Origin: Oscillospiraceae bacterium | Lineage (GTDB): Bacteria; Bacillota; Clostridia; Oscillospirales; CAG-382 | Length of the DNA stretch: 64,000 bases | NCBI GenBank assembly: GCA_015064485.1 | Contig: SVSD01000006.1 | Coordinates: 1 to 64,000 of the forward strand | Direction: 5' to 3' | In this document: piece by piece, positions 1 to 64,000 of the stretch | Numbering within the stretch: the stretch's first letter is position 1 | Layout: each line of letters starts with the position of its first letter | Program-made: the position numbers and the translations under genes | The notes under the pieces: model-generated | Database searches by the model: none | What the model saw: only the letters and a program-made list of their open reading frames with translations | Told to the model about the DNA's origin: nothing

Positions 1-292
<292 letters not shown>

Positions 293-356
293 AAGAGTAA
301 AAATTATGAGTCTTATTCAGTTTTGAAGGTACACCTGAAAAGGTTCCCGAGGAAAT

Positions 357-432
357 GCACCTTTAGCTCAGTTGGTAGAGCAACTGACTCTTAATCAGTG
401 GGTCCCGGGTTCGAATCCCTGAAGGTGCACCA
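357..432 (+). tRNA. tRNA-Lys (anticodon CTT)
   Basis: A complete cloverleaf can be drawn. The acceptor arms GCACCTT and AAGGTGC pair, the D arm contains TAGCTCAGTTGGTAGAGC, the anticodon stem ACTGA/TCAGT encloses the loop CTCTTAA (anticodon CTT, reads AAG), and the T arm has GGTTCGAATCC. The CCA end is encoded. It lies between 23S and 5S in the rRNA operon and is probably cut from the same precursor. Confidence 0.97.
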
Positions 433-438
433 AATATA

Positions 439-527
439 GTCAGTGTCTTTAAGGAACTTGACCGAAAATGTTCAAGTTCGGAAGTTTTCAAGAAAACTTC
501 CATATGAGAGAAAGAAATTATCTCATA
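439..527 (+). other. tRNA-Lys to 5S spacer with three tandem hairpins
   Basis: The spacer holds three back-to-back inverted repeats: GAACTTG/CAAGTTC (454-460 with 473-479), GGAAGTTTTC/GAAAACTTCC (480-489 with 492-501) and TATGAGA/TCTCATA (503-509 with 521-527). It starts with a 14-base copy of the 5S 5' end (GTCAGTGTCTTTAA at 439-452, again at 550-563). The hairpins are likely precursor-processing sites, which is inference. Confidence 0.6.
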
Positions 528-549
528 CTCCTTGCCGATATTGACAAAA

Positions 550-666
<117 letters not shown>

Positions 667-670
667 TCTA

Positions 671-697
671 AAGAAGCTCAAATGAGCTTCTTTTTTT
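671..697 (+). terminator. rRNA operon terminator
   Basis: AAGAAGCTC and GAGCTTCTT pair across the loop AAAT and are followed by a run of T. It sits 5 bases after the 5S 3' end. Confidence 0.9.
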
Positions 698-715
698 ATT
701 TAATATAAATTATCA

Positions 716-752
716 AAAATATACCGGGTGAAATTTCACCCGGCAGTTTTTA
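716..752. terminator. Bidirectional terminator hairpin
   Basis: A perfect 20-base palindrome (724-743, CCGGGTGAAA and its complement) has T-rich flanks on both strands. It can end the minus-strand kinase gene at 778 and catch read-through from the rRNA operon. Confidence 0.8.
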
Positions 753-777
753 TATTTAGATCATAAAAATGTTTTGA

Positions 778-1293
778 CTATAACTCTATTTGCACATTAT
801 AATTTTCATCAATCAATACATATGGCAAACCGTGGGATATGCACATATCTTTATAATTCTTATTGTCAGCAATTATGCTTTCTTTTGTAAGTTCATCGTC
901 AAACAGTCTGTTTTCTATTACATTTGAGTACTTTTTTATATCGTTATAGTGATTTTCGATATACTTTTCGCTCATAACAAGGCAATAGAACTTTATATCC
1001 TTTAAATATTCCGCTTCGAAATATTTTTCCCAGTCCCCCGGCACATAGCATCCTTCGACGATCAGATTTTGCTTGTTTTCAATCGCAGTCTTTATCATTT
1101 CGCAAACGACAGGCCAAAGGTATTCTGTTAAACTATCGTCGTCTGAGAAGGGAGTAAGAGATGTGTTTTGCGACCGAATAAGCCCCATTTTCAAGTGGTC
1201 TATTGAAAGGTAGGGAAATCCATACTTTTCAAGAAACTTCTGCGCAAGGGCGGTTTTTCCTGTATGGGATGCGCCTGTAATTATGATTATCAT
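778..1293 (-). CDS. Small P-loop kinase/ATPase of unknown substrate
   Basis: The 171-residue protein opens with a Walker A loop, GASHTGKT at residues 7-14, followed by a DHLKMG segment and later a hydrophobic strand with NLIVEGCYVPG, the layout of nucleoside/adenylate-kinase-like and zeta-toxin-like P-loop kinases. No substrate motif identifies the acceptor. GGAG lies 7-8 bases before the ATG, and a minus-strand promoter lies at 1320-1348, so the gene is transcribed alone, after the small-RNA array. It resembles single-gene AAA kinases often found in accessory DNA. Family placement is fairly safe; function is not. Confidence 0.75.
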   Translation of the reverse strand: MIIIITGASHTGKTALAQKFLEKYGFPYLSIDHLKMGLIRSQNTSLTPFSDDDSLTEYLWPVVCEMIKTAIENKQNLIVEGCYVPGDWEKYFEAEYLKDIKFYCLVMSEKYIENHYNDIKKYSNVIENRLFDDELTKESIIADNKNYKDMCISHGLPYVLIDENYNVQIEL

Positions 1294-1319
1294 ATTTTCT
1301 CCGATAACTTGTTTTTTAC

Positions 1320-1348
1320 ATTATATATGAACTTGCCTTGAAAATCAA
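1320..1348 (-). promoter_or_regulatory. Promoter of the P-loop kinase gene
   Basis: On the minus strand TTGATT (1343-1348) and TATAAT (1320-1325) are 17 bases apart, 27 bases upstream of the ATG at 1293. Confidence 0.7.
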
Positions 1349-1360
1349 GGACAATAGAGT

Positions 1361-1398
1361 ATAAAAATAAACGGTATCTGTTATGTTGCAAAACCGTT
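1361..1398 (-). terminator. Second terminator behind hairpin RNA 1
   Basis: On the minus strand AACGGT and ACCGTT (1393-1398 with 1370-1375) enclose a 17-base loop and are followed by TTATTTTTAT. It would stop transcripts that pass the U-tract of hairpin RNA 1 before they reach the kinase gene. Confidence 0.6.
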
Positions 1399-1422
1399 CG
1401 GGAGAATAAAGCAAAAAGGATA

Positions 1423-1517
1423 TAAATAAAGACGGCGGTAAGCCCGAACTGCTGAACATGTCAAAAAAGACCCGCAGCTTACACCCGAGATGCCCAATCG
1501 GAGACAATACCACCGCC
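1423..1517 (-). ncRNA. Hairpin RNA 1 of a six-unit array
   Basis: From the start predicted by its promoter (G at 1517), the minus-strand transcript opens with GGCGGT and closes with ACCGCC (1512-1517 with 1434-1439), then runs into GTCTTTATTTAT. Inside, GTAAGC/GCTTAC, CCGA/TCGG and GTC-TTTTTT-GAC can also pair, giving a branched fold of about 95 nt. There is no ORF with a ribosome site. It is the longest and most downstream member of the array. I do not recognise it as a known RNA family. Transcription is inferred from the promoter and terminator only. Confidence 0.6.
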
Positions 1518-1523
1518 GAATAC

Positions 1524-1552
1524 AGTATAGTTGAAAACAGCTTTGTTGTCAA
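1524..1552 (-). promoter_or_regulatory. Promoter of hairpin RNA 1
   Basis: On the minus strand TTGACA (1547-1552), a 17-base spacer and TATACT (1524-1529). The spacer begins with a dyad AACA-N4-TGTT also present in the promoters of RNAs 2 and 4. Confidence 0.8.
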
Positions 1553-1581
1553 TATTTTTTGCCAGCAATTGATTTTTTAAA

Positions 1582-1649
1582 ATAAAAAAGTAAGCATACG
1601 CTCAGCGGCTAACAAGAACGCTGCGCCACAGATCGAGGGATATGCTCAC
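1582..1649 (-). ncRNA. Hairpin RNA 2 (paralogue of RNA 4)
   Basis: The predicted transcript starts GTGAGCATA at 1649 and folds with AGCATA/TATGCT (1641-1646 with 1593-1598), then CCCTC/GAGCG and GUGGC/GCCGC, around a loop containing GTTCTTGTTA. It ends in CTTTTTTATTTT, so the whole RNA doubles as its own terminator. It is the same length as RNA 4, keeps the segments GTGAGCATATCC, CGATCTG, TTGTTAG and TATGCTT, and differs from it partly by compensatory changes in the stems. No known family is recognised. Confidence 0.75.
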
Positions 1650-1655
1650 AACAAA

Positions 1656-1684
1656 AGTATATCCTAAAACAACTTTGTTGTCAA
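1656..1684 (-). promoter_or_regulatory. Promoter of hairpin RNA 2
   Basis: Minus-strand TTGACA (1679-1684) and TATACT (1656-1661) are exactly 17 bases apart; the spacer starts with the AACA-N4-TGTT dyad. Confidence 0.85.
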
Positions 1685-1711
1685 CAGATTTTTTGACATC
1701 AATTTGAGGAT

Positions 1712-1781
1712 AAAGAAAAACCATAAAGCTTGAAACCGAGTCGGACACATCGTGGTTCGAGCAGTTTGAAGTTTATGGCTT
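1712..1781 (-). ncRNA. Hairpin RNA 3 of the array
   Basis: The minus-strand RNA pairs CCATAAA with TTTATGG (1772-1778 with 1721-1727), extended inward by CTT/AAG and AAAC/GTTT past small mismatches. The apical part holds CGAACCACGATGTG and CCGACTCG. The outer stem is followed directly by TTTTTCTTT. The predicted length is about 70 nt, and no ORF fits. It shares architecture but no clear sequence with RNAs 2 and 4. Confidence 0.65.
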
Positions 1782-1787
1782 AATACT

Positions 1788-1815
1788 ATTATATGCGAAA
1801 TACGATAAAAGTCAA
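1788..1815 (-). promoter_or_regulatory. Promoter of hairpin RNA 3
   Basis: Minus-strand TTGACT (1810-1815), 16-base spacer, consensus TATAAT (1788-1793). Confidence 0.75.
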
Positions 1816-1834
1816 TATAAAACTGTTCAGATAA

Positions 1835-1903
1835 AATAAAAAAGCAAGCATACCATCAGGGACTAACAACAACGATGCGTCCCAGATCGATGGATATGCT
1901 CAC
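1835..1903 (-). ncRNA. Hairpin RNA 4 (paralogue of RNA 2)
   Basis: The RNA starts GTGAGCATA at 1903 and forms AGCATA/TATGCT, CCATC/GATGG and GGGAC/GTCCC around the loop GCATCGTTGTTGTTA, then ends in CTTTTTTATTTT. Compared with RNA 2, an A-U pair becomes C-G in one stem and an A-U pair becomes G-C in the next, while a G-C pair becomes U-G. These changes support a selected RNA structure read from this strand. About 69 nt; no coding potential. Confidence 0.75.
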
Positions 1904-1909
1904 AGTAGT

Positions 1910-1938
1910 AGTATATCCGAAAACAATTCTGTTGTCAA
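1910..1938 (-). promoter_or_regulatory. Promoter of hairpin RNA 4
   Basis: Minus-strand TTGACA (1933-1938), 17-base spacer with the AACA-N4-TGTT dyad, TATACT (1910-1915). Confidence 0.85.
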
Positions 1939-1949
1939 TACATATAGAA

Positions 1950-2008
1950 TAAAAAACATCGGGAGGGCGACGGTGCCCTGTCTGCATTACAGAACGGCCC
2001 GCTCACTA
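1950..2008 (-). ncRNA. Hairpin RNA 5 of the array
   Basis: The predicted RNA contains CTGT/ACAG and GGGC/GCCC hairpins (the latter 1975-1978 with 1965-1968) and ends CCCGATGTTTTTTAT. An outer inverted repeat, ACATCGGG at 1956-1963 with CCCGATGT at 2011-2018, overlaps the -10 box, so it could form fully only in RNA read from upstream. The 5' end and exact extent are therefore the least certain of the six units. Confidence 0.5.
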
Positions 2009-2014
2009 TCCCCG

Positions 2015-2043
2015 ATGTTATCACAAAAGAGGATCTTTGTCAA
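2015..2043 (-). promoter_or_regulatory. Promoter of hairpin RNA 5
   Basis: Minus-strand TTGACA (2038-2043), 17-base spacer, TAACAT (2015-2020). The -10 box lies inside the outer inverted repeat of the unit. Confidence 0.65.
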
Positions 2044-2111
2044 CCATAGATTTCTGAAATCATATTTATAGAAGAGGTTTTTTAAAATTACAGACATTTT
2101 ACTATATATAA

Positions 2112-2184
2112 ACAAGAAAAGAAGTCATAACTATCTGACTCAGCCGAGGTACAATTCCTTGGGAAGTTAAATAGTTATGACTTC
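2112..2184 (-). ncRNA. Hairpin RNA 6 of the array
   Basis: The minus-strand RNA begins with GAAGTCATAACTAT and ends with its perfect 14-base complement (2171-2184 with 2121-2134), followed by TTTTCTTGTTT. The inner 36 bases contain CCAAGG/CCTCGG, which can pair with one wobble. The predicted start (G at 2184) coincides with the first base of the stem. About 73 nt, no ORF. It is the most upstream unit of the array. Confidence 0.7.
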
Positions 2185-2190
2185 AATAGC

Positions 2191-2219
2191 ATTATACACA
2201 AAATAATATCAAGTGTCAA
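2191..2219 (-). promoter_or_regulatory. Promoter of hairpin RNA 6
   Basis: Full consensus on the minus strand: TTGACA (2214-2219), 17 bases, TATAAT (2191-2196). It overlaps the first codons of the truncated ORF on the other strand. Confidence 0.88.
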
Positions 2220-3373
2220 TGGGGGAACAATTCAATAAAAAAGAAAACACCGAGGCCATTGCCACTGGAGCCAGTGGCTCTAAAATGGCATTAACAAACC
2301 TCGATGTTAATGATAGTATAACCGAAAAAGGTTCGAATGTCAATACTTCAAATGATGATGTTGAGGAAAGGACTGCATCAGAAAGTTTGATTTCAATTGG
2401 GGAATATAACAAAAACAGCGAATATATACCTTCGAACAAAAAAGCGCAGGATATTTATAACCGAAATTTAAACGCAATGCTCCGCAAAGCGGAAAGTTTA
2501 TTTTCTGTTCCGCACGGAGAAGCTGTTGCGCACATAAAACCGATTATCGAGGAAATGGCGGCAAAGCTTGTGAATCGAAACGGCAATATCTCAGATGATG
2601 AATATTTTAATCTGACTTTGGAGCTTATCGGAAGAGCTCAATATATCGACAGCGAGTTTTACGATATGTATAAGGATCTGAAAAAGACTCTTCGCAATAC
2701 TCCCATATCGGTAAATAATTCGGTTAAAAATTCTTTTTCTCATTGGAATGATTTCAGAAAATCCACAATGGGCGTTTTGACGATATCAAATGAAGGTATG
2801 CCGCTTGATTCTGTTTATAATGAGCTTTCGGATAATTATCCCGAGTTTTTCCCGGAAGATCTTCACGGAGAGGACCAGCTATACAAACTTCTTGAAGTTG
2901 CAAAGAATATAAAAGTAGTCAACAGAGGTTATGCTGAATACTTCGGTGATAATGCCGAGGAAATGGCTCACTCTATGATGACAGAGTTTAAACGGTATAT
3001 TCAAAATGAAATTGCCCCCGAGCTTTCGTCTCTTGAGAGATATGATGCTGAAATAAAAGGCAAAATAGCGACAGCAAACGATTTTGATGTTGAAAATTTC
3101 GATATCAAACAAGCTATGAATAACAGCAAACAGGCAAATGCTTTGCGAAAGAAGATTCAAAATGCAATGAATAAAAATGTACTTACGCAAAGAGATAAGC
3201 TGATGATCAAACGCATAGTTGACGGCGAAATGGATTATAGCGAACTGCCGGAGGATGTAAACCGAAAGGCAATAGGAGAAATTTCAAAGCTTGAGAATAT
3301 GTATGAAAAGAGGTCTGTAAAATCGTTTACAGACCTCTTTATTAAAATCAAACCTTTGAAATATCAACAGTAA
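2213..3373 (+). pseudogene. Truncated fragment of a probable mobile-element polyprotein
   Basis: An open frame of 386 codons runs from a stop at 2204, but neither the GTG at 2213 nor the ATG at 2219 has a ribosome site, and the consensus promoter of hairpin RNA 6 overlaps them. The protein is acidic and helical, with segments such as SHWNDFRKSTMGVL and EFFPEDLHGEDQLYKLLEVA. These recall internal parts of very large polyvalent phage/plasmid proteins of gut Clostridia; this is from memory and not verified. Its end reads through a hairpin at 3307-3340, so the last 20 or so residues are probably not native. Both ends therefore look cut. An intact gene with a remote start is not excluded. Confidence 0.5.
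3307..3340. terminator. Hairpin between the ORF fragment and the large operon
   Basis: Fifteen perfect base pairs (3307-3321 with 3326-3340) enclose the loop ATCG. The stem ends in AAA/TTT on both sides, but the U-tract is short in either direction. It can serve the minus-strand operon that ends at 3348. Confidence 0.7.
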
Positions 3374-3848
3374 TTACTTTTTTAAAATTTTGCGGACCGT
3401 CGTTATAAAAAGCGGCGGTTTTTTCTTTCAGGATTTCGAGAGCGTACTGTGCTGTGATATAATCACATTCGAAAATTACACAAAAAGGCGAAATATCCGA
3501 GTTTATGAGTGTTTTTACTACTTCAATTCGGTCATCCATCGTAAGATACCCCATCGAATCTCCGCCAAGCTCAACAGAAAGACCGCAAAGCTTTTCTTTT
3601 TTCAAATACGCATAAATATATTCTGCGACTTCGCAGCTTTTTACATCGTTTCTTAAAGCCCCATCAAGATTTATAAAAACACCGTCCGGGACAGTAAAAG
3701 CCTTTTCTTTGAGATAAAGCTTTCCGTACGCACCGCAAATATGGTCATCCGATATTGCGGGATGCGGCTCTCTAATATAAACTCTCATTCCGCTTTTTAT
3801 ATCCGCTTTCTTTAAGACGGCTGAGAGGATCTTTTGCGTTTGTGTCAT
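3348..3848 (-). CDS. Conserved-looking protein of unknown function
   Basis: The 166-residue protein (MTQTQKILSAVLKKADIKSG...) is the last gene of the long minus-strand operon and starts one base after the thiN stop, so it is translationally coupled. It has no signal peptide or membrane segment and shows alternating strands and helices with no motif I recognise. It contains three cysteines in no metal-binding pattern. The tight spacing argues for a real gene. Its place beside thiN and rsgA gives no firm hint of function. Confidence 0.7.
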   Translation of the reverse strand: MTQTQKILSAVLKKADIKSGMRVYIREPHPAISDDHICGAYGKLYLKEKAFTVPDGVFINLDGALRNDVKSCEVAEYIYAYLKKEKLCGLSVELGGDSMGYLTMDDRIEVVKTLINSDISPFCVIFECDYITAQYALEILKEKTAAFYNDGPQNFKKVITVDISKV

Positions 3849-4538
3849 TTAATCACCTGATTCTACGATAAGTGCTGAGCCTTTTTCAAGAGTTATCAAA
3901 GCTTTTTCCGAAACTATTTCGTTTGATACCGTCACAAAGCGTTTGCGGAAAAGTTTTTCGGCTTTAAAGGGGTATTTGAAATTTTCATCCATCGAAACCC
4001 CGAAAACACAATCGTCAAGAGGAATGAGCGACAGGTATTTTCTGATGGAAGAAAGGACATTTTCACTTTTTGCAAGATACGCTCTGTTTTTGCCGTCGGT
4101 TATTATTCCCGATGCTCCGTTTTCCTTTATATACTCAAGTAAGTATATATTTGCAAGAGTATGGTCAAGCCGTCCGCCAAGTCCGCCTGCGATTATTATA
4201 TTTTTACATCCAAGCTCAAGCGCTGTCGAAACTGCAAGGGCGGTATCTGTATCGTTTTTTTCGGGAGGAAAAGAAACAAAGCGGGCTTTGGGGTAGAGTT
4301 TTTCGATGCTTTCCCCTTTATATGAATCCATATCTCCCAAAATTATGTCGGGCGAGATCTCATATTGCTTTTTTGAAAATTCACCGATAAGCAAACAACC
4401 TGAGTCTGCGGCAATTATTATATCGTCTTTTTCGGGAAGATCTGTCATCTTTTCCGGCCAGAAACCACTTCCGCCTGTAAATATAAAAGCTCTTTTTGAG
4501 GTGTTTTTTTCAAAAGAGTCAAGATTAATCCCATTCAT
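3849..4538 (-). CDS. thiN: Thiamine pyrophosphokinase
   Basis: The enzyme transfers pyrophosphate from ATP to thiamine, making thiamine diphosphate in the cytoplasm. The 229-residue length and the motifs fit the family: AADSG near residue 45, GDMDS near 70, an ENDTD-like PEKNDTDTAL segment near 93, and GGLGGRLDHTLAN near 117. The start overlaps the end of rsgA by 14 bases, and GAGGAG lies about 13 bases upstream. In related genomes thiN follows rsgA and rpe; rpe is missing here. Confidence 0.93.
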   Translation of the reverse strand: MNGINLDSFEKNTSKRAFIFTGGSGFWPEKMTDLPEKDDIIIAADSGCLLIGEFSKKQYEISPDIILGDMDSYKGESIEKLYPKARFVSFPPEKNDTDTALAVSTALELGCKNIIIAGGLGGRLDHTLANIYLLEYIKENGASGIITDGKNRAYLAKSENVLSSIRKYLSLIPLDDCVFGVSMDENFKYPFKAEKLFRKRFVTVSNEIVSEKALITLEKGSALIVESGD

Positions 4539-5445
4539 TTTTGTTTTTCAGCTCCTCAAAAAGTGTACGGTAACTGTCGTGTCTTGATTTGGAAATAAGG
4601 TTTTCACCTATTGCCTCTATAACCTTACATCCGTCTTCGCAGACATGGGTACAATCGGAATATCTGCACGAAACAGAGTATTTTTCGATATCGGGAAAAG
4701 CGGATAAAAGCATATCCTTTGGAATCATATTATATTGTGCGATCTCAAGCATCGAAAAGCCTGGGGTGTCGGCAATATAGCTGTCGTCGGACAGCTTAAA
4801 AAGCTCGGTCTTTCTTGTTGTATGCTTTCCTCTTTCGATCTTTTCGCTGAGCATACCTGTTTCAAGGGTTTTGCCAAGTTCGGGGAAAACAGTATTTATT
4901 GTGCTTGATTTTCCGACGCCTGATGCTCCCGCAAAAAAGCAGACCTTACCCTTTACAGCTTCCTTTATGTAGTCCTTTTGCTCATCAAACCCGTCTGATA
5001 CCGCCGAAAAATCGACGGCATCATAGCCTGCGAGTTTATATATGGCGCAAAGCTCGTCTGCACGGCCGCGATCCACATCCGCCTTATTTACTATAATAAG
5101 GACATCAATACCGTTGTGTGTTGCGACGGAAAGCATCTTGTCGATAAGAAAAAGGTCGGGATCGGGTTTTGCGGCGGCGATAACAAAAAGTATAAGATCA
5201 ATATTTGCACTTGCCGGACGGATGAGAGAATTTTTCCGGTCGCAGATCTTTGTGATAAAGCCTGTACCGTCGGTTTGTCTTTCAAATTCAACTATGTCGC
5301 CGGGGAGGGGCTTTATGCCGTTGCGTCTGAAACTGCCCTTTGCGCGGCAGTTTATCGTTTCATCAAGACCTTTACCGTCAATATTTATAAGCTCGGCGGT
5401 ATAAAGACCTCCGACGCCCTTTAAAATTTTTGCTTTATCAGCCAT
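4525..5445 (-). CDS. rsgA: Small-subunit assembly GTPase RsgA
   Basis: RsgA is a circularly permuted GTPase that acts late in 30S ribosome maturation. An OB-fold N-terminus is followed by NKADV (G4), GASGVGKSS (G1) and DTPGFS (G3), then a zinc site CRYSDCTHVCEDGC. I take the ATG at 5445, preceded by AGGTGG, giving 306 residues; an open frame continues upstream, but that part is only the prkC tail in another frame. The start overlaps the prkC stop by 8 bases. Confidence 0.95.
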   Translation of the reverse strand: MADKAKILKGVGGLYTAELINIDGKGLDETINCRAKGSFRRNGIKPLPGDIVEFERQTDGTGFITKICDRKNSLIRPASANIDLILFVIAAAKPDPDLFLIDKMLSVATHNGIDVLIIVNKADVDRGRADELCAIYKLAGYDAVDFSAVSDGFDEQKDYIKEAVKGKVCFFAGASGVGKSSTINTVFPELGKTLETGMLSEKIERGKHTTRKTELFKLSDDSYIADTPGFSMLEIAQYNMIPKDMLLSAFPDIEKYSVSCRYSDCTHVCEDGCKVIEAIGENLISKSRHDSYRTLFEELKNKNEWD

Positions 5446-7243
5446 TTTCCACCTGCAAATCTTCTTCGGTTTCGGAAGAAGGAGTGTTTTCGGGTTGTTC
5501 TTCGGAAGTTCCGGACTCATCGACTGTTTCTTCTGCCGGATCTTCTGTCTGTTCTTCTTTCTTTTCAGCATTCGGGTTTCCGAGGCTTATAACAAGGTCA
5601 ACCTTGTCGATCTTTTCAGCCAAGGTTTCGCCTTCCTTTACGCTTGCTTTGATAACAAACCCTTCCGCAAGGTCGGATTGCTCATAAGTTATCTTTCCAA
5701 TGCTGATATTTTTTTCCTGCAAAGCCTTCATAGCGTCATCTTTGAAGATGCCGACAACCTGCGGCATTGAGGTTGTGGGGATCTTGGCGCCTGTACTTAC
5801 ACGAAGCGTTACAACGGTTTTGTTTTTGTCTGTTATTTCAACGCCCTTTTCGGGTTTTGTGCCGATAACATAGCCTTCGACTATAGTATCGTGGCTTTCG
5901 TATTTATATTCGCATTTAAGCCCCATATTCTGGAGATTGTTTTTCACCTTCTGAGCCAAAAGATTTGTGTAATCTCCCATAATAACTGTTGCGGGAGGGG
6001 GATTTACTGTGACTGTTATCGGACAGAAGCTGGTAGCACTGCTTAATTTTTTGGTAGTGCCGGGGTATTCGTTTTGCGAAATAATTTCTCCTGTTTTCTT
6101 TTCGGGATCGTGCTGTTTTGCATCTTTTTTGGTTATTTCAAACTGATCTTCCTGAAGCTGCTGCAAAAGCTCGTCTGTGAGCTGTTTTCCGACGAGGTCG
6201 GGAATTCTTATTTCTGTACTTACATCGGTGTTGTTTGACATAAATTTCATACCGAGATAAATTCCCGATGCCGCAAGAACAAGGAAAAATGCAAGGGTGA
6301 CCCCCGAAATTATCGGGATAAGAGAGGAGCGCTTCTGATCTTTGTTGCCGCTTCTTGTAACTCTTTTGCCGCCCACAGGAATGCTTCGGTCTGCAAAAAT
6401 AACGGCCGGATCATTTCTCAAAAGCTCAAGAGCCTTGTCCATAGCACCGCAGGAAGAAAATCTGCAGTCGGGCTCTTTGTTCATTGCCTTTATGATTATC
6501 TGTTCAAGCCCTTTCGGAAGCGAGGGATCTATTTCTCTCGGAGGGGTAGGATCATTCTGGAGCTGCATCATAGCGACGGCCATAGGACTATCCGCTATAA
6601 ACGGAAGAGTTCCCGTTGTCATTTCATAAAGCATAACGCCGACAGAATAGATATCGGAATAAAAGCCTACTTCTTTTCCGCTTGCCTGTTCGGGAGAAAT
6701 ATAATCTACAGTTCCAAGGGCGGTATCTGTCATTGTGATAGATTCGGATTTCAAAAGCTTTGCGATACCGAAATCCATTACTTTTACGGTTCCGTCACGG
6801 GTTATCATAATGTTCTGCGGTTTTACATCGCGGTGTATTATTTCCTTTGAATGGGCATGCCCGAGGGCCTTAAGTATCTGCGATACATAAAAAACAGCTT
6901 CTCCCCATTCAAGAGTTTTCTTGAAATTTATATATTCTTTTAATGTTATGCCGTCGACATATTCCATTACAAGATATTTTATATCGCTTTCAAAGGCAAC
7001 ATCATAAATCTTTACAATATTCTTGTGTGAAAGCATAGCAACCGCCTTTGATTCGTTTACAAAGCGCTTAACGGCCTTTTCATCTCTTGCAGATTCTTCG
7101 TTGAGGATCTTGACAGAAACAATGCTGTCTGTTCCTACAACTCTTGCCTTGAAAACATAGCTCATACCGCCGCTTCCCAGTAGCTCTTCGATCTGATATT
7201 TTCCGTTTAAGGTCATTCCGATATACTGTTTGTAATTATCCAT
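5438..7243 (-). CDS. prkC: PASTA-domain serine/threonine kinase
   Basis: A membrane Hanks-type kinase that senses peptidoglycan fragments. The kinase domain fills about residues 12-270 and has GSGGMSYVF, HRDVKPQN, DFGIAKL and the activation segment GTVDYISPEQ. One membrane segment (about 305-330) leads to three extracellular PASTA repeats and a Glu/Ser/Thr-rich tail. The ATG at 7243 has GGGAGG 6-7 bases upstream; an earlier in-frame ATG at 7261 would place that site inside the gene. It is paired with the phosphatase gene upstream, as in most Firmicutes. Confidence 0.96.
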   Translation of the reverse strand: MDNYKQYIGMTLNGKYQIEELLGSGGMSYVFKARVVGTDSIVSVKILNEESARDEKAVKRFVNESKAVAMLSHKNIVKIYDVAFESDIKYLVMEYVDGITLKEYINFKKTLEWGEAVFYVSQILKALGHAHSKEIIHRDVKPQNIMITRDGTVKVMDFGIAKLLKSESITMTDTALGTVDYISPEQASGKEVGFYSDIYSVGVMLYEMTTGTLPFIADSPMAVAMMQLQNDPTPPREIDPSLPKGLEQIIIKAMNKEPDCRFSSCGAMDKALELLRNDPAVIFADRSIPVGGKRVTRSGNKDQKRSSLIPIISGVTLAFFLVLAASGIYLGMKFMSNNTDVSTEIRIPDLVGKQLTDELLQQLQEDQFEITKKDAKQHDPEKKTGEIISQNEYPGTTKKLSSATSFCPITVTVNPPPATVIMGDYTNLLAQKVKNNLQNMGLKCEYKYESHDTIVEGYVIGTKPEKGVEITDKNKTVVTLRVSTGAKIPTTSMPQVVGIFKDDAMKALQEKNISIGKITYEQSDLAEGFVIKASVKEGETLAEKIDKVDLVISLGNPNAEKKEEQTEDPAEETVDESGTSEEQPENTPSSETEEDLQVENG

Positions 7244-7257
7244 AATAAACCCTCCCG

Positions 7258-8016
7258 TCAAGCTTTTACAAGAACAGCGGTAATATTGTCTCCGCCGCCT
7301 GCGGCGTTTGCCTTTTCAATAAGGCTGTCTACTGCGTCTGAAAGTGTTTCGGATTCTCTTACCGTCTTTTCTATTTCTTCGTCGCTTACGAAGTTTGAAA
7401 GCCCGTCGGAACAGAGAAGAAAAGTTTTTCTGTCGGGAAGAACCTTAAAAAAGTCGGGTTTTACTTCAGATTCCGTACCGACAGCACGCATTATGACATT
7501 TTTATTGGGATGAACCTTTGCTTCTTCTTCTGATATTTTTCCCTGATCGACAAGAGTCTGTACATACGAATGATCGCGGCTTATTTTGCAAATACCGTCC
7601 TCACCGATACAATAAAATCTGCTGTCGCCGATATTTACCGCATAGACATTATGGCGGAAAACAAGCATTGCAACAAGGGTCGTTCCCATTCCTCTTAACG
7701 AGGGATCGTTTAAAGAAGCTTCGTAAACTGCGCTGTTTGCACATCTTGCCGCATACGAGAGCAAAACCTCACACGAATCTATGGAAAGGTTTTCTTCTAT
7801 TATGTTTTTCATTCCCGAGGTCAGTTCTTTTGTGAATGTATCTGCGGCAAGTTTTGATGCAAAGCTTCCGCCGACAGCGCCTCCCATACCGTCGCATACG
7901 ACGGCAAGGAATACATCTTCTTCGGTATTGCAATCAATTTTGCCGGCAAAAAAGCTGTCCTGATTATTGTCTCTGACACTGCCAGTGTCGGTTTTGCCGT
8001 AATAAAGTATTGGCAT
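7258..8016 (-). CDS. prpC: PP2C-type protein phosphatase
   Basis: A metal-dependent phosphatase that reverses PrkC phosphorylation. RDNNQD (residues 15-20), DGMGG (42-46), GMGTTL, GDSR, SDGL and GGDNIT are the PP2C metal and phosphate motifs, and the length (252 residues) is normal. I prefer the ATG at 8016, since family members begin close to the strand before RDNNQD. A GTG at 8046 would add ten residues, and neither start has a strong ribosome site. The stop is 14 bases before prkC. Confidence 0.94.
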   Translation of the reverse strand: MPILYYGKTDTGSVRDNNQDSFFAGKIDCNTEEDVFLAVVCDGMGGAVGGSFASKLAADTFTKELTSGMKNIIEENLSIDSCEVLLSYAARCANSAVYEASLNDPSLRGMGTTLVAMLVFRHNVYAVNIGDSRFYCIGEDGICKISRDHSYVQTLVDQGKISEEEAKVHPNKNVIMRAVGTESEVKPDFFKVLPDRKTFLLCSDGLSNFVSDEEIEKTVRESETLSDAVDSLIEKANAAGGGDNITAVLVKA

Positions 8017-8070
8017 AAAAATTAACCCGTGTGCCAATAATAGCACCCTTTCGATGGTATGAAAAATGGT

Positions 8071-9132
8071 TTATTTTGCGGGGCTTTCAATTTTCGAAGC
8101 TCTTAACTGTCCGCAGGAGGCATCAATATCCGAACCGAGCCTTCGGCGGACGGTTGCGGTAATTCCCCGTTTTTCGAGAACCGATATGAATTTCTGAATG
8201 GAGGTTTTTGCACTTTTTCTGTAATCTCTGCCTTTGACTGTATTTAAAGGGATGAGATTTACATGGCAAAGCATTCCCGAAAGAAGCTTTGCAAGGCGGA
8301 GCGCATCTTCCTCAGAATCGTTTTCGCCCTCTATCATAGTATATTCAAAAGATATTCGTCTTCCGCCGTTTTCGATATATTTTCTGCAGGCGGAAAGAAG
8401 TTCATCGATACCGAATTTTTTTGCAATCGGCATAAGCCTTTCTCTTTCTTCCTGAGTTGTGCTGTGAAGAGAGATGGAAAGCGTTATGGGAAGATTTTTT
8501 TCGGAAAGTTTAAGTATTTTATCAACAATACCGCAAGTCGAAAGCGATATATGCCGATAGCCGATATTAAGGCCGTCGGGGGAATTTACAAGCTCTAAAA
8601 ACTTAATAACATTATCGAAATTGTCAAGAGGCTCGCCGATTCCCATCATAACGATATTTGAAACCCTCTCTCCCGTATCCTTGGAGGCGGCAATTACCTG
8701 GCCGAGGATTTCGGAAGGAGTAAGATTTCGGGAAAAACCGGCAATGGTGGATGCACAAAAACGGCATCCCATACGGCAGCCCGCCTGTGACGAGATACAT
8801 ACCGTATTTCCGTGTTCATAGCGCATAAAAACGCTTTCGACACATTCGCCGTCATAAAGACGGAAAAGGTATTTTACTGTGCCGTCGATCTTTGAAACAA
8901 GCTTGTTTTCCACTTGCGGCAAAGCTATGTAACAGTTTTTGTCGAGAAGCTCACGGATAGGTTTAGAAATGTTTGTCATTTCGTCAAAAGCGGAAACTCC
9001 CGAATTTAACCATCCGTATATCTGTTTTGCTCTGAACTTTTCGATTTTTATGCCATTTTCTTCCGAAAGCTTTAAAAGGTATTCCGAAAGCTCGGCAAGG
9101 TTAAAACTTGATATATCTGTTTTATTAAACAT
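8071..9132 (-). CDS. rlmN: 23S rRNA/tRNA A2503/A37 C2-methyltransferase RlmN
   Basis: A radical-SAM enzyme that methylates C2 of adenine in 23S rRNA and some tRNAs. The cluster motif CRMGCRFC (CxxxCxxC) lies near residue 120. The catalytic cysteine pair includes the late one in DASCGQLR near the C-terminus. The length of 353 residues matches the family. It lies 10 bases after rsmB in the large operon. Confidence 0.96.
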   Translation of the reverse strand: MFNKTDISSFNLAELSEYLLKLSEENGIKIEKFRAKQIYGWLNSGVSAFDEMTNISKPIRELLDKNCYIALPQVENKLVSKIDGTVKYLFRLYDGECVESVFMRYEHGNTVCISSQAGCRMGCRFCASTIAGFSRNLTPSEILGQVIAASKDTGERVSNIVMMGIGEPLDNFDNVIKFLELVNSPDGLNIGYRHISLSTCGIVDKILKLSEKNLPITLSISLHSTTQEERERLMPIAKKFGIDELLSACRKYIENGGRRISFEYTMIEGENDSEEDALRLAKLLSGMLCHVNLIPLNTVKGRDYRKSAKTSIQKFISVLEKRGITATVRRRLGSDIDASCGQLRASKIESPAK

Positions 9133-9142
9133 ATAGCACCGT

Positions 9143-10459
9143 TTATTTTTTAATTATTTTGGCTACAAAAAAACCGTCGGTTAAATGTTCGTCGGGGAAT
9201 ATAGTAGCCATTCCGTGTTTGCCGTCAATAATAATGTCATCAGAAAGGCAAAAGTCCTTGTTGTTTTCAAGAAAGCCTTTAACCACATCCTCATTTTCGC
9301 TTTTTGAAAGGGTACAGGTGGAATAAATGAGAAAACCGCCCGGTTTGAGATATTTTGATGCAGTTTCAAGAATCGCCTTTTGTATTTCGGGAAGTCTTTT
9401 TGTTTCGGATAGGGGTTTATATCTTATATCCGCTTTTTTTGCAATAACTCCAAGTCCCGAACAGGGCACATCGCATATAACGGCATCAGCTTTTCCTATA
9501 AGAGCCTCATCCGGAATTCTTGCATCCCGCGCCGATATTTCTATACAGGTGATTCCAAGGCGTTTTGCTCCGCTTTCAATAAGGGACAGTTTGTTTTCGT
9601 GCAGATCTCTTGAATAGATTTTCGCCTTGTCTTCAAGATTTATTGCGGCAGAAAAGCTCTTTCCGCCGGGGCAGGCGCAAACATCAATAACAATCCCGCC
9701 TTCGGGGACAGAATCCTTGTTTATAAAGGAGGAGGCAAGCTGCGAAGCCTCGTCCTGAACGAAGAAAAGACCTTCGTTAAAGCCATATAAATCTTCAATA
9801 GGGAAGGAACCTGAAAGGCGTATTGCCGATGGAACAAGAAAAGACGCCTTTGCGATATTTCCGAGCGAGTCAAGAAGTCTTTCTCTTGTTATCTTGCAAG
9901 TGTTTGTCCGCAAAGTAAGATAGGGTGTGCAGTTTGCAAAGTATGATGCAATTTTTGCCGCCTTTTCTTCACCGTAGGAATCCTGCCAGCATTTTATGAT
10001 ATCCTCGGGGATTGAGGACATAACAGAAATCTTCCGCAAACCTTTTTCGGACATCATAAGCTTAAAAAGCTTTTCCTTGTTTCTTGATGCAGTACGCAAA
10101 ACTGCGTTTACATATCCGACAGAGCTTTTGGGGCAATAGCGTTTTGCAAGTTCGACCGATTCGTTGACCGCCGCAGAATCGGGGACTTTATCCATAAAAA
10201 GGATCTGATAAAGTCCGATTCGCAAAAGGCACATCACCATATTGTCTATCTTTTCGGGTTTTACAGACGAAAGCTTTTCGATGCAGTAATCAAGTGTGAG
10301 CATCTTTTCGACGGTACCGTAGAAAAGAGCGGTAAAAAAGCTTTTGTCAAGCCCCTGGAATTTGTATTTTTTTATAACCGATGAAAGCTCGATATTTGTA
10401 TATTTGCCGTTGCCGATAGATGAGTTTACCGACAACAGGGCCGCTTGTCTTGGAGTCAA
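9143..10459 (-). CDS. rsmB: 16S rRNA m5C967 methyltransferase RsmB
   Basis: This enzyme methylates C967 of 16S rRNA. A NusB-like RNA-binding domain (about residues 1-140) precedes the SAM-dependent domain with VCACPGGKS, the catalytic CDVPCSGLG and the STCTL segment carrying the second cysteine. The 438-residue length is typical. The start appears to be TTG at 10459, with AAGG about 10 bases upstream. Confidence 0.95.
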   Translation of the reverse strand: MTPRQAALLSVNSSIGNGKYTNIELSSVIKKYKFQGLDKSFFTALFYGTVEKMLTLDYCIEKLSSVKPEKIDNMVMCLLRIGLYQILFMDKVPDSAAVNESVELAKRYCPKSSVGYVNAVLRTASRNKEKLFKLMMSEKGLRKISVMSSIPEDIIKCWQDSYGEEKAAKIASYFANCTPYLTLRTNTCKITRERLLDSLGNIAKASFLVPSAIRLSGSFPIEDLYGFNEGLFFVQDEASQLASSFINKDSVPEGGIVIDVCACPGGKSFSAAINLEDKAKIYSRDLHENKLSLIESGAKRLGITCIEISARDARIPDEALIGKADAVICDVPCSGLGVIAKKADIRYKPLSETKRLPEIQKAILETASKYLKPGGFLIYSTCTLSKSENEDVVKGFLENNKDFCLSDDIIIDGKHGMATIFPDEHLTDGFFVAKIIKK

Positions 10460-10480
10460 TTTTTTCCTTACCTTTCGATG

Positions 10481-11149
10481 TCAGTCGTTTCTTCTTACCA
10501 TTGAAACTACACGCAAGAGCTGTAAAAGAGATACTGCAAGCGCCGCAACATATGTTAAAGCGGCGGCTTTAAGAGTTTTTCTTGCGGCGTCTATATCATC
10601 CTCGCGGAGCATTCCCGATGCGGAAAGTGCCTTTATCGCACGGGAGCTTGCATCAAATTCGCAGGGGAGAGTTATTGCGGAAAATATTGTTGTAAGAGAA
10701 AAAAGTATTACGCCCGCATATGCAAGCTGAGGAATTGTAAAGATTATTCCCAAAAGGATCAAAGGCCAGGAGAGGTACGAACCTACCTGACAGGCGGGAA
10801 CGATCGCCGAGCGGAATTTTGTGGGAGCGTAATTTCTCGCATACTGTACCGCATGGCCTGCTTCATGAGCGGCAACGCCGATGGCAGAAGCCGTATTTGC
10901 CGAAAAAACGGCGTCGGAAAGACGGATAACATTAGTTCTCGGGTCGTAATGGTCGGTCAAGTTTCCGGAAACTCTTTCGACTTTTACATTGTAAAGACCG
11001 TTTGCATCAAGAATCATTCTTGCGGCATCAAAGCCTGTGATTCCTGCGGAATTTTTAACTTTTGAATATTTTGTAAATGTGGACTGGACATTTACCTGTG
11101 CCCACATAGCAAACATCATTGCAACAATTAAAAGAAGATAGATCGTCAT
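10481..11149 (-). CDS. Membrane zinc metalloprotease, YugP type
   Basis: The 222-residue protein has an N-terminal membrane helix, the zinc motif HEAGHAVQY near residues 93-101, and further membrane helices around 115-160 and near the C-terminus. This is the Zn_peptidase_2/YugP family, which in Firmicutes regularly sits between fmt and rsmB, as here. Its substrate is not established. GGAAAAAAG precedes the ATG. Confidence 0.9.
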   Translation of the reverse strand: MTIYLLLIVAMMFAMWAQVNVQSTFTKYSKVKNSAGITGFDAARMILDANGLYNVKVERVSGNLTDHYDPRTNVIRLSDAVFSANTASAIGVAAHEAGHAVQYARNYAPTKFRSAIVPACQVGSYLSWPLILLGIIFTIPQLAYAGVILFSLTTIFSAITLPCEFDASSRAIKALSASGMLREDDIDAARKTLKAAALTYVAALAVSLLQLLRVVSMVRRND

Positions 11150-11171
11150 CTTTTTTCCTTTCTTGTCAAAA

Positions 11172-12110
11172 TTATTCGAAAATACTTTCTTTTGATATTT
11201 TTCTTCCGTTTATCATATCGGAAACCTTTAAAGCCTTAGAGCCGTCGGGCTTTAAGGTCTTTACCTTTACGGCACCTTTCCCGCAGGCAATAACAACGCC
11301 GTCGTTTGAAAGTGTAATTATACTTCCGTAAGGCTTTTCGTGGGAAATGTTTATATATTCGCTGTCATAAAGCTTTGTCGGAGTACCGTCGAGGATGCCG
11401 TGAGCGGCGGGAAACGGCGACATTCCGCGAATTTTGTTATGAACAGTTTCCCCGTCTTTTGAAAAATCTATTTTTCTTTCCTCGCGGTCTATTTTTGCCG
11501 CATAAGTGGAAAGGGAATCATTCTGCTTGATTCTCGGAGCCGTACCCTTTTCTATATCGCAAAGAGTCTTTACAAGAAGCTTGCCGCCGAGAGTTGAGAG
11601 TCTGTCCCAGACCTCGCCTACAGTTTCGTTTTCGCCGATGGAAATCTTTTCGGAATATATCATATCTCCCGTATCAAGTCCCACATCCATATACATTGTG
11701 GTAACGCCGGTTTCCTTTTTACCGTCAAGGACAGCTCTTTGAATAGGAGCGGCGCCTCTGTATTCGGGAAGAAGAGAGCCGTGAACATTTATACAGCCGT
11801 ATTTCGGAAAATCAAGGACATATTTCGGAAGTATCTTTCCGTATGCAACAACAACGATAATATCGGGATCGAGTTCTTCAAGAAGATCCTTTATCGCTCC
11901 ATCCTTTAAAGTTGCAGGCTGATATACGGGGAGATTTTGTGAAAGGGCATATTCTTTTACTTCGGAGAACGAAAGCTTCATTCCGCGTCCCTTCATTTTG
12001 TCCTCGCCTGTGATAACGCCGATAACATTTTCTCGGTTTTCGCAAAGCGCCTTCAAAGATGCCTGCGCATAGTCGGGAGTGCCCATAAAAAGAATTTTGA
12101 GTTTGCTCAT
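11172..12110 (-). CDS. fmt: Methionyl-tRNA formyltransferase
   Basis: The enzyme formylates initiator Met-tRNA using 10-formyl-THF. NVHGSLLPEYRGAAPIQ contains the catalytic HxSLLP block, and the N-terminal strand MSKLKILFMGTPDYA and the C-terminal OB-like domain are present; 312 residues is normal. It lies just after def, the gene that removes the same formyl group, with a 19-base gap and GGTGA before the ATG. Confidence 0.96.
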   Translation of the reverse strand: MSKLKILFMGTPDYAQASLKALCENRENVIGVITGEDKMKGRGMKLSFSEVKEYALSQNLPVYQPATLKDGAIKDLLEELDPDIIVVVAYGKILPKYVLDFPKYGCINVHGSLLPEYRGAAPIQRAVLDGKKETGVTTMYMDVGLDTGDMIYSEKISIGENETVGEVWDRLSTLGGKLLVKTLCDIEKGTAPRIKQNDSLSTYAAKIDREERKIDFSKDGETVHNKIRGMSPFPAAHGILDGTPTKLYDSEYINISHEKPYGSIITLSNDGVVIACGKGAVKVKTLKPDGSKALKVSDMINGRKISKESIFE

Positions 12111-12129
12111 TTTTATTCACCTATAAAAG

Positions 12130-12615
12130 TTATGCTTCTTCGATGTCGTCGGGGTCAAGCATCTCAAGGGCATTGTCGATATAAAGAATACCGTCAAGAT
12201 GGTCGTTTTCGTGGCAAAGGCATCTGCCGTAAAGCTCGGTGCCTGTATAGGTAAAGGTCTTGCCGTCGCGGTCAGTAGCTTCAACCGTAACAGTCATAGG
12301 GCGGGAAGTTATACCGTATTTTCCGGGAACGGAAAGACAGCCTTCTACTTCTTCCTGATGACCTTTTGTTGCGACGATTTTGGGGTTTATAAATTCGATT
12401 ATCTTGTGTTGACCCTCTCCTGCACCTTCGTCGATGATAAAGATACGGCGCAAGATGCCGACCTGAGGTGCGGCAAGACCCACACCGTTTGCCTTTATAA
12501 GGGTATCTCGCATATCGTCGAGTAATGTAATTATTTTAGGTGTGATCTCGGTTACTTCCTTACACTTTTTTCTGAGTATTTCGTCACCGTTCTCAACTAT
12601 TTTAAGTATTGCCAT
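12130..12615 (-). CDS. def: Peptide deformylase
   Basis: An iron/zinc enzyme that removes N-formyl groups from new proteins. All three family motifs are seen: GVGLAAPQVG, EGCLSVPG and CHENDHLDG (HExxH). I start at the ATG at 12615 (MAILKIVENG, 161 residues), preceded by AAAGGAG; an in-frame start 22 codons upstream lies within priA and has no support. Confidence 0.96.
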   Translation of the reverse strand: MAILKIVENGDEILRKKCKEVTEITPKIITLLDDMRDTLIKANGVGLAAPQVGILRRIFIIDEGAGEGQHKIIEFINPKIVATKGHQEEVEGCLSVPGKYGITSRPMTVTVEATDRDGKTFTYTGTELYGRCLCHENDHLDGILYIDNALEMLDPDDIEEA

Positions 12616-12634
12616 TTTTCTTTTTCTCCTTTCA

Positions 12635-15148
12635 TCAAAGTGACGACGGGTTGACATCCGCCGAAACCGAAAGACTCTCATCGCCGTTTGAAAATTCTGA
12701 AAACAGCTTTTTGAAAAGCGGTCTTGAATTTTTATCGTATCGGCATTTGATTATGTATCTTAGTCTGTATTTTCCGTTGAGTTTATATACCGTAGCCTCA
12801 AACGGCCCGAAAACTATAAGCCGCAATCCCGAAAACTCGCTTTTTGCGTAAAGGTCAAGCCGTCTTCCGAATTCCTGAGCCGCATTTTTTACCGCCTGTT
12901 CATTCTGTCCTGAGAAAAGGAAGGTTACGATATCGCAAAAAGGCGGAAAGACAGATGCGCGGCGAAGCTTTATTTCATCCTCGTAGAAGGCGTCGTAATC
13001 CTGCCTTGCCGAAAGGGAAAGGGTAAGATTGTCCGGGCAGTAGGTCTGAATGACAGCCCTGCCTTTCTTTTCACTTCTGCCTGCTCGTCCGAGAACCTGT
13101 GTAAGCAGCGAAAAAGTTTTTTCGTTTGCACGGTAGTCGTTAAGATAAAGGGATGTATCCGCAAGGATAACTCCCGAAAGGGTAACATTCGGGAAATCGT
13201 GACCTTTTGTTACCATCTGTGTTCCGATGAGGATATCTGCCTCTCCGTTTCTGAAAGAGGAAAGTATTTCCTCGTGGGAATTTTTGTGAGTTGTCGTATC
13301 TGCATCCATACGCAGAATTTTAGCACCCGGATAGTCTTTTTCAAGGTTTTCCTCAAGGGTTTGAGTACCGCTTCCGAGAAATGCAAGATGTTCTGACGAA
13401 CATTCCGGGCAGATCTTCGGGACATTCCGGGTAAATCCGCAGTAATGGCAAACAAGCTTGCCACCGTCTTTTATACGGTATCCGCCCTTTTTGAATTTAT
13501 GATATGTCATCGCAACCGAACAGTTCGGGCAGGAGACAGCATTTCCGCACGAACGGCAGGTTAAAAACGAATGATAACCCCGTCGGTTTATAAAAAGGAT
13601 ACTCTGAGTACCGTCTTCAAGATTTTTTTCAAGCTCTTTTTTGAGAGTTTCACCTATCATACAGGGGGAAATTCCCTCGCCGGCATCGCCCATATAGGCG
13701 GGTTCTTTTTTCATATCATGGATGAAAACATCGGGAAGGCGGGCGTTACCAAACCGGTTTTTCATTGTAACAAGAGTATATTTGCCCTCTTTTGCCTTAT
13801 AAAAGCTTTCGATACTGGGCGTTGCTGAAGCAAGAAGCATCAAGGAATTTGTTTTTGCACATCTGAATCTTGCAATATCGCGTGCGTGGTACTTCGGGGA
13901 CATATCCGATTTAAAGGAGCTTTCCTGCTCTTCGTCGATAACGATAAGTCCGAGGTTTTCAACAGGGGCAAAAATTGCCGAGCGTGTTCCGATGACAATA
14001 GATGCTTTTCCGTCGTTTATTCTGCACCATGCATCCTGCTTTTCACCTACAGAAAGAGCCGAATGTAAAACTGCGATCCTGTCGCCGTAGCGCCCCGCAA
14101 AGATTGAGATGTTTTGGGAAGTCAGGGCGATTTCGGGTACAAGGTAGATGACCTGCTTTCCGTCGGATACGACCTTGTCAATAAGCTTCAGTATAACATT
14201 TGTCTTTCCGCTTCCGGTAATTCCGTATAACAATGCTGCCTTCGGGGAGTCCTCATTGTAAAGAGACAAGAGGGTGTCAAAAGCTTCTTTCTGTTCTTCC
14301 GAAAGCTTGAAGTCTTCTGATTTTACTACATTTTCATAATTTATCGGCGAACGCCAGTCTTTTATTGCCACATATTCGGCAGCTTTTTTCTTTACAAGCT
14401 CGTTTAAAACCGAATTTGTGCAAGAGGCAACCTCGCAAAGGTCATCAGCCGAGCACATTCCGCCGTATTCATAAAGAAGCCGAAGAGCTTCTTTTTGTTT
14501 TTTCGAGAAAGAAATACTGCCGGAATCAACAATATCTCCGATATTTTCATCATCAAGCAAAAGGCGGATATATTTAGATGTCTTTTTGTTCTCGTGAAAT
14601 GAAGAGTCGACAAGTTTTTCGAGATATCCTTGTTTTACAAGTGCAGAAACACAGGTTTTTGCACCGTCGCCGAATTTTTCGGCAATAGTATTTGCCGAAA
14701 CCTTGCCGTTACACGCAATAAAGCTTACAATATCGCAGGCAGTATCATTCAATTTGCCGTAAAGATTATCCCCGGCGTAAACACCGTCGCAAAGAGAGAA
14801 GTATTCCTTTACTCTGACGGAAATTCCCGAAGGACATACGGTACGCACAGCCTCGCCGAAGGTACAAAAGCACATCTCACAAAGAAAGGAGCATATTTCA
14901 AGAAGGTCGGGCTTTACAAAGAAATCCGTATCGGGAATATCGTGTACAGGTTTTACCTTTTCGTATTCGCAGCTGTCGGAAACCGATATAATAACTGCGG
15001 TTTTTGATATATTTCCTCCTCCGAAGGGAACGACTGCAAGTTTGCCGGGAAAAGCTTTTTCCGAAAGATTTTCCGGAAGGGAATATTCGTAAATATTATC
15101 GAGTTTATATATGATGTCGGTAAGGCGGACACGCACATATTTTTTCAC
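12635..15148 (-). CDS. priA: Primosomal helicase PriA
   Basis: PriA rebuilds replisomes at stalled forks. The 837-residue protein has an N-terminal DNA-binding part, helicase motif I GITGSGKT near residue 313, motif II DEEQ (DEEH in many homologues), and an inserted zinc domain with paired CxxC motifs (CRSCG, CPNCS, CHYCG, CPECS). The start is GTG at 15148 with GGAGGG 6 bases before it. It belongs to the large operon after rpoZ; a hairpin lies in the gap. Confidence 0.96.
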   Translation of the reverse strand: MKKYVRVRLTDIIYKLDNIYEYSLPENLSEKAFPGKLAVVPFGGGNISKTAVIISVSDSCEYEKVKPVHDIPDTDFFVKPDLLEICSFLCEMCFCTFGEAVRTVCPSGISVRVKEYFSLCDGVYAGDNLYGKLNDTACDIVSFIACNGKVSANTIAEKFGDGAKTCVSALVKQGYLEKLVDSSFHENKKTSKYIRLLLDDENIGDIVDSGSISFSKKQKEALRLLYEYGGMCSADDLCEVASCTNSVLNELVKKKAAEYVAIKDWRSPINYENVVKSEDFKLSEEQKEAFDTLLSLYNEDSPKAALLYGITGSGKTNVILKLIDKVVSDGKQVIYLVPEIALTSQNISIFAGRYGDRIAVLHSALSVGEKQDAWCRINDGKASIVIGTRSAIFAPVENLGLIVIDEEQESSFKSDMSPKYHARDIARFRCAKTNSLMLLASATPSIESFYKAKEGKYTLVTMKNRFGNARLPDVFIHDMKKEPAYMGDAGEGISPCMIGETLKKELEKNLEDGTQSILFINRRGYHSFLTCRSCGNAVSCPNCSVAMTYHKFKKGGYRIKDGGKLVCHYCGFTRNVPKICPECSSEHLAFLGSGTQTLEENLEKDYPGAKILRMDADTTTHKNSHEEILSSFRNGEADILIGTQMVTKGHDFPNVTLSGVILADTSLYLNDYRANEKTFSLLTQVLGRAGRSEKKGRAVIQTYCPDNLTLSLSARQDYDAFYEDEIKLRRASVFPPFCDIVTFLFSGQNEQAVKNAAQEFGRRLDLYAKSEFSGLRLIVFGPFEATVYKLNGKYRLRYIIKCRYDKNSRPLFKKLFSEFSNGDESLSVSADVNPSSL

Positions 15149-15240
15149 AAATATCCCTCCTTTAAAAGTTTAAAATCTGCCTGAACGGGTAAATTTTTCT
15201 AAAATACGGCATTTTGCAAAACATCTTAAAAAACACATAT

Positions 15241-15289
15241 AAGGCTGCAAGGAGAGTTTTTAAAAACAAAAATTTCTCCCGCAACCTTC
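15241..15289 (-). terminator. Long hairpin between rpoZ and priA
   Basis: AAGGTTGC/GCAGCCTT and GGAGAAA/TTTCTCC-like arms (15241-15256 with 15274-15289) form a long imperfect stem. On the minus strand a run of six T follows 7 bases later. It may be a partial terminator that lowers expression of the downstream half of the operon. Confidence 0.5.
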
Positions 15290-15317
15290 ATATCAAGCGT
15301 TATTTGAACAAAAGATA

Positions 15318-15608
15318 TCAGTTGATTCCCTCAATACCGTTGAGGCCTGCATTCAAGGCTCTGTCAAGAGTCTCTTCCTGAAGAAGAATATCGCCCGAAT
15401 AAAGCTTGTTTATTGCTATTTTAACAGATTTGTCCTCAAGGGATTCTTTCTTTGAAACGATACCGTTTTCGCTTACTGCGTCGATGTTGTCAGAATCCAT
15501 AGCACCTGTTACATTTGTGATATAGCGAGCGCTTTTTGCTGCTGCGATTACAAGAATATAGCGGTTGAATTTTCCGTTTGTGAGTTCGTCGATAGACGGC
15601 TTTACCAT
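15318..15608 (-). CDS. rpoZ: RNA polymerase omega subunit
   Basis: Omega helps fold and assemble the beta-prime subunit. The 96-residue protein starts MVKPSIDELTNGKFNRYIL and keeps the AAAKSARYI helix typical of omega. AAGGAGAT precedes the ATG. It lies directly after gmk, the standard order in Firmicutes. Confidence 0.92.
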   Translation of the reverse strand: MVKPSIDELTNGKFNRYILVIAAAKSARYITNVTGAMDSDNIDAVSENGIVSKKESLEDKSVKIAINKLYSGDILLQEETLDRALNAGLNGIEGIN

Positions 15609-15642
15609 AATAAATATCTCCTTAATAATTTAACTTTTTATG

Positions 15643-16248
15643 TTATGAAAAATACTTTTTGAGTATGTCGTACTGATGGAAGGATGTAAGGTTATTGGCG
15701 CGGATCGCGGCTTTAAAATCCTTTACAGCCTTTTCCTGCTTTCCGTTTTCGTTTATGATTATATAGTCATAAAGGAATGCGGAGTGAATTTCTCTGTCTG
15801 CGATGGCAAGACGGCGGCATATAACATCTTCGTCCTCCGTACCCCTTGAGCGCAGACGCTCTTCAAGTTCAAATCTTGATTCGGGAGTCATAAAGATAAA
15901 TAAAGCGTCGGGGACTGTCTTTTTTATCTGCATTGCACCCTGAACTTCGATCTCAAGAATAACATTTCTGCCGCTTGCAAGATTCATTTCCACAAAATCC
16001 TTGGGAGTTCCGTAGTAATTGTGGTTGTATTCGGCATATTCTATAAATCTGTTCTTTTTGATATCTTCTTCGAAGGATGCTTTATCTACAAAGAAATAAT
16101 GCTTTCCGTCTATCTCTCCTTCGCGGGGAGCACGGGTTGTCATAGAAATGGAATAAACGAAATCGGGCGATTTTAATACTTCACCGAGAATCGTTCCTTT
16201 ACCGGAGCCCGACGGGCCGGAAACTACAATAAGCTTTCCTCTTTTACT
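15643..16248 (-). CDS. gmk: Guanylate kinase
   Basis: The enzyme makes GDP from GMP and [14 protein letters not shown] is the P-loop, and [17 protein letters not shown] and NYYGTPKDF form the GMP site. I take the ATG at 16248 (MSKRGKL, 201 residues), with GAGGAGG 5-6 bases upstream. The start overlaps the stop of remA by 5 bases. Confidence 0.96.
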
Positions 16249-16513
16249 CATCGTCATCCTCCTCGTTTTCATCCGCATCCATACCGGCGATACGGTTTGA
16301 AACCGTTTCGGGCTGAATTGCGGAAAGAATGATATGTTCGCTGTCGGTGATGATAACCGAGCGGGTTCTTCTTCCGCAGGTTACATCGATCAGCATACCG
16401 GTATCTCTTGTATCCTGTATAAGTCTTTTTACGGGAGCGGAATCGGGGCTTACAAGCGCCACAACTCTGTCGGCGGAAACCATATTTCCAAATCCGATAT
16501 TTATAAGTTTCAT
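16244..16513 (-). CDS. remA: RemA-family (DUF370) regulator
   Basis: RemA proteins are small DNA-binding regulators of biofilm matrix and osmolyte genes in Bacillus, folding as oligomeric rings. The 89-residue protein has the conserved [14 protein letters not shown] and [12 protein letters not shown] segments. It carries an acidic tail ([11 protein letters not shown]) that overlaps the gmk start. The place between yicC and gmk is the standard one. Confidence 0.93.
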
Positions 16514-16533
16514 TTTATTTTCTCCGTTTTATT

Positions 16534-17448
16534 TTATTCTATGTTCTGAATCTGTTCTCTTATCTTTTCAGCTTCGCTCTTTGCGTCTACAACAAGAGAA
16601 GCAACGGCGGCGTCTGTAACCTTTGAGCCTGTAGTGTTTATTTCTCGGTTTATTTCCTGTAAAAGAAAATCAAGCTTTCTTCCGACTTGATTTTTGTCCT
16701 GAGCACCTTCGTTATTCAAAATGCTGCGGAACTGTTCAAAATGGCTGGAAAGACGGACAGTTTCTTCGTCTACAGCAACCTTGTCGGAAAAAATTGCAAC
16801 TTCTGTAAGTATTCTCGACTGGGCGATTTCAAAATCCTCTCCGAGAAGGTTTGCGATATTTTCCTTTATCTTTGAAGTGAGGCGTTCTTTGTAAGCTTCT
16901 GTAACTGCGGGAAGGCGTACCTTTATCTTTTCGATGATGCCTTCAAGGTTTCCGAGCTTCTCAAGAATATCCGCCTTCATTTTTGCACCTTCCGTCTTTT
17001 TCATTTCATAAAAAGCATCAAGGGCTTTGCGGATAACGGGTTCAAGTCTTGACCAGATTATTTCGTCCTCTTCTTCATCCGCCTTTGTGATAACAAATAT
17101 ATCGCGGTTTGCGGCAACTGTCGATACTGTTATATCGTCTCGAAGTCCGAATTCGTCACGCATAGTATAAAGGCTTTCGAGATAGCTTTCAAGATAGCTC
17201 TTATTGAGAGATATTTTCTGATCGTCATCGTCTGTGAAATTATCAAAGCTTATGAAAAGCTCGATCTTTCCACGAAGGGCATATTCTCTTATAACCTGCT
17301 TTATGCGTTCTTCAAAGCGGATATATATTTTGGGCATTTTGCAGTTTATGTCAAGATAACGGGAATTAACCGATTTAAGCTCAACGGTTACAGTCTTTCC
17401 GGGAATCTGTTCGGAGGCTCTGCCGTGGCCTGTCATACTTAATATCAT
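16534..17448 (-). CDS. yicC: YicC-family endoribonuclease
   Basis: YicC/YloC proteins are RNases; in E. coli YicC promotes decay of the small RNA RyhB. The 304-residue protein has the N-terminal MSMTGHGR-like start (MILSMTGHGRA), NSRYLDI, and the C-terminal KLDFLLQEINREINTTGSK block with conserved acidic residues. It is the first gene of the large operon, 65 bases after the predicted transcript start. Confidence 0.93.
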   Translation of the reverse strand: MILSMTGHGRASEQIPGKTVTVELKSVNSRYLDINCKMPKIYIRFEERIKQVIREYALRGKIELFISFDNFTDDDDQKISLNKSYLESYLESLYTMRDEFGLRDDITVSTVAANRDIFVITKADEEEDEIIWSRLEPVIRKALDAFYEMKKTEGAKMKADILEKLGNLEGIIEKIKVRLPAVTEAYKERLTSKIKENIANLLGEDFEIAQSRILTEVAIFSDKVAVDEETVRLSSHFEQFRSILNNEGAQDKNQVGRKLDFLLQEINREINTTGSKVTDAAVASLVVDAKSEAEKIREQIQNIE

Positions 17449-17519
17449 TTGAAATTGCGCGGTTTTCCCCGCATCCTCCGTGTAAAAATTTTATACCAAA
17501 GGGTATTATTTCAACATAT

Positions 17520-17548
17520 ATTATATCCTAATAAAAAGCCTTTGTCAA
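17520..17548 (-). promoter_or_regulatory. Promoter of the yicC-thiN operon
   Basis: Full consensus on the minus strand: TTGACA (17543-17548), 17 bases, TATAAT (17520-17525). It probably drives all 15 genes down to 3348. Confidence 0.88.
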
Positions 17549-17645
17549 GAAATATGATGTCGGATTTTTTGTATTTTTCCATATATTATATATTTATTTT
17601 CGGGGAAATAGGTTTTTTATCCATATTTTTGCTTGAATATATTTA

Positions 17646-17674
17646 TTGACAAAACAGTACAAGGTATATATAAT
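17646..17674 (+). promoter_or_regulatory. Promoter of the beta-helix protein gene
   Basis: TTGACA (17646-17651), 17 bases, TATAAT (17669-17674), full consensus. It gives a leader of about 68 bases. Confidence 0.88.
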
Positions 17675-17748
17675 TGGAGTGTAAGTGGAAATTTTTGCAC
17701 TTTTTAACATTTTCCAAGGTCCTTTTTGAAGGATCGGAAGGAGGAACA

Positions 17749-18996
17749 ATGAGTATTTATTATGTATCCGCAAACGGTTGCGATAAGAACGACGGTCTTA
17801 CGCCCGAAACAGCTTGGAAAAGCATATCAAAGGTAAATGAAACAATTGCAGGCGGCGATGAGGTTCGTTTCCGCTGCGGCGATACTTTCTACGGAAAAAT
17901 ATGGGCAAAAGACGGTATATCCGCAGATAAGCCTACAACATATACATCCTACGGAGAAGGTAAAAAGCCTGTTGTCTGCGAATATAAGATTGCAAGAAGC
18001 GGTGCGTGGGAAAAGGTTTCCGAAAATGTATATAAGCTTGATATGGCTGATACTTCAAAGTTTGACGGAAACACAACCGATATCGATTCAAACGCAGGCT
18101 TTATAAAGGTTGACGGCAAAATCTTCTATGTAAAGAGAGTCCGCCTTGAAGACCTTTCTCAGCAGTGGGATTTCTTCTGTGATGATGACAATTTAACACT
18201 TTATGTATATTCAGAAAAATGCCCCTGTGAAATGGCAAAGGAAATAAAGATCGCTTGCAATGTCGGATGCCTTTGCTTTGCGACAAATATCAAGGTTACA
18301 AATATTGTGTTCAACGGTACGGGTGCTCACGGTATCAACGGTACTACCGGCGGAGCATATATCGAAAATTGTGAATTCCATGAAATCGGCGGTTCCCGTC
18401 TTCCTTTCTATCCTCATCCCGATACCCGTTACGGTAACGGTGTGGAATGTTGGTCAAATTCCCATGATGTAACAATCAAGGGCTGTAAATTCTCTGATGT
18501 TTACGATGTTGCCTTCACAATGCAGGGAACAGAAGTAAAGACAAGCTGGAAGAATATTCATTTTGTTGATAATATCATCTGGAACTGTACTCAGGCTTTC
18601 GAAATATGGTCAAGCGGCGATGTTCCGAATACAGGCTTTGAAGAGTGCTATTTTCAGCGCAATACCTGCATAAATTCCGGCAATTGCTGGGGCGGTGTTG
18701 CCCGTCCCAACAAGGATGTTTCGGCACATCTTCTTGTTTATCATCTTGATTGCCCGCTTTGCGATGTAACGGTATCCGACAACTACTTCTATATTGCAAA
18801 TGTTTCCTCGATCTATAAGAGAGGCGGCCCCCGCGAGCTTCCCGAAACATATAAAATCTACGGAAACACCTTCGTTTGCCCCAAGGGTCAGGATATCATA
18901 AGCCGCGAAGGCAATACAGATGAAGAATTCGAAGCTTTCAGAAAGAAGATTTACGAAAACAACACAGTAATTGATTTTATCGATTACGAAAAATAA
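17749..18996 (+). CDS. Right-handed beta-helix protein
   Basis: The 415-residue protein opens with YYVSANGCDKNDGLTPETAWKSI, the usual entry to DUF1565/pectate-lyase-like parallel beta-helix proteins, and continues with rungs of short strands rich in Asn, Gly and Ile (NIKVTNIVFNGTGAHGING). Such folds bind or cleave polysaccharides. I see no signal peptide, so an intracellular or non-classically exported role must be considered. AAGGAGG lies 6 bases before the ATG at 17749. It is a single-gene unit with a consensus promoter and terminator. Confidence 0.85.
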   Translation: MSIYYVSANGCDKNDGLTPETAWKSISKVNETIAGGDEVRFRCGDTFYGKIWAKDGISADKPTTYTSYGEGKKPVVCEYKIARSGAWEKVSENVYKLDMADTSKFDGNTTDIDSNAGFIKVDGKIFYVKRVRLEDLSQQWDFFCDDDNLTLYVYSEKCPCEMAKEIKIACNVGCLCFATNIKVTNIVFNGTGAHGINGTTGGAYIENCEFHEIGGSRLPFYPHPDTRYGNGVECWSNSHDVTIKGCKFSDVYDVAFTMQGTEVKTSWKNIHFVDNIIWNCTQAFEIWSSGDVPNTGFEECYFQRNTCINSGNCWGGVARPNKDVSAHLLVYHLDCPLCDVTVSDNYFYIANVSSIYKRGGPRELPETYKIYGNTFVCPKGQDIISREGNTDEEFEAFRKKIYENNTVIDFIDYEK

Positions 18997-19017
18997 TACA
19001 TCAGAAACCGAATGAAA

Positions 19018-19060
19018 TTATCCATCCTCCGAATCGAACTTTGGAGGATGGATAAATTTT
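19018..19060 (+). terminator. Terminator of the beta-helix gene
   Basis: Thirteen base pairs (19018-19030 with 19043-19055, core ATCCATCCTCC) are followed by ATTTTCT. Confidence 0.85.
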
Positions 19061-19124
19061 CTGTCGAAAAAGGTCATAAAATGTATTTTTTGTAAATAAA
19101 CTGTGGCGAAAGTGAAAAAACGCG

Positions 19125-19162
19125 GAACATCCGTTTACAAACATATGTTTTTGTGATATAAT
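19125..19162 (+). promoter_or_regulatory. lexA promoter with two LexA-box-like dyads
   Basis: TTTACA (19134-19139), 17 bases and TATAAT (19157-19162) make the promoter. GAAC-ATCC-GTTT (19125-19136) overlaps the -35 box and AAAC-ATAT-GTTT (19139-19150) fills the spacer. Both resemble the Gram-positive LexA box GAAC-N4-GTTC, as expected for autorepression. Confidence 0.7.
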
Positions 19163-19210
19163 GTAACCGTAAGTTAAAGGGATATCCCGACACATAGAAA
19201 GAGGTATATT

Positions 19211-19822
19211 ATGAAAGACCTTAAACCAAAAGAACAAAGAGTTCTTAATTTTATCCGCGAATCTATTATGTTAAACGGCTATGCGCCGTCTGTGCGTGAT
19301 ATTTGCGCCGCACTTGATATTAAATCAACATCAACAGTTCATCTTTATCTCCGCAAACTCGAAGAAAAGGGATATATCGACCGCTGCGACGGCAAGAGCC
19401 GTGCTATCCGTGTAGATGAAAGCACAACAGGCGGCAGAGCGGAGAATACTTATAAAGTGCCCATCCTCGGTCAGGTTGCTGCAGGAACACCCATCCTTAC
19501 AATCGAAAATTTCGACGGCTATCTTGATTATACAACCTTGAAGAAGTACGAAAAAGATTCCCTTTTTGCACTTAAGATCGCAGGCACAAGTATGATAGAC
19601 GCAGGTATTCTTGACGGTGACTATGTTGTTGTTGAATACCGCCCGTATGCAGACAACGGTGATATTGTTGTTGCTATGGTAGACGATTCGGCGACAGTAA
19701 AGCGCTTTTTCAAGGAAAAGGGCAGATACCGTCTGCAACCTGAAAATTCCGAAATGGAGCCGATCATCGTTGACGAGGTAAGCATACTCGGAAAAGTCGT
19801 TGCAAGTCTTCGCTATTATTAA
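19211..19822 (+). CDS. lexA: LexA repressor of the SOS response
   Basis: LexA represses DNA-damage genes and cuts itself when RecA filaments form. The winged-helix N-terminus (VRDICAALDIKSTSTVHLYLRKLEEKG) is followed by the Ala-Gly cleavage site in QVAAGTP near residue 95, the catalytic Ser in GTSMIDAGI and the Lys in SATVKRFF. The length of 203 residues is typical. GAAAGAGG precedes the ATG. Confidence 0.96.
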   Translation: MKDLKPKEQRVLNFIRESIMLNGYAPSVRDICAALDIKSTSTVHLYLRKLEEKGYIDRCDGKSRAIRVDESTTGGRAENTYKVPILGQVAAGTPILTIENFDGYLDYTTLKKYEKDSLFALKIAGTSMIDAGILDGDYVVVEYRPYADNGDIVVAMVDDSATVKRFFKEKGRYRLQPENSEMEPIIVDEVSILGKVVASLRYY

Positions 19823-19829
19823 ACAAATC

Positions 19830-19865
19830 GCCTCGGCGTTTAAAAGCACCGAGGCAAATTTTTTT
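19830..19865 (+). terminator. lexA terminator
   Basis: GCCTCGG and CCGAGGC (19830-19836 with 19849-19855) are followed by AAATTTTTTT. Confidence 0.88.
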
Positions 19866-19888
19866 CAGCTTAAAGGATTAAAAAAAGA

Positions 19889-20422
19889 ATGTACATTTTG
19901 AGAAAACTCGAAACAAAAGACCTTGAAAAGGTCGATATTATGATCGAAAAAGCAAAAAAGAATATGCGGGATGTTTTGAAAATCGACCAATGGCAATCGG
20001 GTTATCCCAACAAAGAAACATACGAAAAAGACATTTCTGACGGAATAGGATATGCTTTTTGCAACGAAGCGGATGAGATTGTTGCGGTGGCGGCGGTAAT
20101 TCTCGGAAATGAGCCCTGGTACGACAAGATAGAAAAAGGGGAATTTGACGGTGTATGGAAGGGCGACGAAGAAAGCTATGCGGCGATACACAGAGTTTGT
20201 GTTGACCTTGATTCGACTTGCCGGGGAATCGGTTCTTCGTTTATCGGGGCAATTTCGAAATACTGCAAAAAAAGAGGAAAAACCTCTTTGCGTATAGATA
20301 CCCACAGACTCAATAAACCGATGCGTTCAATGCTTAAAAAATGCGGTTTTTATGAAACGGGGATAATTCATATTCCCGAAGTAAATACGACCGAGCGCAT
20401 TACATACGAAATGATCATATAA
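19889..20422 (+). CDS. GNAT-family N-acetyltransferase
   Basis: The 177-residue protein has the GNAT fold: an N-terminal MYILRKLETKDLEKVDIMIEKA, the core strand RVCVDLDSTCRGIGSSFIGAI with the acetyl-CoA loop (RGIGSS), and the C-terminal MLKKCGFYETGIIHI. The acceptor is unknown. It follows the lexA terminator with no clear promoter of its own; AAAGGA is about 9 bases before the ATG. Confidence 0.88.
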   Translation: MYILRKLETKDLEKVDIMIEKAKKNMRDVLKIDQWQSGYPNKETYEKDISDGIGYAFCNEADEIVAVAAVILGNEPWYDKIEKGEFDGVWKGDEESYAAIHRVCVDLDSTCRGIGSSFIGAISKYCKKRGKTSLRIDTHRLNKPMRSMLKKCGFYETGIIHIPEVNTTERITYEMII

Positions 20423-20460
20423 AAATCACCTTGCGACATTAATATCGCAAGGTGATTTTT
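20421..20460. terminator. Shared terminator of the GNAT gene and trmB
   Basis: A 16-bp perfect stem (20421-20436 with 20445-20460) bounded by A5 and T5 works in both directions between convergent genes. Confidence 0.9.
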
Positions 20461-20463
20461 TAT

Positions 20464-21099
20464 TTAAGGTTTTGCCACAACACGGTTTATTGTAAAACCT
20501 TTTGCCGAGAAATTTGCTTCATATTCGGTAACGACATTGTCTTTGGCGTATTCAGAATTGTGAAGATCGTATGTTATATCAGACATCCTGTATCCGCAAA
20601 ATTCGAGTTCTTCAAGCGAAAAATCGAAAAGAGGGCGGTTGTCGGTTTTGAAAAATACCGTTCCGTCGGGTGAGAGAATTTTTCTGTAGAGCTCTAAAAA
20701 GTTGCGGTATGTAAGTCTTCTTTTTGCGTGTTTCTTTTTCGGCCAGGGATCCGAAAAATTGAGATATATCTCCGAAAGTTCGTTTTCTTCGAAAACTTCT
20801 CCCAGCTTTTCCGCATCAATATCGGCAAAAACAACATTTGTAAGCTCGGCATTTTTTGCTTTTTCCATCGCCATAACCATTACATCACGCACTTTTTCAA
20901 CGGCGATGAAAAATTTATCGGGATTTCTTTTTGCGGTTTCGCAGACAAAAGTTCCCTTTCCGCAGCCGATCTCAAGGCAAAGAGTTTTTCCGTTTGCTTT
21001 CTCAGCCCATTTTCCTTTCATATCATAAGGATTTTTTATCAACAGCTCACCGCAGGCAATAATTCTGTCGTCGGTGTGCTTTTTCTTTCTCATTCTCAT
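20464..21099 (-). CDS. trmB: tRNA (guanine-N7)-methyltransferase
   Basis: TrmB makes m7G46 in tRNA. The 211-residue protein has the SAM site CLEIGCGKGTFV, the NLVVFADID-like strand, LNFSDPWPKKKHAKRRL (substrate loop) and TDNRPLFDFSLEE. GGAGATC lies before the ATG. It is transcribed alone. Confidence 0.95.
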   Translation of the reverse strand: MRMRKKKHTDDRIIACGELLIKNPYDMKGKWAEKANGKTLCLEIGCGKGTFVCETAKRNPDKFFIAVEKVRDVMVMAMEKAKNAELTNVVFADIDAEKLGEVFEENELSEIYLNFSDPWPKKKHAKRRLTYRNFLELYRKILSPDGTVFFKTDNRPLFDFSLEELEFCGYRMSDITYDLHNSEYAKDNVVTEYEANFSAKGFTINRVVAKP

Positions 21100-21216
21100 A
21101 AAAAGATCTCCTTGGAGGTTTATTTTTTAAATGTATAATTGTTCTTTGTCGGGGCAAAATACTTTCGGAAACGGTAAATACTGTTTCGCTAACGAAATAT
21201 ATAAAGAGGTATTCTT

Positions 21217-21432
21217 ATGCTTGACAGAATAGCACTCATCCTTTCGATCATCGGAGCCTTAAACTGGGGCGGCATCGGAATTTTCGGTTTCGATACCGTT
21301 GCATGGATCTTCGGTGGACAGGATGCACTTTTGAGCCGTCTTATTTATACTGTCGTTGCCCTTTCGGGTATTTGGTGCATTTCGCTCCTTTTCAGAGACA
21401 GAGAAGATGTGCTCGATGAACACATCGACTGA
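21217..21432 (+). CDS. DUF378 small membrane protein (YuzA type)
   Basis: The 71-residue protein is almost entirely two membrane helices with the family signature ALNWGGIGIFGFDTVAWIFG. Function is unknown in all bacteria. AAAGAGG precedes the ATG. The inverted repeat CCGCACG/CGTGCGG (21458-21464 with 21478-21484) follows. Confidence 0.88.
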   Translation: MLDRIALILSIIGALNWGGIGIFGFDTVAWIFGGQDALLSRLIYTVVALSGIWCISLLFRDREDVLDEHID

Positions 21433-21457
21433 TTACGGTTCTGTCCGTAAAAGTCCT

Positions 21458-21484
21458 CCGCACGGAGAAAGAAGCTTCGTGCGG
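21458..21484. terminator. Hairpin between convergent genes
   Basis: CCGCACG and CGTGCGG pair across 13 bases. U-runs on both sides are poor (GGACTTTT on the minus strand), so termination is likely but weak. Confidence 0.5.
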
Positions 21485-21495
21485 CATTACATATT

Positions 21496-22968
21496 TCAGT
21501 TTACAAATTCGCTTCTCACAAAAGAGGAAAAAGGCTTTTCGTTTTGTGCGTAAAGCTGATCAAAGCTTATGTTATTTTCAAGACAAGAGCGTAAAAGGCC
21601 GTAGGATGCGAGTGAAAAATCGGGCATCCCCTCACCAAAAGCAAATGCGGCGTCATAAACCTTTCCTTCTTTTATCAGGGAAATTGCATTTGAAGAACTG
21701 CTGTCCCTCAGATAATAATAGGTAAAGGCGGTTTTTACCGTATTTTCCTCTTTTCCGAAGGAGTAATCGTACAAATAAACAGCATCAAGTACCTTTCCCG
21801 CAAGATTTGAATCCGAAACCTTTTGCGGAACGGCAAAACCATGAGTTGAGCCGTCAAGAAGGGTATAATATTTATCCTGCCAGTCCGACATTTTAGGCAT
21901 AGGAAGTATGCCCCAGTTTGCAGGGATGTATGCAAGGGAAGCGGCGATTGACAGTTTTTCGCATAAAAAGGCAAGTCTGCCTTGTGAAAATGCGTCAAAC
22001 GCTTCGGTTCCGGGATCGTTTCCGGGGAATTTTGACGAATCTGTCAAACATATGCGCTTTAAAAGATCAAAATATTTATTTTCCTTGCTTTGCGCAAAAT
22101 CCATCCTGAAAAACCCCTCGTCATCACGGGAAAAATATGTTTTGCCGAAGGATGCAAAAACCGCACTTGCAAAGGAAGAGGTGTTCATAAGAGAAGAATA
22201 ACCGTATCTGTCCTTTGATTTTGACATTCTTTTGTTTCCGTCAAGGTCGCTTAACGCCTTATTTGATATTTCAAGGAATTTTTCCCAAGTCCAGGAGCCG
22301 TCGTCAACCAAAGAATAAATATCGGAATAGCCCAGCTCGCACAGAATATCCTTGTTGTAATAAACACACCACATATTTCTGTCGTCATATGCGGCGTTTC
22401 CGTATACTCCGAAGGCCGTATCGTTTTGGGAAAGCGACTTTGTGATATTTCCTTGCGCATACTCTTTTTCAACCCCGAAAAGGGGAACAGAGTATATATT
22501 CATCAAAAGTCCGTTTGCACCGCAAACAGAAATTGTATCCATCGGTGCATATATAAGGTCAAACTGCCCGGAATTTTGAGCAGACTGAAGCTGTGTTTGC
22601 AAAAGAGTATCTTTTACCGGTACAGCCTTTATTTTTATATTGAATTTTTCCTCGATGGCACGGTTGCGTTTAAAAAGAGCTTTGCCGATAATACCGCTGT
22701 CTTCCTGAGAATCCGTAAAGGCTTCGTCAGTTGTCGCAATTACAAATTCCCGTCCGCCGAAATCCTCATTTGGTATAAGGTCAAACGGCGTTTTTCCCTT
22801 TTCCTGTTCCAAATCCGGTTTTTGAAGATCTTCATCAGACCGAGTATCTTCTAAGGGAATATATATCTCATCATCGGATTTTGGAGTTACCTGGGCACAT
22901 CCGCAAAAAAACAGCAAAAGCAAAGATAAAGCTCCGCATAAAATACGCTTTTTTACAAAAAAACTCAT
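21496..22968 (-). CDS. Solute-binding lipoprotein (family 1 type)
   Basis: The protein has a signal peptide ending in a lipobox-like LLFFCGC and resembles family 1 extracellular sugar-binding proteins, with a DLIYAPMDTISVCGANGL segment, the conserved FAVPQKVSD region and many aromatic residues. No permease or ATPase genes lie nearby. The ATG at 22968 comes two bases after the rpiB stop; an in-frame TTG at 22989 lies inside rpiB. It ends an operon of unrelated genes. Ligand unknown. Confidence 0.82.
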   Translation of the reverse strand: MSFFVKKRILCGALSLLLLFFCGCAQVTPKSDDEIYIPLEDTRSDEDLQKPDLEQEKGKTPFDLIPNEDFGGREFVIATTDEAFTDSQEDSGIIGKALFKRNRAIEEKFNIKIKAVPVKDTLLQTQLQSAQNSGQFDLIYAPMDTISVCGANGLLMNIYSVPLFGVEKEYAQGNITKSLSQNDTAFGVYGNAAYDDRNMWCVYYNKDILCELGYSDIYSLVDDGSWTWEKFLEISNKALSDLDGNKRMSKSKDRYGYSSLMNTSSFASAVFASFGKTYFSRDDEGFFRMDFAQSKENKYFDLLKRICLTDSSKFPGNDPGTEAFDAFSQGRLAFLCEKLSIAASLAYIPANWGILPMPKMSDWQDKYYTLLDGSTHGFAVPQKVSDSNLAGKVLDAVYLYDYSFGKEENTVKTAFTYYYLRDSSSSNAISLIKEGKVYDAAFAFGEGMPDFSLASYGLLRSCLENNISFDQLYAQNEKPFSSFVRSEFVN

Positions 22969-22969
22969 T

Positions 22970-23416
22970 TTATTTGAAGTTTTCTTCAAGCTTTTCGATA
23001 AGAGCTACTCTTGCGGCATGTCTTCCGCCTTCAAATTCAGCTTCGAGATATGCGTCAACTATCATTTTTGCAGTTTCGATACCTATAACTCTTGCGCCGA
23101 AGCAAAGGACATTTGTATCGTTGTGGATACGGGTAAGCTTTGCGCTGTAAACTTCGGAAACTGCGGCGGCTCTTATTCCTTTTACTTTATTTGCGGCAAT
23201 AGACATCCCGATACCTGTTCCGCAGATAAGGATTCCCTTTGAGCCGCTGTCTGCAACTACTTTTTTCGCAACCTTTTCTGCGGCTACGGGATAATCTATC
23301 TTTTCTCCTTCGTTGATTCCGAGGTCTTCCACATCATAGGATTTTTCACGAAGGTAAGCTGTGATTTCGTTTTTCATTCCGATGGCTGCGTGGTCGCAGG
23401 CTATATAAAGTTTCAT
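22970..23416 (-). CDS. rpiB: Ribose-5-phosphate isomerase B
   Basis: The enzyme interconverts ribose 5-phosphate and ribulose 5-phosphate. MKLYIACDHAAIGMK carries the conserved DHAG-like start, and ILICGTGIGMSIAANKVKGIRAA holds the catalytic cysteine and phosphate loop. It has 148 residues, as expected. It lies after scpB in the same operon; AAGGAG-type sequence precedes the ATG. Confidence 0.94.
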   Translation of the reverse strand: MKLYIACDHAAIGMKNEITAYLREKSYDVEDLGINEGEKIDYPVAAEKVAKKVVADSGSKGILICGTGIGMSIAANKVKGIRAAAVSEVYSAKLTRIHNDTNVLCFGARVIGIETAKMIVDAYLEAEFEGGRHAARVALIEKLEENFK

Positions 23417-23431
23417 ATCTTTTCTCCTTGT

Positions 23432-24163
23432 TTATGCATTTTCTGTGTCGTCTATTGTAAGCTGAATTCCCTCGTCGGGAGCTTGCCCGATTATTCCTTC
23501 GTCGGGAACGATATCGGGAACTATTATTTCGCCTTCGGTATCTTCGGAAGGCTTGAGCGATGCATCTCCCACATCCATTTCTATCTGATCTCCGTCTGCA
23601 AGAAAAGCCTGACGCATTTCGGCAAGTTCGGGGAGATTTTCAAGCTCTGTGATTGATGAAAGTCCGAAGGTGCGAAGGAAAACAGGAGTCGTTCCGTAAA
23701 GTATGGGATGACCGGGAGCGTCGAGTCTTCCTACCTCTTCGATAAGCCCTTTTTCGGCAAGGGAGGCTGTAACAGAGGGGGATTCCACACCTCTTACTCT
23801 ATCGATAAAAGCGCGGGTTACAGGCTGATTGTAGGCGATAATTGCAAGAACCTCAAGAGCCGCTCTTGAAAGAGGCTGGTTTCTCCGAAGCTCAAGTGCA
23901 CACCGTACAATATCGCCGTATACCGATTTTGTTACGAGCTGTGCGTAGCCTTCGTATATAACAAGTTCGATTGCCGAGCTTTCATCATCGTATTTTTTCT
24001 TTAACATCTCAAGTGCCGGGGGAATATCGGCAACACTTGTGCCGATTGCAAAGGCGAGTTTATCAAAACCCACCGCACTTCCGCAGGCAAAAAGTATTGC
24101 TTCGCTTGCCTTAACTATATAATCAAGGTCTACAATACCTTCAAAAGCTTGTTGGTTGTCCAT
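23432..24163 (-). CDS. scpB: Segregation and condensation protein B
   Basis: ScpB is the kite subunit of the SMC-ScpAB condensin. The two winged helices are seen: QPLSRAALEVLAIIAYNQPVTRAFIDRVRGV is the family hallmark. A Glu/Asp-rich tail of about 50 residues extends the C-terminus. Two ATGs are possible; the one at 24163 has CGGAG at a workable distance (11 bases), while the ATG at 24172 is too close to it. Confidence 0.94.
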   Translation of the reverse strand: MDNQQAFEGIVDLDYIVKASEAILFACGSAVGFDKLAFAIGTSVADIPPALEMLKKKYDDESSAIELVIYEGYAQLVTKSVYGDIVRCALELRRNQPLSRAALEVLAIIAYNQPVTRAFIDRVRGVESPSVTASLAEKGLIEEVGRLDAPGHPILYGTTPVFLRTFGLSSITELENLPELAEMRQAFLADGDQIEMDVGDASLKPSEDTEGEIIVPDIVPDEGIIGQAPDEGIQLTIDDTENA

Positions 24164-24182
24164 ATGTATCATTTCTCCGAAT

Positions 24183-25016
24183 TCAATTTTCTTCTGTTAT
24201 TTCGCGGTTGAGCACAATATCACATTCCGAATAGCTTTCGCCGTAGTAGCTTATTTTTACTCTCTTGCCCTTTATAAGTTCAAGAAGAGCAAGGAATGTA
24301 GCGACAACCTCGCCTCTGCTTTTGACTTCGTCAAAAAAGCTGTCGAGTCGGCGGCGGTCTTTTTTTACAAGGCTTTTCAGAACATGAACGATCTTTTCGC
24401 CGACGCTTACCTGACGGGTAGCCGCCATATGCTTACCGATGTTTTGTTCCATCTCAAATACGGCGTCTTCGTCCTCTTCGTTTCTTGAAAGTGCGCGGCG
24501 CAAGGCTTCTTTTAATATTTCGATATCGTGGGTAAGCTTGTACTCGGGATCATACCCTATATCTTCTGCAGGTTTTTCGTATCTGCCTTTATATGTAAGC
24601 TCTCTGTCATGGAGAACCTCTGAAGTTTTTTTCGCCCTCTGATATTCGAGAAGCATATCAACAAGCTCTTGTCTTGGGTCTTCCTCGTCCTTTTGAACAG
24701 GCAAAAGCATACGGGATTTTATAAGCATAAGACGAGCCGCCATAACTATAAAGGAGGAGGCTACTTCCATATTGAAAAGCTCCATCTGGCGGATATATTC
24801 CATATACTGCTCAAGAATCATCGCAATCGGAATATCGTAAATGCTCACCTTGTTTTTAGCAATCAGCGAAAGAAGAAGATCAAGAGGCCCCTCAAATATT
24901 TCAAGCTTGAATTTAGGGTTTTCGTCCTCTTCTTCGTTGTCAAAAAGGGTAATTTCTCCGTCGGAGGAGGCAAAACCCGACTCCTCGGGAAGAAGTATTT
25001 CAAGTTCTTCTGTCAT
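24183..25016 (-). CDS. scpA: Segregation and condensation protein A
   Basis: ScpA is the kleisin that closes the SMC ring. The 277-residue protein has FKLEIFEGPLDLLLSLIAKNKVSIYDIPIA, the canonical N-terminal block, then AARLMLIKSRMLLP and a C-terminal winged helix ending in VVATFLALLELIKGKRVKI. An acidic extension of about 35 residues precedes the block. It is followed by scpB after 19 bases. Confidence 0.95.
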   Translation of the reverse strand: MTEELEILLPEESGFASSDGEITLFDNEEEDENPKFKLEIFEGPLDLLLSLIAKNKVSIYDIPIAMILEQYMEYIRQMELFNMEVASSFIVMAARLMLIKSRMLLPVQKDEEDPRQELVDMLLEYQRAKKTSEVLHDRELTYKGRYEKPAEDIGYDPEYKLTHDIEILKEALRRALSRNEEDEDAVFEMEQNIGKHMAATRQVSVGEKIVHVLKSLVKKDRRRLDSFFDEVKSRGEVVATFLALLELIKGKRVKISYYGESYSECDIVLNREITEEN

Positions 25017-25025
25017 AAATCCTCC

Positions 25026-25736
25026 TTATCCCGGCAAGAAAAATTCAAACGGGAAAAGTCCTACAAAGTTTATGATAAGGTTTGTAACAAAACGGATCCC
25101 TAACGATATCGGGCCGTTTAATACATCAAGCAGTAAAAGGGCAAAAAGCACAAGCTGGATGATGTGTTCGTATTTGAAAAACCAGACAGCCGCTTTTCTG
25201 GGAAGACAAACTGTCAGAAGTCTTGAACCGTCAAGGGGAGGGATGGGTATCATATTGAAAACCGCATAGCCCACATTTAGCGTAAGCGAAAGATAGAAAA
25301 ATGTTGCGACAAGACCGCAGGTTCTAAGAATCCCTTCCGAAAATCCGTTTGCAACAAGATGATACTGCACAACAAGTGTGGAAAAATAAAGAAATGCCGA
25401 GATGATGGCAATTATAAAATTCGTAAAGGGGCCGGCAAGAGAAACGAGTAAAAAGCCAAGACGCGAATTTTTCATATGTCTTGTGCTTACGGGAACCGGC
25501 TTTGCCCATCCGAATCCTGCAAAAAGAAGCATAAGAAAACCGAGAATGTCGATGTGCTTTAAGGGGTTGAGAGTAAGTCTGCCGTAATTTCTTGCGGTGT
25601 CGTCGCCGAATTTATATGCTACAAATCCATGCGCAAATTCGTGTGCCGACAGCGAGAAAAGAATTATAGGTATAAGAAGAAGCAGTTCAACGAGTGCAGA
25701 TGATGAAAAACCGCCTCTGAAAAGACTTGAGAGCAT
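25026..25736 (-). CDS. Site-2 protease family (M50) membrane protein
   Basis: The 236-residue protein has several membrane helices, the zinc motif HEFAHGFVAYKFGD near residues 32-36, and the second site NMIPIPPLDGSRLL. It belongs to the short S2P proteins found just upstream of scpAB in many Clostridia. Substrate unknown. It is the first gene of the operon. Confidence 0.9.
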   Translation of the reverse strand: MLSSLFRGGFSSSALVELLLLIPIILFSLSAHEFAHGFVAYKFGDDTARNYGRLTLNPLKHIDILGFLMLLFAGFGWAKPVPVSTRHMKNSRLGFLLVSLAGPFTNFIIAIISAFLYFSTLVVQYHLVANGFSEGILRTCGLVATFFYLSLTLNVGYAVFNMIPIPPLDGSRLLTVCLPRKAAVWFFKYEHIIQLVLFALLLLDVLNGPISLGIRFVTNLIINFVGLFPFEFFLPG

Positions 25737-25775
25737 AAATAACCTCTTTCGGTAAAAAATAAATATACAAAATAT

Positions 25776-25804
25776 ATTATAACCGATTTTTGTATTAAAG
25801 TCAA
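25776..25804 (-). promoter_or_regulatory. Promoter of the M50-scpAB-rpiB operon
   Basis: Minus-strand TTGACT (25799-25804), 17 bases, TATAAT (25776-25781). Confidence 0.82.
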
Positions 25805-25856
25805 CGGCGGCCCATATTTTTTTGCCGTTATAAATGCGATGAAGGATTAAATATTT

Positions 25857-26324
25857 ATGAAAGCCCCGATATCTTTATTAACTTTTTCTTCATTTTCTAT
25901 GTCGCTCTCTCTTCTTGCACAACATTTGTCGCTTTGCGGATACGAAAGCTTTTTCGAAAGACTTACGGGTGTAAAAAATTTCTACAGTGCCCTCTTTTTT
26001 GGCTTTTTTAAATTGTGTGCTTTGTTTTTCGGAATATTTCTGTATTACAGAAATGTAGAAAACCGACCGGAAAAAACGGCGGGATATGCGATATATTACT
26101 TCTCCTTTTTTGCACTTTTGCTGTGTGTGTGCGTTCCTGTTTTGATATTTGCACACGGAGCATATGTTATATCGCTTGTTTTTTCCTTGATACTTTCTTT
26201 TTTTATTTTGCTGATGATGTTATCTTTGCCGTATCAGCCGTTTGCGGTGACCTTGTGCGCTCTTCCGATGTTTGTTTTTTCAATTATTACAGCCGCCCTT
26301 TCGGTTGTCGGGTGGTTTTTATAA
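25857..26324 (+). CDS. Membrane protein of unknown function
   Basis: The 155-residue protein has four or five hydrophobic helices (about 1-22, 42-62, 78-98, 100-125, 130-153) and a short basic/aromatic loop YYRNVENRPEKTAGYA. It shows no motif I recognise; the size and helix count recall TspO-like proteins, but the tryptophan-rich signature is absent. The ribosome site is weak (AAGGATT about 8 bases upstream). It converges on polA across a shared terminator. Confidence 0.6.
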   Translation: MKAPISLLTFSSFSMSLSLLAQHLSLCGYESFFERLTGVKNFYSALFFGFFKLCALFFGIFLYYRNVENRPEKTAGYAIYYFSFFALLLCVCVPVLIFAHGAYVISLVFSLILSFFILLMMLSLPYQPFAVTLCALPMFVFSIITAALSVVGWFL

Positions 26325-26328
26325 AAAT

Positions 26329-26363
26329 AAAAAGGAGCTGTAAAAAATTACAGTTCCTTTTTT
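26329..26363. terminator. Shared terminator of the membrane gene and polA
   Basis: AAAAAGGAGCTGTAA pairs with TTACAGTTCCTTTTT and has A/T runs on both sides. The stem sequence recurs at 45457-45488 and, in part, at 49106-49141. Confidence 0.88.
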
Positions 26364-26376
26364 ACCATATCAGATA

Positions 26377-29028
26377 TCAGCCATGTGCATCATACCAAGT
26401 CTTTCCACAGGAAAGAGATACTTCAAGGGGTACGGGAAAATCCTCCGAAACACAGTGTTCCATTTCAAAACGCAGAATTTCGCAAACCCTGTCCTTCTCG
26501 TTCTCAGGACATTCCACGATAAGTTCATCGTGCACCTGAAGAATTATTTTTGCGGAAAGTCCGGCGTTTTCAAGAGCTTTTTCGGTTCTTATCATCGCAA
26601 GCTTTATGATATCGGCGGCAGACCCTTGTATCGGAGAATTCATAGCAACTCTCTTTCCGAAAGCCTGCATTACCTTGTTTTTTGCTGTAAGCTCGGGGAT
26701 ATATCTTCTGCGCCCGAAAAGGGTTGTAACATACCCTTTTTGTGTGGCAAAGTCGATCTGTGCATCCAGAAATTCACGGATGCCGGGGTATTTTGCAAAA
26801 TACTTTTCAATATATTCTCCCGCCTGTTTTCTCGTTGTTCCGATATCGCCTGCAAGTGAAAAATCAGAAATCCCGTATACTATACCGAAATTTACTGCCT
26901 TTGCACTCTTTCTCATTTCAGAAGTCACCTTATCCTGAGAAACTCCGAAAACCTGAGAAGCCGTCATTGTGTGAATATCAATTCCGTTTTTAAATGCATC
27001 ACACATAGTCTTGTCACCCGCAAGTGCCGCAAGTATGCGAAGTTCGATCTGAGAGTAGTCTGCATCAACAAGGATATTGCCCGCAGATGCCACAAAAAAC
27101 TTTCTCAGTTCTCTTCCCTCCGCCTGTTTTATGGGAATATTCTGCAAATTCGGCTCGACCGATGAAAGTCTGCCTGTTGCGGTAAGCGCCTGTTTAAAGG
27201 TTGTGTGAACTTTTTTAGTATCGGGGTTGCAAACCTTTAAAAGGCCTTCAACATATGTGGATTTGAGCTTTGCCACTACACGGTAATCAAGAATCTCATT
27301 GATTATCGGATGGTATGGGCGAAGCTTTTCAAGTGTTTCCGCGTCTGTAGAAAAACCGCTTTTTGTCTTCTTAAAGGCCGGCAGAGAAAGAGTGTTATAA
27401 AGAACATCGCCAAGCTGTTTCGGGGAATTTATGTTGAAGGTACAGCCCGAAAGCTCATAAATATTTGCGATTCTTTCGGAAAGGCGTAAATCAAGGACCT
27501 CGCCGTATTTAAAAAGTCCGTCTGTGTCAATAAGGAAACCTTCGTGTTCGGTTTTTGCAAGAGTTTTGGCAAGGGGCATTTCCATATCGTAAAAAATGCC
27601 GCAAAGGCCGTCTTTTTCAAGCCGCACCTCAAGCTCTTTTTTCTCTGTAAACAAAAGCCTTGTGCAAAGAAGATTTTTCTGAACCTTATCGGAAATATCA
27701 AAGCCTGCTGTGATTTTTCCTGCTAAAATATCTTCAATTCCGCCTTTTGCCGATGGGGAAACGACATATTCCGCAAGTAAAACATCAAAAAAGCTGCATT
27801 TTTCCTCTATTCCCGACTGCAAAAGAAGACGGTATATTTCCTTCGAATCGTAAACGATACAAAGCAGATTCTCTTTTGAGAAAACACCTTTGAGATTATC
27901 GGGTGTTAAGGGGACAATATACATATTTCCGATACCGTCGGGGTCAATATACATCTTGTTTTCCGAAATATCGGTATATACTGCGATTTCCTTAAAATCC
28001 AGCGGGGGGACTTTGCTTTCTTCGGTGAAGCCGCAAAAAACTTCAGCCGTCGCGCAGGCGGTGCCGCCGAAAGCTTCGCTTTCTTCGTCGCTGTCAAACA
28101 GCGACACGGCAGCGGAATTCTCCGCTGCCTGCACCGCCGGAGCCTGTGGCAAAAGGTTCAGCCTTTTTATAATACTGCGAAGTTCATATGAGGACAAAAG
28201 CTCATAAAGAGCCGTTTTGTCAATGCCGGGATAGGAGAGATCCGAAAAGGCCAAAGGCAGGGGGACTTCGCGGTAAATTTCTGCAAGAAAACGGCTTGTA
28301 TATGCCATTTCCCTGTCTTTTTTAAGCTTTTCCTTTATTCCGTTTGAAAGGGATGAGTTTTCAAAATTTTCGTAAAGGTTGTCAAGGTCAGAAAACTCCG
28401 AGATGAGCTTTACCGCCGTTTTTTCTCCTATACCTGCAACGCCGGGGATGTTGTCCGAGCTGTCGCCCATAAGAGCTTTAAGGTCGATGAGCTGGGATGG
28501 GCAAAGACCGCCGTAGATTTCTGAGATCTTCTCTTTGTCATACAAAACCGTATCGGAATTTGTGCAAAGAAGAACAAAGCTTTTTTCTCCGACAAGCTGG
28601 AAGGAATCGCGGTCGCCGGTCATTATATAACAGTCATAATCCGTCTTTGAATCTGTTTCGGCAAGTTTGGAGGCGGTACCGAGTATATCGTCGGCTTCGT
28701 ATCCTTCAAGCGAAAGAATATGAAGGCCGAGGCATTTCGCCGCTTTCTTTGCTCCGTCAAGCTGGGCGGCAAGTTCCTCCGGCATACCCTTACGGTTTGC
28801 TTTGTAAAAATCGCATTTTTTGTGTCTGAAAGTCGGAGCTTTTAAGTCAAATGCGATTGCCGCAGCATCGGGGGAGAGGCTTTCAAGCGGCTTTAAAATC
28901 ATATTTATAAAACCATAAATTGCATTTGTCGGTCTTCCGTCTTTTGTAGTCATCGGGCGGACGCCGTAAAACGCACGGTTAAGTATGCTGTTGCCGTCTA
29001 TTATCAGTAGTTTTTTTCTGTCAGACAT
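26377..29028 (-). CDS. polA: DNA polymerase I
   Basis: The 883-residue protein has the 5'-3' exonuclease domain (LLIIDGNSILNRAF, GYEADDILG, GDSSDNIPGVAGIGEKTA), a middle domain, and the polymerase palm with DADYSQIELRILA, the O helix RKSAKAVNFGIVYG and QVHDELIVE. In the middle domain the DxE metal site of the proofreading exonuclease is absent (the strand reads EIAVYTDISENK), so it probably lacks 3'-5' activity, as in many Firmicutes. It is transcribed alone. Confidence 0.96.
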   Translation of the reverse strand: MSDRKKLLIIDGNSILNRAFYGVRPMTTKDGRPTNAIYGFINMILKPLESLSPDAAAIAFDLKAPTFRHKKCDFYKANRKGMPEELAAQLDGAKKAAKCLGLHILSLEGYEADDILGTASKLAETDSKTDYDCYIMTGDRDSFQLVGEKSFVLLCTNSDTVLYDKEKISEIYGGLCPSQLIDLKALMGDSSDNIPGVAGIGEKTAVKLISEFSDLDNLYENFENSSLSNGIKEKLKKDREMAYTSRFLAEIYREVPLPLAFSDLSYPGIDKTALYELLSSYELRSIIKRLNLLPQAPAVQAAENSAAVSLFDSDEESEAFGGTACATAEVFCGFTEESKVPPLDFKEIAVYTDISENKMYIDPDGIGNMYIVPLTPDNLKGVFSKENLLCIVYDSKEIYRLLLQSGIEEKCSFFDVLLAEYVVSPSAKGGIEDILAGKITAGFDISDKVQKNLLCTRLLFTEKKELEVRLEKDGLCGIFYDMEMPLAKTLAKTEHEGFLIDTDGLFKYGEVLDLRLSERIANIYELSGCTFNINSPKQLGDVLYNTLSLPAFKKTKSGFSTDAETLEKLRPYHPIINEILDYRVVAKLKSTYVEGLLKVCNPDTKKVHTTFKQALTATGRLSSVEPNLQNIPIKQAEGRELRKFFVASAGNILVDADYSQIELRILAALAGDKTMCDAFKNGIDIHTMTASQVFGVSQDKVTSEMRKSAKAVNFGIVYGISDFSLAGDIGTTRKQAGEYIEKYFAKYPGIREFLDAQIDFATQKGYVTTLFGRRRYIPELTAKNKVMQAFGKRVAMNSPIQGSAADIIKLAMIRTEKALENAGLSAKIILQVHDELIVECPENEKDRVCEILRFEMEHCVSEDFPVPLEVSLSCGKTWYDAHG

Positions 29029-29051
29029 AAATATTCCCTTTTTGTTATTTT

Positions 29052-29090
29052 GACAAAAGAGAGCAGGAGGGATATTTGCCTTCTGCTCTC
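29052..29090 (-). terminator. aspS terminator
   Basis: GAGAGCAG and CTGCTCTC (29059-29066 with 29083-29090) form the stem, with TTTTGT after it on the minus strand. Confidence 0.85.
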
Positions 29091-29096
29091 AGTATA

Positions 29097-30869
29097 TTAT
29101 TTAAGCTTGATACCGAGATCGTCGATCGCCTTCTGATCCACCGGCGAGGGACACATAGTCATAAGCTCGGAAGCGTTCTGTACCTTGGGGAACGCGATAA
29201 CATCACGAAGGCTTTCACACCCGAAAAGCTGCATACAAAGTCTGTCAAGACCGATGCCCATACCTCCGTGAGGAGGAGCACCGTATTTGAATGCGTCGAG
29301 CAGGAAGCCGAATTTTTCATACGCTTCTTCGTTTGTAAAGCCGAGAAGATTGAACATACGGTTCTGAAGCTCGGGGTTTGTTATACGGATAGAGCCCGAG
29401 GAAAGCTCGATACCGTTAAATACAAGGTCGTATGCCTTTGCTCTTACTGAGCCCTTATCGGTTTCAAGATAGTCAAGACATTCGTCAAGAGGAGATGTGA
29501 AAGGATGATGCATAGCATCCCAGTTGCCTGTTTCTTCGTTGTATTCGAAGAAGGGGAATTCTGTAATCCACAAAAGACCGATACCCTTTTTCTCAACTCC
29601 TATCTTGTCGGAAACAACACATCTCAACGAACCGAGCTGGGAGAGAATCTTGTTGTTATTTGTGTCTGCTATAATAAAGATAACATCGCCCTCAGTTGCG
29701 CCTGTCTTTGCAATAATTGCGTTCATTTCGTCTTCTGTCATAAATTTCGCAAATGAAGAAGCGATACCATCGGGAGTAAGTCTTATATAGGCAAGGCCTT
29801 TTGCACCGATGCCTTTTGCATATTCTGTGAGCTTATCGATTTCTTTTCTTGTAAGAACGGAAACGGCATTGTCAGCCTTGATTGCACGGACAGAACCGCC
29901 GCCTGAAATTGCTGATGTGAAAACAGAAAATCCGCAGTCCTTTACAATATCCGAAAGGTCGATAATTTCCATTCCGTAACGGATATCGGGTTTATCAGAG
30001 CCGAATCGCTCCATAGCTTCTTTGTATGTGAGTCTGGGAAGAGGAAGGGGAAGGTCCTCGCCGAGGATCTCTTTGAAAATCCTCTTCATATAACCTTCGC
30101 CGATTGAAAGAACATCTTCCATCTCAACAAAAGACATTTCAAGGTCGATCTGTGTAAATTCGGGCTGACGGTCAGCGCGAAGATCTTCGTCACGGAAGCA
30201 GCGGGCGATCTGCATATAACGGTCAAAGCCTGCAACCATAGAAAGCTGCTTGTAAAGCTGGGGGGATTGGGGAAGAGCGTAGAATGAGCCGGGATGAACG
30301 CGGCTGGGAACAAGATAATCTCTTGCTCCTTCGGGTGTGGAACGGATAAGCATAGGAGTTTCGATTTCAATAAATCCGTTTTCGTCGAAGTAATCTCTTG
30401 TAACCTTTGCTACTTTATGACGGATGAGAATATTCTTCGCAAGGTCAGGGCGGCGAAGGTCAAGATAACGGTATTTAAGACGAAGCTCTTCGTTACAGTT
30501 GGAGTTTTCAACTATTTCAAAAGGAGGAGTCTGACTCTCACCGAGAATTTTAAGTTCTGTTACGAATATTTCAACAGCACCTGTGGGGATGTTGGGGTTT
30601 TTGCTTGAGCGTTCGCGAACGGTTCCGACAGCGCCGAGAACAAATTCACTTCTTGCGGCAAAAGCCTTTTCGTGGATGGATTTTTCTGTTGTATCGTCAA
30701 ATGCGAGCTGAACAACTCCTGTTCTGTCGCGAAGGTCTATAAAGATAAGGCTTCCGAGGTCGCGCTGCTTCTGGACCCAGCCCATAACGCAGACTTCCTT
30801 GCCTATATCTTTTTCATTCAAAGTACCGCAGTAGTCGGTACGCTTCATATTTCCGAGAAATTCTGTCAT
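29097..30869 (-). CDS. aspS: Aspartyl-tRNA synthetase
   Basis: Charges tRNA-Asp. An OB-fold anticodon domain (VCVMGWVQKQRDLGSLIFIDLRDRTG) precedes the class II core with FRDEDLRADRQPEFTQIDLEMSF (motif 2) and GMGIGLDRLCMQL (motif 3), plus the bacterial GAD insertion. The 590-residue length is typical. GGGTG precedes the ATG. It is the last gene of the wecB-hisS-aspS operon. Confidence 0.97.
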   Translation of the reverse strand: MTEFLGNMKRTDYCGTLNEKDIGKEVCVMGWVQKQRDLGSLIFIDLRDRTGVVQLAFDDTTEKSIHEKAFAARSEFVLGAVGTVRERSSKNPNIPTGAVEIFVTELKILGESQTPPFEIVENSNCNEELRLKYRYLDLRRPDLAKNILIRHKVAKVTRDYFDENGFIEIETPMLIRSTPEGARDYLVPSRVHPGSFYALPQSPQLYKQLSMVAGFDRYMQIARCFRDEDLRADRQPEFTQIDLEMSFVEMEDVLSIGEGYMKRIFKEILGEDLPLPLPRLTYKEAMERFGSDKPDIRYGMEIIDLSDIVKDCGFSVFTSAISGGGSVRAIKADNAVSVLTRKEIDKLTEYAKGIGAKGLAYIRLTPDGIASSFAKFMTEDEMNAIIAKTGATEGDVIFIIADTNNNKILSQLGSLRCVVSDKIGVEKKGIGLLWITEFPFFEYNEETGNWDAMHHPFTSPLDECLDYLETDKGSVRAKAYDLVFNGIELSSGSIRITNPELQNRMFNLLGFTNEEAYEKFGFLLDAFKYGAPPHGGMGIGLDRLCMQLFGCESLRDVIAFPKVQNASELMTMCPSPVDQKAIDDLGIKLK

Positions 30870-30890
30870 TTTATATTCACCCTTTCGAGA

Positions 30891-32147
30891 TTATTCCTTT
30901 ATTAAAGCAAGTTCTTCGATTGCAACTGTTTTCTTTTCGCCGAGGCGGAGATCTTTAAGCTCGCATTTGCCTTCCGAAAGCTCGTTGTCGCCGATAACTG
31001 CGGCGTATTTCGCACCTATCTTGTCGGCATATTTCATCTGGGCTTTTAAGGATCTTCCGGTGATGTCACATTCAGCAGCAACCCCTGCACATCTTAACTT
31101 ATGTACAAGACCGATTGCACATTTTTCCGCCTCTTTTCCCATCGGAGCGATGTAAATAAGCGGTTTTTCGTTTTCGGGAAGTGAAATCCCCTTATCTTGT
31201 GCATTCTTTTTTATCGCAAGAACAAGACGGGTTATACCAAGACCGAAGCCAATGCCGCAAAGGTCGGGACCGTCGAGCTCTTTAACAAGACCGTCATATC
31301 TTCCGCCGCCGCAAACCGTACTCTGAGCACCGATGTCGTCGGAAATGAATTCGAATACCGTTCTTGTATAATAATCAAGACCTCTTACGATTCTCGGATT
31401 TATGCTGTATTCTATGCCCATAGCTTCAAGTGCGCCCTTAAGCTCTTCAAAATGTTCGTCACATTCGGGGCAAAGATGCTCGATGGTTTTCGGGGCATTA
31501 TCGCAAAGAGCGCCGCAAATCGGACTCTTGCAATCAAGAATACGCAAAGGATTCGTTTTAAGTCTTTCCTTGCAGGTATCGCAAAGCTCTTCCTCGTGAC
31601 TTGAAAAATATTCAACAAGCGCCTTGTGATAGTTGGGACGGCAATTGGGACAGCCGATGGAGTTTATATTAAGTCTTGCATTTACACCCAATTTTTTGAA
31701 AAGGGTATCGGCAACGGAAATAACCGTCGCATCCGCACTTGCCTTTGAAGTTCCGAACATTTCAAGACCGAACTGGAAAAACTCACGGCTTCTTCCCGCC
31801 TGAGGTTTTTCATAGCGGAAAAAGTTTGTAAAATAGTAAAGTTTAAGGGGCATCGGCTCGTTGTAAAGACCGTTTTCTATAACGCTTCTTACAACACACG
31901 CTGTTCCCTCGGGGCGAAGACAAAGCTCGTTTCCGTCTCTGTCATCCATTGTAAACATTTCCTTCTGAACGATGTCTGTTGTTCCGCCGACACCTCTTTT
32001 AAAGAGAGCGGACTGCTCAAAAGTCGGGAATTTTATTTCGGCAAAGCCGTATTTTGAAGTAACTTCACGCACCGCGTCCTCAATTGTCTGCCAAAGGGGA
32101 GTTTCGGACGGCAGTATATCGAGTGTGCCTTTGGGTTTCTGTATCAT
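30891..32147 (-). CDS. hisS: Histidyl-tRNA synthetase
   Basis: Charges tRNA-His. RPEGTACVVR, RYEKPQAGRSREFFQFGLEMFG and GLDYYTRTVFEF are class II and histidine-specific motifs; the HGTP anticodon domain ends the protein. I start at the ATG at 32147 (MIQKPKGTLD, 418 residues), preceded by AAGGA; the frame is open for 25 more codons into wecB without support. Confidence 0.96.
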   Translation of the reverse strand: MIQKPKGTLDILPSETPLWQTIEDAVREVTSKYGFAEIKFPTFEQSALFKRGVGGTTDIVQKEMFTMDDRDGNELCLRPEGTACVVRSVIENGLYNEPMPLKLYYFTNFFRYEKPQAGRSREFFQFGLEMFGTSKASADATVISVADTLFKKLGVNARLNINSIGCPNCRPNYHKALVEYFSSHEEELCDTCKERLKTNPLRILDCKSPICGALCDNAPKTIEHLCPECDEHFEELKGALEAMGIEYSINPRIVRGLDYYTRTVFEFISDDIGAQSTVCGGGRYDGLVKELDGPDLCGIGFGLGITRLVLAIKKNAQDKGISLPENEKPLIYIAPMGKEAEKCAIGLVHKLRCAGVAAECDITGRSLKAQMKYADKIGAKYAAVIGDNELSEGKCELKDLRLGEKKTVAIEELALIKE

Positions 32148-32169
32148 TTTATATATTCCTTTCGATTTT

Positions 32170-33282
32170 TCAGATATCTGTTTTGCCGAATTCAAGAATA
32201 TCGGCAATTCTCTTGCAGGCAAAGCCGTCGCCGTAGGGGTTTGATGCCTTGCTCATTTTTTCATACGCTTCGGAGTTTTCAAGAAGCTCTTTAAAATTGT
32301 CATATATAACTTTTTCATCGGTTCCGACAAGCTTTAATGTTCCTGCGGCAATTCCCTCGGGACGCTCTGTTGTATCACGCATAACAAGAACGGGTTTTCC
32401 CAAGGAGGGCGCTTCTTCCTGAATTCCTCCGCTGTCGGTGAGGATCATATGGCTTTTTGCAAGGAAGTTGTGAAAGTCAAGAACTTCAAGAGGCTCGATA
32501 ATTCTTATTCTGTCGCAGCCCGCAAGCTCTTCGTTTGCGGCTTCTCTTACAACCGGATTCATATGTATAGGGTAGATAGCCTTGATATCGGGATGTTCGT
32601 CGATAATTCTTCTTATTGCACGGAACATATTGTGCATAGGCTCGCCGAGGTTTTCTCTGCGGTGAGCGGTTATCATAATAAGACGGGAGCCGTCCTCTGT
32701 CGCCCAGTCAAGTTCGGGATGGGAATAGTTTTCGCGCACTGTGGTTTTTAATGCATCGATTGCGGTATTTCCTGTTATATAAACCGATGATGCATCCTTG
32801 CCTTCGCGAAGAAGATTGTCTTTTGACATCTGAGTGGGGGCAAAATTATATTTTGCAACTATTCCGACAGCCTGACGGTTAAATTCCTCGGGATAGGGAG
32901 AATAGATATTGTAAGTACGAAGACCCGCTTCAACATGACCGACGGGAATGGAAAGATAAAAACACGCAAGTGCGGTCACAAATGTTGTTGATGTGTCGCC
33001 GTGTACAAGAACAACATCGGGCTTTTCTTTTTCAAGCACCGGCTTTATTCTTTCAAGAATATTTACGGTAACATCAAAAAGAGTCTGCTTGTCCTTCATT
33101 ATCGAAAGGTCGTAGTCTGGAATAACGGAAAAAGCATCAAGAACCTGATCAAGCATCTGGCGGTGCTGACCAGTTACACAGACGATAGTTTCAATTGATT
33201 TTCTTGATTTCAGCTCATTTACGAGCGGACACATTTTGATAGCCTCGGGACGGGTGCCGAAGACGAGCATAATTTTTTTCAT
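32170..33282 (-). CDS. wecB: UDP-GlcNAc 2-epimerase (non-hydrolysing)
   Basis: The enzyme converts UDP-GlcNAc to UDP-ManNAc for wall polymer or capsule synthesis. KIMLVFGTRPEAIKMCPLV, VHGDTSTTFVTALACFY, GHVEAGLRTYN, ITAHRRENLG and LTDSGGIQEEAP are all conserved. It has 370 residues. It heads an operon with hisS and aspS; there is no other polysaccharide gene close by. Confidence 0.95.
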   Translation of the reverse strand: MKKIMLVFGTRPEAIKMCPLVNELKSRKSIETIVCVTGQHRQMLDQVLDAFSVIPDYDLSIMKDKQTLFDVTVNILERIKPVLEKEKPDVVLVHGDTSTTFVTALACFYLSIPVGHVEAGLRTYNIYSPYPEEFNRQAVGIVAKYNFAPTQMSKDNLLREGKDASSVYITGNTAIDALKTTVRENYSHPELDWATEDGSRLIMITAHRRENLGEPMHNMFRAIRRIIDEHPDIKAIYPIHMNPVVREAANEELAGCDRIRIIEPLEVLDFHNFLAKSHMILTDSGGIQEEAPSLGKPVLVMRDTTERPEGIAAGTLKLVGTDEKVIYDNFKELLENSEAYEKMSKASNPYGDGFACKRIADILEFGKTDI

Positions 33283-33327
33283 TTATAAAATCCTTCAATA
33301 TGTTTTTAAAACATCTTTTAATAATAT

Positions 33328-33356
33328 ATAATACCATCTACAGCACATTTTTTCAA
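33328..33356 (-). promoter_or_regulatory. Promoter of the wecB-hisS-aspS operon
   Basis: Minus-strand TTGAAA (33351-33356), 17 bases, TATTAT (33328-33333). Confidence 0.72.
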
Positions 33357-33429
33357 GCATATTTTGTGAATTGGGGAAATATTTGTAAAACAAATTTCGT
33401 TTTTGCTTTTGGCAAATGTCTTTTTGCTG

Positions 33430-33458
33430 TTGATAAGGGGGTTTTTGTGTGGTATAAT
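33430..33458 (+). promoter_or_regulatory. Promoter of the 33491 gene cluster
   Basis: TTGATA (33430-33435), 17 bases, TATAAT (33453-33458). Confidence 0.8.
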
Positions 33459-33490
33459 ATTCGTATAAATATTTCCTGAAGGGTAAAATT

Positions 33491-33943
33491 ATGAAGTTAA
33501 AAAAAGTATTATTTATAATTATAATTCTTGCGGTTTTATTTTCCGGCGTTATTGTATACCGTCATATATCAGCGCCCGGAGAGGAAAACATTACAGATGA
33601 AAAAATCATCCCCGACAGCATCAAAGAAGTTGAGATTTATTATGTTGAATCCGAGGCGGAAGACGGCGGAATAACAGCAAAAGAGGCGCAAGAGCTTTGC
33701 CTTGAAGTTTTGGGCGATATAGCTCCCGAAACCGGCTTTCCGATTTCCTACAGATGTATAAGCGCAGTTTCAGCAAAAGAAAAACTATATTATGTAATGC
33801 ACATTTCCTGGCTTGTAAACGAAACACACTGGTCGTATATCGGAAACTGTTTTGTTTCGTCAGACGGCAATGAGATTTATGACGGAATTGCCGATTCGTC
33901 GGGATATGAGATGACAGAGTTAAGATGGAGGATCAAACAATGA
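33491..33943 (+). CDS. Membrane-anchored protein of unknown function
   Basis: The 150-residue protein has an N-terminal hydrophobic segment (KKVLFIIIILAVLFSGVIVY) after a KLKK basic start, so it is exported or anchored. The soluble part contains GITAKEAQELCLEVLGD and a VSSDGNEIYDG strand pair, a pattern seen in small PepSY-like or surface proteins, but I cannot assign it. AAGGG precedes the ATG. Its TGA overlaps the ATG of the next gene (ATGA), so the two are coupled. Confidence 0.7.
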   Translation: MKLKKVLFIIIILAVLFSGVIVYRHISAPGEENITDEKIIPDSIKEVEIYYVESEAEDGGITAKEAQELCLEVLGDIAPETGFPISYRCISAVSAKEKLYYVMHISWLVNETHWSYIGNCFVSSDGNEIYDGIADSSGYEMTELRWRIKQ

Positions 33944-34932
33944 ACTACACAGCAAACGAAAAACGATATGATTTTACAGATTACAGAAGATGCGGCGAAA
34001 GCGGACTTAAGCTTCCGCCCGTTTCGCTTGGTTTGTGGCACAATTTCGGAGATAATGCAGATTATGAAAATATGTGCAAAATGTGCTTTACTGCGTTTGA
34101 CAACGGGATAACACATTTTGACCTTGCAAACAATTACGGACCTGCAGGCGGCGGCGCGGAAAGAAATTTCGGTAGAATATTGAACGATAATTTTAAAAAT
34201 TACCGCGATGAAATGATAATAAGCACAAAGGCAGGTTACTATATGTGGCCGGGTCCTTACGGTGATTTCGGAAGTAAAAAATATCTCACAGCAAGTCTTG
34301 ATCAAAGCCTTAAGCGAATGAATCTTGACTATGTCGATATTTTCTATCATCACAGACCTGACCCCGAAACGCCCCTTTACGAAACGATGTGGGCGCTTGA
34401 CAGCATAGTGAAAAGCGGAAAAGCACTTTATATCGGGCTTTCGAACTACGACGGAGAAACTATGGAAAAGGCGGCAAAGATACTTTTTGAGCTTCGCTGT
34501 CCTTTTATAATAAACCAGAACAGATACTCGATATTTGACAGAACCGTCGAAAAAAACCGATTGCTTGAAAAATCCGTTTCAAACGGCAAAGGCGTTATAA
34601 TCTACAGCCCGCTTGCCCAAGGGCTTCTTTCGAACCGTTATTTAGACGGAATTCCCGCAGACAGCCGTATAAAGACCGACGGAAGATTCCTAAATGAAAA
34701 AGCATTGTCCGAAGAGATGATCGAAAAAATAAGAAAATTGAACACTATTGCCGAAAGAAGAGGACAAACTCTTGCACAGATGGCACTTTCCTGGGTTTAC
34801 AGCCGCAATGGTGTTACAAGCGTTCTCATCGGCGCATCAAAGCCCGAACAGATCAAAGAAAATCTTAAAATGACAGAAAACTTAAGCTTTTCAAAGGAAG
34901 AGCTTGAAAAGATAGATTCTATAGTTCTTTGA
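33940..34932 (+). CDS. Aldo/keto reductase, YghZ type
   Basis: NADPH-dependent carbonyl reductase of the class that in E. coli reduces L-glyceraldehyde 3-phosphate. The 330-residue protein has FDLANNYGPAGGGAE (catalytic Asp and Tyr), the Lys strand ISTKAGYYMWPGPYG, the His in YVDIFYHHRPD and SVLIGASKPEQIKEN for NADPH. The ATG at 33940 has GGAGG 8 bases upstream. The in vivo substrate is not determined by the sequence. Confidence 0.92.
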   Translation: MNYTANEKRYDFTDYRRCGESGLKLPPVSLGLWHNFGDNADYENMCKMCFTAFDNGITHFDLANNYGPAGGGAERNFGRILNDNFKNYRDEMIISTKAGYYMWPGPYGDFGSKKYLTASLDQSLKRMNLDYVDIFYHHRPDPETPLYETMWALDSIVKSGKALYIGLSNYDGETMEKAAKILFELRCPFIINQNRYSIFDRTVEKNRLLEKSVSNGKGVIIYSPLAQGLLSNRYLDGIPADSRIKTDGRFLNEKALSEEMIEKIRKLNTIAERRGQTLAQMALSWVYSRNGVTSVLIGASKPEQIKENLKMTENLSFSKEELEKIDSIVL

Positions 34933-34951
34933 AAAAAACACGGTGATAAAA

Positions 34952-35602
34952 ATGAAATATCAACATATTATTTTTGACCTTGACGGCACTTTGACAGATT
35001 CGGGACCGGGTATCAGAAATGCGGTGCGCCACGCCCTCAAAAAATACGGAATAGAAGAAAACGATACTGAAAAGCTCAACCGTTTTATCGGTCCGCCGCT
35101 TTATGACAGCTTTATGCGTTTTTACGGCATAAGCGAAAAAGAGGCGGCAAAGGGAGAAAATTATTTCCGTGAATACTATAGAGATACCGGAATTTTCGAA
35201 AATTCGGTATATGACGGGATAATAAACTGCCTTGAAACCTTAAATGAGAGCGGAGTGAAGCTTTATATAGCCACATCAAAGCCCGATTTTATGGCTGAAA
35301 GAGTGCTTTGCCATTTTGATTTGAAAAAGTATTTTACCGATGTCTGCGGAGCGGATATCGAAAACGGCAGATGCTCAAAAAAGGATGTTTTGGCACTTCT
35401 TTTAAATAATAACCCCGAGATAAACTGCGAAAATGCGGTTATGGTAGGGGACAGAGAGCACGATATCTTCGGAGCCGAAAATTTCGGCATAAAGGGTATC
35501 GGTGTTTTATGGGGATATGGCTCGGAAAAAGAGCTGAAAGATGCAGGTGCGGCATTCATTTCGGAAACTCCCGAAAAGCTTTATAAATATATACTCGGCT
35601 GA
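34952..35602 (+). CDS. HAD-superfamily phosphatase (Gph/PpaX-like)
   Basis: The 216-residue protein has all four HAD motifs: DLDGTLTDSG, the TSKP motif in YIATSKPDF, the Lys in RCSKKDVL and VGDREHDIFGAENFGI. The helical cap places it with phosphoglycolate phosphatase- and pyrophosphatase-like enzymes. The ATG at 34952 is preferred to the GTG at 34943; both have weak ribosome sites. It probably shares a transcript with the reductase. Confidence 0.9.
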   Translation: MKYQHIIFDLDGTLTDSGPGIRNAVRHALKKYGIEENDTEKLNRFIGPPLYDSFMRFYGISEKEAAKGENYFREYYRDTGIFENSVYDGIINCLETLNESGVKLYIATSKPDFMAERVLCHFDLKKYFTDVCGADIENGRCSKKDVLALLLNNNPEINCENAVMVGDREHDIFGAENFGIKGIGVLWGYGSEKELKDAGAAFISETPEKLYKYILG

Positions 35603-35605
35603 TTT

Positions 35606-35887
35606 TCAGATGCTTATAAACACTATTGCCGCGCAGGCAAACCCGAAAAGCAGACCGCATAAAGCCCCCGAAAAAAAGACGGATTTCAAAGGCCTTTCCT
35701 TACTTTTCAAATAAGAAGAGGAAAAACCCGCCTCGTTCAGAATTCTGTGAGCTTCGTCTATAAAGGCTTTTTCGCCTTTAAATGTGCTTACCGCGCGGTG
35801 GGGCTTTACAACAAAATATGCCTCGTCAAAAAATTCACTCCCCGTATTTTTCAACACTATCATTCTTTTGGAACAGCCTTTTATCAT
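35606..35887 (-). CDS. Small tail-anchored protein of unknown function
   Basis: The 93-residue protein ends in one hydrophobic helix (PLKSVFFSGALCGLLFGFACAAIVFISI), so it is likely anchored by its C-terminus. The soluble half contains SEFFDEAYFVVKP and EAHRILNEAGF. AAAAGGAG lies 8 bases before the ATG at 35887, which I choose over an upstream in-frame start. No family is recognised. Confidence 0.65.
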   Translation of the reverse strand: MIKGCSKRMIVLKNTGSEFFDEAYFVVKPHRAVSTFKGEKAFIDEAHRILNEAGFSSSYLKSKERPLKSVFFSGALCGLLFGFACAAIVFISI

Positions 35888-36007
35888 AAATTTGACTCCT
35901 TTTGGAAAAACTTTCATTAAAAGGATTCTTGCCATCTGAAAAGGCGTTTATTCGCCGGGAGAAATGTTTTGATAAAAGGAAACAGATTTTACAGCAAGGA
36001 GAAGAAA

Positions 36008-37051
36008 ATGATATATTTCGAATGTGATTACCACGAAGGAGCACACCCAAAGATCCTTGAAAAGCTTATTGAAACAAATTTCGAACAAACTATGGGATAT
36101 GGGGTTGACGAACATTGTGAAAAGGCAAAAGAATATATAAAAAAGGCTTTTTCCTGTCATAATGCGGATGTGCATTTCCTTGTGGGCGGGACTCAGACAA
36201 ATACTACGGTAATCTCATCTGTACTCCGGCCGTATCAAGGAGTTTTGTGCGCAGAAACCGGCCATATAAATGTACACGAAACGGGTGCGATTGAAGGAAC
36301 GGGGCACAAAGTTCTGGCTCTTGAGAGCGATGACGGAAAGATTACAGCGGAAAAAGCGGATGAATACATAAAAAGCCATTTTGAAGATGAAGCGGCGGAG
36401 CATATGGTTCAACCGGGAATGGTATATATTTCCCATCCGACAGAGGGAGGAACGCTTTACACAAAAAACGAACTTGAGAAGCTTTACAAAGTCTGTCAGA
36501 AACACAGCATACCTCTTTTTATTGACGGCGCAAGGCTCGGTTACGGACTTGCGGCAAAAAACACAGATATAAAGCCTGAGGATATACCAAAGCTTTGCGA
36601 TATTTTCTATATCGGCGGAACGAAAGTCGGAGCGCTTTTCGGCGAGGCTGTCGTTATAACAAATGATGCGCTCAAAAAAGATTTCAGATATTTCATAAAG
36701 CGTCACGGAGGCCTTCTTGCAAAGGGAAGGCTTTTGGGGCTGCAGTTTGAAGAGTTGTTTTCCGACGGACTTTATTTTGAAATATCCGACCACGCAATAA
36801 ATGAAGCTATGAAAGTAAGAAAATGTCTTGAAGAATGTGGGGTAAAGGTTCTTTTCGCTTCAGACACAAACCAGCAGTTCCCGATTTTTACAAACGAAAT
36901 TTTAAAAGAGCTTTCAGAAAAATACACCTTCTGCTATTGGAAAAAGGTTTCGGACAACGAAAGCGCTGTGCGAATCTGCACAAGCTGGGCAACAAAAGAA
37001 GAAAATACACAAAAATTGATTGAAGACATAAAGAAAGTTACAAAAGGATAA
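36008..37051 (+). CDS. ltaE: Low-specificity threonine aldolase-like PLP enzyme
   Basis: Fold type I PLP enzyme that would split threonine or a beta-hydroxy amino acid into glycine and an aldehyde. HFLVGGTQTNTTVISS begins the cofactor site, FIDGARLGYGLA gives the Asp that holds the pyridine nitrogen, and the PLP lysine is in YIGGTKVGALFGEA. It has 347 residues. AAGGAGA precedes the ATG at 36008; an earlier in-frame ATG lacks a site. Confidence 0.9.
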   Translation: MIYFECDYHEGAHPKILEKLIETNFEQTMGYGVDEHCEKAKEYIKKAFSCHNADVHFLVGGTQTNTTVISSVLRPYQGVLCAETGHINVHETGAIEGTGHKVLALESDDGKITAEKADEYIKSHFEDEAAEHMVQPGMVYISHPTEGGTLYTKNELEKLYKVCQKHSIPLFIDGARLGYGLAAKNTDIKPEDIPKLCDIFYIGGTKVGALFGEAVVITNDALKKDFRYFIKRHGGLLAKGRLLGLQFEELFSDGLYFEISDHAINEAMKVRKCLEECGVKVLFASDTNQQFPIFTNEILKELSEKYTFCYWKKVSDNESAVRICTSWATKEENTQKLIEDIKKVTKG

Positions 37052-37056
37052 CAGTA

Positions 37057-37082
37057 AAAAAGGAGCCTTTAGGCTCCTTTTT
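37057..37082. terminator. Shared terminator of ltaE and nfnB
   Basis: AAAAAGGAGCCT and AGGCTCCTTTTT pair with flanking A/T runs in both directions. Confidence 0.9.
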
Positions 37083-37095
37083 ATATATCTTAAAT

Positions 37096-38511
37096 TTATT
37101 TGTTTTTGAGATATTCATCAATGGCGGCGGCGGCATTTTTTCCGGCACCCATAGCAAGTATTACCGTCGCTGCTCCCGTTACCGCATCTCCGCCGGCATA
37201 TATTCCCTCAATCGAGGTAAGGCCTGTGTTTTCGTCGGCAATAATTCCGCCCCATTTCTGAGTTTCAAGTCCTTCGGTTGTGGATTTGATAAGGGGATTG
37301 GGGGAAGTTCCAAGAGCCATAATAACACAGTCTACATCAAGAGTAAATTCGCTGCCCTTTTTTTCTATCGGTCTTCTTCTTCCCGAAGCGTCGGGTTCTC
37401 CGAGTTCCATTTCGATGCAGGTCATACCGATAACCGTACCGTTTTTCGGATCTTTTTTATCGCCGGGGTTGCTGTATCCGAGAATTTCTGTCGGGTTACA
37501 GAGAGTTTTGAAGATTATTCCTTCTTCCTGTGCGTGTTCGATTTCTTCACGGCGGGCGGGAAGCTCATTCATACTTCTGCGGTATACGATATAAACCTCG
37601 GCACCTAAGCGTTTAGCGCATCTTGCCGCGTCCATCGCAACATTTCCGCCGCCGACAACCGCAACTTTTTTTGCTTTCTGTATCGGTGTATCTGAGTCTT
37701 CAAGATATGCCTTCATAAGGTTTATTCTTGTCAAAAATTCGTTTGCGGAATATACACCCTTTAAGTTCTCGCCGGGGATATTCATAAACTTGGGAAGTCC
37801 GGCGCCGGAGCCTATAAATATTGCTTCAAAGCCGTATTCGTTTTTAAGCTCATCAATGGTGAGAGTTTTTCCGACAACGGTATTTGTTTCGATTTTTACG
37901 CCGAGAGCAATAAGTCCGTCGATTTCCTTTTGAACGATGCTCTTGGGAAGACGGAATTCGGGGATGCCGTAAACAAGAACGCCGCCTGCGAGATGCAAAG
38001 CTTCAAAAACCGTAACTTCATAACCGAGCTTTGCAAGGTCGCCGGCACAGGTAAGTCCCGAAGGGCCGGAACCGATGACCGCTACTTTTTTGCCGTTTGA
38101 TAAAGGCTTTTTGCTTTCGGAGATACTGTTTTTGTTGTGATAATCGGCAACAAACCGCTCGAGTCTTCCGATTGCAACGGGTTCGCCTTTTATACCTCTT
38201 ACACATTTGCCTTCGCATTGTGTTTCCTGGGGACATACTCTTCCGCATACAGCGGGAAGAGAGGAGGATCTTGCAATTATTTCATAAGCTTTTTCGAACT
38301 CGCCCTTTGCCACTTCCGCGATAAATTCGGGTATGTATATCTTGACGGGACATCCGCCTACACAAGGCTTGTTTTTACAGTTAAGGCATCTTTTTGCTTC
38401 GTCTATTGCCTGCTGTTCGGTATAACCGAGAGCCACCTCGTCAAAATTTTTATTTCTGACATCCGCATCCTGCACAGGCATAGGGTTCTTTTTTAAAGAC
38501 ATATTCGGCAT
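37096..38511 (-). CDS. nfnB: NfnB / glutamate synthase small-subunit-like flavoprotein
   Basis: The 471-residue protein has two cysteine blocks for 4Fe-4S clusters (CLNCKNKPCVGGCPV; CGRVCPQETQCEGKCVRG), the FAD loop VIGSGPSGLTCAG and the NADPH loop VVGGGNVAMDAARCAKR. Next to the FNR-like gene at 38513 and without a glutamate synthase large subunit, it is best read as the large subunit of the electron-bifurcating NADH-dependent ferredoxin:NADP oxidoreductase. Homologues are also annotated gltA or gltD. Confidence 0.88.
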   Translation of the reverse strand: MPNMSLKKNPMPVQDADVRNKNFDEVALGYTEQQAIDEAKRCLNCKNKPCVGGCPVKIYIPEFIAEVAKGEFEKAYEIIARSSSLPAVCGRVCPQETQCEGKCVRGIKGEPVAIGRLERFVADYHNKNSISESKKPLSNGKKVAVIGSGPSGLTCAGDLAKLGYEVTVFEALHLAGGVLVYGIPEFRLPKSIVQKEIDGLIALGVKIETNTVVGKTLTIDELKNEYGFEAIFIGSGAGLPKFMNIPGENLKGVYSANEFLTRINLMKAYLEDSDTPIQKAKKVAVVGGGNVAMDAARCAKRLGAEVYIVYRRSMNELPARREEIEHAQEEGIIFKTLCNPTEILGYSNPGDKKDPKNGTVIGMTCIEMELGEPDASGRRRPIEKKGSEFTLDVDCVIMALGTSPNPLIKSTTEGLETQKWGGIIADENTGLTSIEGIYAGGDAVTGAATVILAMGAGKNAAAAIDEYLKNK

Positions 38512-38512
38512 A

Positions 38513-39355
38513 CTATTCTACCTCCTTTTTAAAGAGGTTGCATGTTTCTTCGTGCTTTTCGCGTTCGAAGGCTTTGTACATACCGCTTCTTGAAATTGCT
38601 TCATCAAAATCTATTTTGTGTCCGTCAAATTCGGGGCCGTCAACACAGGCAAAAACTGTTTTTCCGCCGACGGTAAGTCTGCATCCGCCGCACATTCCCG
38701 TACCGTCTATCATAACAGGATTCATAGAAGCTACAGTCTTTATACCGTATTTTTTTGTAAGTTCACAAACAAATTTCATCATCATAAGAGGGCCTATTGT
38801 GATGACTTCGTCGTATTTTTCTCCCGATTCGATAAGGGACAGGAGTGCATCTGTTACAAGACCTTTTTCACCCCAGGAGCCGTCATCGCTCATCTTTCTG
38901 ACAAGAGAGCTGTTTTTATCGAATTCTTCTTCAAGTATTACAAGGTCTTTTGATCTGAATCCGATGACAGAATGAACTTCGCAACCGAGAGAATGAAGCT
39001 TTTTAGCAACAGGAAAAGCGATAGCGCAGCCAACACCGCCGCCGACAACTGCAACTTTTTTAAGTCCTTCCGTATGAGTTGCCTTGCCAAGCGGTCCGAC
39101 AAAATCGCAAAGGGCGTCTCCCTCGTTCATTCTGCCGAGCTTTTCGGTAGTAGCTCCGACTATCTGGAATATTATTGTGACAGTTCCTTTTTCTATGTCA
39201 AAATCGGCGATTGTAAGGGGGATTCTTTCCCCGTTATTATCGGTTCTCAGGATGATAAACTGACCGGGCTGTGCTTTTTTTGCCACAAGCGGAGCGTATA
39301 TCTCCATAAGGGTAACTGTGCTGTTAAGTATTTGCTTTCTGACTATTGTATACAT
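38513..39355 (-). CDS. nfnA: NfnA-type FAD/2Fe-2S oxidoreductase subunit
   Basis: The 280-residue protein has a ferredoxin-reductase-like FAD domain (QFIILRTDNNGERIPLTI), an NAD site VAVVGGGVGCAIAFPVAK and the cysteines DGTGMCGGCRLTVGG...FACVDGPEF for a 2Fe-2S cluster. The stop lies one base before the nfnB start, so both subunits are made together. Its close relatives include PyrK and sulfide dehydrogenase beta; no pyrimidine genes are nearby. Confidence 0.88.
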   Translation of the reverse strand: MYTIVRKQILNSTVTLMEIYAPLVAKKAQPGQFIILRTDNNGERIPLTIADFDIEKGTVTIIFQIVGATTEKLGRMNEGDALCDFVGPLGKATHTEGLKKVAVVGGGVGCAIAFPVAKKLHSLGCEVHSVIGFRSKDLVILEEEFDKNSSLVRKMSDDGSWGEKGLVTDALLSLIESGEKYDEVITIGPLMMMKFVCELTKKYGIKTVASMNPVMIDGTGMCGGCRLTVGGKTVFACVDGPEFDGHKIDFDEAISRSGMYKAFEREKHEETCNLFKKEVE

Positions 39356-39387
39356 ATAAAGGTTCCTTTTATATTGATATCCTTTAT

Positions 39388-39416
39388 ATTTTACTCTAAG
39401 ATTTAAAAAGAATCAA
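39388..39416 (-). promoter_or_regulatory. nfnAB promoter
   Basis: Minus-strand TTGATT (39411-39416), 17 bases, TAAAAT (39388-39393). Confidence 0.72.
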
Positions 39417-39521
39417 GTATATATTTCACTTTCTTAGAAAATCGGCATATGATTCAAATATACTGCAAAAGAATATAGCATTTTTGACAGATTTGTTTTG
39501 TTTTTTTGTTAAAAAACACTA

Positions 39522-39550
39522 TTACATTTTAAAAAATGCTGTGATATAAT
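39522..39550 (+). promoter_or_regulatory. carD promoter
   Basis: TTACAT (39522-39527), 17 bases, TATAAT (39545-39550). The predicted transcript starts near 39557. Confidence 0.75.
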
Positions 39551-39556
39551 ATAAAA

Positions 39557-39626
39557 TATAGATTACTAACAACGAGCAGTTTGCAAAAAGCGGAACATAA
39601 GTCCGGTTGTTGCAGGCTGTTTTTTG
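39557..39626 (+). ncRNA. Structured carD leader with possible pseudoknot and terminator
   Basis: CAGTTTGC (39577-39584) pairs fully, with two G-U pairs, with GCAGGCTG (39612-39619), which is followed by six T: an intrinsic terminator just before the carD ribosome site. AACAAC (39568-39573) pairs with GTTGTT (39606-39611) in a crossing arrangement, and CGGA/TCCG (39591-39594 with 39602-39605) forms an inner hairpin. The layout suggests attenuation or a ligand-binding RNA; no known riboswitch is recognised. Confidence 0.5.
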
Positions 39627-39645
39627 TCTTTTGAGGAGAAAAAAT

Positions 39646-40152
39646 ATGTATAAAACAGGCGACAAAGTCATTTATCCGGGCACAGGAGTATGTATAATCA
39701 AAGATATCATCAATCAAAAATTTCTGCACACGGATGAAAGAACTTATTATGTTTTAAAAGCTGTGTATGATAACTCGGACACAACGATATATTGCCCGGT
39801 GGACAGTACAGAAGTCAATCTTAAAAAGCTCCTTGATAAAGACGAAATATTGGAGTTGATTCACACAATCCCGCAAAAAACTTTGTGGATAGAAAACGAT
39901 AACGAAAGAAGAAAGCTTTTCAGTGCTCTTTTGAGGGAGGGGGACAGGCAAAAACTGCTTTGTATGATAACAGAGATACATAAAAAACTCAAAGAAAAAG
40001 AAGCGGAAGGGAAAAAGCTTCATCTTTCTGATGAAAAAGCTCTTGAAAAGGCCGAAAAAATGCTTTATCAGGAAATTGCCTATTCTTTGAATATGGAGAT
40101 CGAAGCAGTTTCGTCTTTTATCCGAAACGAAACAGCCGAAATATTTTCGTAA
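39646..40152 (+). CDS. CarD-family transcriptional regulator
   Basis: CarD proteins bind the beta subunit of RNA polymerase through a Tudor-like N-terminal domain and stabilise open promoter complexes. Here YKTGDKVIYPGTGVCIIKDI is that domain, with YCPVDS near residue 46, followed by a helical DNA-binding part with a basic stretch and an EIAYSLNMEIEAV segment. The ATG at 39646 has GAGGAG 8 bases upstream, giving 168 residues. It follows the structured leader directly. Confidence 0.9.
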   Translation: MYKTGDKVIYPGTGVCIIKDIINQKFLHTDERTYYVLKAVYDNSDTTIYCPVDSTEVNLKKLLDKDEILELIHTIPQKTLWIENDNERRKLFSALLREGDRQKLLCMITEIHKKLKEKEAEGKKLHLSDEKALEKAEKMLYQEIAYSLNMEIEAVSSFIRNETAEIFS

Positions 40153-40167
40153 GTTTTATAATTTAAG

Positions 40168-40205
40168 ACAACATCCTTTTTAATACGAAAGGGTGTTGTT
40201 TTTAT
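40168..40205 (+). terminator. carD terminator
   Basis: ACAACATCCTTT pairs with AAAGGGTGTTGT (40168-40179 with 40188-40199) and T-rich sequence follows. Confidence 0.88.
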
Positions 40206-40238
40206 ATACACCGGAAAAACTGCACAGTTCTTTGTCTA

Positions 40239-40267
40239 TTGACAAAACAATTATAAAAGACTATAAT
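40239..40267 (+). promoter_or_regulatory. Promoter of the 40318 gene cluster
   Basis: TTGACA (40239-40244), 17 bases, TATAAT (40262-40267), full consensus. Confidence 0.88.
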
Positions 40268-40317
40268 TAGGATGGATTTACATATAATATAAAGAGAAAG
40301 AAACGGAGGTGCGGCAA

Positions 40318-41505
40318 ATGAAATTTTATAAAATCAAAAGAATTGCGGTTTGTATGATTTTTGCTGTGCTGCTTTTTTCTCTTTCTTTTGACACATTTAC
40401 GGTTTCGGGAAAAACATACAGCGATTCCTGGGTTCTCGGCTATAAGAATATGGAACCTGCGGAAAGCGAAACGAATGTTGTTCCCACTCTTTACAAAAAC
40501 GATGCGGTTTTTGGAAACCACCGCCGTTTTCCTCTTGTAGTTAAAGGCGATTACCATTATGTACCTGTTGAAATGTTTATGGGTCTTTCGGGCATAAAGC
40601 TGACATACGGCTATTCAGCATCGTATTTTTACCTTGCGACAAGGGGAAACACAAAATATATATCGTTTGATGTCGAAAACAATGCGGCGACAACTCACGA
40701 AAAAGACACTTATGCGCTTAAAACAGAAATGTTTTATAACACACGATATCTTCCCGCCGAAGCTGTGGCGGCAGTTTTAGGCCTTAAGCTTGAAATATAT
40801 AACGAGCCCGACGAAAGTATTTATGCATTAAGGCTTTCAGATTCAAATGCCAAGGTGAGTTTCCCGGAGCTTATAAGAATGTACAGCCCGATAAAAAAAG
40901 AAGAAACCACCCAAAATCCGTCAACAGACACTGATATCGGAAAAAGGAATATATATTTGACCTTTGATACCGTAAATTTCTCAGGGATAAGCGACACTCT
41001 TGCTGTTCTTGAAAGGGATTTCCCGGGGAAAAGCGCAGTGTTTTTTGTCAGTGCAAAGGATATTTTAACATATCCCGACCAGATACGGCAAATACTCGCC
41101 TACGGACAGAGTATCGGAATACTTTTGCAAGAAACCGACCCCGAAGCCGAATACATTTTGGCAAAAGAAAATCTGCGGCTTGTGACAAAGCAGTCGACAA
41201 GACTTGTAAGATTTGCAAGAGGCAGTACGAACTGCGCACTTGATGACGAGCAGTATGAAAACTTTGTGAAAAAATACGGTCTTTGCGTCTGGGATTACAA
41301 TATAAATATAACAGATTCCCGCAAGGTTCAGGAAACCGTCTATAATTTTTCAAAAAACACAAAAATGGTAACCGCCATAATAAGATTTTCACACGGCACA
41401 AATTCCGACACGGCTCTTACAAATCTTTACAGCTTTATCAAAGGCAAAAATCAAATAAGAGTATATACAATGGACGAAACGGTAAAACCTGTAAGTTACA
41501 GATAA
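40318..41505 (+). CDS. Exported protein with a degenerate polysaccharide deacetylase domain
   Basis: A signal peptide (KIKRIAVCMIFAVLLFSLSFDTF) leads to a domain like the copper-amine-oxidase N-terminal fold found in wall proteins (about 60-180; PLVVKGDYHYVPVEMF, YNTRYLPAEAVAAVLGL), then a NodB-like domain (about 215-390). The NodB metal site is gone: the usual TFDDGP reads TFDTVN, and the HxxxH segment reads GQSIGILLQE. It is probably a non-catalytic glycan-binding protein. GGAGG is 8 bases before the ATG at 40318. It precedes a two-component system, which it may serve. Confidence 0.78.
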   Translation: MKFYKIKRIAVCMIFAVLLFSLSFDTFTVSGKTYSDSWVLGYKNMEPAESETNVVPTLYKNDAVFGNHRRFPLVVKGDYHYVPVEMFMGLSGIKLTYGYSASYFYLATRGNTKYISFDVENNAATTHEKDTYALKTEMFYNTRYLPAEAVAAVLGLKLEIYNEPDESIYALRLSDSNAKVSFPELIRMYSPIKKEETTQNPSTDTDIGKRNIYLTFDTVNFSGISDTLAVLERDFPGKSAVFFVSAKDILTYPDQIRQILAYGQSIGILLQETDPEAEYILAKENLRLVTKQSTRLVRFARGSTNCALDDEQYENFVKKYGLCVWDYNINITDSRKVQETVYNFSKNTKMVTAIIRFSHGTNSDTALTNLYSFIKGKNQIRVYTMDETVKPVSYR

Positions 41506-41530
41506 ATTTCAGCTCCGAAAGGACATTTTT

Positions 41531-42244
41531 ATGGAAAACAACAAAAAGAAAATTCTTATCGTCGAGGACGAAAAGACAATCTCTGAAATCCTTGAATATA
41601 CGATCACAAGGGAAGGGTATGAAGCGGTATGCGCCTTTGACGGCATAACCGCACTCGAACTTGCCCTTGGCGGCAATTTTGATCTCATTCTTCTTGATGT
41701 AATGCTTCCCGGGATAGACGGTTTTGAAGTATGCTCAAAAGTAAGAGAGGTTCTCGACACCCCGATAATTATGCTTACAGCCCGCGAAGAGGAAGCGGAC
41801 AAAGTACAGGGACTTGAGCTTGGCGCGGATGATTATATGACAAAGCCGTTCAGCCATGCAGAGCTTATTTCAAGAATCAAGGCAAATATAAGACGATATC
41901 ATAACGAAGCAAGAACTCCTGTCATAAAAGATGCGCAGGATGCAAGTGTTATTACTATAAACGGTCTTACGATCGATACAAAAAGCTATTCTGTAAAAAA
42001 GAACGGTAAAAGTATTTCGCTTTCCAAAAAGGAATATGATCTTCTTGAATTTTTCGCCAAAAACCGAGGAACGGTATTCCAGAGAGAAGAAATAATGGAA
42101 AAAGTTTGGGGGTATGACGGATTCTACGGAGATCTGAGAACCGTTGATGTTACCCTTTCAAGAATAAGAAAGAAAATCGAAGAAAACCCCGCCGAACCCG
42201 AATATATACAGAATAAACGGGGCGTAGGATATTTGATGTTGTAA
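41531..42244 (+). CDS. OmpR/PhoB-type response regulator
   Basis: The receiver domain (residues 5-120) has the acidic pair in VEDEKT, the phosphorylated Asp in LILLDVMLPG, T in MLTARE and the KPF lysine. A winged-helix DNA-binding domain follows (RTVDVTLSRIRKKIEENP, NKRGVGYLM). Its 237 residues and sequence are close to WalR/PhoP regulators. The partner kinase gene starts 18 bases later. Confidence 0.94.
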   Translation: MENNKKKILIVEDEKTISEILEYTITREGYEAVCAFDGITALELALGGNFDLILLDVMLPGIDGFEVCSKVREVLDTPIIMLTAREEEADKVQGLELGADDYMTKPFSHAELISRIKANIRRYHNEARTPVIKDAQDASVITINGLTIDTKSYSVKKNGKSISLSKKEYDLLEFFAKNRGTVFQREEIMEKVWGYDGFYGDLRTVDVTLSRIRKKIEENPAEPEYIQNKRGVGYLML

Positions 42245-42262
42245 AGAAAGAGGATTCCGCCG

Positions 42263-44056
42263 ATGTTCAGAAGTCTGAATGTAAAACTTGTTTTGATATT
42301 TATTGTATTTATAATATCTGTAATGTCGGTTGTCGGCGTATTTCTTCTCGATAGAGTAAGTGCCTTTTATGCGGACGATTTTATCAATCAGATGGACGAA
42401 GGCTTTTCCGACAGACTAAAGGAAACTCTTGCGGGATGCTTTAGTTCCGAAAATTATGCCGAGGCTCAAAAGGAAATTATGACGGCGTATTCAGCCGCAT
42501 TCAGTTTCGATAACTACCGCAATTTCTATATACTCGATATGAACGGAAATGTGCTTGAAGGCTCTGCCGAAAGCGGAAAAACTGTTGCAAAAACATCAAA
42601 CCTTCTTTCCGCGATGAACCGCAAGACCGGCGCAAACAAGGTTTCGGGTTCTGAATTTTTCGATTATGCCTGCTATATAAAAGGCACAGATGACGAATGT
42701 ATCGTATATATATATGATGACCTTACACGAATGAAATCGCTTATATGGGTGCTGTTTTCAATCATAATGCAGGCGCTTTTTATCGGTCTTGCGATCGCAA
42801 TGTTCTTGTGCTTCTTTATGACAAGGGCGATAACTTCCCCCATACAAAAGCTTACGGCAGGAGCTAAAACTATCGCATCCGGTCAATATGATTACAGAAT
42901 AGAAACCCAATCAAGAGATGAGATAGGCGAGCTTACCGAAAACTTCAACCAAATGGCACAAAAGATCGAAAGCTCTATGGCACAAGTATCCGACGAGAGA
43001 GAAAAGCTCAAAACCATCTTCGGACATCTTGAAGACGGCGTTGCCGCCTTTGACGAAAACGGCAAGGTTCTTCATATAAATCAGGCGGCGTGCGAAATGC
43101 TCGGTATTCCGACAGACAGGGAATACAGCTTCGATTCATTTACGAGAATTTTGGGTATGCCGGAGATAACCTCATCTATCCTTCGTTCCACAACAACAAT
43201 AAACATCCCAGAATATACGATAAAAAAAGCAACGGGAGATATGATAACCGATGTAAGTTTTAATATCTTCCATTATGACGAAACAAGAGTAGGTTATATA
43301 ATCGTCATCCAGAACATAACCGACCGCGCGCTTCTTGAAAAGAGCCGCCGTGAATTTATCGCAAATGTATCGCATGAACTTCGCACTCCCCTTACAAGTA
43401 TTAAAGGGGCTACCGAAATTATTCTTGCTGACGAAAAGATGCCCGAGGCGATGAAAAAACGCTTCCTGTCGATAGTTATGAACGAGTCGGACAGAATGAC
43501 GAGAATAGTAAAGGATCTTCTTGTTCTTTCAAGACTTGAAAATCGCAGAATGTCCTGGAGAATGGCAAGATTCTCGCTTCATAATGCACTTTCCCAAATA
43601 TGTACTGCTCTCCAGACAGAGGCCGGAGAACACTCTCACACCTTGACATATACATCCGACATCCCCGAATCGGAAATTATCGCCGCAGACAAGGAACGCA
43701 TAGAGCAGGTGTTTACAAATATCATCGGAAACGCCATAAAATATACCCCGAAAGGCGGCAAGATCGAAGTTTTTGCAAAGATGTCGGAAAAAGAAAACTA
43801 TTCTTATGAGATTACAGTAAAAGACAACGGTATCGGTATTCCCGAGGAAAACATTCCGCATTTGTTCGAAAGGTTTTACCGTGTGGACAAGGCGAGAAAC
43901 TCGGATGTCGGCGGTACGGGTCTTGGACTTTCCATATCAAAGGAAATTATTGATGCCCATCATGGTTTGATCTCTGTTGAAAGCCGCAAGGGCGAAGGTA
44001 CAAGCGTAACTGTATTTCTCCCGAGAGAAACCTCGGTTTGCGAGGAAGAAGGATAA
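42263..44056 (+). CDS. Sensor histidine kinase (HAMP-PAS, WalK/PhoR-like)
   Basis: The 597-residue kinase has two membrane segments (about 8-30 and 157-183) around an extracellular domain of about 125 residues, then HAMP (TSPIQKLTAGAKTIASGQYDYRI), PAS (about 245-355), the phospho-accepting helix ANVSHELRTPLTS and ATPase motifs NAIKYTP, DNGIGIP and GTGLGLSI. In the WalK/PhoR class the signal is cell-wall state or phosphate. The upstream envelope protein favours a wall signal, but this is inference. Confidence 0.93.
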   Translation: MFRSLNVKLVLIFIVFIISVMSVVGVFLLDRVSAFYADDFINQMDEGFSDRLKETLAGCFSSENYAEAQKEIMTAYSAAFSFDNYRNFYILDMNGNVLEGSAESGKTVAKTSNLLSAMNRKTGANKVSGSEFFDYACYIKGTDDECIVYIYDDLTRMKSLIWVLFSIIMQALFIGLAIAMFLCFFMTRAITSPIQKLTAGAKTIASGQYDYRIETQSRDEIGELTENFNQMAQKIESSMAQVSDEREKLKTIFGHLEDGVAAFDENGKVLHINQAACEMLGIPTDREYSFDSFTRILGMPEITSSILRSTTTINIPEYTIKKATGDMITDVSFNIFHYDETRVGYIIVIQNITDRALLEKSRREFIANVSHELRTPLTSIKGATEIILADEKMPEAMKKRFLSIVMNESDRMTRIVKDLLVLSRLENRRMSWRMARFSLHNALSQICTALQTEAGEHSHTLTYTSDIPESEIIAADKERIEQVFTNIIGNAIKYTPKGGKIEVFAKMSEKENYSYEITVKDNGIGIPEENIPHLFERFYRVDKARNSDVGGTGLGLSISKEIIDAHHGLISVESRKGEGTSVTVFLPRETSVCEEEG

Positions 44057-44102
44057 AAAACGCATTTTGCGGCGTAATTTCAGTTAATATTTAAAGAAAG
44101 CG

Positions 44103-45089
44103 GTGAATACCATTTCATACTCACAGGAAATAAAAAAAGCGGTAAAGGATGCCTATGAAACAAAGCACAGGAGAGCTGTTGATGAGGCAAATGCAAAAAA
44201 AAGAGAGCTTTATTCAAAAATATCCGGCCTTGAAGAAATAGATTTTGAGCTTTCAAAGACCGGTCTTAAAATATATCACGAAGCTATTAATAAGAAGGCG
44301 GAAAAGCCTCTTTCCGAAAGAATGGAAAAGCTTAGAAATGAAAATGAACAGCTAAGAAAGGCAAGAGAAGAACTTCTCAAAATGCATGGCTACGATAAAG
44401 ATTATACGATGCCTGTTTTCGAATGTAAAAAATGTTCGGATACGGGATATGTTGGAATAGAGCCGTGTGAATGTGTATTCAATGCCCTGAAAAAAGAAGC
44501 GTTTTTACATTCGGGACTCGGTATGCAGCTTCAGGAGCAGACTTTCGATAATTTTGATATTTCGCTTTATCCCGAAAACGACCGGAAGACGATGTCGCTT
44601 GTTTTGAATGAAGCGATAAAATATGCAGAAAACTTCGGAAGAACTGAAAATCCCGAAGACAAAAACCTTTTGTTTTTCGGCGGAACAGGTCTCGGAAAGA
44701 CCCACCTTACCACAGCAATCGGCAAAAGACTTATTGACAGAGGATTTTATGTTGTCTACGATTCGGCAACAAATATCATATCAAATTTCGAAAAGAACCG
44801 CTTTTCGAAAGATACCGATACAGATAAGTATTTCGAATGTGATGTTCTGATGCTGGATGACCTTGGAGCTGAAACTTTCGGCTCGTTTAACAGAATGTCG
44901 GTTTATGATATAATAAATACCCGTCTTAATATGAATAAGGGTACAGTTATAAGTACAAACTTTGCAAGTATTCCCGAAATGAAAAAAGCGTATGACGAGC
45001 GCATAGTTTCAAGAATTGCAGGAAACTACCGTCTGTTCAGATTTTCGGGCGACGATATCCGTGTTGTGAAGAAACTAAACCGTCAGTAA
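44103..45089 (+). CDS. DnaC/IstB-like AAA+ ATPase (helicase loader type)
   Basis: The 328-residue protein has a helical N-terminus, a four-cysteine cluster CKKCSDTGYVGIEPCEC (about residues 104-120), Walker A FFGGTGLGKTHLTTAIG, Walker B VLMLDDLGAE and sensor STNFAS. It resembles DnaC/DnaI helicase loaders and phage replication ATPases. The start is GTG at 44103 with AAAGAAAG before it. No transposase is near, so an IS ATPase is unlikely. Confidence 0.88.
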   Translation: MNTISYSQEIKKAVKDAYETKHRRAVDEANAKKRELYSKISGLEEIDFELSKTGLKIYHEAINKKAEKPLSERMEKLRNENEQLRKAREELLKMHGYDKDYTMPVFECKKCSDTGYVGIEPCECVFNALKKEAFLHSGLGMQLQEQTFDNFDISLYPENDRKTMSLVLNEAIKYAENFGRTENPEDKNLLFFGGTGLGKTHLTTAIGKRLIDRGFYVVYDSATNIISNFEKNRFSKDTDTDKYFECDVLMLDDLGAETFGSFNRMSVYDIINTRLNMNKGTVISTNFASIPEMKKAYDERIVSRIAGNYRLFRFSGDDIRVVKKLNRQ

Positions 45090-45098
45090 GGATATAAA

Positions 45099-45452
45099 AT
45101 GCAGACAAAAAGATTTACAAAAAACGACGCGGGATTTGTATGCGGAAATTGCGGATTTGAAGTTATGCCGCTTATAAAAACAAGCCGCAACCATTGCCCG
45201 AAGTGCTTATGTTCTATACATATAGACATAAACCCCGGCGACAGAGCATCTGATTGCAAAGGGCTTCTTATACCCGTTTTTGCAACTCCCGATCCCCAAA
45301 AAGGGTATATTATAACCCATAAATGTAAAAAATGCGGAGAACTGAGACGCAACCGTGCTGCTTTAAAAATTTCGGCAAAGGACACTTTGCCTGATGAACA
45401 GTATGATGACGAGGATTTTCTCATAAAGCTTACTGTTTGTAATGATTGGTAA
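45099..45452 (+). CDS. RNHCP-domain zinc-ribbon protein
   Basis: The 117-residue protein has FVCGNCGFEV, SRNHCPKCLCSIHID (the RNHCP signature) and HKCKKCGELRRNRAA: three CxxC motifs that likely bind zinc. RNHCP proteins may bind nucleic acid, but none is characterised to my knowledge. It starts 9 bases after the ATPase gene, so it shares its transcript. Confidence 0.9.
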   Translation: MQTKRFTKNDAGFVCGNCGFEVMPLIKTSRNHCPKCLCSIHIDINPGDRASDCKGLLIPVFATPDPQKGYIITHKCKKCGELRRNRAALKISAKDTLPDEQYDDEDFLIKLTVCNDW

Positions 45453-45456
45453 AAAC

Positions 45457-45488
45457 AAAGGAGCTGTAAAAATTACAGCTCCTTTTTT
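45457..45488 (+). terminator. Terminator of the 40318-45452 cluster
   Basis: AAAGGAGCTGTAA pairs with TTACAGCTCCTTT and is followed by TTTT. The stem matches the terminator at 26329-26363 closely. Confidence 0.9.
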
Positions 45489-45504
45489 AGGGGATAGGAA
45501 AAAA

Positions 45505-45575
45505 TGCTTCAGAATGGACAAACAGCATCCGAAGGTGTACTGCCGTACGACGAGAGGCGCTGTTTGTTCATAGCA
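45505..45575 (-). ncRNA. Solitary hairpin RNA-like element
   Basis: TGCT/AGCA and TGGACAAACAGC/GCTGTTTGTTCA (45515-45526 with 45559-45570, one mismatch) form a long stem. GTAC-TGCC-GTAC can form an inner hairpin. Only on the minus strand does a U-tract (GCATTTTTTCC) follow, as in the array at 1423-2184. I found no good promoter just upstream, so it may be a read-through product of the eutH transcript. It lies in a 243-base gap with no gene. Confidence 0.4.
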
Positions 45576-45592
45576 AAAAAGAATAATTATTT

Positions 45593-45617
45593 GAAAAACT
45601 CATTTTTTGAGTTTTTC
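45593..45617. terminator. eutH terminator
   Basis: GAAAAACTCA and TGAGTTTTTC pair across five T; on the minus strand the stem is closed by TTTTTC. Confidence 0.7.
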
Positions 45618-45695
45618 TTTCATTTTACCGGATTTTTATCCCGATTTTTCTTTTAGTTATCTTTATTTTCTTCTTTTTTGAGATCCGGAATTTTT

Positions 45696-46850
45696 TTACA
45701 TTCCCTTTTTATAATTTCTTTTATACATATATAAACCAACTGCGACGGCAAGTATTCCCGCAACCAGTTTTCCCGCAATCACGGGCAAAACATAACTTTG
45801 ATCGTAGGCAAGAGTGAAGGCCAAATGCCCTGCAAAGGTAAAAGCACCCGAAACCGCAAAGGCGGAATTTAATACTACTCCTTTTTTGTCCATCTTGATC
45901 ATATTTCCGAAAGAGGTTACGCTTGTCGCAAGAGAAGAAAAAAGACCGAGAGCGGACTCTTCGTTTATTCCGAGTTTTCTGCCTGTTGCAGCAAGAAATT
46001 TTGAGAGTGCTCTTGAAAGAACGCTGATAAGCGGAAACGCACCCGACATAACGACTGCCGCATTAAGACAAACCGCAGTTCCGTCCTCAATAGTTGCCAT
46101 TTTCTGTACGATAGGGGAGGAGGTTATGCTGTTAAGGATTTCCGAAAGAAATTTTGATATCTGCGGAGAAGACTGTGTAATTTCGGGCATCCCTTTTGCA
46201 AGGAAACATAAAATCCCGATAGCAAGGCCGATTGTTATAAGAGCATTTATTATAACTCCAAGACAAGCGAAGATCTTTATGCATATCTTCGGTATAAACA
46301 AAAGACCGCAGCCGATAAGCAAAGATGCAAAAACAGGAATTATAAGGTCAACAAGAAGCGGCAAAAGAGAAATACCCGCAACAAGTCCCGCAACAAAACA
46401 GCCGACGGGAATTGTAACGATACCGCACAAAAGTCCGAGTAAAAGTTCGGGATGCTGTTCTTTTTTCACAATACCAAGCGAAAAGGGTATTGTAAAGGAA
46501 ACGGTACAACCGAGCATTGACGAAACAACAAGGGCGTTAAATAATCCCACATCCGCATTTTTTGCAACCTCTGTTGAAAGGGGTGCTCCCCCCATATCGT
46601 TTGCAAAGACGCTGGCGGGAATTATCGACGGATCGATATTAAGATATTTATATATAAAATCGAAAAACGGACTTAAAACATCTGCAATAAGGGGGGATAT
46701 AATTATCATACCCGTCATCGAAAGCATCATAACTCCAAAGAGCATAAAGCCTCTTTCAAATTCCTGTCCGAGCTTAAATTTTCCGCCGATTATACGGTCA
46801 AATGCTGCAATAAGAGAAAATATAAGCATTATAAGGGTGATATAATTCAT
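45696..46850 (-). CDS. eutH: EutH-like ethanolamine transporter
   Basis: A membrane protein of 384 residues with about ten helices and the EutH-type conserved stretch NIDPSIIPASVFANDMGGAPLSTEVA. EutH carries ethanolamine into cells in eut clusters. No other eut gene lies in the window, so the substrate here is open. I use the ATG at 46850, preceded by AAGGAG 8 bases away; the frame extends upstream into the 46861 gene without support. It is the last gene of a three-gene operon. Confidence 0.85.
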   Translation of the reverse strand: MNYITLIMLIFSLIAAFDRIIGGKFKLGQEFERGFMLFGVMMLSMTGMIIISPLIADVLSPFFDFIYKYLNIDPSIIPASVFANDMGGAPLSTEVAKNADVGLFNALVVSSMLGCTVSFTIPFSLGIVKKEQHPELLLGLLCGIVTIPVGCFVAGLVAGISLLPLLVDLIIPVFASLLIGCGLLFIPKICIKIFACLGVIINALITIGLAIGILCFLAKGMPEITQSSPQISKFLSEILNSITSSPIVQKMATIEDGTAVCLNAAVVMSGAFPLISVLSRALSKFLAATGRKLGINEESALGLFSSLATSVTSFGNMIKMDKKGVVLNSAFAVSGAFTFAGHLAFTLAYDQSYVLPVIAGKLVAGILAVAVGLYMYKRNYKKGM

Positions 46851-46860
46851 CCGTTTCTCC

Positions 46861-47679
46861 TTAGATCGCAACGGCACAAAAACCGTTTTTTGTAAGAATG
46901 TATCTTTCGGTATAGCCACATTCCAGAAGAAGCTGTCTTGCTTCTTCAAAATTGCAATCAAGAAAATCTTTGTTGTGGCAATCGGAAGTTATAACAGCGC
47001 CAAATCCGAGTCTTTTCATTTCTTTAACAATAAAAGGGGCGGGATATGGCGTTTTTCTGTAATTTCGGGATATTGCTCCTGTGTTTACTTCAAAAAACGG
47101 GATCTTTCCCGAGAGGGCTTCAAGCGATTCAGAAACCCATGTGCGGTATTCTTTTGAATTTTCATCAAAAAGCTTTTCCGTATCCGAGTGTTTTGTTATA
47201 AGGTCGAAATGGCCGAGAATGTCGAAGTTTCCAAATTCAGGAAGATATGTACATTCCTTATAATATGCCTTTGCATACTCCATCCCGTTTCCGCCGAAAT
47301 ATTCGTTTATAACATTTTTGACCACATCAAGATTTCTGTCAAAGGCAACAAATTCATTTCCTATTTTAAAATAATGAACCGAACCGATGAGATAATCATA
47401 TCCGGACATATCGGGCTGAGAGTACATATCCACTTCAAGACCGAGAAAAATCTCGATCTCGGATCTGTACTTTTCCTTCAAACGGATAATTTCTTTTTTA
47501 TATTCCGCAGTTTTATCTCCGAGTTTTATATAATAGGGGGAATAACTCATATATGAGTGCCCCGAAAAACCTATTGAGGAAAAGCCTTTTCCGATTGCCG
47601 CCAAAACCATTTCCTCGGGAGTATCACATCCGTCACAAAAGGTCGTATGGGTATGAAGATTCTGAAGGTTTTCCATCAT
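46861..47679 (-). CDS. PHP-domain histidinol-phosphatase-like protein
   Basis: The 272-residue protein opens with NLHTHTTFCDGCDTPEEMVLAA, the first PHP metal motif, and has GFSGHSYM, GLEVDMYSQPD, GSVHYF, GHFDLITKH and VITSDCHNKD, all PHP metal-binding motifs. HisK/HisJ-type histidinol phosphatases are the nearest family. No other his gene is present. The start overlaps the antiporter stop by 4 bases. Confidence 0.9.
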   Translation of the reverse strand: MMENLQNLHTHTTFCDGCDTPEEMVLAAIGKGFSSIGFSGHSYMSYSPYYIKLGDKTAEYKKEIIRLKEKYRSEIEIFLGLEVDMYSQPDMSGYDYLIGSVHYFKIGNEFVAFDRNLDVVKNVINEYFGGNGMEYAKAYYKECTYLPEFGNFDILGHFDLITKHSDTEKLFDENSKEYRTWVSESLEALSGKIPFFEVNTGAISRNYRKTPYPAPFIVKEMKRLGFGAVITSDCHNKDFLDCNFEEARQLLLECGYTERYILTKNGFCAVAI

Positions 47680-48992
47680 TTTACCCCGCTGTTTTTAACA
47701 GCTGCAAGTTTTGTTTCGCGGCGCTTCTTGACTTCTTCGGACATAGGCTTGATATCGCCTGCGGCGGTAAGAGCCATCTTTGTGAACAAAGGACCGAAAA
47801 GTTCGTATATAAGTACCGCAAAAAGGGTAATATTGCGGATAAGATTTCCCGCCTCGCCAAGCGACATCGCAGTTGTACACATACCGAGCGCAACGCCTGC
47901 CTGAGGAAGAAGAGTAATTCCGAGATACTTGCATATTTCGGGTGAGCATTTTGTAGCTTTTGCACTTACCATAGAGCCGAAATATTTTCCGAATGAGCGG
48001 AAAAGAATGTATACGATACCGATTACAACTATTGCCCAGTCTGTAAATACGCCAAGTTCAAGTTCCGCACCGCTGATAACGAAAAATACCGCAAATATAG
48101 GGGAAGTCCATTTGTCTGACGCCGCCATAAGATCGTGGGAAAGGGAACAGGTATTGCAGAAAACAGTGCCGAGCATCATACAGGTAAGAAGCGAGGAGAA
48201 AGCGATATGAAGCTCTCCTGCAGGCGTATGAATACTCCATTCAAGCATCGAAAGAGATGCTGTGAGAAAAACAATGCCTATTGTAAGGTTTAAGCGGTTT
48301 GTGTTGGAGTTGAAGAACTTTTCAAGCTGTGTGAGAATAAGTCCCATAATACCGCCGAGCAAAAGCGAAAGAACGATTTCAATAATGGGATTTACAACGA
48401 TTGAAAGAATATCTACATTTCCTGTCTGGAGTGTTTTTGCAACACCGAAGGAAACCGCAAAAACTATAAGACCGACAGCATCGTCAAGAGCAACGATGGG
48501 AAGAAGAAGGTCGGTAAGCGGGCCTTTAGCCTTGTACTGACGAACAACCATAAGGGTTGCGGCGGGAGCGGTTGCCGTCGCAATCGCACCGAGTGTTAAT
48601 ACCTGAGGCATGGAAAGTGTTCCTTCCGGGAGAAGGTACATAAGCCCGAAAAGGGCAAGATCAACAAATAAAGTTGCAACAAGTGCCTGGAAAATGCCGA
48701 TAACTGTTGCCTGTTTTCCTGTTTGTTTCAATTCGTCGAGTCTAAATTCGTTGCCTATAGAAAAGGCGATAAATCCGAGAGCCACTTCGGAAATAAGGGC
48801 AAGATCTGCCATAGAAGCGTGGTCTGTAAATCCAAGTCCGCCGACTCCGAGCTGACCGAGGCAGTAAGGTCCGACAATAACTCCCGCAATAAGATATGCG
48901 GTAACCGACGGCAGTTTAAAAGGCTTGAAAACTCTTGTCATCAAAAGGCCCGCAAGAAGCGCGATTGATACAGATAAAAGAGTGCTGTTCAT
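47676..48992 (-). CDS. Cation:proton antiporter (CPA2/Kef type)
   Basis: The 438-residue protein has about 12 membrane helices and starts with the family-like LPSVTAYLIAGVIVGPYCLG. The paired-Asp ion site appears as LLPIVALDDAVGLIVFAVS. It lacks the C-terminal RCK/TrkA domain of classical Kef proteins. It would exchange Na+ or K+ for H+. It heads the operon with the PHP and EutH-like genes. Confidence 0.9.
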   Translation of the reverse strand: MNSTLLSVSIALLAGLLMTRVFKPFKLPSVTAYLIAGVIVGPYCLGQLGVGGLGFTDHASMADLALISEVALGFIAFSIGNEFRLDELKQTGKQATVIGIFQALVATLFVDLALFGLMYLLPEGTLSMPQVLTLGAIATATAPAATLMVVRQYKAKGPLTDLLLPIVALDDAVGLIVFAVSFGVAKTLQTGNVDILSIVVNPIIEIVLSLLLGGIMGLILTQLEKFFNSNTNRLNLTIGIVFLTASLSMLEWSIHTPAGELHIAFSSLLTCMMLGTVFCNTCSLSHDLMAASDKWTSPIFAVFFVISGAELELGVFTDWAIVVIGIVYILFRSFGKYFGSMVSAKATKCSPEICKYLGITLLPQAGVALGMCTTAMSLGEAGNLIRNITLFAVLIYELFGPLFTKMALTAAGDIKPMSEEVKKRRETKLAAVKNSGVK

Positions 48993-49105
48993 ATAAAAAG
49001 TTCATCTTCTTTCACAAAATTTAGTACCGAATAGAGTATACTACGCAAAACACATAAAATCAAGGGGATTTTTATTTTTTATGACGGTTTTTGCATTATT
49101 TTATA

Positions 49106-49141
49106 AAAATAAAAAAGAGCTGTAAAGATTTACGGCTCTTT
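49106..49141 (-). terminator. Terminator of the DMT transporter gene
   Basis: On the minus strand AAAGAGCCGTAAA pairs with TTTACAGCTCTTT (with a G-U pair), followed by TTTATTTT. Confidence 0.85.
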
Positions 49142-49146
49142 AAAAT

Positions 49147-50001
49147 TCAGATATTTAAAAAGACTACAGAAGCGACGCCGATGATAAAGCCGCAAAGCTG
49201 AGCTTTTGTGAATTTTTCCTTATAGAAGAATTTTGAAACAAGATATGTAGCAATAATTCCTCCCGAAGAAACGAGGGGGAACATCACAGAAAGGGACATC
49301 CTTCCGGGGGCGGACAATATCATAACAAAAAGATTTACCATACCGTTCATTATGCCGCATATAAACGCCGCAAGAACTCCGTGACGGAAATAAAACCTTG
49401 TGTTTTTTCTTTCCTTTATTATAAACATAATAAGCGAGAGCGCGGTTACCATCAAAAGGGCACTTATCATAAATTCGTTTTTGTATGCGCCGTCAAAGGC
49501 TACCTGCTGCATATTTTGAACGACCGAACACATACCGTTTCCGAAAAAAGCAAGAATAACGCTTATTATCCATTTGATGCTGAATTTCTTTTCGGGTTCT
49601 TTTTTGTTTATAAGAAAAAGAGAAATTGCAAGCAGAATAATACCGGGAACAAAGCCAATGCTTACCGGATCGTGTTTAAAGATAAGTCCGTAAAATGCGG
49701 GAATCATCAAGGAATAAGATATAATAAGAGCGGTAAGCGAAAGCGAGCCGCAGCTTGTGGCAATAACACTTGCTACAGTGCATAGCATATATGAAACGGC
49801 AAATCCCACAGAGTAGACTATAATTGCACTATTCCATTCAAAGCCCTGAGAGGTACAGATGAAAAACAGCATCGCAAAAAGACCTGTCAGAGTTGTGAAA
49901 AAATATGCGCCGTTGCCGCCTGTTTTTTCTGTAAACGGCTTTTTTGCAATATTTTGAAGAGAAATGCCGATAATTATCGATATAAGTAAAATTGCGTTCA
50001 T
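49147..50001 (-). CDS. DMT/EamA-type transporter
   Basis: The 284-residue protein has about ten hydrophobic helices in two similar halves, as in drug/metabolite transporters. The substrate is unknown. Of two neighbouring ATGs the second (50001) fits ACGGAG best. It is divergent from the AraC/PocR regulator at 50158, with promoters back to back, so control by that regulator is plausible. Confidence 0.85.
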   Translation of the reverse strand: MNAILLISIIIGISLQNIAKKPFTEKTGGNGAYFFTTLTGLFAMLFFICTSQGFEWNSAIIVYSVGFAVSYMLCTVASVIATSCGSLSLTALIISYSLMIPAFYGLIFKHDPVSIGFVPGIILLAISLFLINKKEPEKKFSIKWIISVILAFFGNGMCSVVQNMQQVAFDGAYKNEFMISALLMVTALSLIMFIIKERKNTRFYFRHGVLAAFICGIMNGMVNLFVMILSAPGRMSLSVMFPLVSSGGIIATYLVSKFFYKEKFTKAQLCGFIIGVASVVFLNI

Positions 50002-50032
50002 CAAAATCTCCGTAAAGTAAAATCACTTTATA

Positions 50033-50061
50033 AGTATAAACCTAAAAAGATTATTAAGCAA
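50033..50061 (-). promoter_or_regulatory. Promoter of the DMT transporter gene
   Basis: Minus-strand TTGCTT (50056-50061), 17 bases, TATACT (50033-50038). Confidence 0.65.
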
Positions 50062-50081
50062 TAAATAAAAACAATAAGTTA

Positions 50082-50110
50082 TTGACTTTTCTTCCTCGAA
50101 ACAATATAAT
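50082..50110 (+). promoter_or_regulatory. Promoter of the AraC-type regulator gene
   Basis: TTGACT (50082-50087), 17 bases, TATAAT (50105-50110). Confidence 0.8.
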
Positions 50111-50157
50111 AAGTCTACAAAGTGTAATTTTCTGCGAAAGTGGGGTGTACATACAAA

Positions 50158-50970
50158 ATGGTTGTAAAATACAACACAGAAAAACTTGAAAAAATAACAA
50201 AAGACCTTTTTACTCTGACAGGTATGAGTGTTGCAATCCTTGATAACAACTCCGAGTTTATATGTATGCACACGAAAAAAAGTGATTTTTGTACCCGTAT
50301 TCAGCAAACCCCTGAAGTGGCGGATAAATGTGTCTGTTCGGACAGATATCTTATAAAAAAATGCACTGAAAGCGGAAAACACGAAAGTCATATTTGTCAT
50401 GCAGGTCTTTATGATGCAATATTGCCGATAAAGAAAAATGATGCGCTTGTTTGTTATGTGCTTATGGGGAGAGTAAGATGTGAGCGATCCCCCGCACATT
50501 TTGACGGATGCGGTAAGAAAGACGAGTTTTATCAGCAGACCCCTTTTTTTACAGAAGACAAAATAAAAAGCATGGCATCTCTTTTATCAAATATCCTTTT
50601 CGATGAAGCTGTTTATATTGAAATAGATAATATAGCAGAGCAAATAGCGCAGTATATCAAACAGCATTTTGCGGAGAATTTAAGTATAGGGCACCTTTGT
50701 GAAAAGTTTTTTATATCAAAAAACAGTCTGTACAAACTTTTCAGGAATTATTATGGCATTACTGTAAATGAATATGTCACAACGGTGCGCCTTGAAGAGG
50801 CAAAAAAGCTTCTTTCCGAGACAGAAGATTCTGTTTACTGTATATGCGATAAAATCGGTTTCAGAAACAGTGCATACTTTTGCAGACTTTTCAAGAAAAG
50901 ATTCAGACAAACTCCTGCACAGTACAGAAAAGAAAACCGCTTTGTATCTGTGCGGGATAAAACTAAGTAA
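50158..50970 (+). CDS. AraC-family regulator with PocR sensor domain
   Basis: The N-terminal 150 residues form a PocR-like domain with cysteines in spaced motifs (DFCTRIQQTPEVADKCVCSDR, HICHAGLYDAILPI) that may bind a small molecule or metal. The C-terminal AraC DNA-binding domain has both helix-turn-helix units (IGHLCEKFFISKNSLYKLF; VYCICDKIGFRNSAYFCRLFKK). I take the ATG at 50158; a GTG at 50140 is possible. It is 270 residues long. The likely target is the divergent transporter. Confidence 0.88.
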   Translation: MVVKYNTEKLEKITKDLFTLTGMSVAILDNNSEFICMHTKKSDFCTRIQQTPEVADKCVCSDRYLIKKCTESGKHESHICHAGLYDAILPIKKNDALVCYVLMGRVRCERSPAHFDGCGKKDEFYQQTPFFTEDKIKSMASLLSNILFDEAVYIEIDNIAEQIAQYIKQHFAENLSIGHLCEKFFISKNSLYKLFRNYYGITVNEYVTTVRLEEAKKLLSETEDSVYCICDKIGFRNSAYFCRLFKKRFRQTPAQYRKENRFVSVRDKTK

Positions 50971-50980
50971 AATAAAAAGA

Positions 50981-51013
50981 AAAGAGGAAGGCTTCAAAGC
51001 CTTCCTCTTTTTG
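50981..51013. terminator. Shared terminator of the regulator gene and spoIVB
   Basis: AAAGAGGAAGGCTT pairs with AAGCCTTCCTCTTT across CA, with T-rich flanks in both directions. Confidence 0.9.
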
Positions 51014-51048
51014 TCATCTGATATCAATACGCTTTAAGTGTATATCGC

Positions 51049-52251
51049 CTATTTTGTTTTACCTGCTTCCGCAATCATATTCTCTATAAATATTCCATAA
51101 CCCTTTGTCGGATCGTTTACAAGTACATGAGTGACTGCTCCCACAAGCTTTCCGTTTTGGATGATGGGTGAGCCCGACATACCTCTTACTATGCCGCCTG
51201 TAAGCGAAAGAAGTTTATCATCGTTTACAGATATTACAAAATTTTTGGTTTCTTCGGTACCGGAATATATTTTTTCAATCTTTATACCGTAACTTTTTAC
51301 CCCTTTGCCGTCAACATTACATAGGATATAGGCATCGCCTTTTTCCACTTCGCTTTTTAAGGCACAAAAAAGCGGCTCGGATATTGTTTCGGGAGGAGTT
51401 GAAAGTACTCCGAAAACACCGCAGGGGGTATTTTTAAGCAAGGTCCCCTGCTTTTCGGTTCCGAATGAGCCTTTAAGCTCTCCCGGATGACCGGCCTTTC
51501 CCTTTAAAATATCCTCCATATGAAGATCGACAACAGCACCCCGCAAAAGCGGCATCAGGAGCTCGGTTTCGCTGTCATATATACCGTGTCCGAGACCTGC
51601 AAAACTGCCGTCATCCGGATTGTAGAATGTTACGGTTCCGATACCTGCGGTACTGTCCCTTACCCATAGTCCTGCTTTGTACATACCGTCACCGCTTGAT
51701 TTTACAGGTAAAAGATGGGCTTTATAACTTTTTCCGTCGCGGGTAAAGTTTATATTGAGGCTTTTTCCCGAAAAAGACGATATAATGCCCCCGAGATCTT
51801 CGGCAGAATTTATTTCTTTTCCGTTTATCGAATTTATGACATCGCCTTTTTTAAGACCCGCTTTGGCGGCAGGAGATATTATTCCTTCATCGCTTTCAAC
51901 TTCCGAAATATCTGTTATAATTACACCTTTTGTAAAAAACTTTACGCCGAACACATCGCCGCAGGGAACAAGTTTAAGATCTGCAGGCAAGGCGCCATCA
52001 ATAGTTTTGGCCGGTAAAAACCCAAACAGCTTTGCGGTATAGGTAACATCTTCTCCCTCGTGCAGTCCGCTTGAAACTCCCCCTACGGTTTCCGAGGACA
52101 GCACATCGGTGTCAAAATATACACCGTCGGGAATTGCCTTTGCGCTCGCTCCCATAAGAAGAATTGACAAAAGCAATGTTACGGGCAAAAGATATATGAT
52201 TTTTGCTTTGTCAAAGCGGAAAAACCGCTTTGTTTTTCTCTCTTTTTGCAT
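51049..52251 (-). CDS. spoIVB: SpoIVB-family sporulation protease
   Basis: SpoIVB is secreted from the forespore and triggers sigma-K activation. The 400-residue protein has a signal anchor (IIYLLPVTLLLSILLMGASAKA), a PDZ domain (AAKAGLKKGDVINSINGKEI) and the S55 peptidase domain with the catalytic His in GLGHGIYDSET and Ser in VRGMSGSPII. I choose the ATG at 52251, which has GGTAGGAAA before it; an ATG 7 codons earlier lacks a ribosome site. spo0A, its usual neighbour, is not next to it. Confidence 0.92.
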   Translation of the reverse strand: MQKERKTKRFFRFDKAKIIYLLPVTLLLSILLMGASAKAIPDGVYFDTDVLSSETVGGVSSGLHEGEDVTYTAKLFGFLPAKTIDGALPADLKLVPCGDVFGVKFFTKGVIITDISEVESDEGIISPAAKAGLKKGDVINSINGKEINSAEDLGGIISSFSGKSLNINFTRDGKSYKAHLLPVKSSGDGMYKAGLWVRDSTAGIGTVTFYNPDDGSFAGLGHGIYDSETELLMPLLRGAVVDLHMEDILKGKAGHPGELKGSFGTEKQGTLLKNTPCGVFGVLSTPPETISEPLFCALKSEVEKGDAYILCNVDGKGVKSYGIKIEKIYSGTEETKNFVISVNDDKLLSLTGGIVRGMSGSPIIQNGKLVGAVTHVLVNDPTKGYGIFIENMIAEAGKTK

Positions 52252-52538
52252 TTTCCTACCATTCCTTTTCATACATCAAACCGCAAAAGAATCTTTTTGC
52301 GGTAAGATTAATATTCACCGTAAGAGTTCGTGATATGTAATGAAAAAAATACAAAAAAGAGCGATTTTTGAAAATTAAAAATGATTTAATATGTGAAAAT
52401 ATTGTTTCCCGAAAATGAAAGATTATTACAATTTTATAACTGTTTTTTCATACTGTCATCAAAAAACTATCACATTGATAGTTTAAAATATATTCGAAAA
52501 CAAGATCATCTTGTCTTCATTTCTCCTTAAAATATGTT
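52252..52538. other. Intergenic stretch upstream of spoIVB
   Basis: No gene is visible. It holds two hairpins: CCGCAAAA/TTTTTGCGG (52281-52302), just upstream of spoIVB, and AAACTATCA/TGATAGTTT (52464-52484). I looked for a sigma-G-like promoter for spoIVB and found none convincing. Confidence 0.5.
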
Positions 52539-52577
52539 AAAAGCGTTCCGGACTTTATGTTCGGAACGCTTTTTTTG
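52539..52577 (-). terminator. Terminator of the G1P dehydrogenase gene
   Basis: AAAAGCGTTCCG pairs with CGGAACGCTTTT (52539-52550 with 52562-52573). Confidence 0.85.
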
Positions 52578-52584
52578 TAAAAAT

Positions 52585-53928
52585 TTACTTTAAAAGTTCA
52601 TCAGTGATACCAAGATCGAATGTAAGGCGGGAAAGGACATATTTATCGCGTATGTCGGCTGCCGCACGGAATGTGTCGGGCAAAATTTCCTTATCAAGAC
52701 CAATTTGCGACATATCCTTCGGGCAGTTTATAAGATCAAGAAGTTCCTCGATATGCTTTGATGACGGAATTTCCTCTTTTATGATTGAAACGATCTTGTC
52801 CCAGTTTTCAATAATTACTTCAAGACGGGCTTTGTGACCTTCAACATCATATCTGGGATTCTTTTTTCCGGCTTCTATCATTACCTTTGAGCCTTTACCG
52901 ATGAATTCTTCGAGGTGCTTATTCCATTTTTCGTTATCAAACGAAGCAACGGAGGCAAGCGCTTTCTCGCGGTCGGGAGTCATATCCTTTAATTTTTCAT
53001 ACATTTTTGATGAAATAACGGTAGTTATAGCACACTGTATTCCGTGAGGCGCGACGGGAGTGCCGAATTCAAGACCCCGCATATCCCATACATGGGACAT
53101 ACAATGTTCTGTTCCCGATGCCGGACGGGAATTTCCGAGAATATTCATTGCAACACCCGAACGGATAAGAGCTTCGAAAAGATCCTCAATCGCTTCGTCT
53201 TCGCGTTTTGCAAGGCCCTCGGCACCAGCAGTACATTTTTCAAGAGCTGAACGCTCAAGCTGGGCTATGTCTTCGCAATAATGTTCGCCGGTTATGATGT
53301 TTGAAATCTTCCATTCGGCAAGACTTGTATATTTTGCAAGCAGATCGCCAAAGCCGGCGCAAACCATAATATCGGGAGCGGTTTTGAGAATATCGGTATC
53401 ACCTATTATAACATCAGGGCTTTTTGATCTTACATGGGTTTTAAGTCCGTCTACTTCAAGAGAAGAGGTGGCGGAAGCATACCCATCCATAGAGGGCGCT
53501 GTACCTACGATTATATACGGAAGCTTTGTTCTTGATGAAAGAAGCTTTCCGATATCGTTGATAACACCTGAGCCTATTCCGATAATGCAATCACACGATG
53601 TGTTGAATTTAATAAAGGCGGAGCCTGCAGTATGTTCATCACACTTAACCATTGAATCGGGGAAAGAATATGTTGCATATTCAACACCTGCATTTTCAAG
53701 AAGCTCTTTGACAAGTACTCCTGATGCCTTGGGGCCGTTTCCGTCATAATTTAAAAAAGATTCTTTTGCTATAATAAGAGGCTTTTTAACATTAAAATCT
53801 TTGAGTACTTCTATGATGGAATTAACGGCATTTTTGCCTATGTAAACTTTAATATCGGTTTTTTTATGTATTTTTCCGCATTTGCAGGGAGAGGTGTCAT
53901 TTTTAAAGTGGAAATATTTAATTTTCAT
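52585..53928 (-). CDS. Glycerol-1-phosphate dehydrogenase (AraM/EgsA-like)
   Basis: The 447-residue protein belongs to the iron-containing alcohol dehydrogenase superfamily: GIGSGVINDIGKLLSSRTKLPYIIVGTAPSMDGYASATSSL is the NAD site and substrate loop of sn-glycerol-1-phosphate dehydrogenases, and HCMSHVWDM with VAPHGIQCA supplies metal ligands. It would reduce dihydroxyacetone phosphate to the archaeal-type glycerol-1-phosphate. The bacterial role in most species is unknown. It overlaps the upstream small membrane gene by 11 bases, so the two are coupled. Confidence 0.9.
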   Translation of the reverse strand: MKIKYFHFKNDTSPCKCGKIHKKTDIKVYIGKNAVNSIIEVLKDFNVKKPLIIAKESFLNYDGNGPKASGVLVKELLENAGVEYATYSFPDSMVKCDEHTAGSAFIKFNTSCDCIIGIGSGVINDIGKLLSSRTKLPYIIVGTAPSMDGYASATSSLEVDGLKTHVRSKSPDVIIGDTDILKTAPDIMVCAGFGDLLAKYTSLAEWKISNIITGEHYCEDIAQLERSALEKCTAGAEGLAKREDEAIEDLFEALIRSGVAMNILGNSRPASGTEHCMSHVWDMRGLEFGTPVAPHGIQCAITTVISSKMYEKLKDMTPDREKALASVASFDNEKWNKHLEEFIGKGSKVMIEAGKKNPRYDVEGHKARLEVIIENWDKIVSIIKEEIPSSKHIEELLDLINCPKDMSQIGLDKEILPDTFRAAADIRDKYVLSRLTFDLGITDELLK

Positions 53929-54238
53929 TTAAGCCCTCCTTTTCGGTTTTTAAATCTATTTTTTTATTTCTGAAGTAAAGCGCGATATCTGTTCCAACCA
54001 TAAAAAGGTTTATAAAATAAAATACGGTCGGATATGAAAAACCGTATCCGTTGGCGTAGGCTATCATCTTCCAGCCTATTCCGCACAAGTAACCTATAAA
54101 GATAAACATAAGAAAAAACAGGCTTTTTCCTTTTGCTGTTCTTGCTTTATATGATTTAATGATCGAAAGCGGCCAGGATAAACCAAAACATATGACCATT
54201 ACCGCTTCAAGTATTTCCATAATTATTACGGGATTCAT
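53918..54238 (-). CDS. Small PQ-loop-like membrane protein
   Basis: The 106-residue protein has three hydrophobic helices and a LSWPLSIIKSYKARTAKGKS segment like the PQ-loop of SemiSWEET transporters (proline before a kinked helix, then a basic TAKG turn). The family link is tentative. Its end overlaps the start of the glycerol-1-phosphate dehydrogenase gene. Confidence 0.65.
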   Translation of the reverse strand: MNPVIIMEILEAVMVICFGLSWPLSIIKSYKARTAKGKSLFFLMFIFIGYLCGIGWKMIAYANGYGFSYPTVFYFINLFMVGTDIALYFRNKKIDLKTEKEGLNEN

Positions 54239-54302
54239 TTTTTGCCTTCTTTTCCTTATAATATATACATTATATCACAAAGAAATCATTTTTACAATAA
54301 AA

Positions 54303-54327
54303 ATCAGCCGTTTTTTTGACGGCTGAT
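54303..54327 (-). terminator. spoIIE terminator
   Basis: ATCAGCCGT pairs with ACGGCTGAT and is followed by TTTTATTG on the minus strand. Confidence 0.85.
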
Positions 54328-54334
54328 AATTTTT

Positions 54335-56686
54335 TTATAAAACTGTTACCGCAACACAGGTCATATCGTCGTCCCGAAGGTTTATTCTTTTGGCTTTTTC
54401 AAGCACCCTTTCGGAAAGTCTTGCGGGATCTTCGCCTTTTTCGGAGGATAAGAGTTCGCAAAGCCAGGGAACTTCATCATACGACTGCACAATTCCGTCG
54501 GACAGCATCATAACCGTATCGCCTTTTTCAAGAGTAAATTTTGTGTTTTCTGCGGAAAACGAGCGGATTATTCCGGCAGGCGGAGTAAATGATGCTATTT
54601 TGTAAAGCTTTGAGGCACGAAGAATATATGCGGGAGCGGCTCCTGCCTTTATAAACGAAGCTTCACCCGAAAGAAGATCTATTTCAAGAAGATCAACGGT
54701 TGCAAAGCTTTCATCATTTTTTGTCAGCAGAAGATTATTAAGCATTTCAAGGGTAACATTTTTATGAGCTCCCGTTGTCAGAAATTTTTCTATGAAAACA
54801 GAAGTGAGACGCGAAGTAAGCGCTGCGCTTCTTCCGCTTCCCATACCGTCGGATATAAGGGCGTAAAAATAATGGTCGTCACTTTCGAAAAAGTTTACGC
54901 AATCTCCGTTTACCGAGCTTCCGCCTTTTGCTCTTGCACTTTTTGCATATTCAAGCATAAGCTTTCTTTTTCTCGAAAGACGCATAGTAGTTTTTTCGCC
55001 TATTCCGATGAATTCGGGCTCGCCAAAAAGATATCCGCATTTTTCGCTTATATAATCGGCAAGCTCTTGTGCCGTACAGGGGAATTTTTCGATCTTAACT
55101 CCGTGAACATCTATATATTTCATTCTTGAGCCGTAAGCCTCAAGCCAGGTGTATCTTACGCCTATTGCCGCAAGGGCGGCGTTTGCTTTTTCATAAAGCT
55201 CTTTGTCGGGGATTTTGTCGGTTTTTGCTTTTTGAGAAGTGTATTTTATAAGTCTTGCCATTGTGTTGTACTCCGATGCAAGTATCTCTGTTTTGTTGTC
55301 GTTGAAATGCTCGCCTACAAGTTCAGCATAGCATTCGTTCAGCTTTGCAATTATTTCAGAAAACTTCAAACAGTTTCCAAGATATTTTTCGGGCAGATCG
55401 CTTTTTTGAAGTCCGCCCGACATAAGCCTTTCGCAAATTATATTTTCAGCTTCTGTTGATGTATAAAGTCCTTTGCTGTAACAATGCTCATACATCGAGC
55501 AATTTTTACAGAAAGAGTCTATGGTGAATGATACTTTTTCCCGTACCTCGCGTTCTCCCGGATATTTAAGTTTGTCTGAAATATTGTATACTACCTCGGA
55601 AAGAGATGTGAATGCGGACGAAAGCTTTTCAAAACCGGGGCTGTTTTTTAATTCGTTTCCTGTTTCATAAAATCGGTTTTTCAAAGCTATTCTGGGGAGA
55701 GCTTGTGATGCGGGAATAAACAGAAGTGAGGCTGAAACTGCAGATATGATCGCCTGCATCTGACTTGTTCCGAACATATAAACGATGACGGCTGAAAATA
55801 TAAGCTTAAAGGAGACTGCTGCTTGAGAAAGCTTTTTTTCACCGAAAAATCCTGCGCAAAATCCTCCTATACCCGCGGCTATTGCAAAGGCGGGATCTGT
55901 GCACGAGGAAGCAGCGATTCCGCAAACAAGCCCCGAAACAAGACCGTACATTGAACCCAGCCGGGTGGCGGAATAAAGTGTTATAAATGATGTAAGCATA
56001 ATGGCGGGGGAGAAGCTTTCAATCGGAATTTTTGAAAGAGCATAGACAAATATGTAGGCAACTGCAAGAGATGTCCCGCCGAAAAATGCACCTTTTCTTT
56101 TCCTGTTTTCGGGGATTACGCATGAAAACAGGGCACACGAGCTTATAAGTCCGGCGGCATACGATACACCGTGAATTATGTAATCTGCTCTGAACATTCC
56201 GACTGCTGAGATTATGACAGCACACAAAATTCCGATAAAACAGGAAAGGGCAACTCTTTTTTTGAAAGATTCATTAAAGCCAAATGAACTTAAAAATGCA
56301 CGGCTGAAAAAGCAAAGAGTATTTACCGCAAAAAAAGCAGCAGCTTCGCTTCCGTAACTTATGCAGGAAAACGCAGAACCGATAAATGAAAAGAATGCGT
56401 ATTTGTCTCCGACAGCCGAAAGTGTAAGTGCAGCACCCAAAGGATAAACATTATTCGGTAACGGGGCAGATCCGAGGATTATACCTGCAGCTGCAAAGCA
56501 GACACATTTTAAAGCCGTCTTCCATACGCTTTTCTCGCTTTTCGTTTCTCCTGTTTTTACATTAACGGTTTTTTTGTTTTTATATTCTCCGTATGTTTCG
56601 CCGGCTTCGTTTATTTTCTTGCGGGCAATTTTAAAATATTCTTTTGTCTTTTCAACGATTGGGGTGTTTTCGGGTAATATAGGCAT
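54335..56686 (-). CDS. spoIIE: Stage II sporulation protein E
   Basis: SpoIIE is the septum-bound phosphatase that activates sigma-F. Its 783 residues comprise a multi-helix membrane domain (about 50-320), a central regulatory region with several cysteines (CKNCSMYEHCYSKG) and a PP2C domain with DGMGSGRSAA, LSDGIVQSYDE and DDMTCVAV. It is transcribed alone behind a promoter with a Spo0A box. It is good evidence for endospore formation. Confidence 0.95.
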   Translation of the reverse strand: MPILPENTPIVEKTKEYFKIARKKINEAGETYGEYKNKKTVNVKTGETKSEKSVWKTALKCVCFAAAGIILGSAPLPNNVYPLGAALTLSAVGDKYAFFSFIGSAFSCISYGSEAAAFFAVNTLCFFSRAFLSSFGFNESFKKRVALSCFIGILCAVIISAVGMFRADYIIHGVSYAAGLISSCALFSCVIPENRKRKGAFFGGTSLAVAYIFVYALSKIPIESFSPAIMLTSFITLYSATRLGSMYGLVSGLVCGIAASSCTDPAFAIAAGIGGFCAGFFGEKKLSQAAVSFKLIFSAVIVYMFGTSQMQAIISAVSASLLFIPASQALPRIALKNRFYETGNELKNSPGFEKLSSAFTSLSEVVYNISDKLKYPGEREVREKVSFTIDSFCKNCSMYEHCYSKGLYTSTEAENIICERLMSGGLQKSDLPEKYLGNCLKFSEIIAKLNECYAELVGEHFNDNKTEILASEYNTMARLIKYTSQKAKTDKIPDKELYEKANAALAAIGVRYTWLEAYGSRMKYIDVHGVKIEKFPCTAQELADYISEKCGYLFGEPEFIGIGEKTTMRLSRKRKLMLEYAKSARAKGGSSVNGDCVNFFESDDHYFYALISDGMGSGRSAALTSRLTSVFIEKFLTTGAHKNVTLEMLNNLLLTKNDESFATVDLLEIDLLSGEASFIKAGAAPAYILRASKLYKIASFTPPAGIIRSFSAENTKFTLEKGDTVMMLSDGIVQSYDEVPWLCELLSSEKGEDPARLSERVLEKAKRINLRDDDMTCVAVTVL

Positions 56687-56822
56687 ATTTTCACTTCCGT
56701 TCTTTTGGTGGTTAAATGCGGTATCGGTTTTGCAATTGTGCAGCTTTCAACCGGCTCCGCAAGTATAGGTTGTTCTCCTCGGAGTTTGCCAATGAATGGT
56801 AATAATGGGTTTTTATACCCAT

Positions 56823-56856
56823 ATTATACACCGCTCTTTTCAAAAAAACTGTCGAA
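56823..56856 (-). promoter_or_regulatory. spoIIE promoter with Spo0A box
   Basis: Minus-strand TATAAT lies at 56823-56828. No good -35 box exists, but the Spo0A box TTCGACA (56850-56856) covers about -34 to -40, the layout of Spo0A-activated sigma-A promoters. Confidence 0.6.
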
Positions 56857-56900
56857 GTGTGTAATAAAACAAATATATCCTGTTATAAAGAACATTAAAA

Positions 56901-56969
56901 TAAAAAACCCGGAAATTATCCGGGCTTTCAAAAAACGCAAAAGCAAAAGGACGGTTAAAAACCGTCCTT
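56901..56969 (-). terminator. Double terminator of the dockerin gene
   Basis: Two hairpins in a row: AAGGACGGTT/AACCGTCCTT (56947-56969) and, behind it, CCCGGA/TCCGGG (56908-56924) followed by TTTTTTATTTT on the minus strand. Confidence 0.85.
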
Positions 56970-56985
56970 GTAACTTATCATAAAA

Positions 56986-57783
56986 TTATTTAAGCGGGAG
57001 ATGATACTTATTCTGCTCATCGGTAGAGAGCTTACCCTTAACATACTTGAACAATGCTTGATAGTCACGCAAGTTAACTCTTCCATTAACATCGATATCT
57101 GCAACAGTCAAATCAAGGGCAGATGCATCCTTGTTCTTAACATACTTGAACAATGCCTGATAGTCACGCAAATCAACTCTTGAGTTACCATCAACATCAC
57201 CATTGTACTTAACGAATTTAGCTGTGTATGTCTTGTCAGCTTCTGCTGTTACAACAAATGTTGTGTCTGCAGAAACCTTAGTTTCGCCGTCATACCAACC
57301 AAGGAACTTATACTTGGCAGTATTTGTAGCTGTAGCAGTAAGTGTCACTTCTGTGCCTTCAACAACTGTTCCGCCGCCTGTTACAGTACCGTAATCAGCG
57401 GGATCAGCTACTGCTGTAATTGTGTACTCTACAGCGGGGATGAGTTCAAACTTAGCTGTGAATGTCTTATCTGCGTCTGCGATTACTGTAATTTCAGCAT
57501 CTGTAGAGTACAATTCTTCACCAACAAACCAGCCTGCGAATTCATAGCCTTCGTCAGCTGTAGCTGTAAGAGTTACTTCTTCGCCTTCTTCAACAACACC
57601 GCCGCCGGTTACAGAACCGCCTTCGGTAGCTTCTGCTGTGATTGTGTACTCAACCTTCTGAATGCCATCCCAGTCATCGGGAGTTTCATTGTCGCCAAAA
57701 CCGTCTGCGCAAACGGTGATAGCGGCTGTACTGCAGAGAAGGAGAGCCAATGTGAGAGCCAATAATTTCTTAAACATTTTCAT
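56986..57783 (-). CDS. Secreted protein with two bacterial repeats and a dockerin
   Basis: The 265-residue protein has a signal peptide (KKLLALTLALLLCSTAAITVCA), then two InlB-like repeats (VEYTITAEATEGGSVTGGG... and VEYTITAVADPADYGTVTGGG...), each with a GWF/GWY strand. It closes with a type I dockerin made of two calcium-binding copies (GDVDGNSRVDLRDYQALFKY and DIDVNGRVNLRDYQALFKY). Dockerins bind cohesins to build cellulosome-like complexes. No cohesin is in the window. The ATG at 57783 follows AGGTG at 7 bases. Confidence 0.88.
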   Translation of the reverse strand: MKMFKKLLALTLALLLCSTAAITVCADGFGDNETPDDWDGIQKVEYTITAEATEGGSVTGGGVVEEGEEVTLTATADEGYEFAGWFVGEELYSTDAEITVIADADKTFTAKFELIPAVEYTITAVADPADYGTVTGGGTVVEGTEVTLTATATNTAKYKFLGWYDGETKVSADTTFVVTAEADKTYTAKFVKYNGDVDGNSRVDLRDYQALFKYVKNKDASALDLTVADIDVNGRVNLRDYQALFKYVKGKLSTDEQNKYHLPLK

Positions 57784-57827
57784 TCCTTTTCACCTCATAA
57801 TGTATACTATATAAGATTTCCTATTTA

Positions 57828-57856
57828 AGGATATCATATTTTGTTTGAAATGTCAA
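57828..57856 (-). promoter_or_regulatory. Promoter of the dockerin gene
   Basis: Minus-strand TTGACA (57851-57856), 17 bases, TATCCT (57828-57833). Confidence 0.65.
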
Positions 57857-57895
57857 TAGCTTTTTTATTTAATTTTATTTTAAAATAAATAATTA

Positions 57896-57924
57896 TTGAT
57901 TATTTACACAAATAGATATATAAT
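57896..57924 (+). promoter_or_regulatory. murD promoter
   Basis: TTGATT (57896-57901), 17 bases, TATAAT (57919-57924). Confidence 0.78.
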
Positions 57925-58028
57925 ATAGAAGGTTATACAATGGATACTTATACAATTTGCAAGACATATTAAAAAATCGTAAATGTAAAAGCATCCTTAA
58001 ACACTATGATTTTGGAGTGATATAAACG

Positions 58029-59477
58029 ATGGAAAAATACATAAACGAAGAGCTTTGTGCATATAAGAAATTTCTTTGCGGAAAAAAATGTGCAGTTCTC
58101 GGAATCGGCATAAGCAATATTCCTCTTATAAAATTCCTTCTCGAATGCGGAGCACAGGTCGTTGCAAGAGATAAAAAAAGCCTTTCTGAGCTTTCGGCAA
58201 ACAAAGATCTTGATATTCCGTCATTTGAAGATATGGGCGTATCATTTGTAACAGGAGAAAAATACCTTGACGATATAAACGAAGAAATTGTTTTCAAAAC
58301 TCCCGGTATCCGGTGCGATCATCCCGGCATAAGAGAGGCGGCACAAAGAGGCGCTGTCATTACAAGTGAAATGGAGGTTTTTTTGTCTGTTTGCCCCTGT
58401 AAAATCATCGCAATAACGGGAAGTGACGGTAAAACCACCACAACAACACTTACGGCAAAAATTCTTGAAGATGCCGGATATACCGTACATCTCGGCGGAA
58501 ATATCGGAAGACCGCTGTTGTATGATACCGAAAAAATGCGCCCCGGAGATTTTGCCGTCCTCGAGCTTTCAAGTTTTCAGCTTCATTCTATCGGTTTTTA
58601 CCCCGATAAAAGGTTCCCTGTACAGACAGTGCGCTTTCCTGATGTTGCAATTATCACAAATATAAGTCCCAACCATCTTGATTGGCATACTTCGTATGAT
58701 GAATATGCACAGGCAAAAAAAGCAATATTCTCATCAATTCGCCCCGAAGGAAAATTTGTAACCAATGCGGCAGACGAAATTACAAAAGAGTATGCTAAAG
58801 AGGCAAAAGAAAAGGGAATTGATGTAAAACTGTTTTCGGCCAAAATTGTGACAGATGATTACTATGCCGACGAAGACTATATATATTATGAAGGAAACCC
58901 GATAGTTTCAAGAAAAGAAATAAAGCTTCCCGGCGTTCACAATACAGAAAACTATATGGCTGCAATTGCCGCAACAAGTGAATTTGTGTCGCTTGAAAAT
59001 GTTTTGAATGTTGCAAGAACTTTTGGGGGAGTTGAACACAGACTCGAATTTGTTGAGGAAATAGAAGGCGTTTCTTTTTACAACAGTTCAATAGATTCGT
59101 CTCCTACAAGAACTATTGCGGCAATAAAAAGCTTTTCTTCGGATATGAAAAAGAAGCTTGTTCTCATAATGGGAGGATATGATAAAAATATTCCTTATGC
59201 GCCCGTCGGCGAGCCTGTATGCGAAATGGCAAAGGCGGTATTCCTTTGCGGAGCCACAGCCCCCAAAATAAAGGCGGCAATAGAAGAAACCACAAGCGAA
59301 AACAAGCCCGAAATATTTGTGTTTGATAATTTTGAGGAAACCGTAATTTCTGCAAAAAATTACTCAAAAAAAGGCGAATGTGTGATACTCACCCCCGCTT
59401 CTGCAAGCTTTGATATGTTCAAAAATTTCGAACATAGGGGAAGATGCTTTAAAGAAATCGTTCGCAGACTCAAATAA
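58029..59477 (+). CDS. murD: UDP-MurNAc-L-Ala:D-Glu ligase
   Basis: MurD adds D-glutamate to the peptidoglycan precursor. AITGSDGKTTTT is the ATP loop, SSFQLHSI and NISPNHLDWH bind the substrate, and GGVEHRLEFV and MGGYDKNIPY mark the C-terminal domain. The 482-residue length is a little above average. It stands alone, outside a dcw cluster, with its own promoter; GGAG precedes the ATG. Confidence 0.95.
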   Translation: MEKYINEELCAYKKFLCGKKCAVLGIGISNIPLIKFLLECGAQVVARDKKSLSELSANKDLDIPSFEDMGVSFVTGEKYLDDINEEIVFKTPGIRCDHPGIREAAQRGAVITSEMEVFLSVCPCKIIAITGSDGKTTTTTLTAKILEDAGYTVHLGGNIGRPLLYDTEKMRPGDFAVLELSSFQLHSIGFYPDKRFPVQTVRFPDVAIITNISPNHLDWHTSYDEYAQAKKAIFSSIRPEGKFVTNAADEITKEYAKEAKEKGIDVKLFSAKIVTDDYYADEDYIYYEGNPIVSRKEIKLPGVHNTENYMAAIAATSEFVSLENVLNVARTFGGVEHRLEFVEEIEGVSFYNSSIDSSPTRTIAAIKSFSSDMKKKLVLIMGGYDKNIPYAPVGEPVCEMAKAVFLCGATAPKIKAAIEETTSENKPEIFVFDNFEETVISAKNYSKKGECVILTPASASFDMFKNFEHRGRCFKEIVRRLK

Positions 59478-59501
59478 CCCGGTCGAAAGGATATAAATGA
59501 A

Positions 59502-60617
59502 ATGGAAAGTAACAGATACTTTTCTGATATAAAAGAGCTTTACAAAAAGCTTTCAGCAGTGCCTTCGGTAAGCGGAAATGAAAGGGCAGCTTGCGGGGCT
59601 ATATGTGATATAGTTTTTGAATACACAAATTTTTTCGATAGTTTCGAGGAAACTCCCGCAGGAGGACTTTTGTTCTTCCATCATGCAAAGAAAGAAAATG
59701 CAAAGAAAATTCTTTTTGATGCCCATCTTGATACCGTCGGCTTTTGTGTAACACAGCTTCTTGACGGCGGATTTTTAAAAGTCAGAAATGTCGGAGGCAT
59801 AGATAAAAGACTTCTTTTTGCCTCGGATGTGGAAATATACGGAAAAAATACCGTAAAAGGTGTTTTTGTTTCTACCCCTCCGCATCTTTCAAAGGGAGAA
59901 AACAAAAACAAACTTCCCGACATCTCGGATATATATGTTGATACAGGACTTTCTTTTGAAAAGATGTGTGAACTTATCTCGGTCGGTGATTTTTGCTCTT
60001 TCGCTTCTTCATATACCGAGCTTATGGGCGATATTATCTGCGGTGCGGGTATGGATGACAAGATATGTGCAGTTGCAATTCTTATTGCCGTAAAAATGCT
60101 TGAGAATGATAAAAATTATAAAGATGATAATGATATCATATTCTCTTTTTCGTCTGCAGAGGAAATAAACGGAAGCGGAGCTGCCTGTATTTCAAAGCTT
60201 TGTGCAGATGCGGCGATCGTGCTTGATGTTAATTTCGGGCGGGAAAAGGGAGTTGCGGAATATGAAAGCTATAAACTCGGTACGGGTTGCGGCGTTTCTT
60301 ATTCAAGTACGACTTCAAGAGAGCTTACAGATGCCGTTATAAGATGTGCAAAGAATGAAAACATTCCCTGTAATACACTTGTAGAGGCAAAAAATACGGG
60401 TACAAACGCCCACAATCTTTCGAATTCCCATCTCGGAACAAGATGCTGTGTGCTTTCGGTTCCCGAAAAATATATGCACTGTGCAAATGAAGCGGTCGAT
60501 ATTAAAGATGTCTTGTCCTGCGGAAAGCTTCTTTGTGCCTTTGCAGGAAGATTTAACAGTATATATGATGAAATGAACAAAGGGAAAATAATAAAACCCC
60601 TGCCGGAGGTGATATGA
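59502..60617 (+). CDS. M42-family aminopeptidase, copy 1
   Basis: Two-metal aminopeptidase of the M42 (glutamyl aminopeptidase/endoglucanase M) group. The metal and catalytic residues are kept: DAHLDTVG, GAGMDDKICA, SSAEEINGSG, VLDVNF and the late YMHCANE histidine. The 371-residue length is slightly long. GAAAGGA precedes the ATG. It is the first of three tandem paralogues; the next begins one base after its stop. Confidence 0.88.
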   Translation: MESNRYFSDIKELYKKLSAVPSVSGNERAACGAICDIVFEYTNFFDSFEETPAGGLLFFHHAKKENAKKILFDAHLDTVGFCVTQLLDGGFLKVRNVGGIDKRLLFASDVEIYGKNTVKGVFVSTPPHLSKGENKNKLPDISDIYVDTGLSFEKMCELISVGDFCSFASSYTELMGDIICGAGMDDKICAVAILIAVKMLENDKNYKDDNDIIFSFSSAEEINGSGAACISKLCADAAIVLDVNFGREKGVAEYESYKLGTGCGVSYSSTTSRELTDAVIRCAKNENIPCNTLVEAKNTGTNAHNLSNSHLGTRCCVLSVPEKYMHCANEAVDIKDVLSCGKLLCAFAGRFNSIYDEMNKGKIIKPLPEVI

Positions 60618-61649
60618 ATGGACTATAAGCTTTTGGAAAAGCTTTGCGGTCTTTCGGGAGTTTCGGGATATGAAACAGAAGTCCTTTCATATATCGCCGA
60701 AAGGATAAAGGATTTTGTTGACGGGCTTGAATACGACAATATGGGAAACCTTATAGCCTTTAAAAAAGGAACAGAGGGTACATCAAGCAAAAAAATCCTT
60801 TATTCCTGCCATTCCGACGAAGTGGGATTTGTTATTAACCATATTGAAGAAGACGGAAGCCTTCTTTTTGATTCTATCGGTATGGATCCGCTTGTTTTTG
60901 CAGGCAAGAGAGTTGTTATCGGCAAAAACCGTATCCCCGGAATAATTGCAACAAAGCCTATACATCTTCTGTCGGCGGAGGAAAGAGATAAAGCACCCGA
61001 AAAAGGAAGCCTTTATATAGACATCGGTGCAAAAACAAAGGAAGAAGCGAAAAATCTCGGCGTTTTTGCAGACTTTGCGGTTTTTGATACGAAATTTTCC
61101 GATTTCGGCGAAGATATGATAAAATCAAAGGCGGTCGATGACAGAATAGGCTGCGCTCTTCTTATCGAACTTATCGAAAGAGGGGTCAGAAACGACTCGT
61201 ATTTCGCTTTCTGCACAGCCGAGGAGATCGGATGCAGAGGTTCAAAAACGGTAGCCGAAAGAATAAAGCCTGATATATGCATAAATATCGAAAGCACAAC
61301 GGCGGGCGACATGCCCGGGCTTTGCGGCGGCGACAGAGTATGTATTCTCGGCGGCGGTGCGGCAGTTCCTTTTATGGATGGGGCAAGCGTATATTCAAAC
61401 AGGCTGTACAAAAAAGCAAGAGCCCTTGCCGATAAAAAATCTATCCCTTGTCAGACAAAGACAAAGGTGGCGGGCGGAACAGACGCAAGTTCTTATACGA
61501 AAGTTTCGGGCGGATGCGAAGTTTTGGGACTTGCCCTTCCGACAAGATATATTCATTCGCCTTCCTGCGTTGCAAAAAAATGCGATATTGAGGCAATGCA
61601 AAATCTTCTTTATGAAATATCCGATAACATAGGCGATTTTTTGCTGTAA
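60618..61649 (+). CDS. M42-family aminopeptidase, copy 2
   Basis: The 343-residue protein has the M42 sites CHSDEVG, AVDDRIG, TAEEIGCRG and YIHSPSC, and a glutamate in INIESTTAGD at the position of another metal ligand. It is the best preserved of the three paralogues and close to the normal length. It follows copy 1 without a gap; GGAGG overlaps the end of copy 1. Confidence 0.92.
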   Translation: MDYKLLEKLCGLSGVSGYETEVLSYIAERIKDFVDGLEYDNMGNLIAFKKGTEGTSSKKILYSCHSDEVGFVINHIEEDGSLLFDSIGMDPLVFAGKRVVIGKNRIPGIIATKPIHLLSAEERDKAPEKGSLYIDIGAKTKEEAKNLGVFADFAVFDTKFSDFGEDMIKSKAVDDRIGCALLIELIERGVRNDSYFAFCTAEEIGCRGSKTVAERIKPDICINIESTTAGDMPGLCGGDRVCILGGGAAVPFMDGASVYSNRLYKKARALADKKSIPCQTKTKVAGGTDASSYTKVSGGCEVLGLALPTRYIHSPSCVAKKCDIEAMQNLLYEISDNIGDFLL

Positions 61650-61665
61650 CTGAAAGGTCTAATAT

Positions 61666-62616
61666 ATGAAAAAGAAAAATGAATTTCAAAAAAAGCTTGA
61701 ATCACTTTCCTGTATGCACTCTGTGTGCGGAAATGACGGCGGAATGTTTGAATATATAAGCTCTGTTTTGGAAGAATACTGCGACAGTATTTCCAAAGAC
61801 AGTATGGGAAATATAATTGCAAAAAGAAGCTGTTCGGACAAAAAAGCGAAAACTGTGGCTATTGTTGCCGTATGTGACGAATACGGTTTTGCGGTAACCT
61901 CAGTTTGTGAGGAAGCAAAAAAACTTCACCCCGTCGGATTGAAAAAAGAGGCCCTTTTGCGTCTTTCGGGAAAGGCGGCGTATACCCTTTCGGGAAAGAA
62001 GGGGATGCTTGTACCCTGCGGCGAGGAGCTTGTATTTGAAACGGATGATGTTATATCCGAGGGGGATTTTGTTTATCCTGATGATAAACCGCAGTTTTTC
62101 GGAAACGATAAGGTTTATCTTTTGGGTGCGGCTGCAAAGGTCTTTTCGGCGTGTCTTTGCAATCTTGCCGTAAGGGACGGCCAGTATCCCTGCAATATAG
62201 AATTTGTATTTATGTCATCCCATCTTCCGGGAGCAAGGGGAGCTGCGGCGGCATCATATAAAATTTGTGCTGACGAGGTTATTGCCCTTGATTTTGTAAC
62301 GGGAAGCTCTGTAAAATCCGGAAGAGGTCCTGTAATTGCCTTCGGGGATTCTCAAGGCTTTTGCGACAGGGAAATGACAGATGAATTAAAGGAATGTGCG
62401 GACGGGATCGGTATAAAAGTTCAGATGTGCGCAGAAATACAAAAAGAGCGTCCTTCAATTCTTTTACCCTTCCTTTCTCAGGGCAAAAAAACCTCACTTG
62501 TCGGGGTTTCGTGTGAATCGGAAAAAGAGGGAATTTCAAAATGCGATATCAAGGACATCCTCGGATGTGAGGCTGTTGTGTGCGCCTACCTTATAAAAGA
62601 AAACGGAGAAATATAA
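61666..62616 (+). CDS. Degenerate M42-family protein, copy 3
   Basis: The 316-residue protein aligns by eye with M42 enzymes through its whole length (SLSCMHSVCGNDGGMFEYI, SMGNIIAKR), but the catalytic residues are lost. The DAHxDE motif reads VAVCDEYG, the DDR motif reads LLGAAAKV, the EE motif reads FMSSHLPGARG, and the last histidine is missing. The frame is intact and sits between two normal genes, so it is likely a non-catalytic partner or regulator of copies 1 and 2, whose large shells assemble from many subunits. Confidence 0.75.
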   Translation: MKKKNEFQKKLESLSCMHSVCGNDGGMFEYISSVLEEYCDSISKDSMGNIIAKRSCSDKKAKTVAIVAVCDEYGFAVTSVCEEAKKLHPVGLKKEALLRLSGKAAYTLSGKKGMLVPCGEELVFETDDVISEGDFVYPDDKPQFFGNDKVYLLGAAAKVFSACLCNLAVRDGQYPCNIEFVFMSSHLPGARGAAAASYKICADEVIALDFVTGSSVKSGRGPVIAFGDSQGFCDREMTDELKECADGIGIKVQMCAEIQKERPSILLPFLSQGKKTSLVGVSCESEKEGISKCDIKDILGCEAVVCAYLIKENGEI

Positions 62617-63870
62617 ATGAAAATAAATGAAAAATGGCTTGAAACAGCGAAGGAAGTGGAAAAAGAGCTTTCTGAAAAGGGAGTTTTTCAAAGACTTGAG
62701 GATATCGCTTTCCGTAATCAGATGAGAGTTATGGATGCTTTCCGGGAATTTCAGGTTTCGGAATCGCATTTTTGCCCGACAACAGGCTACGGATATGATG
62801 ATAGGGGCAGAGATACTCTTGAGGAAATTTTTGCCCGTGTTTTTGAAACGGAAGATGCAATAGTGCGTCATAATATCATATCGGGAACGCAGGCCCTTTG
62901 CATCGGTCTTTTCGGAATACTCAGAACCGGCGACACAATGTTTTCCGTAACAGGAAAGCCTTACGATACCCTTGATGAGGTAATAGGTCTTCGCGGAGAG
63001 GGTATGGGTTCTTTGAAGGACTACGGAATAAATTATAAAGAAATTGCAATGTCGGGCGGCGATATTGATATCGAAGCGATGAAAAAACAGCTTCTTGAAG
63101 ACAGCAGTATAAAAATGGTATATATCCAGCGCTCAAAAGGTTATGCCGTTCGTCCTACTCTTTCCTCGGAACAGATAGGAAAAGCAGCGCAAGCTGCACA
63201 CGAAATCCGGCCGGATGTTTATGTTTTTGTAGATAACTGCTACGGAGAATTCTGCGACGAGCATGAGCCTACATATTACGGCGCAGATATAATCGTCGGT
63301 TCGCTTATTAAAAATGCGGGCGGGGGTATGGCAGAAACCGGCGGATATATCGCAGGAACAAAAAAAGCTATCGAACTTATCTCTTACCGTCTTACAACAC
63401 CCGGTATCGGAAAGGAAGCGGGGGCAAGTCTCGGACAGACAAAGCTTATGTACAAAGGTCTTTTCTATGCGCCTCATACAGTGTGCCAGGCGCTTAAAAC
63501 AGGCGTTTTTGCTGCAAAGCTTTTTGAAAAGCTCGGGTATGATATATATCCTATTGCAGAGGAAGAAAGACACGATATAATCCAGACAATAACCCTCGGA
63601 ACAAAAGAAGGACTTTTGGGTTTTTGTGCAGGAATTCAGGCGGGCTCACCCGTCGATTCCCATGTAACTCCCGAGGCGTGGGATATGCCGGGATATGCTG
63701 ATGCGGTTGTTATGGCGGCGGGTGCATTTACTTCGGGCGCTTCCATCGAGCTTTCTGCAGACGGACCGGTTAAAGCACCTTATACCGCATATCTTCAGGG
63801 CGGTCTTACTTATGAAAGCGGAAAGATAGGAATACTTCTTGCCGCAAAAATAATCTCTGAACAGGAATGA
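62617..63870 (+). CDS. Methionine gamma-lyase-like PLP protein (YnbB type)
   Basis: The 417-residue fold type I PLP protein belongs to the YnbB/aluminium-resistance group: HNIISGTQALCIGLFGILRTGD holds the cofactor phosphate, VFVDNCYGEFCDEHEP gives the Asp, and the PLP lysine is in IVGSLIKNAGGG. It may split methionine or another sulfur amino acid. In Firmicutes this group usually neighbours miaA/hfq; here it follows the peptidase copies without a gap, which suggests amino-acid salvage from peptides. Confidence 0.88.
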   Translation: MKINEKWLETAKEVEKELSEKGVFQRLEDIAFRNQMRVMDAFREFQVSESHFCPTTGYGYDDRGRDTLEEIFARVFETEDAIVRHNIISGTQALCIGLFGILRTGDTMFSVTGKPYDTLDEVIGLRGEGMGSLKDYGINYKEIAMSGGDIDIEAMKKQLLEDSSIKMVYIQRSKGYAVRPTLSSEQIGKAAQAAHEIRPDVYVFVDNCYGEFCDEHEPTYYGADIIVGSLIKNAGGGMAETGGYIAGTKKAIELISYRLTTPGIGKEAGASLGQTKLMYKGLFYAPHTVCQALKTGVFAAKLFEKLGYDIYPIAEEERHDIIQTITLGTKEGLLGFCAGIQAGSPVDSHVTPEAWDMPGYADAVVMAAGAFTSGASIELSADGPVKAPYTAYLQGGLTYESGKIGILLAAKIISEQE

Positions 63871-63879
63871 AAATAATTT

Positions 63880-64000
63880 ATGATAAAGTTTAAAAATTCT
63901 TTCGTAAATTCTGTGTTTCTTTTGCCCGTTGAAGTCGAAAAATACATAAAAACGGCAAATGCCGCCGAACTTCGGGTAATCTTACATATTTTTGCAAACG
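63880..64000 (+). CDS. Probable DnaD-domain protein (start only)
   Basis: The frame opens at the ATG at 63880 and runs off the right edge after 40 codons. The visible part (FLLPVEVEKYIKTANAAELRV) resembles the N-terminal winged helix of Clostridial DnaD/DnaB-type replication proteins, which often begin with a LPxxxVEKYI motif. Too little is present for certainty. Confidence 0.45.
   Translation, partial: MIKFKNSFVNSVFLLPVEVEKYIKTANAAELRVILHIFAN

What the first reader, a model, noticed from the sequence alone, without database searches (positions are those of the whole stretch)
1423..2219. Array of six short hairpin RNA genes, each with its own promoter and terminator
Seen: on the minus strand six units in 0.8 kb repeat one plan: a TTGACA-like box, a 16-17 base spacer, a TATAAT-like box, a 58-95 base segment closed by a long inverted repeat, and a U-tract. 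Two promoters are full or near-full consensus (2191-2219; 1656-1684). Known: such promoter-terminator units mark independent small RNA genes. Inference: this is a family of abundant structured RNAs, perhaps decoys, antisense RNAs or the RNA part of a defence or toxin-antitoxin system, in an accessory island between an rRNA operon and a mobile-element fragment. I recognise no known family.
Basis: partly seen in the sequence, partly recalled or inferred. Interest (0 to 1): 0.88.

Follow-up and report, generated by a model that had tools for sequence, protein, structure and literature searches.

The report
Arrays of phage-toxin-linked hairpin RNA genes
Seven tiny hairpin-RNA genes sit in a row here; the same RNAs are encoded backwards beside RNase-like toxin domains in giant phage proteins, and free-standing arrays also occur in other bacteria, including E. 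coli prophages, which suggests an unrecognised RNA-based immunity to toxins that phages inject.

Summary
Each is a sigma-70 promoter, a ~60-95 nt stem-loop RNA and a U-tract. Dinucleotide shuffles give 0.015 units on average, maximum 1. Rfam has no match.

The key was outside the window. The same kind of unit lies antisense inside phage "large polyvalent protein" (LPP) genes, exactly at the 3' end of toxin-like domains: MuF_C 15/19, LPD3 15/25, PBECR3 5/24; sense strand 0/68; shuffles 0.3%. RNA class follows domain class (p=0.0002). MuF_C RNAs share a GGGC-AATTGGA-GCCC hairpin from Clostridia to Burkholderiales and E. coli phages.

Free-standing arrays without the domain recur: 7 and 12 units in rabbit-gut Clostridia, and five hairpins in prophages of about 112 E. 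coli genomes. Individual E. coli array hairpins match the antisense hairpins in LPP genes of different phages at 88-100%, and only over the hairpin.

Best explanation: RNA antitoxins or immunity RNAs against phage-delivered BECR-type RNase domains; arrays are orphan immunity RNAs. Family, domain linkage and arrays are shown. Transcription, toxicity and RNA-protein binding are inferred. I found no prior description in the library searched.

The parts
2241..2343 (-). unit u0: TTGACA-17-TATACT promoter, ~69 nt hairpin RNA, U-tract; antisense to the N-terminus of the polyvalent-protein fragment
   Evidence: promoter spacer shared with G036 and G063 arrays
2116..2219 (-). unit u1: TTGACA-17-TATAAT, ~70 nt hairpin with inner AGG-AATTGTA-CCT loop (MuF_C class)
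   Evidence: only hit of MuF_C-class covariance model R1 in the window, 29.2 bits, E=0.016; same AATTGTA loop next to MuF_C in L258
1952..2043 (-). unit u2: TTGACA-17-TAACAT, hairpin, U-tract; class not assigned
1837..1938 (-). unit u3: TTGACA-17-TATACT, hairpin, U-tract; 83% identical to u5; class not assigned
1713..1815 (-). unit u4: TTGACT-16-TATAAT, hairpin; 76% identical to the unit that follows the MuF_C domain in G002
1583..1684 (-). unit u5: TTGACA-17-TATACT, hairpin, U-tract; opposite-strand frame closed
1426..1552 (-). unit u6: TTGACA-17-TATACT, longer branched RNA; PBECR3 class (core matches the L067 unit: score 52 vs 23+-4 for shuffles)
2213..3373 (+). fragment of a phage large polyvalent protein (phrog_22978); its 5' end runs into unit u0
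1..666 (+). end of rRNA operon (23S, tRNA-Lys, 5S) next to the array

Best explanation
These are immunity (antitoxin-like) RNAs against RNase-type toxin domains that phages carry in giant polyvalent proteins and probably inject with their DNA. In a phage, each toxin domain (MuF_C, LPD3, PBECR3) is followed by a small RNA gene on the opposite strand that makes a stable hairpin RNA specific for that domain class. I infer that the RNA binds and blocks its cognate domain, as ToxI blocks ToxN, so the producing cell is not harmed. Chromosomes and prophages keep tandem arrays of such RNA genes without the toxin, like orphan immunity genes, and so resist the injected toxins of other phages. Shown by sequence: RNA gene anatomy, covariation, antisense position at domain ends, match of RNA class to domain class, orphan arrays in genomes without MuF_C. 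Inferred: transcription, toxicity, RNA-protein binding, protection.
For: Position: 35 of 68 MuF_C/LPD3/PBECR3 loci have the unit antisense at the domain's 3' end, 0/68 on the sense strand, 0.3% in shuffles. Class match: within-class RNA similarity exceeds between-class (p=0.0002; nearest neighbour same class 30/34). Structure: 12 of 13 model pairs show double changes, covariation 0.446 vs 0.218+-0.025 shuffled. An unbiased Burkholderiales set has hairpin and U-tract at all seven MuF_C loci. Orphan arrays: window; 12 units L179; 7 units L161; 4 complete units L163/G036; 5-6 units G291; none of the holder genomes tested has MuF_C. E. coli: a 5-hairpin array in prophages (112 of 5426 genomes hold at least 80%); hp1 matches the PhiR5_2 LPP unit (94%), hp2 the PhiR12_3 and Stx-phage LPP unit (98-100% over 61 nt), hp3 another LPD38-protein gene (88-95%), all antisense to the CDS and beside MuF_C. 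Array hairpins show compensatory changes (hp1, hp3, hp4). MuF-C is described as a BECR-fold RNase-like domain, probably injected (PMC5512222). RNA antitoxins acting on the toxin protein in trans are known (PMC12373285, PMC8860590).
Against: No expression, toxicity or binding data. Foldseek gave no significant match for the MuF_C model; RelE/ParE/CdiA-type toxins give the highest TM-scores listed (0.35-0.45), but at E>0.05. At LPP sites the hairpin also encodes peptide (e.g. GLQLP), which confounds loop conservation there, though not in arrays. Only 5/24 PBECR3 domains have the unit; most negatives are solo genes. u0, u2, u3 and u5 were not assigned to a class. The E. coli arrays share one promoter, unlike the Clostridia arrays. 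The high hp2 identity is also what a pairing antisense RNA would show.
Confidence: 0.6

Rival explanations
1. Cis/trans antisense regulators: the RNA base-pairs with the polyvalent-protein mRNA (kissing hairpins) and silences it; arrays silence LPP genes of incoming phages.
For: Always antisense to the gene; E. coli hp2 is 98-100% identical to LPP units of several phages, so it would pair fully with their mRNA; loop contains UUGG, which fits the YUNR motif known from antisense RNAs (own knowledge).
Against: One unit per toxin domain, deep inside 6-8 kb genes, rather than at the start of translation; array RNAs differ from LPP units in stems by compensatory changes that keep the fold but lose complementarity; window u4 is only 76% and u6 only core-similar to known LPP units; proteins carried in the virion would already be made.
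Confidence: 0.2
2. RNA is a bound cofactor or guide: the domain carries the hairpin RNA as a ribonucleoprotein packaged in the virion, and arrays supply it.
For: Strict domain-class to RNA-class link across phyla; the RNA gene overlaps the domain's end, loosely recalling the omega-RNA/TnpB arrangement (own knowledge).
Against: Opposite strand; no target-like variable region; arrays occur in genomes with no MuF_C domain to load.
Confidence: 0.08
3. Not RNA genes: linker-coding sequence or hairpin DNA sites (attC-like or MITE-like) for domain shuffling, whose reverse complement happens to look like promoter + terminator.
For: Units lie at domain boundaries in reading frame; a recurrent linker motif S-I-x-x-x-x-x-V-N reads opposite the promoter.
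Against: Arrays without coding on the opposite strand keep promoters, stems, loop and U-tract; near-consensus promoters and U-tracts; class-specific loops; compensatory changes in orphan arrays.
Confidence: 0.05
4. The window array is a decayed remnant of a polyvalent gene with no present function.
For: A truncated LPP fragment abuts it; frames are broken in parts of the array.
Against: No domain-coding remnants between units (gaps of 12-73 nt); all seven promoters intact (10-12/12); similar orphan arrays recur in unrelated genomes.
Confidence: 0.07

Closest known systems
Type III toxin-antitoxin systems (ToxIN/AbiQ, CptIN, TenpIN) and AbiF-RCd22
   Same: RNA of tens of nucleotides proposed to block an RNase-like protein; repeats in arrays; AbiF RNA acts in trans on the protein (PMC12373285).
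   Different: Here the RNA gene lies antisense at the end of a domain inside a giant phage ORF, with its own promoter and terminator; hairpins or branched RNAs rather than ~36 nt ToxI pseudoknot repeats; the domains are MuF_C/LPD3/PBECR3, not ToxN or Abi_2; arrays occur without the toxin.
MuF polymorphic toxins of temperate phages with downstream immunity genes (PMC5576092) and orphan immunity genes of polymorphic toxin systems
   Same: Phage-encoded toxin-like C-terminal domains needing self-protection; immunity determinant directly after the toxin domain; orphan immunity arrays without toxin.
   Different: Immunity determinant would be RNA, on the opposite strand and inside the ORF, not a small protein gene after it.
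Polyvalent proteins with PBECR/MuF-C/LPD domains (PMC5512222)
   Same: The host proteins of the embedded units; MuF-C stated there to be a PBECR domain of BECR RNase fold.
   Different: The searched passages of that paper mention no RNA genes at the domain ends; RNase activity is a prediction.
Antisense copy-control / FinP-type RNAs
   Same: Small hairpin RNA, strong promoter, intrinsic terminator, antisense to its gene.
   Different: Not at a 5' UTR or start; one per toxin domain; arrays away from any sense gene.
CRISPR arrays
   Same: Array elements match sequences from several different phages.
   Different: Elements are whole promoter-RNA-terminator genes (or a run of hairpins in E. coli), no repeats and spacers, no cas genes sought or seen; acquisition unknown.
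Prophage Pas sRNAs of E. coli (PMC13192938)
   Same: Prophage-encoded small RNAs in pathogenic E. coli.
   Different: Different neighbours (esterase/holin/lysozyme, capsid/tail genes) from the ssb-ProQ/FinO-PerC site found here; described there as base-pairing RNAs.

Membership tests
Type III toxin-antitoxin system | RNA antitoxin directly inhibits a protein toxin with RNase activity | not testable with these tools
   needs toxicity rescue and binding assays
Type III toxin-antitoxin system | tandem antitoxin repeats directly upstream of and co-directional with the toxin gene, read through a terminator | tested here: not met
   units are antisense at the 3' end of domains inside the ORF
Type III toxin-antitoxin system | toxin of ToxN/AbiQ, CptN, TenpN family | tested here: not met
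   Pfam hits of the linked proteins are MuF_C, LPD3, PBECR3, PBECR5, LPD38
Type I antitoxin / cis-antisense RNA | RNA encoded antisense to the toxin gene | tested here: met
   antisense in 35/68 loci, never sense
Type I antitoxin / cis-antisense RNA | acts by base-pairing with toxin mRNA | tested here: inconclusive
   hp2 perfectly complementary to some LPPs, but array hairpins carry compensatory changes that lower complementarity
Polymorphic-toxin immunity (orphan immunity arrays) | immunity determinant adjacent to the toxin domain and specific for its class | tested here: met
Polymorphic-toxin immunity (orphan immunity arrays) | orphan immunity determinants in genomes without the toxin | tested here: met
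   G000 has no MuF_C/PBECR3/LPD3; three other array genomes have no MuF_C
Polymorphic-toxin immunity (orphan immunity arrays) | immunity determinant is a protein | tested here: not met
   array regions lack conserved ORFs; features are promoter, hairpin, U-tract
Polymorphic-toxin immunity (orphan immunity arrays) | protects from the toxin | not testable with these tools
   needs experiment
BECR-fold RNase (for MuF_C) | fold similar to solved BECR/RelE toxins | tested here: inconclusive
   confident model (pLDDT 88) but Foldseek best E 0.025; RelE/ParE/CdiA toxins TM 0.35-0.45
BECR-fold RNase (for MuF_C) | conserved His in N-terminal helix and Ser/Thr in a late strand | tested here: inconclusive
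   His invariant, Ser/Thr before Y/F mostly conserved in A3; position in the fold not compared
Any Rfam 15 RNA family | score above the gathering cut-off | tested here: not met
Integron attC array | hairpin recombination sites next to an integrase and gene cassettes | not tested
   no integrase noticed and arrays hold no cassettes, but no integrase search or attC-box test was run

The most novel reading that the evidence does not exclude
Bacteria and prophages accumulate, by recombination, the immunity RNA genes of many phages into tandem arrays: a heritable, non-CRISPR RNA memory that protects against proteins injected by phages, with each array element specific for one toxin-domain class. 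The E. coli array, whose hairpins match LPP genes of different phages at 88-100%, would be a direct case.
Probability: 0.45. Interest if true: 0.97.

Novelty: categorically new. Interest (0 to 1): 0.94.

Why it matters
It links widespread phage proteins of unknown action (polyvalent proteins with MuF_C, PBECR and LPD3 domains) to a family of small RNAs that appears to have gone unnoticed because it is encoded antisense within coding sequence. It predicts that some injected phage toxins are controlled by RNA, that their targets can be found by pairing each domain with its RNA, and that arrays of such RNAs are an immune repertoire. It is directly testable in a laboratory pair: phage PhiR5_2, whose record names E. 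coli K-12 MG1655 as host, and cloned array hairpins.

Tried and rejected
Rfam: no family. Search for relatives of the window polyvalent fragment in viral and genome contigs: nothing. MuF_C queries from Clostridia against the INPHARED phage set: nothing for two, two distant hits for a third, which proved informative. Profile of 17 MuF_C domains too diverse for the pattern search. Weak DNA hits to the u4 promoter in many relatives are mostly ordinary strong promoters before tRNA or protein genes and were discarded. Idea that conserved promoter spacers mean a shared regulator: rejected, because in LPPs the spacer is the reverse complement of a linker peptide motif. Idea that the hairpins are only linker-coding artefacts: rejected by orphan arrays with closed frames and compensatory changes. 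MAFFT could not align the branched PBECR3 RNAs well enough for a covariance model. Checked the Pas sRNA preprint and the phi24B 24B_1 paper for a prior description: the genomic contexts given differ.

Full report
WHAT IS IN THE WINDOW. On the minus strand between 2343 and 1426 lie seven units of one plan: a sigma-70 promoter (10-12 of 12 consensus positions), an RNA of about 60-95 nt whose two ends pair with each other at the predicted start site, and a U-tract. The same detector finds 0.015 units on average (maximum 1) in 200 dinucleotide-preserving shuffles of the kilobase and two weak hits in the other 61.6 kb. Neighbouring units are 12-73 nt apart. On one side is a kinase-like gene and the end of an rRNA operon; on the other, ORF 2213-3373 (+), a fragment of a giant phage protein (phrog_22978). 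Rfam knows none of the units.

WHERE THE RNAS BELONG. A DNA search of 99 related genomes found a relative of u4 in a genome of the same genus and further arrays in two other genomes. In the same-genus genome (G002) the units lie antisense inside polyvalent-protein genes, directly after MuF_C and PBECR3 domains. In polyvalent genes fetched from other genomes the pattern repeated: usually one strong unit, on the opposite strand, just after a PBECR3, LPD3 or MuF_C domain or an unnamed one. I then sampled domains without regard to RNA. At the 3' end of the domain, antisense, a unit is present in 15 of 19 MuF_C, 15 of 25 LPD3 and 5 of 24 PBECR3 loci; on the sense strand in 0 of 68; in shuffles in 0.3%. 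Most PBECR3 negatives are solo genes, not parts of polyvalent proteins; two solo MuF_C genes on plasmids lack the unit too. MuF_C units end 7-16 nt inside the domain's last codons in 13 of 15 cases.

RNA CLASS FOLLOWS DOMAIN CLASS. The cores of the RNAs resemble each other within a domain class more than between classes (16.7 vs 12.5, permutation p=0.0002; nearest neighbour of the same class in 30 of 34). MuF_C RNAs carry an inner hairpin GGGC-AATTGGA-GCCC with variants such as GGGG-AATTGGA-CCCC and GGAA-TATTGGA-TTCC. Over 15 sequences 12 of 13 modelled pairs show changes on both sides, with covariation 0.446 against 0.218+-0.025 after shuffling and at most 0.287 when slid. PBECR3 RNAs appear branched, with a CGTTTCGGACG hairpin and a second CTGxGGG stem (by eye from sequences). 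In the window, u6 is of the PBECR3 class (52 against 23+-4 for shuffles), u4 is 76% identical to the unit behind MuF_C in G002, and u1 is the only window hit of the MuF_C model R1 (29.2 bits, E 0.016), with the AATTGTA loop also seen next to a Burkholderiales MuF_C. u0, u2, u3 and u5 are unassigned. The array is therefore a mixture of RNA classes.

BEYOND CLOSTRIDIA. A pattern scan (-10 box plus loop hairpin) gave 11 viral and 83 genome contigs; of 95 sites, 31 abut the C-terminus of MuF_C, mostly at 23, 26 or 29 nt. In a Burkholderiales sample taken by domain alone, all seven MuF_C loci have a hairpin and U-tract at the domain end, with loops AATTGGA, AATTGTA or close variants in six. Two sequenced cultured phages have it: Escherichia phage PhiR5_2 (host given as E. 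coli K-12 MG1655) and Pasteurella phage Pmp11. At these embedded sites the hairpin also encodes peptide (GLQLP and variants), so loop conservation there could be partly protein-level; the arrays remove that ambiguity.

ORPHAN ARRAYS. The window array is not alone: 12 tandem units in L179, 7 in L161, 4 complete units plus the start of another in L163/G036, 5-6 in G291:C25, and single orphans. In many array units the opposite strand has no open frame across the unit, yet promoter, stem, loop and U-tract stay. The window's genome lacks MuF_C, PBECR3 and LPD3 domains, and the genomes of L179, L161 and L163/L189 lack MuF_C.

E. COLI. The PhiR5_2 unit matches 120 complete E. coli genomes, most of them only over the ~70 nt hairpin and in unannotated DNA. 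In the four examined, this is prophage DNA between a PerC-family gene (after ssb and a ProQ/FinO-family gene) and later prophage genes. There, one TATAAT box is followed by five hairpins, the last a terminator, each with the MuF_C-class loop (AAYTGRA in nearly all copies) and differing stems; 112 of 5426 genomes hold at least 80% of it. Hairpin 1 matches the PhiR5_2 polyvalent gene (94%); hairpin 2 matches that of PhiR12_3 (100% over 61 nt) and of Stx-type phages and LPD38-protein genes (98.4%); hairpin 3 matches another LPD38-protein gene (88-95%). Hairpins 4 and 5 were found essentially only in arrays. The phage-side matches are antisense to the coding sequence and beside MuF_C. Between array copies, stems change by compensation (G-C to U-A, U-A to G-C, A-U to G-C in hp1, hp3 and hp4), with a few broken pairs.

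MECHANISM. PMC5512222 describes MuF-C as a PBECR domain of the BECR RNase fold and proposes that such proteins are packaged and injected; PMC5576092 shows that MuF toxins with C-terminal toxin domains are usually followed by putative immunity genes. The MuF_C model is confident (pLDDT 88). No solved structure matches significantly; RelE/ParE/CdiA-type toxins are among the best by TM-score. A domain-specific RNA beside each domain, orphan arrays of mixed specificity in genomes without the domain, and array elements matching several different phages fit RNA immunity best. Steps shown: anatomy, covariation, position, class link, arrays, phage matches. Steps inferred: transcription, toxicity, binding, protection, and how arrays gain members. 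The main rival is antisense silencing of the polyvalent mRNA; compensatory changes in arrays speak against it but do not exclude it.

LIMITS. Samples come from a few orders; thresholds of the detector are mine; model E-values are rough; organism names are known only for public contigs; the literature search covered open-access full texts only.

Noticed in passing
L267-L270 (E. coli prophages), 2216-2945: The E. coli orphan hairpin array lies right after a ProQ/FinO-family RNA-binding protein gene and a PerC-family gene; a ProQ/FinO partner for the array RNA is conceivable.
   Followed up: no
L089/L116/L128 (G099:C15): One polyvalent gene carries several LPD3/MuF_C domains, each followed by its own antisense unit, two of them with identical promoter spacers, as if domain plus RNA gene were duplicated as a cassette.
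   Followed up: partly
window 2213-2350; L026; L028: The promoter of the units, read on the opposite strand, encodes a recurrent linker motif S-I-x-x-x-x-x-V-N in polyvalent proteins; linker peptide and antisense promoter are two readings of the same DNA.
   Followed up: partly
window 1-666; L027 2560-2780; L026 15956-16190: Arrays or polyvalent genes sit beside rRNA or tRNA genes in three genomes, typical integration sites.
   Followed up: no
L274 (NZ_CP060083.1): The LPD38-domain polyvalent gene is annotated as frameshifted there while the antisense RNA unit is intact (100% to PhiR5_2).
   Followed up: no

Follow-up and report, generated by a model that had tools for sequence, protein, structure and literature searches.

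Putative small-RNA genes arrayed in an Oscillospiraceae genome and their relatives antisense to RNase-like domains of phage polyvalent genes

What do several densely packed units, each with a promoter, a hairpin and a U-tract of its own, do in the genome of an Oscillospiraceae bacterium, and where do they come from? The window analysed here, the whole 64,000-nucleotide stretch from position 1 to 64,000 of contig SVSD01000006.1 (assembly GCA_015064485.1), raises this question close to its start. There, a first-pass annotation made from the sequence alone had listed six minus-strand units at 1423-2219, had predicted that they are independent small-RNA genes of no known family beside a mobile-element fragment, and had guessed at decoys, antisense RNAs or the RNA part of a defence or toxin-antitoxin (TA) system.

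The seven-unit array

All six units were found on re-inspection, each with its own promoter, hairpin and U-tract, in agreement with the prediction of independent small-RNA genes. The count was short by one, since a seventh unit (2343..2238, minus strand) lies beyond the six and extends the array to approximately 1423-2343. The seven units share one plan: a TTGACA-like box and a TATAAT-like box 16-17 nt apart, then, after about 6 nt, a segment of 60-87 nt closed by a long stem, and a U-rich tail.

Unit 1 (2113..2219) and unit 5 (1582..1684) carry the two promoters that had been called full or near-full consensus, and they proved to match it at 12/12 (TTGACA-17-TATAAT at 2219-2191) and 11/12 (TTGACA-17-TATACT at 1684-1656) positions, respectively. 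The 64-nt hairpin of unit 1, which precedes a U-tract, consists of a long outer stem and an inner AGG-AAUUGUA-CCU hairpin, the MuF_C-type core described below (fold z -5.9; 59.7 bits). Unit 5 (60-nt hairpin, U-tract, 64.4 bits) and unit 3 (1836..1938; TTGACA-17-TATACT at 1938-1910, 11/12; 60-nt hairpin, U-tract, 62.0 bits) are sisters with 83% identity over 112 nt and show compensatory changes; the other units are alike in architecture, not in sequence. Unit 2 (1947..2043) has a weaker promoter (TTGACA-17-TAACAT at 2043-2015, 10/12), the -10 box of which overlaps the stem of the hairpin (ACATCGGG/CCCGATGT), and ends in a six-T run (z -4.7; 24.6 bits). Unit 4 (1710..1815; TTGACT-16-TATAAT at 1815-1788, 11/12; hairpin and U-tract) scores low, at 28 bits, because its spacer is 16 nt long. 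Unit 6 (1423..1552; TTGACA-17-TATACT at 1552-1524, 11/12; U-tract) has a longer, 87-nt hairpin closed by GGCGGT/ACCGCC (z -2.1; 58.5 bits). Unit 7 (TTGACA-17-TATACT at 2343-2315; hairpin and U-tract, with the stem AACATCGAGG/CCTCGGTGTT, then TTCTTTTTT) is the top-scoring unit in the window at 65.2 bits (covariance model R1). Units 1-6 fold better than shuffled sequences, with z from -5.9 to -2.1 (unit 7 was left out of that run). The pattern TTGACA-N16-18-TATAMT occurs eight times in the 64-kb window, against 0.06 occurrences expected, and five of the eight lie inside the array.

The mobile-element fragment is indeed there, and its nature had been missed: the ORF at 2213..3373 (plus strand) is a piece of a phage polyvalent protein that matches phrog_22978 (E 5.5e-15). 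Unit 7 lies antisense in this ORF, the first codons of which are the reverse complement of the unit (peptide ...NKKENTEAIATGASGSKMALTNLDVNDSITEKGSNVNT). When polyvalent proteins and LPD3 were searched against INPHARED by tblastn, three of the four queries had no match, and the single distant one, to a human-gut phage contig (25.5% identity, E 6e-16), was that of the window fragment. Profile searches of the window genome gave no match to MuF_C, LPD3 or PBECR3, and its array is therefore considered an orphan. Downstream of the array (778-1293, minus strand) there is a small P-loop kinase-like gene, whose AAA, zeta-toxin and CPT profile matches are weak and below the cut-offs.

The units belong to no known family that we could find, as had been expected. 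Against Rfam 15 at gathering thresholds, the whole window returned LSU rRNA, 5S rRNA and tRNA only, and the unit region at E<=5 gave just four chance-level matches, so that no Rfam family matched the units. Twenty unit-bearing Clostridia loci yielded tRNA and tmRNA only, and five E. coli and phage loci with units yielded no family. A description of this RNA gene class was found neither in Rfam nor in the literature searched, which does not prove that none exists. The 951-bp array has no full copy elsewhere; related genomes match in short pieces only, and phages and plasmids at chance level only. A CRISPR array was rejected on the grounds that each unit has its own promoter and that the sequences differ, only units 3 and 5 being alike.

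Relatives inside phage polyvalent genes

BLAST of the array against 60 related genomes detected a copy of unit 4 (76% identity, E 1.2e-12) in a congeneric genome, on the antisense strand of a polyvalent gene whose domains include MuF_C, PBECR3 and LPD3. In two other genomes we found multi-unit arrays of unrelated sequence and identical architecture. A covariance model was built from 14 seed units (promoter, 10-bp stem, variable inside and U tail), part of which were picked by a hairpin detector; in this partly detector-chosen set, 97% of the cells are paired and all ten of the ten stem pairs change on both sides. A covariance-model search, of the kind that the first-pass annotation had suggested, revealed a widespread unit family, with a unit in 48 of 394 genomes of the order at E<=1e-6. 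Across the phylum (398 genomes, E<=1e-7), units were found in two genomes only, the window genome and one of the same order. Weak matches were listed at E<=0.01 in 61 of the 63 genomes of the host family, and most of these were judged to be noise, given how often scores below about 35 bits occur and that very short matches are among them.

Of 99 family units, 60 have 6 nt between the -10 box and the stem, which means that the hairpin begins at the expected start site; the median hairpin length is 66 nt. Compensatory changes were also observed between tandem orphan copies on host chromosomes at three further loci (L304, L305 and L300); for distant copies (L306, parts of L301 and L304) the alignment is poor and many stem pairs are broken. 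Judged by these sequence comparisons, selection on the RNA level is supported.

Most units lie in an open frame on the opposite strand, nearly always in one phase of translation: reverse-complemented, the -10 box is read as S-I and the -35 box as V-N/K, and the U-tract supplies a lysine-rich start. The proteins opposite the units are up to 3297 aa long and carry MuF_C, PBECR3/5, LPD3, LPD25 and ART domains. At L271 the polyvalent gene stands among prophage virion genes (an assignment read from the neighbouring genes). Consensus promoters (12/12) are found in 10 of 38 units that no longer lie in a long frame (orphans) versus 2 of 51 embedded units, as would be expected if coding restrains the embedded promoters.

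The position of the embedded units was tested with domains taken by protein profile alone, to avoid circularity; a few of the 30 loci share contigs. An antisense promoter, hairpin and U-tract follow just after the domain end in 22 of the 30 MuF_C/LPD3 domains, the remaining 8 having no clear unit, versus 2 of 90 antisense control pieces from these genes; on the sense strand the count was 0 of 30. For PBECR3 the outcome was predicted before looking, and a unit-like structure was present after four of four domains in ORFs of at least 797 aa, where L336 scored 22.2, below the threshold of 23, and was counted by a 37.5-bit model match, and L337 has the hairpin with no U-run after it. Our first guess, units at every module boundary, was given up after the control with ART-PolyVal domains of like proteins (0 of 8). 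Solo PBECR3 genes (119-165 aa; L327-L335, L338 and others) have a unit in none of 18 cases, so the pairing of domain and RNA is not universal. Taken together, these counts tie the RNA gene to RNase-like domains of large polyvalent proteins, not to module ends generally. At L248 (1375-1607), two units are antisense to an open stretch of 1035 codons whose domains are EcoEI_R_C and N6_Mtase, not MuF_C or LPD3, and a unit may therefore follow other domains too.

The RNA cores differ between domains. MuF_C units have an inner hairpin with the loop AAUNGNA and a closing stem of four pairs that covaries; this inner-stem set was chosen by a three-pair pattern, and the covariation is thus supportive, not independent. 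PBECR3 units have the core CGUYUYGGACGU, LPD3 units next to ART have GCUAAG...CUGAAC, and LPD3 units are heterogeneous in their inner sequence. Going by these distinct cores, the RNA core follows the domain class. Two candidate roles for the loop were discarded: a CsrA-type decoy with GGA in the loop, since the loop is AAUNGNA and several units have no GGA, and an anticodon-loop mimic, as U is absent at the second loop position.

MuF-C and PBECR have independently been predicted to be BECR-fold RNases that are injected along with the phage DNA (Iyer et al. 2017, PMC5512222). Used on its own, Foldseek assigned neither MuF_C nor LPD3 to a fold with confidence. Among the chains compared, both AlphaFold2 models came closest to RNase toxins: that of MuF_C matched best a Salmonella TA toxin and BrnT (Z 4.3), and also RelE and CdiA-CT, and that of LPD3 matched best the CdiA-CT of Serratia (Z 4.7) and Klebsiella (Z 4.2); Z values all below 5 are low and little proof on their own. 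MuF_C, LPD3 and PBECR3 would on these models and that prediction be RNases by fold only. Read on the other strand, an embedded unit encodes the last MuF_C helix and a linker; in the model this helix is followed by a low-confidence tail, and the promoter of the unit therefore sits in a probably disordered linker. As the units are partly protein-coding, part of their conservation could be at the protein level.

In a text search, the paper that described the polyvalent proteins (Iyer et al. 2017, PMC5512222) proved silent on antisense, promoter, sRNA and noncoding, and RNA genes embedded in polyvalent genes appear to be undescribed so far.

Orphan copies and reach beyond Clostridia

Orphan arrays stand beside ordinary chromosomal genes at L305 and L301. 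At 240-960 of L305, upstream of its five-unit orphan array, there are several direct repeats of another type, about 55 nt, GTCGCATTCTCCTGATATGGTGGTCAGACGGTAGCGAAGC, together with CACGGTAGGRNTYCC-like boxes. At six loci (L010, L300, L245, L261, L307 and L302) orphans lie shortly 3' of tRNA-Ser, -Arg, -Val, -Glu or -Tyr genes, or 1.3 kb from tmRNA, on the same strand, as would fit what is left of integrated elements.

In IMG/VR, the MuF_C-type unit pattern was found in 22 contigs, in 21 of which a unit lies antisense in open stretches of 478-3199 codons. Many of these units have TTGCGG/A, not TTGACA, as the -35 box; this degeneracy of the embedded -35 in gammaproteobacterial phages makes constitutive transcription less certain there. 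One contig and Escherichia phage PhiR5_2 have 76 nt in common at 94.7% identity and almost no other megablast match, while looser alignment showed that the coding flank beyond the unit is related as well; another unit-bearing contig is related to an Aeromonas phage. A tandem-promoter pattern gave ordinary promoters and no units among the IMG/VR matches listed, and a related-locus search of IMG/VR with polyvalent proteins gave nothing.

MuF_C-type matches are present in 98 of 5426 E. coli genomes. Some are inside prophage LPD38 polyvalent genes, and others are intergenic in a satellite-like element that encodes a primase, SSB, a ProQ/FinO protein, PerC regulators and antiterminator Q. In this element the first hairpin follows a TATAAT box, at least five MuF_C-type hairpins stand in a row (three were folded by script and two read from the sequence), and the last ends in a T run. 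The row has one promoter and one terminator and no MuF_C gene beside it: the individual promoters were lost while stems and loops were kept, which suggests that the working part is the hairpin itself. One gene upstream of the row (at about 3930-4420 of loci L448-L450) lies the ProQ/FinO-family gene. ProQ/FinO proteins bind hairpin RNAs, and this neighbour may therefore be a chaperone of the hairpin RNA.

Possible function and comparison with known systems

It is well supported, as far as RNA gene class, placement and orphan arrays can be read from DNA, that the window array represents orphan copies of an undescribed phage-borne small-RNA gene. Since orphan units would be stand-alone copies of an RNA gene found at the ends of phage RNase domains, they may well be decoys against those enzymes. 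We propose as the most likely reading, at a little under an even chance, that the RNAs bind and neutralise the cognate phage RNase domain and that orphan arrays provide immunity, as antitoxin or decoy. The decoy or TA/defence part of the original functional guess fits this comparison, which also brings in what that guess had missed, the copies in phage polyvalent genes next to RNase-like domains.

The embedded gene, which is found on the antisense strand at the 3' end of the coding sequence for a BECR-fold RNase-like domain, usually one per domain, would in the proposed mechanism give from a constitutive sigma-70 promoter a closed hairpin of 60-90 nt, beginning with its own stem and terminated by a U-tract. 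RNase domains that are packaged and injected would require an immunity factor in the producing lysogen, and neighbours would profit from one too. The hairpin, made constitutively inside the gene on the opposite strand, would mimic the substrate of its own RNase; the decoy would block the cognate domain and the phage-carrying lysogen would be protected. Copies without the protein, kept and multiplied on host chromosomes and phage satellites, would act as immunity in trans against injected polyvalent RNases. Somewhat more tentatively, we suggest that the orphan arrays form an acquired RNA immunity repertoire of bacteria and phage satellites against injected phage nucleases, from Clostridia to E. 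coli, drawn from an RNA gene that lies antisense within each RNase domain end.

An unlikely alternative, yet one to be weighed seriously, is cis-antisense regulation, in which the RNA pairs with the polyvalent mRNA, or transcription interferes, so that the gene is silent in the lysogen, much as with the antitoxin RNA of type I TA, and orphans silence incoming phage genes in trans. In its favour, the units run strictly antisense to the gene and carry strong promoters and terminators; complementarity of RNA and mRNA is given by construction. They lie, however, in mid-gene after RNase-like and not ART domains, not near the start, often several per gene, and neither class-specific cores nor the multi-hairpin array of E. 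coli is necessary for pairing. Orphans differ by about 25% from known embedded units, with compensatory changes that would weaken pairing with the mRNA, and a silencer is powerless against a protein that is injected ready-made.

A recombination site or palindrome at cassette ends, that is, a mobile or module-boundary hairpin whose promoter-like parts are secondary and whose arrays are scars of domain loss, seems improbable. It would fit the mosaic make-up of polyvalent proteins (Iyer et al. 2017, PMC5512222), the place of the units at domain ends in one constant reading frame, and the tRNA and tmRNA genes, typical attachment sites, near which several orphans lie. Such a hairpin needs neither a sigma-70 promoter 6 nt from the stem nor a U-tract, and would leave without explanation why ART domains in these proteins have no unit after them, why promoters improve in orphans and why tandem orphan arrays adjoin ordinary chromosomal genes. 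Least probable is that the units are host defence or regulatory RNAs which phage RNases evolved to cut, the phage copies being bait or capture: orphan arrays do sit in host chromosomes, and PBECR diversity was proposed to answer host RNA-based restriction (Iyer et al. 2017, PMC5512222), but the copies in phage genes are antisense to the RNase domain and keep one reading frame in different families and phyla, an indication of phage origin, and no conserved partner protein adjoins the chromosomal arrays looked at.

If the decoy reading is right, annotation misses by construction a layer of phage-host conflict, that of RNA genes opposite coding sequence; orphan arrays gain a role that can be tested, that of RNA immunity to RNases injected from the virion; and the idea of an RNA-based conflict behind PBECR diversity (Iyer et al. 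2017, PMC5512222) becomes directly testable. Should the mechanism prove wrong, an undescribed RNA gene family with a fixed place behind nuclease-like domains, in phages from at least two bacterial phyla, would still call for an explanation.

In type III TA systems (ToxIN, CptIN, TenpIN), a structured, often repeated small RNA inhibits an RNase toxin. A small structured RNA set against an RNase toxin is the likeness to the present units, for which that relation is proposed here. The type III RNA repeats form a tandem run under one promoter, directly upstream of the toxin and in its orientation, and the ToxN-fold toxin cuts them out of one precursor, whereas each present unit brings a promoter and terminator of its own, is encoded antisense within the sequence for a BECR-like domain and recurs in orphan arrays; a row under one promoter is seen only in E. 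coli, where no MuF_C gene is beside it. The best matches of MuF_C and LPD3 are BrnT, RelE and CdiA-CT at Z <5, values at which a missing match to the PemK/MazF-like ToxN does not exclude that fold.

As in type I TA, where the RNA is antisense to the toxin mRNA, the embedded units are antisense to the polyvalent gene; the type I toxin, however, is a short hydrophobic peptide, and the genes opposite the units encode hundreds to 3297 aa. In the C. difficile RCd pairs of clostridial prophages a small antisense RNA lies opposite the mRNA of a short hydrophobic peptide (PMC7699646), while the present units face the ends of RNase-like domains, one per domain, and occur in orphan arrays as well.

MuF toxins are phage-borne, MuF-associated toxin domains with variable C-terminal modules (Jamet et al. 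2017, PMC5576092). The units share with polymorphic toxin, CDI and MuF systems such phage-borne domains and modules and, as putative ones, stand-alone immunity determinants in non-producers, and units next to BECR-like modules and orphan arrays match polymorphic-toxin immunity by position. Immunity in those systems is conferred by proteins encoded downstream, whereas the candidate factor here is an RNA antisense within the toxin gene. The embedded units are located in exactly the genes described as polyvalent (MuF_C, PBECR3, PBECR5, LPD3, LPD25, LPD38, ART; Iyer et al. 2017, PMC5512222). The arrangement of the RNA gene appears to be new, and proof of the decoy mechanism would place its mode of action with that of RNA antitoxins.
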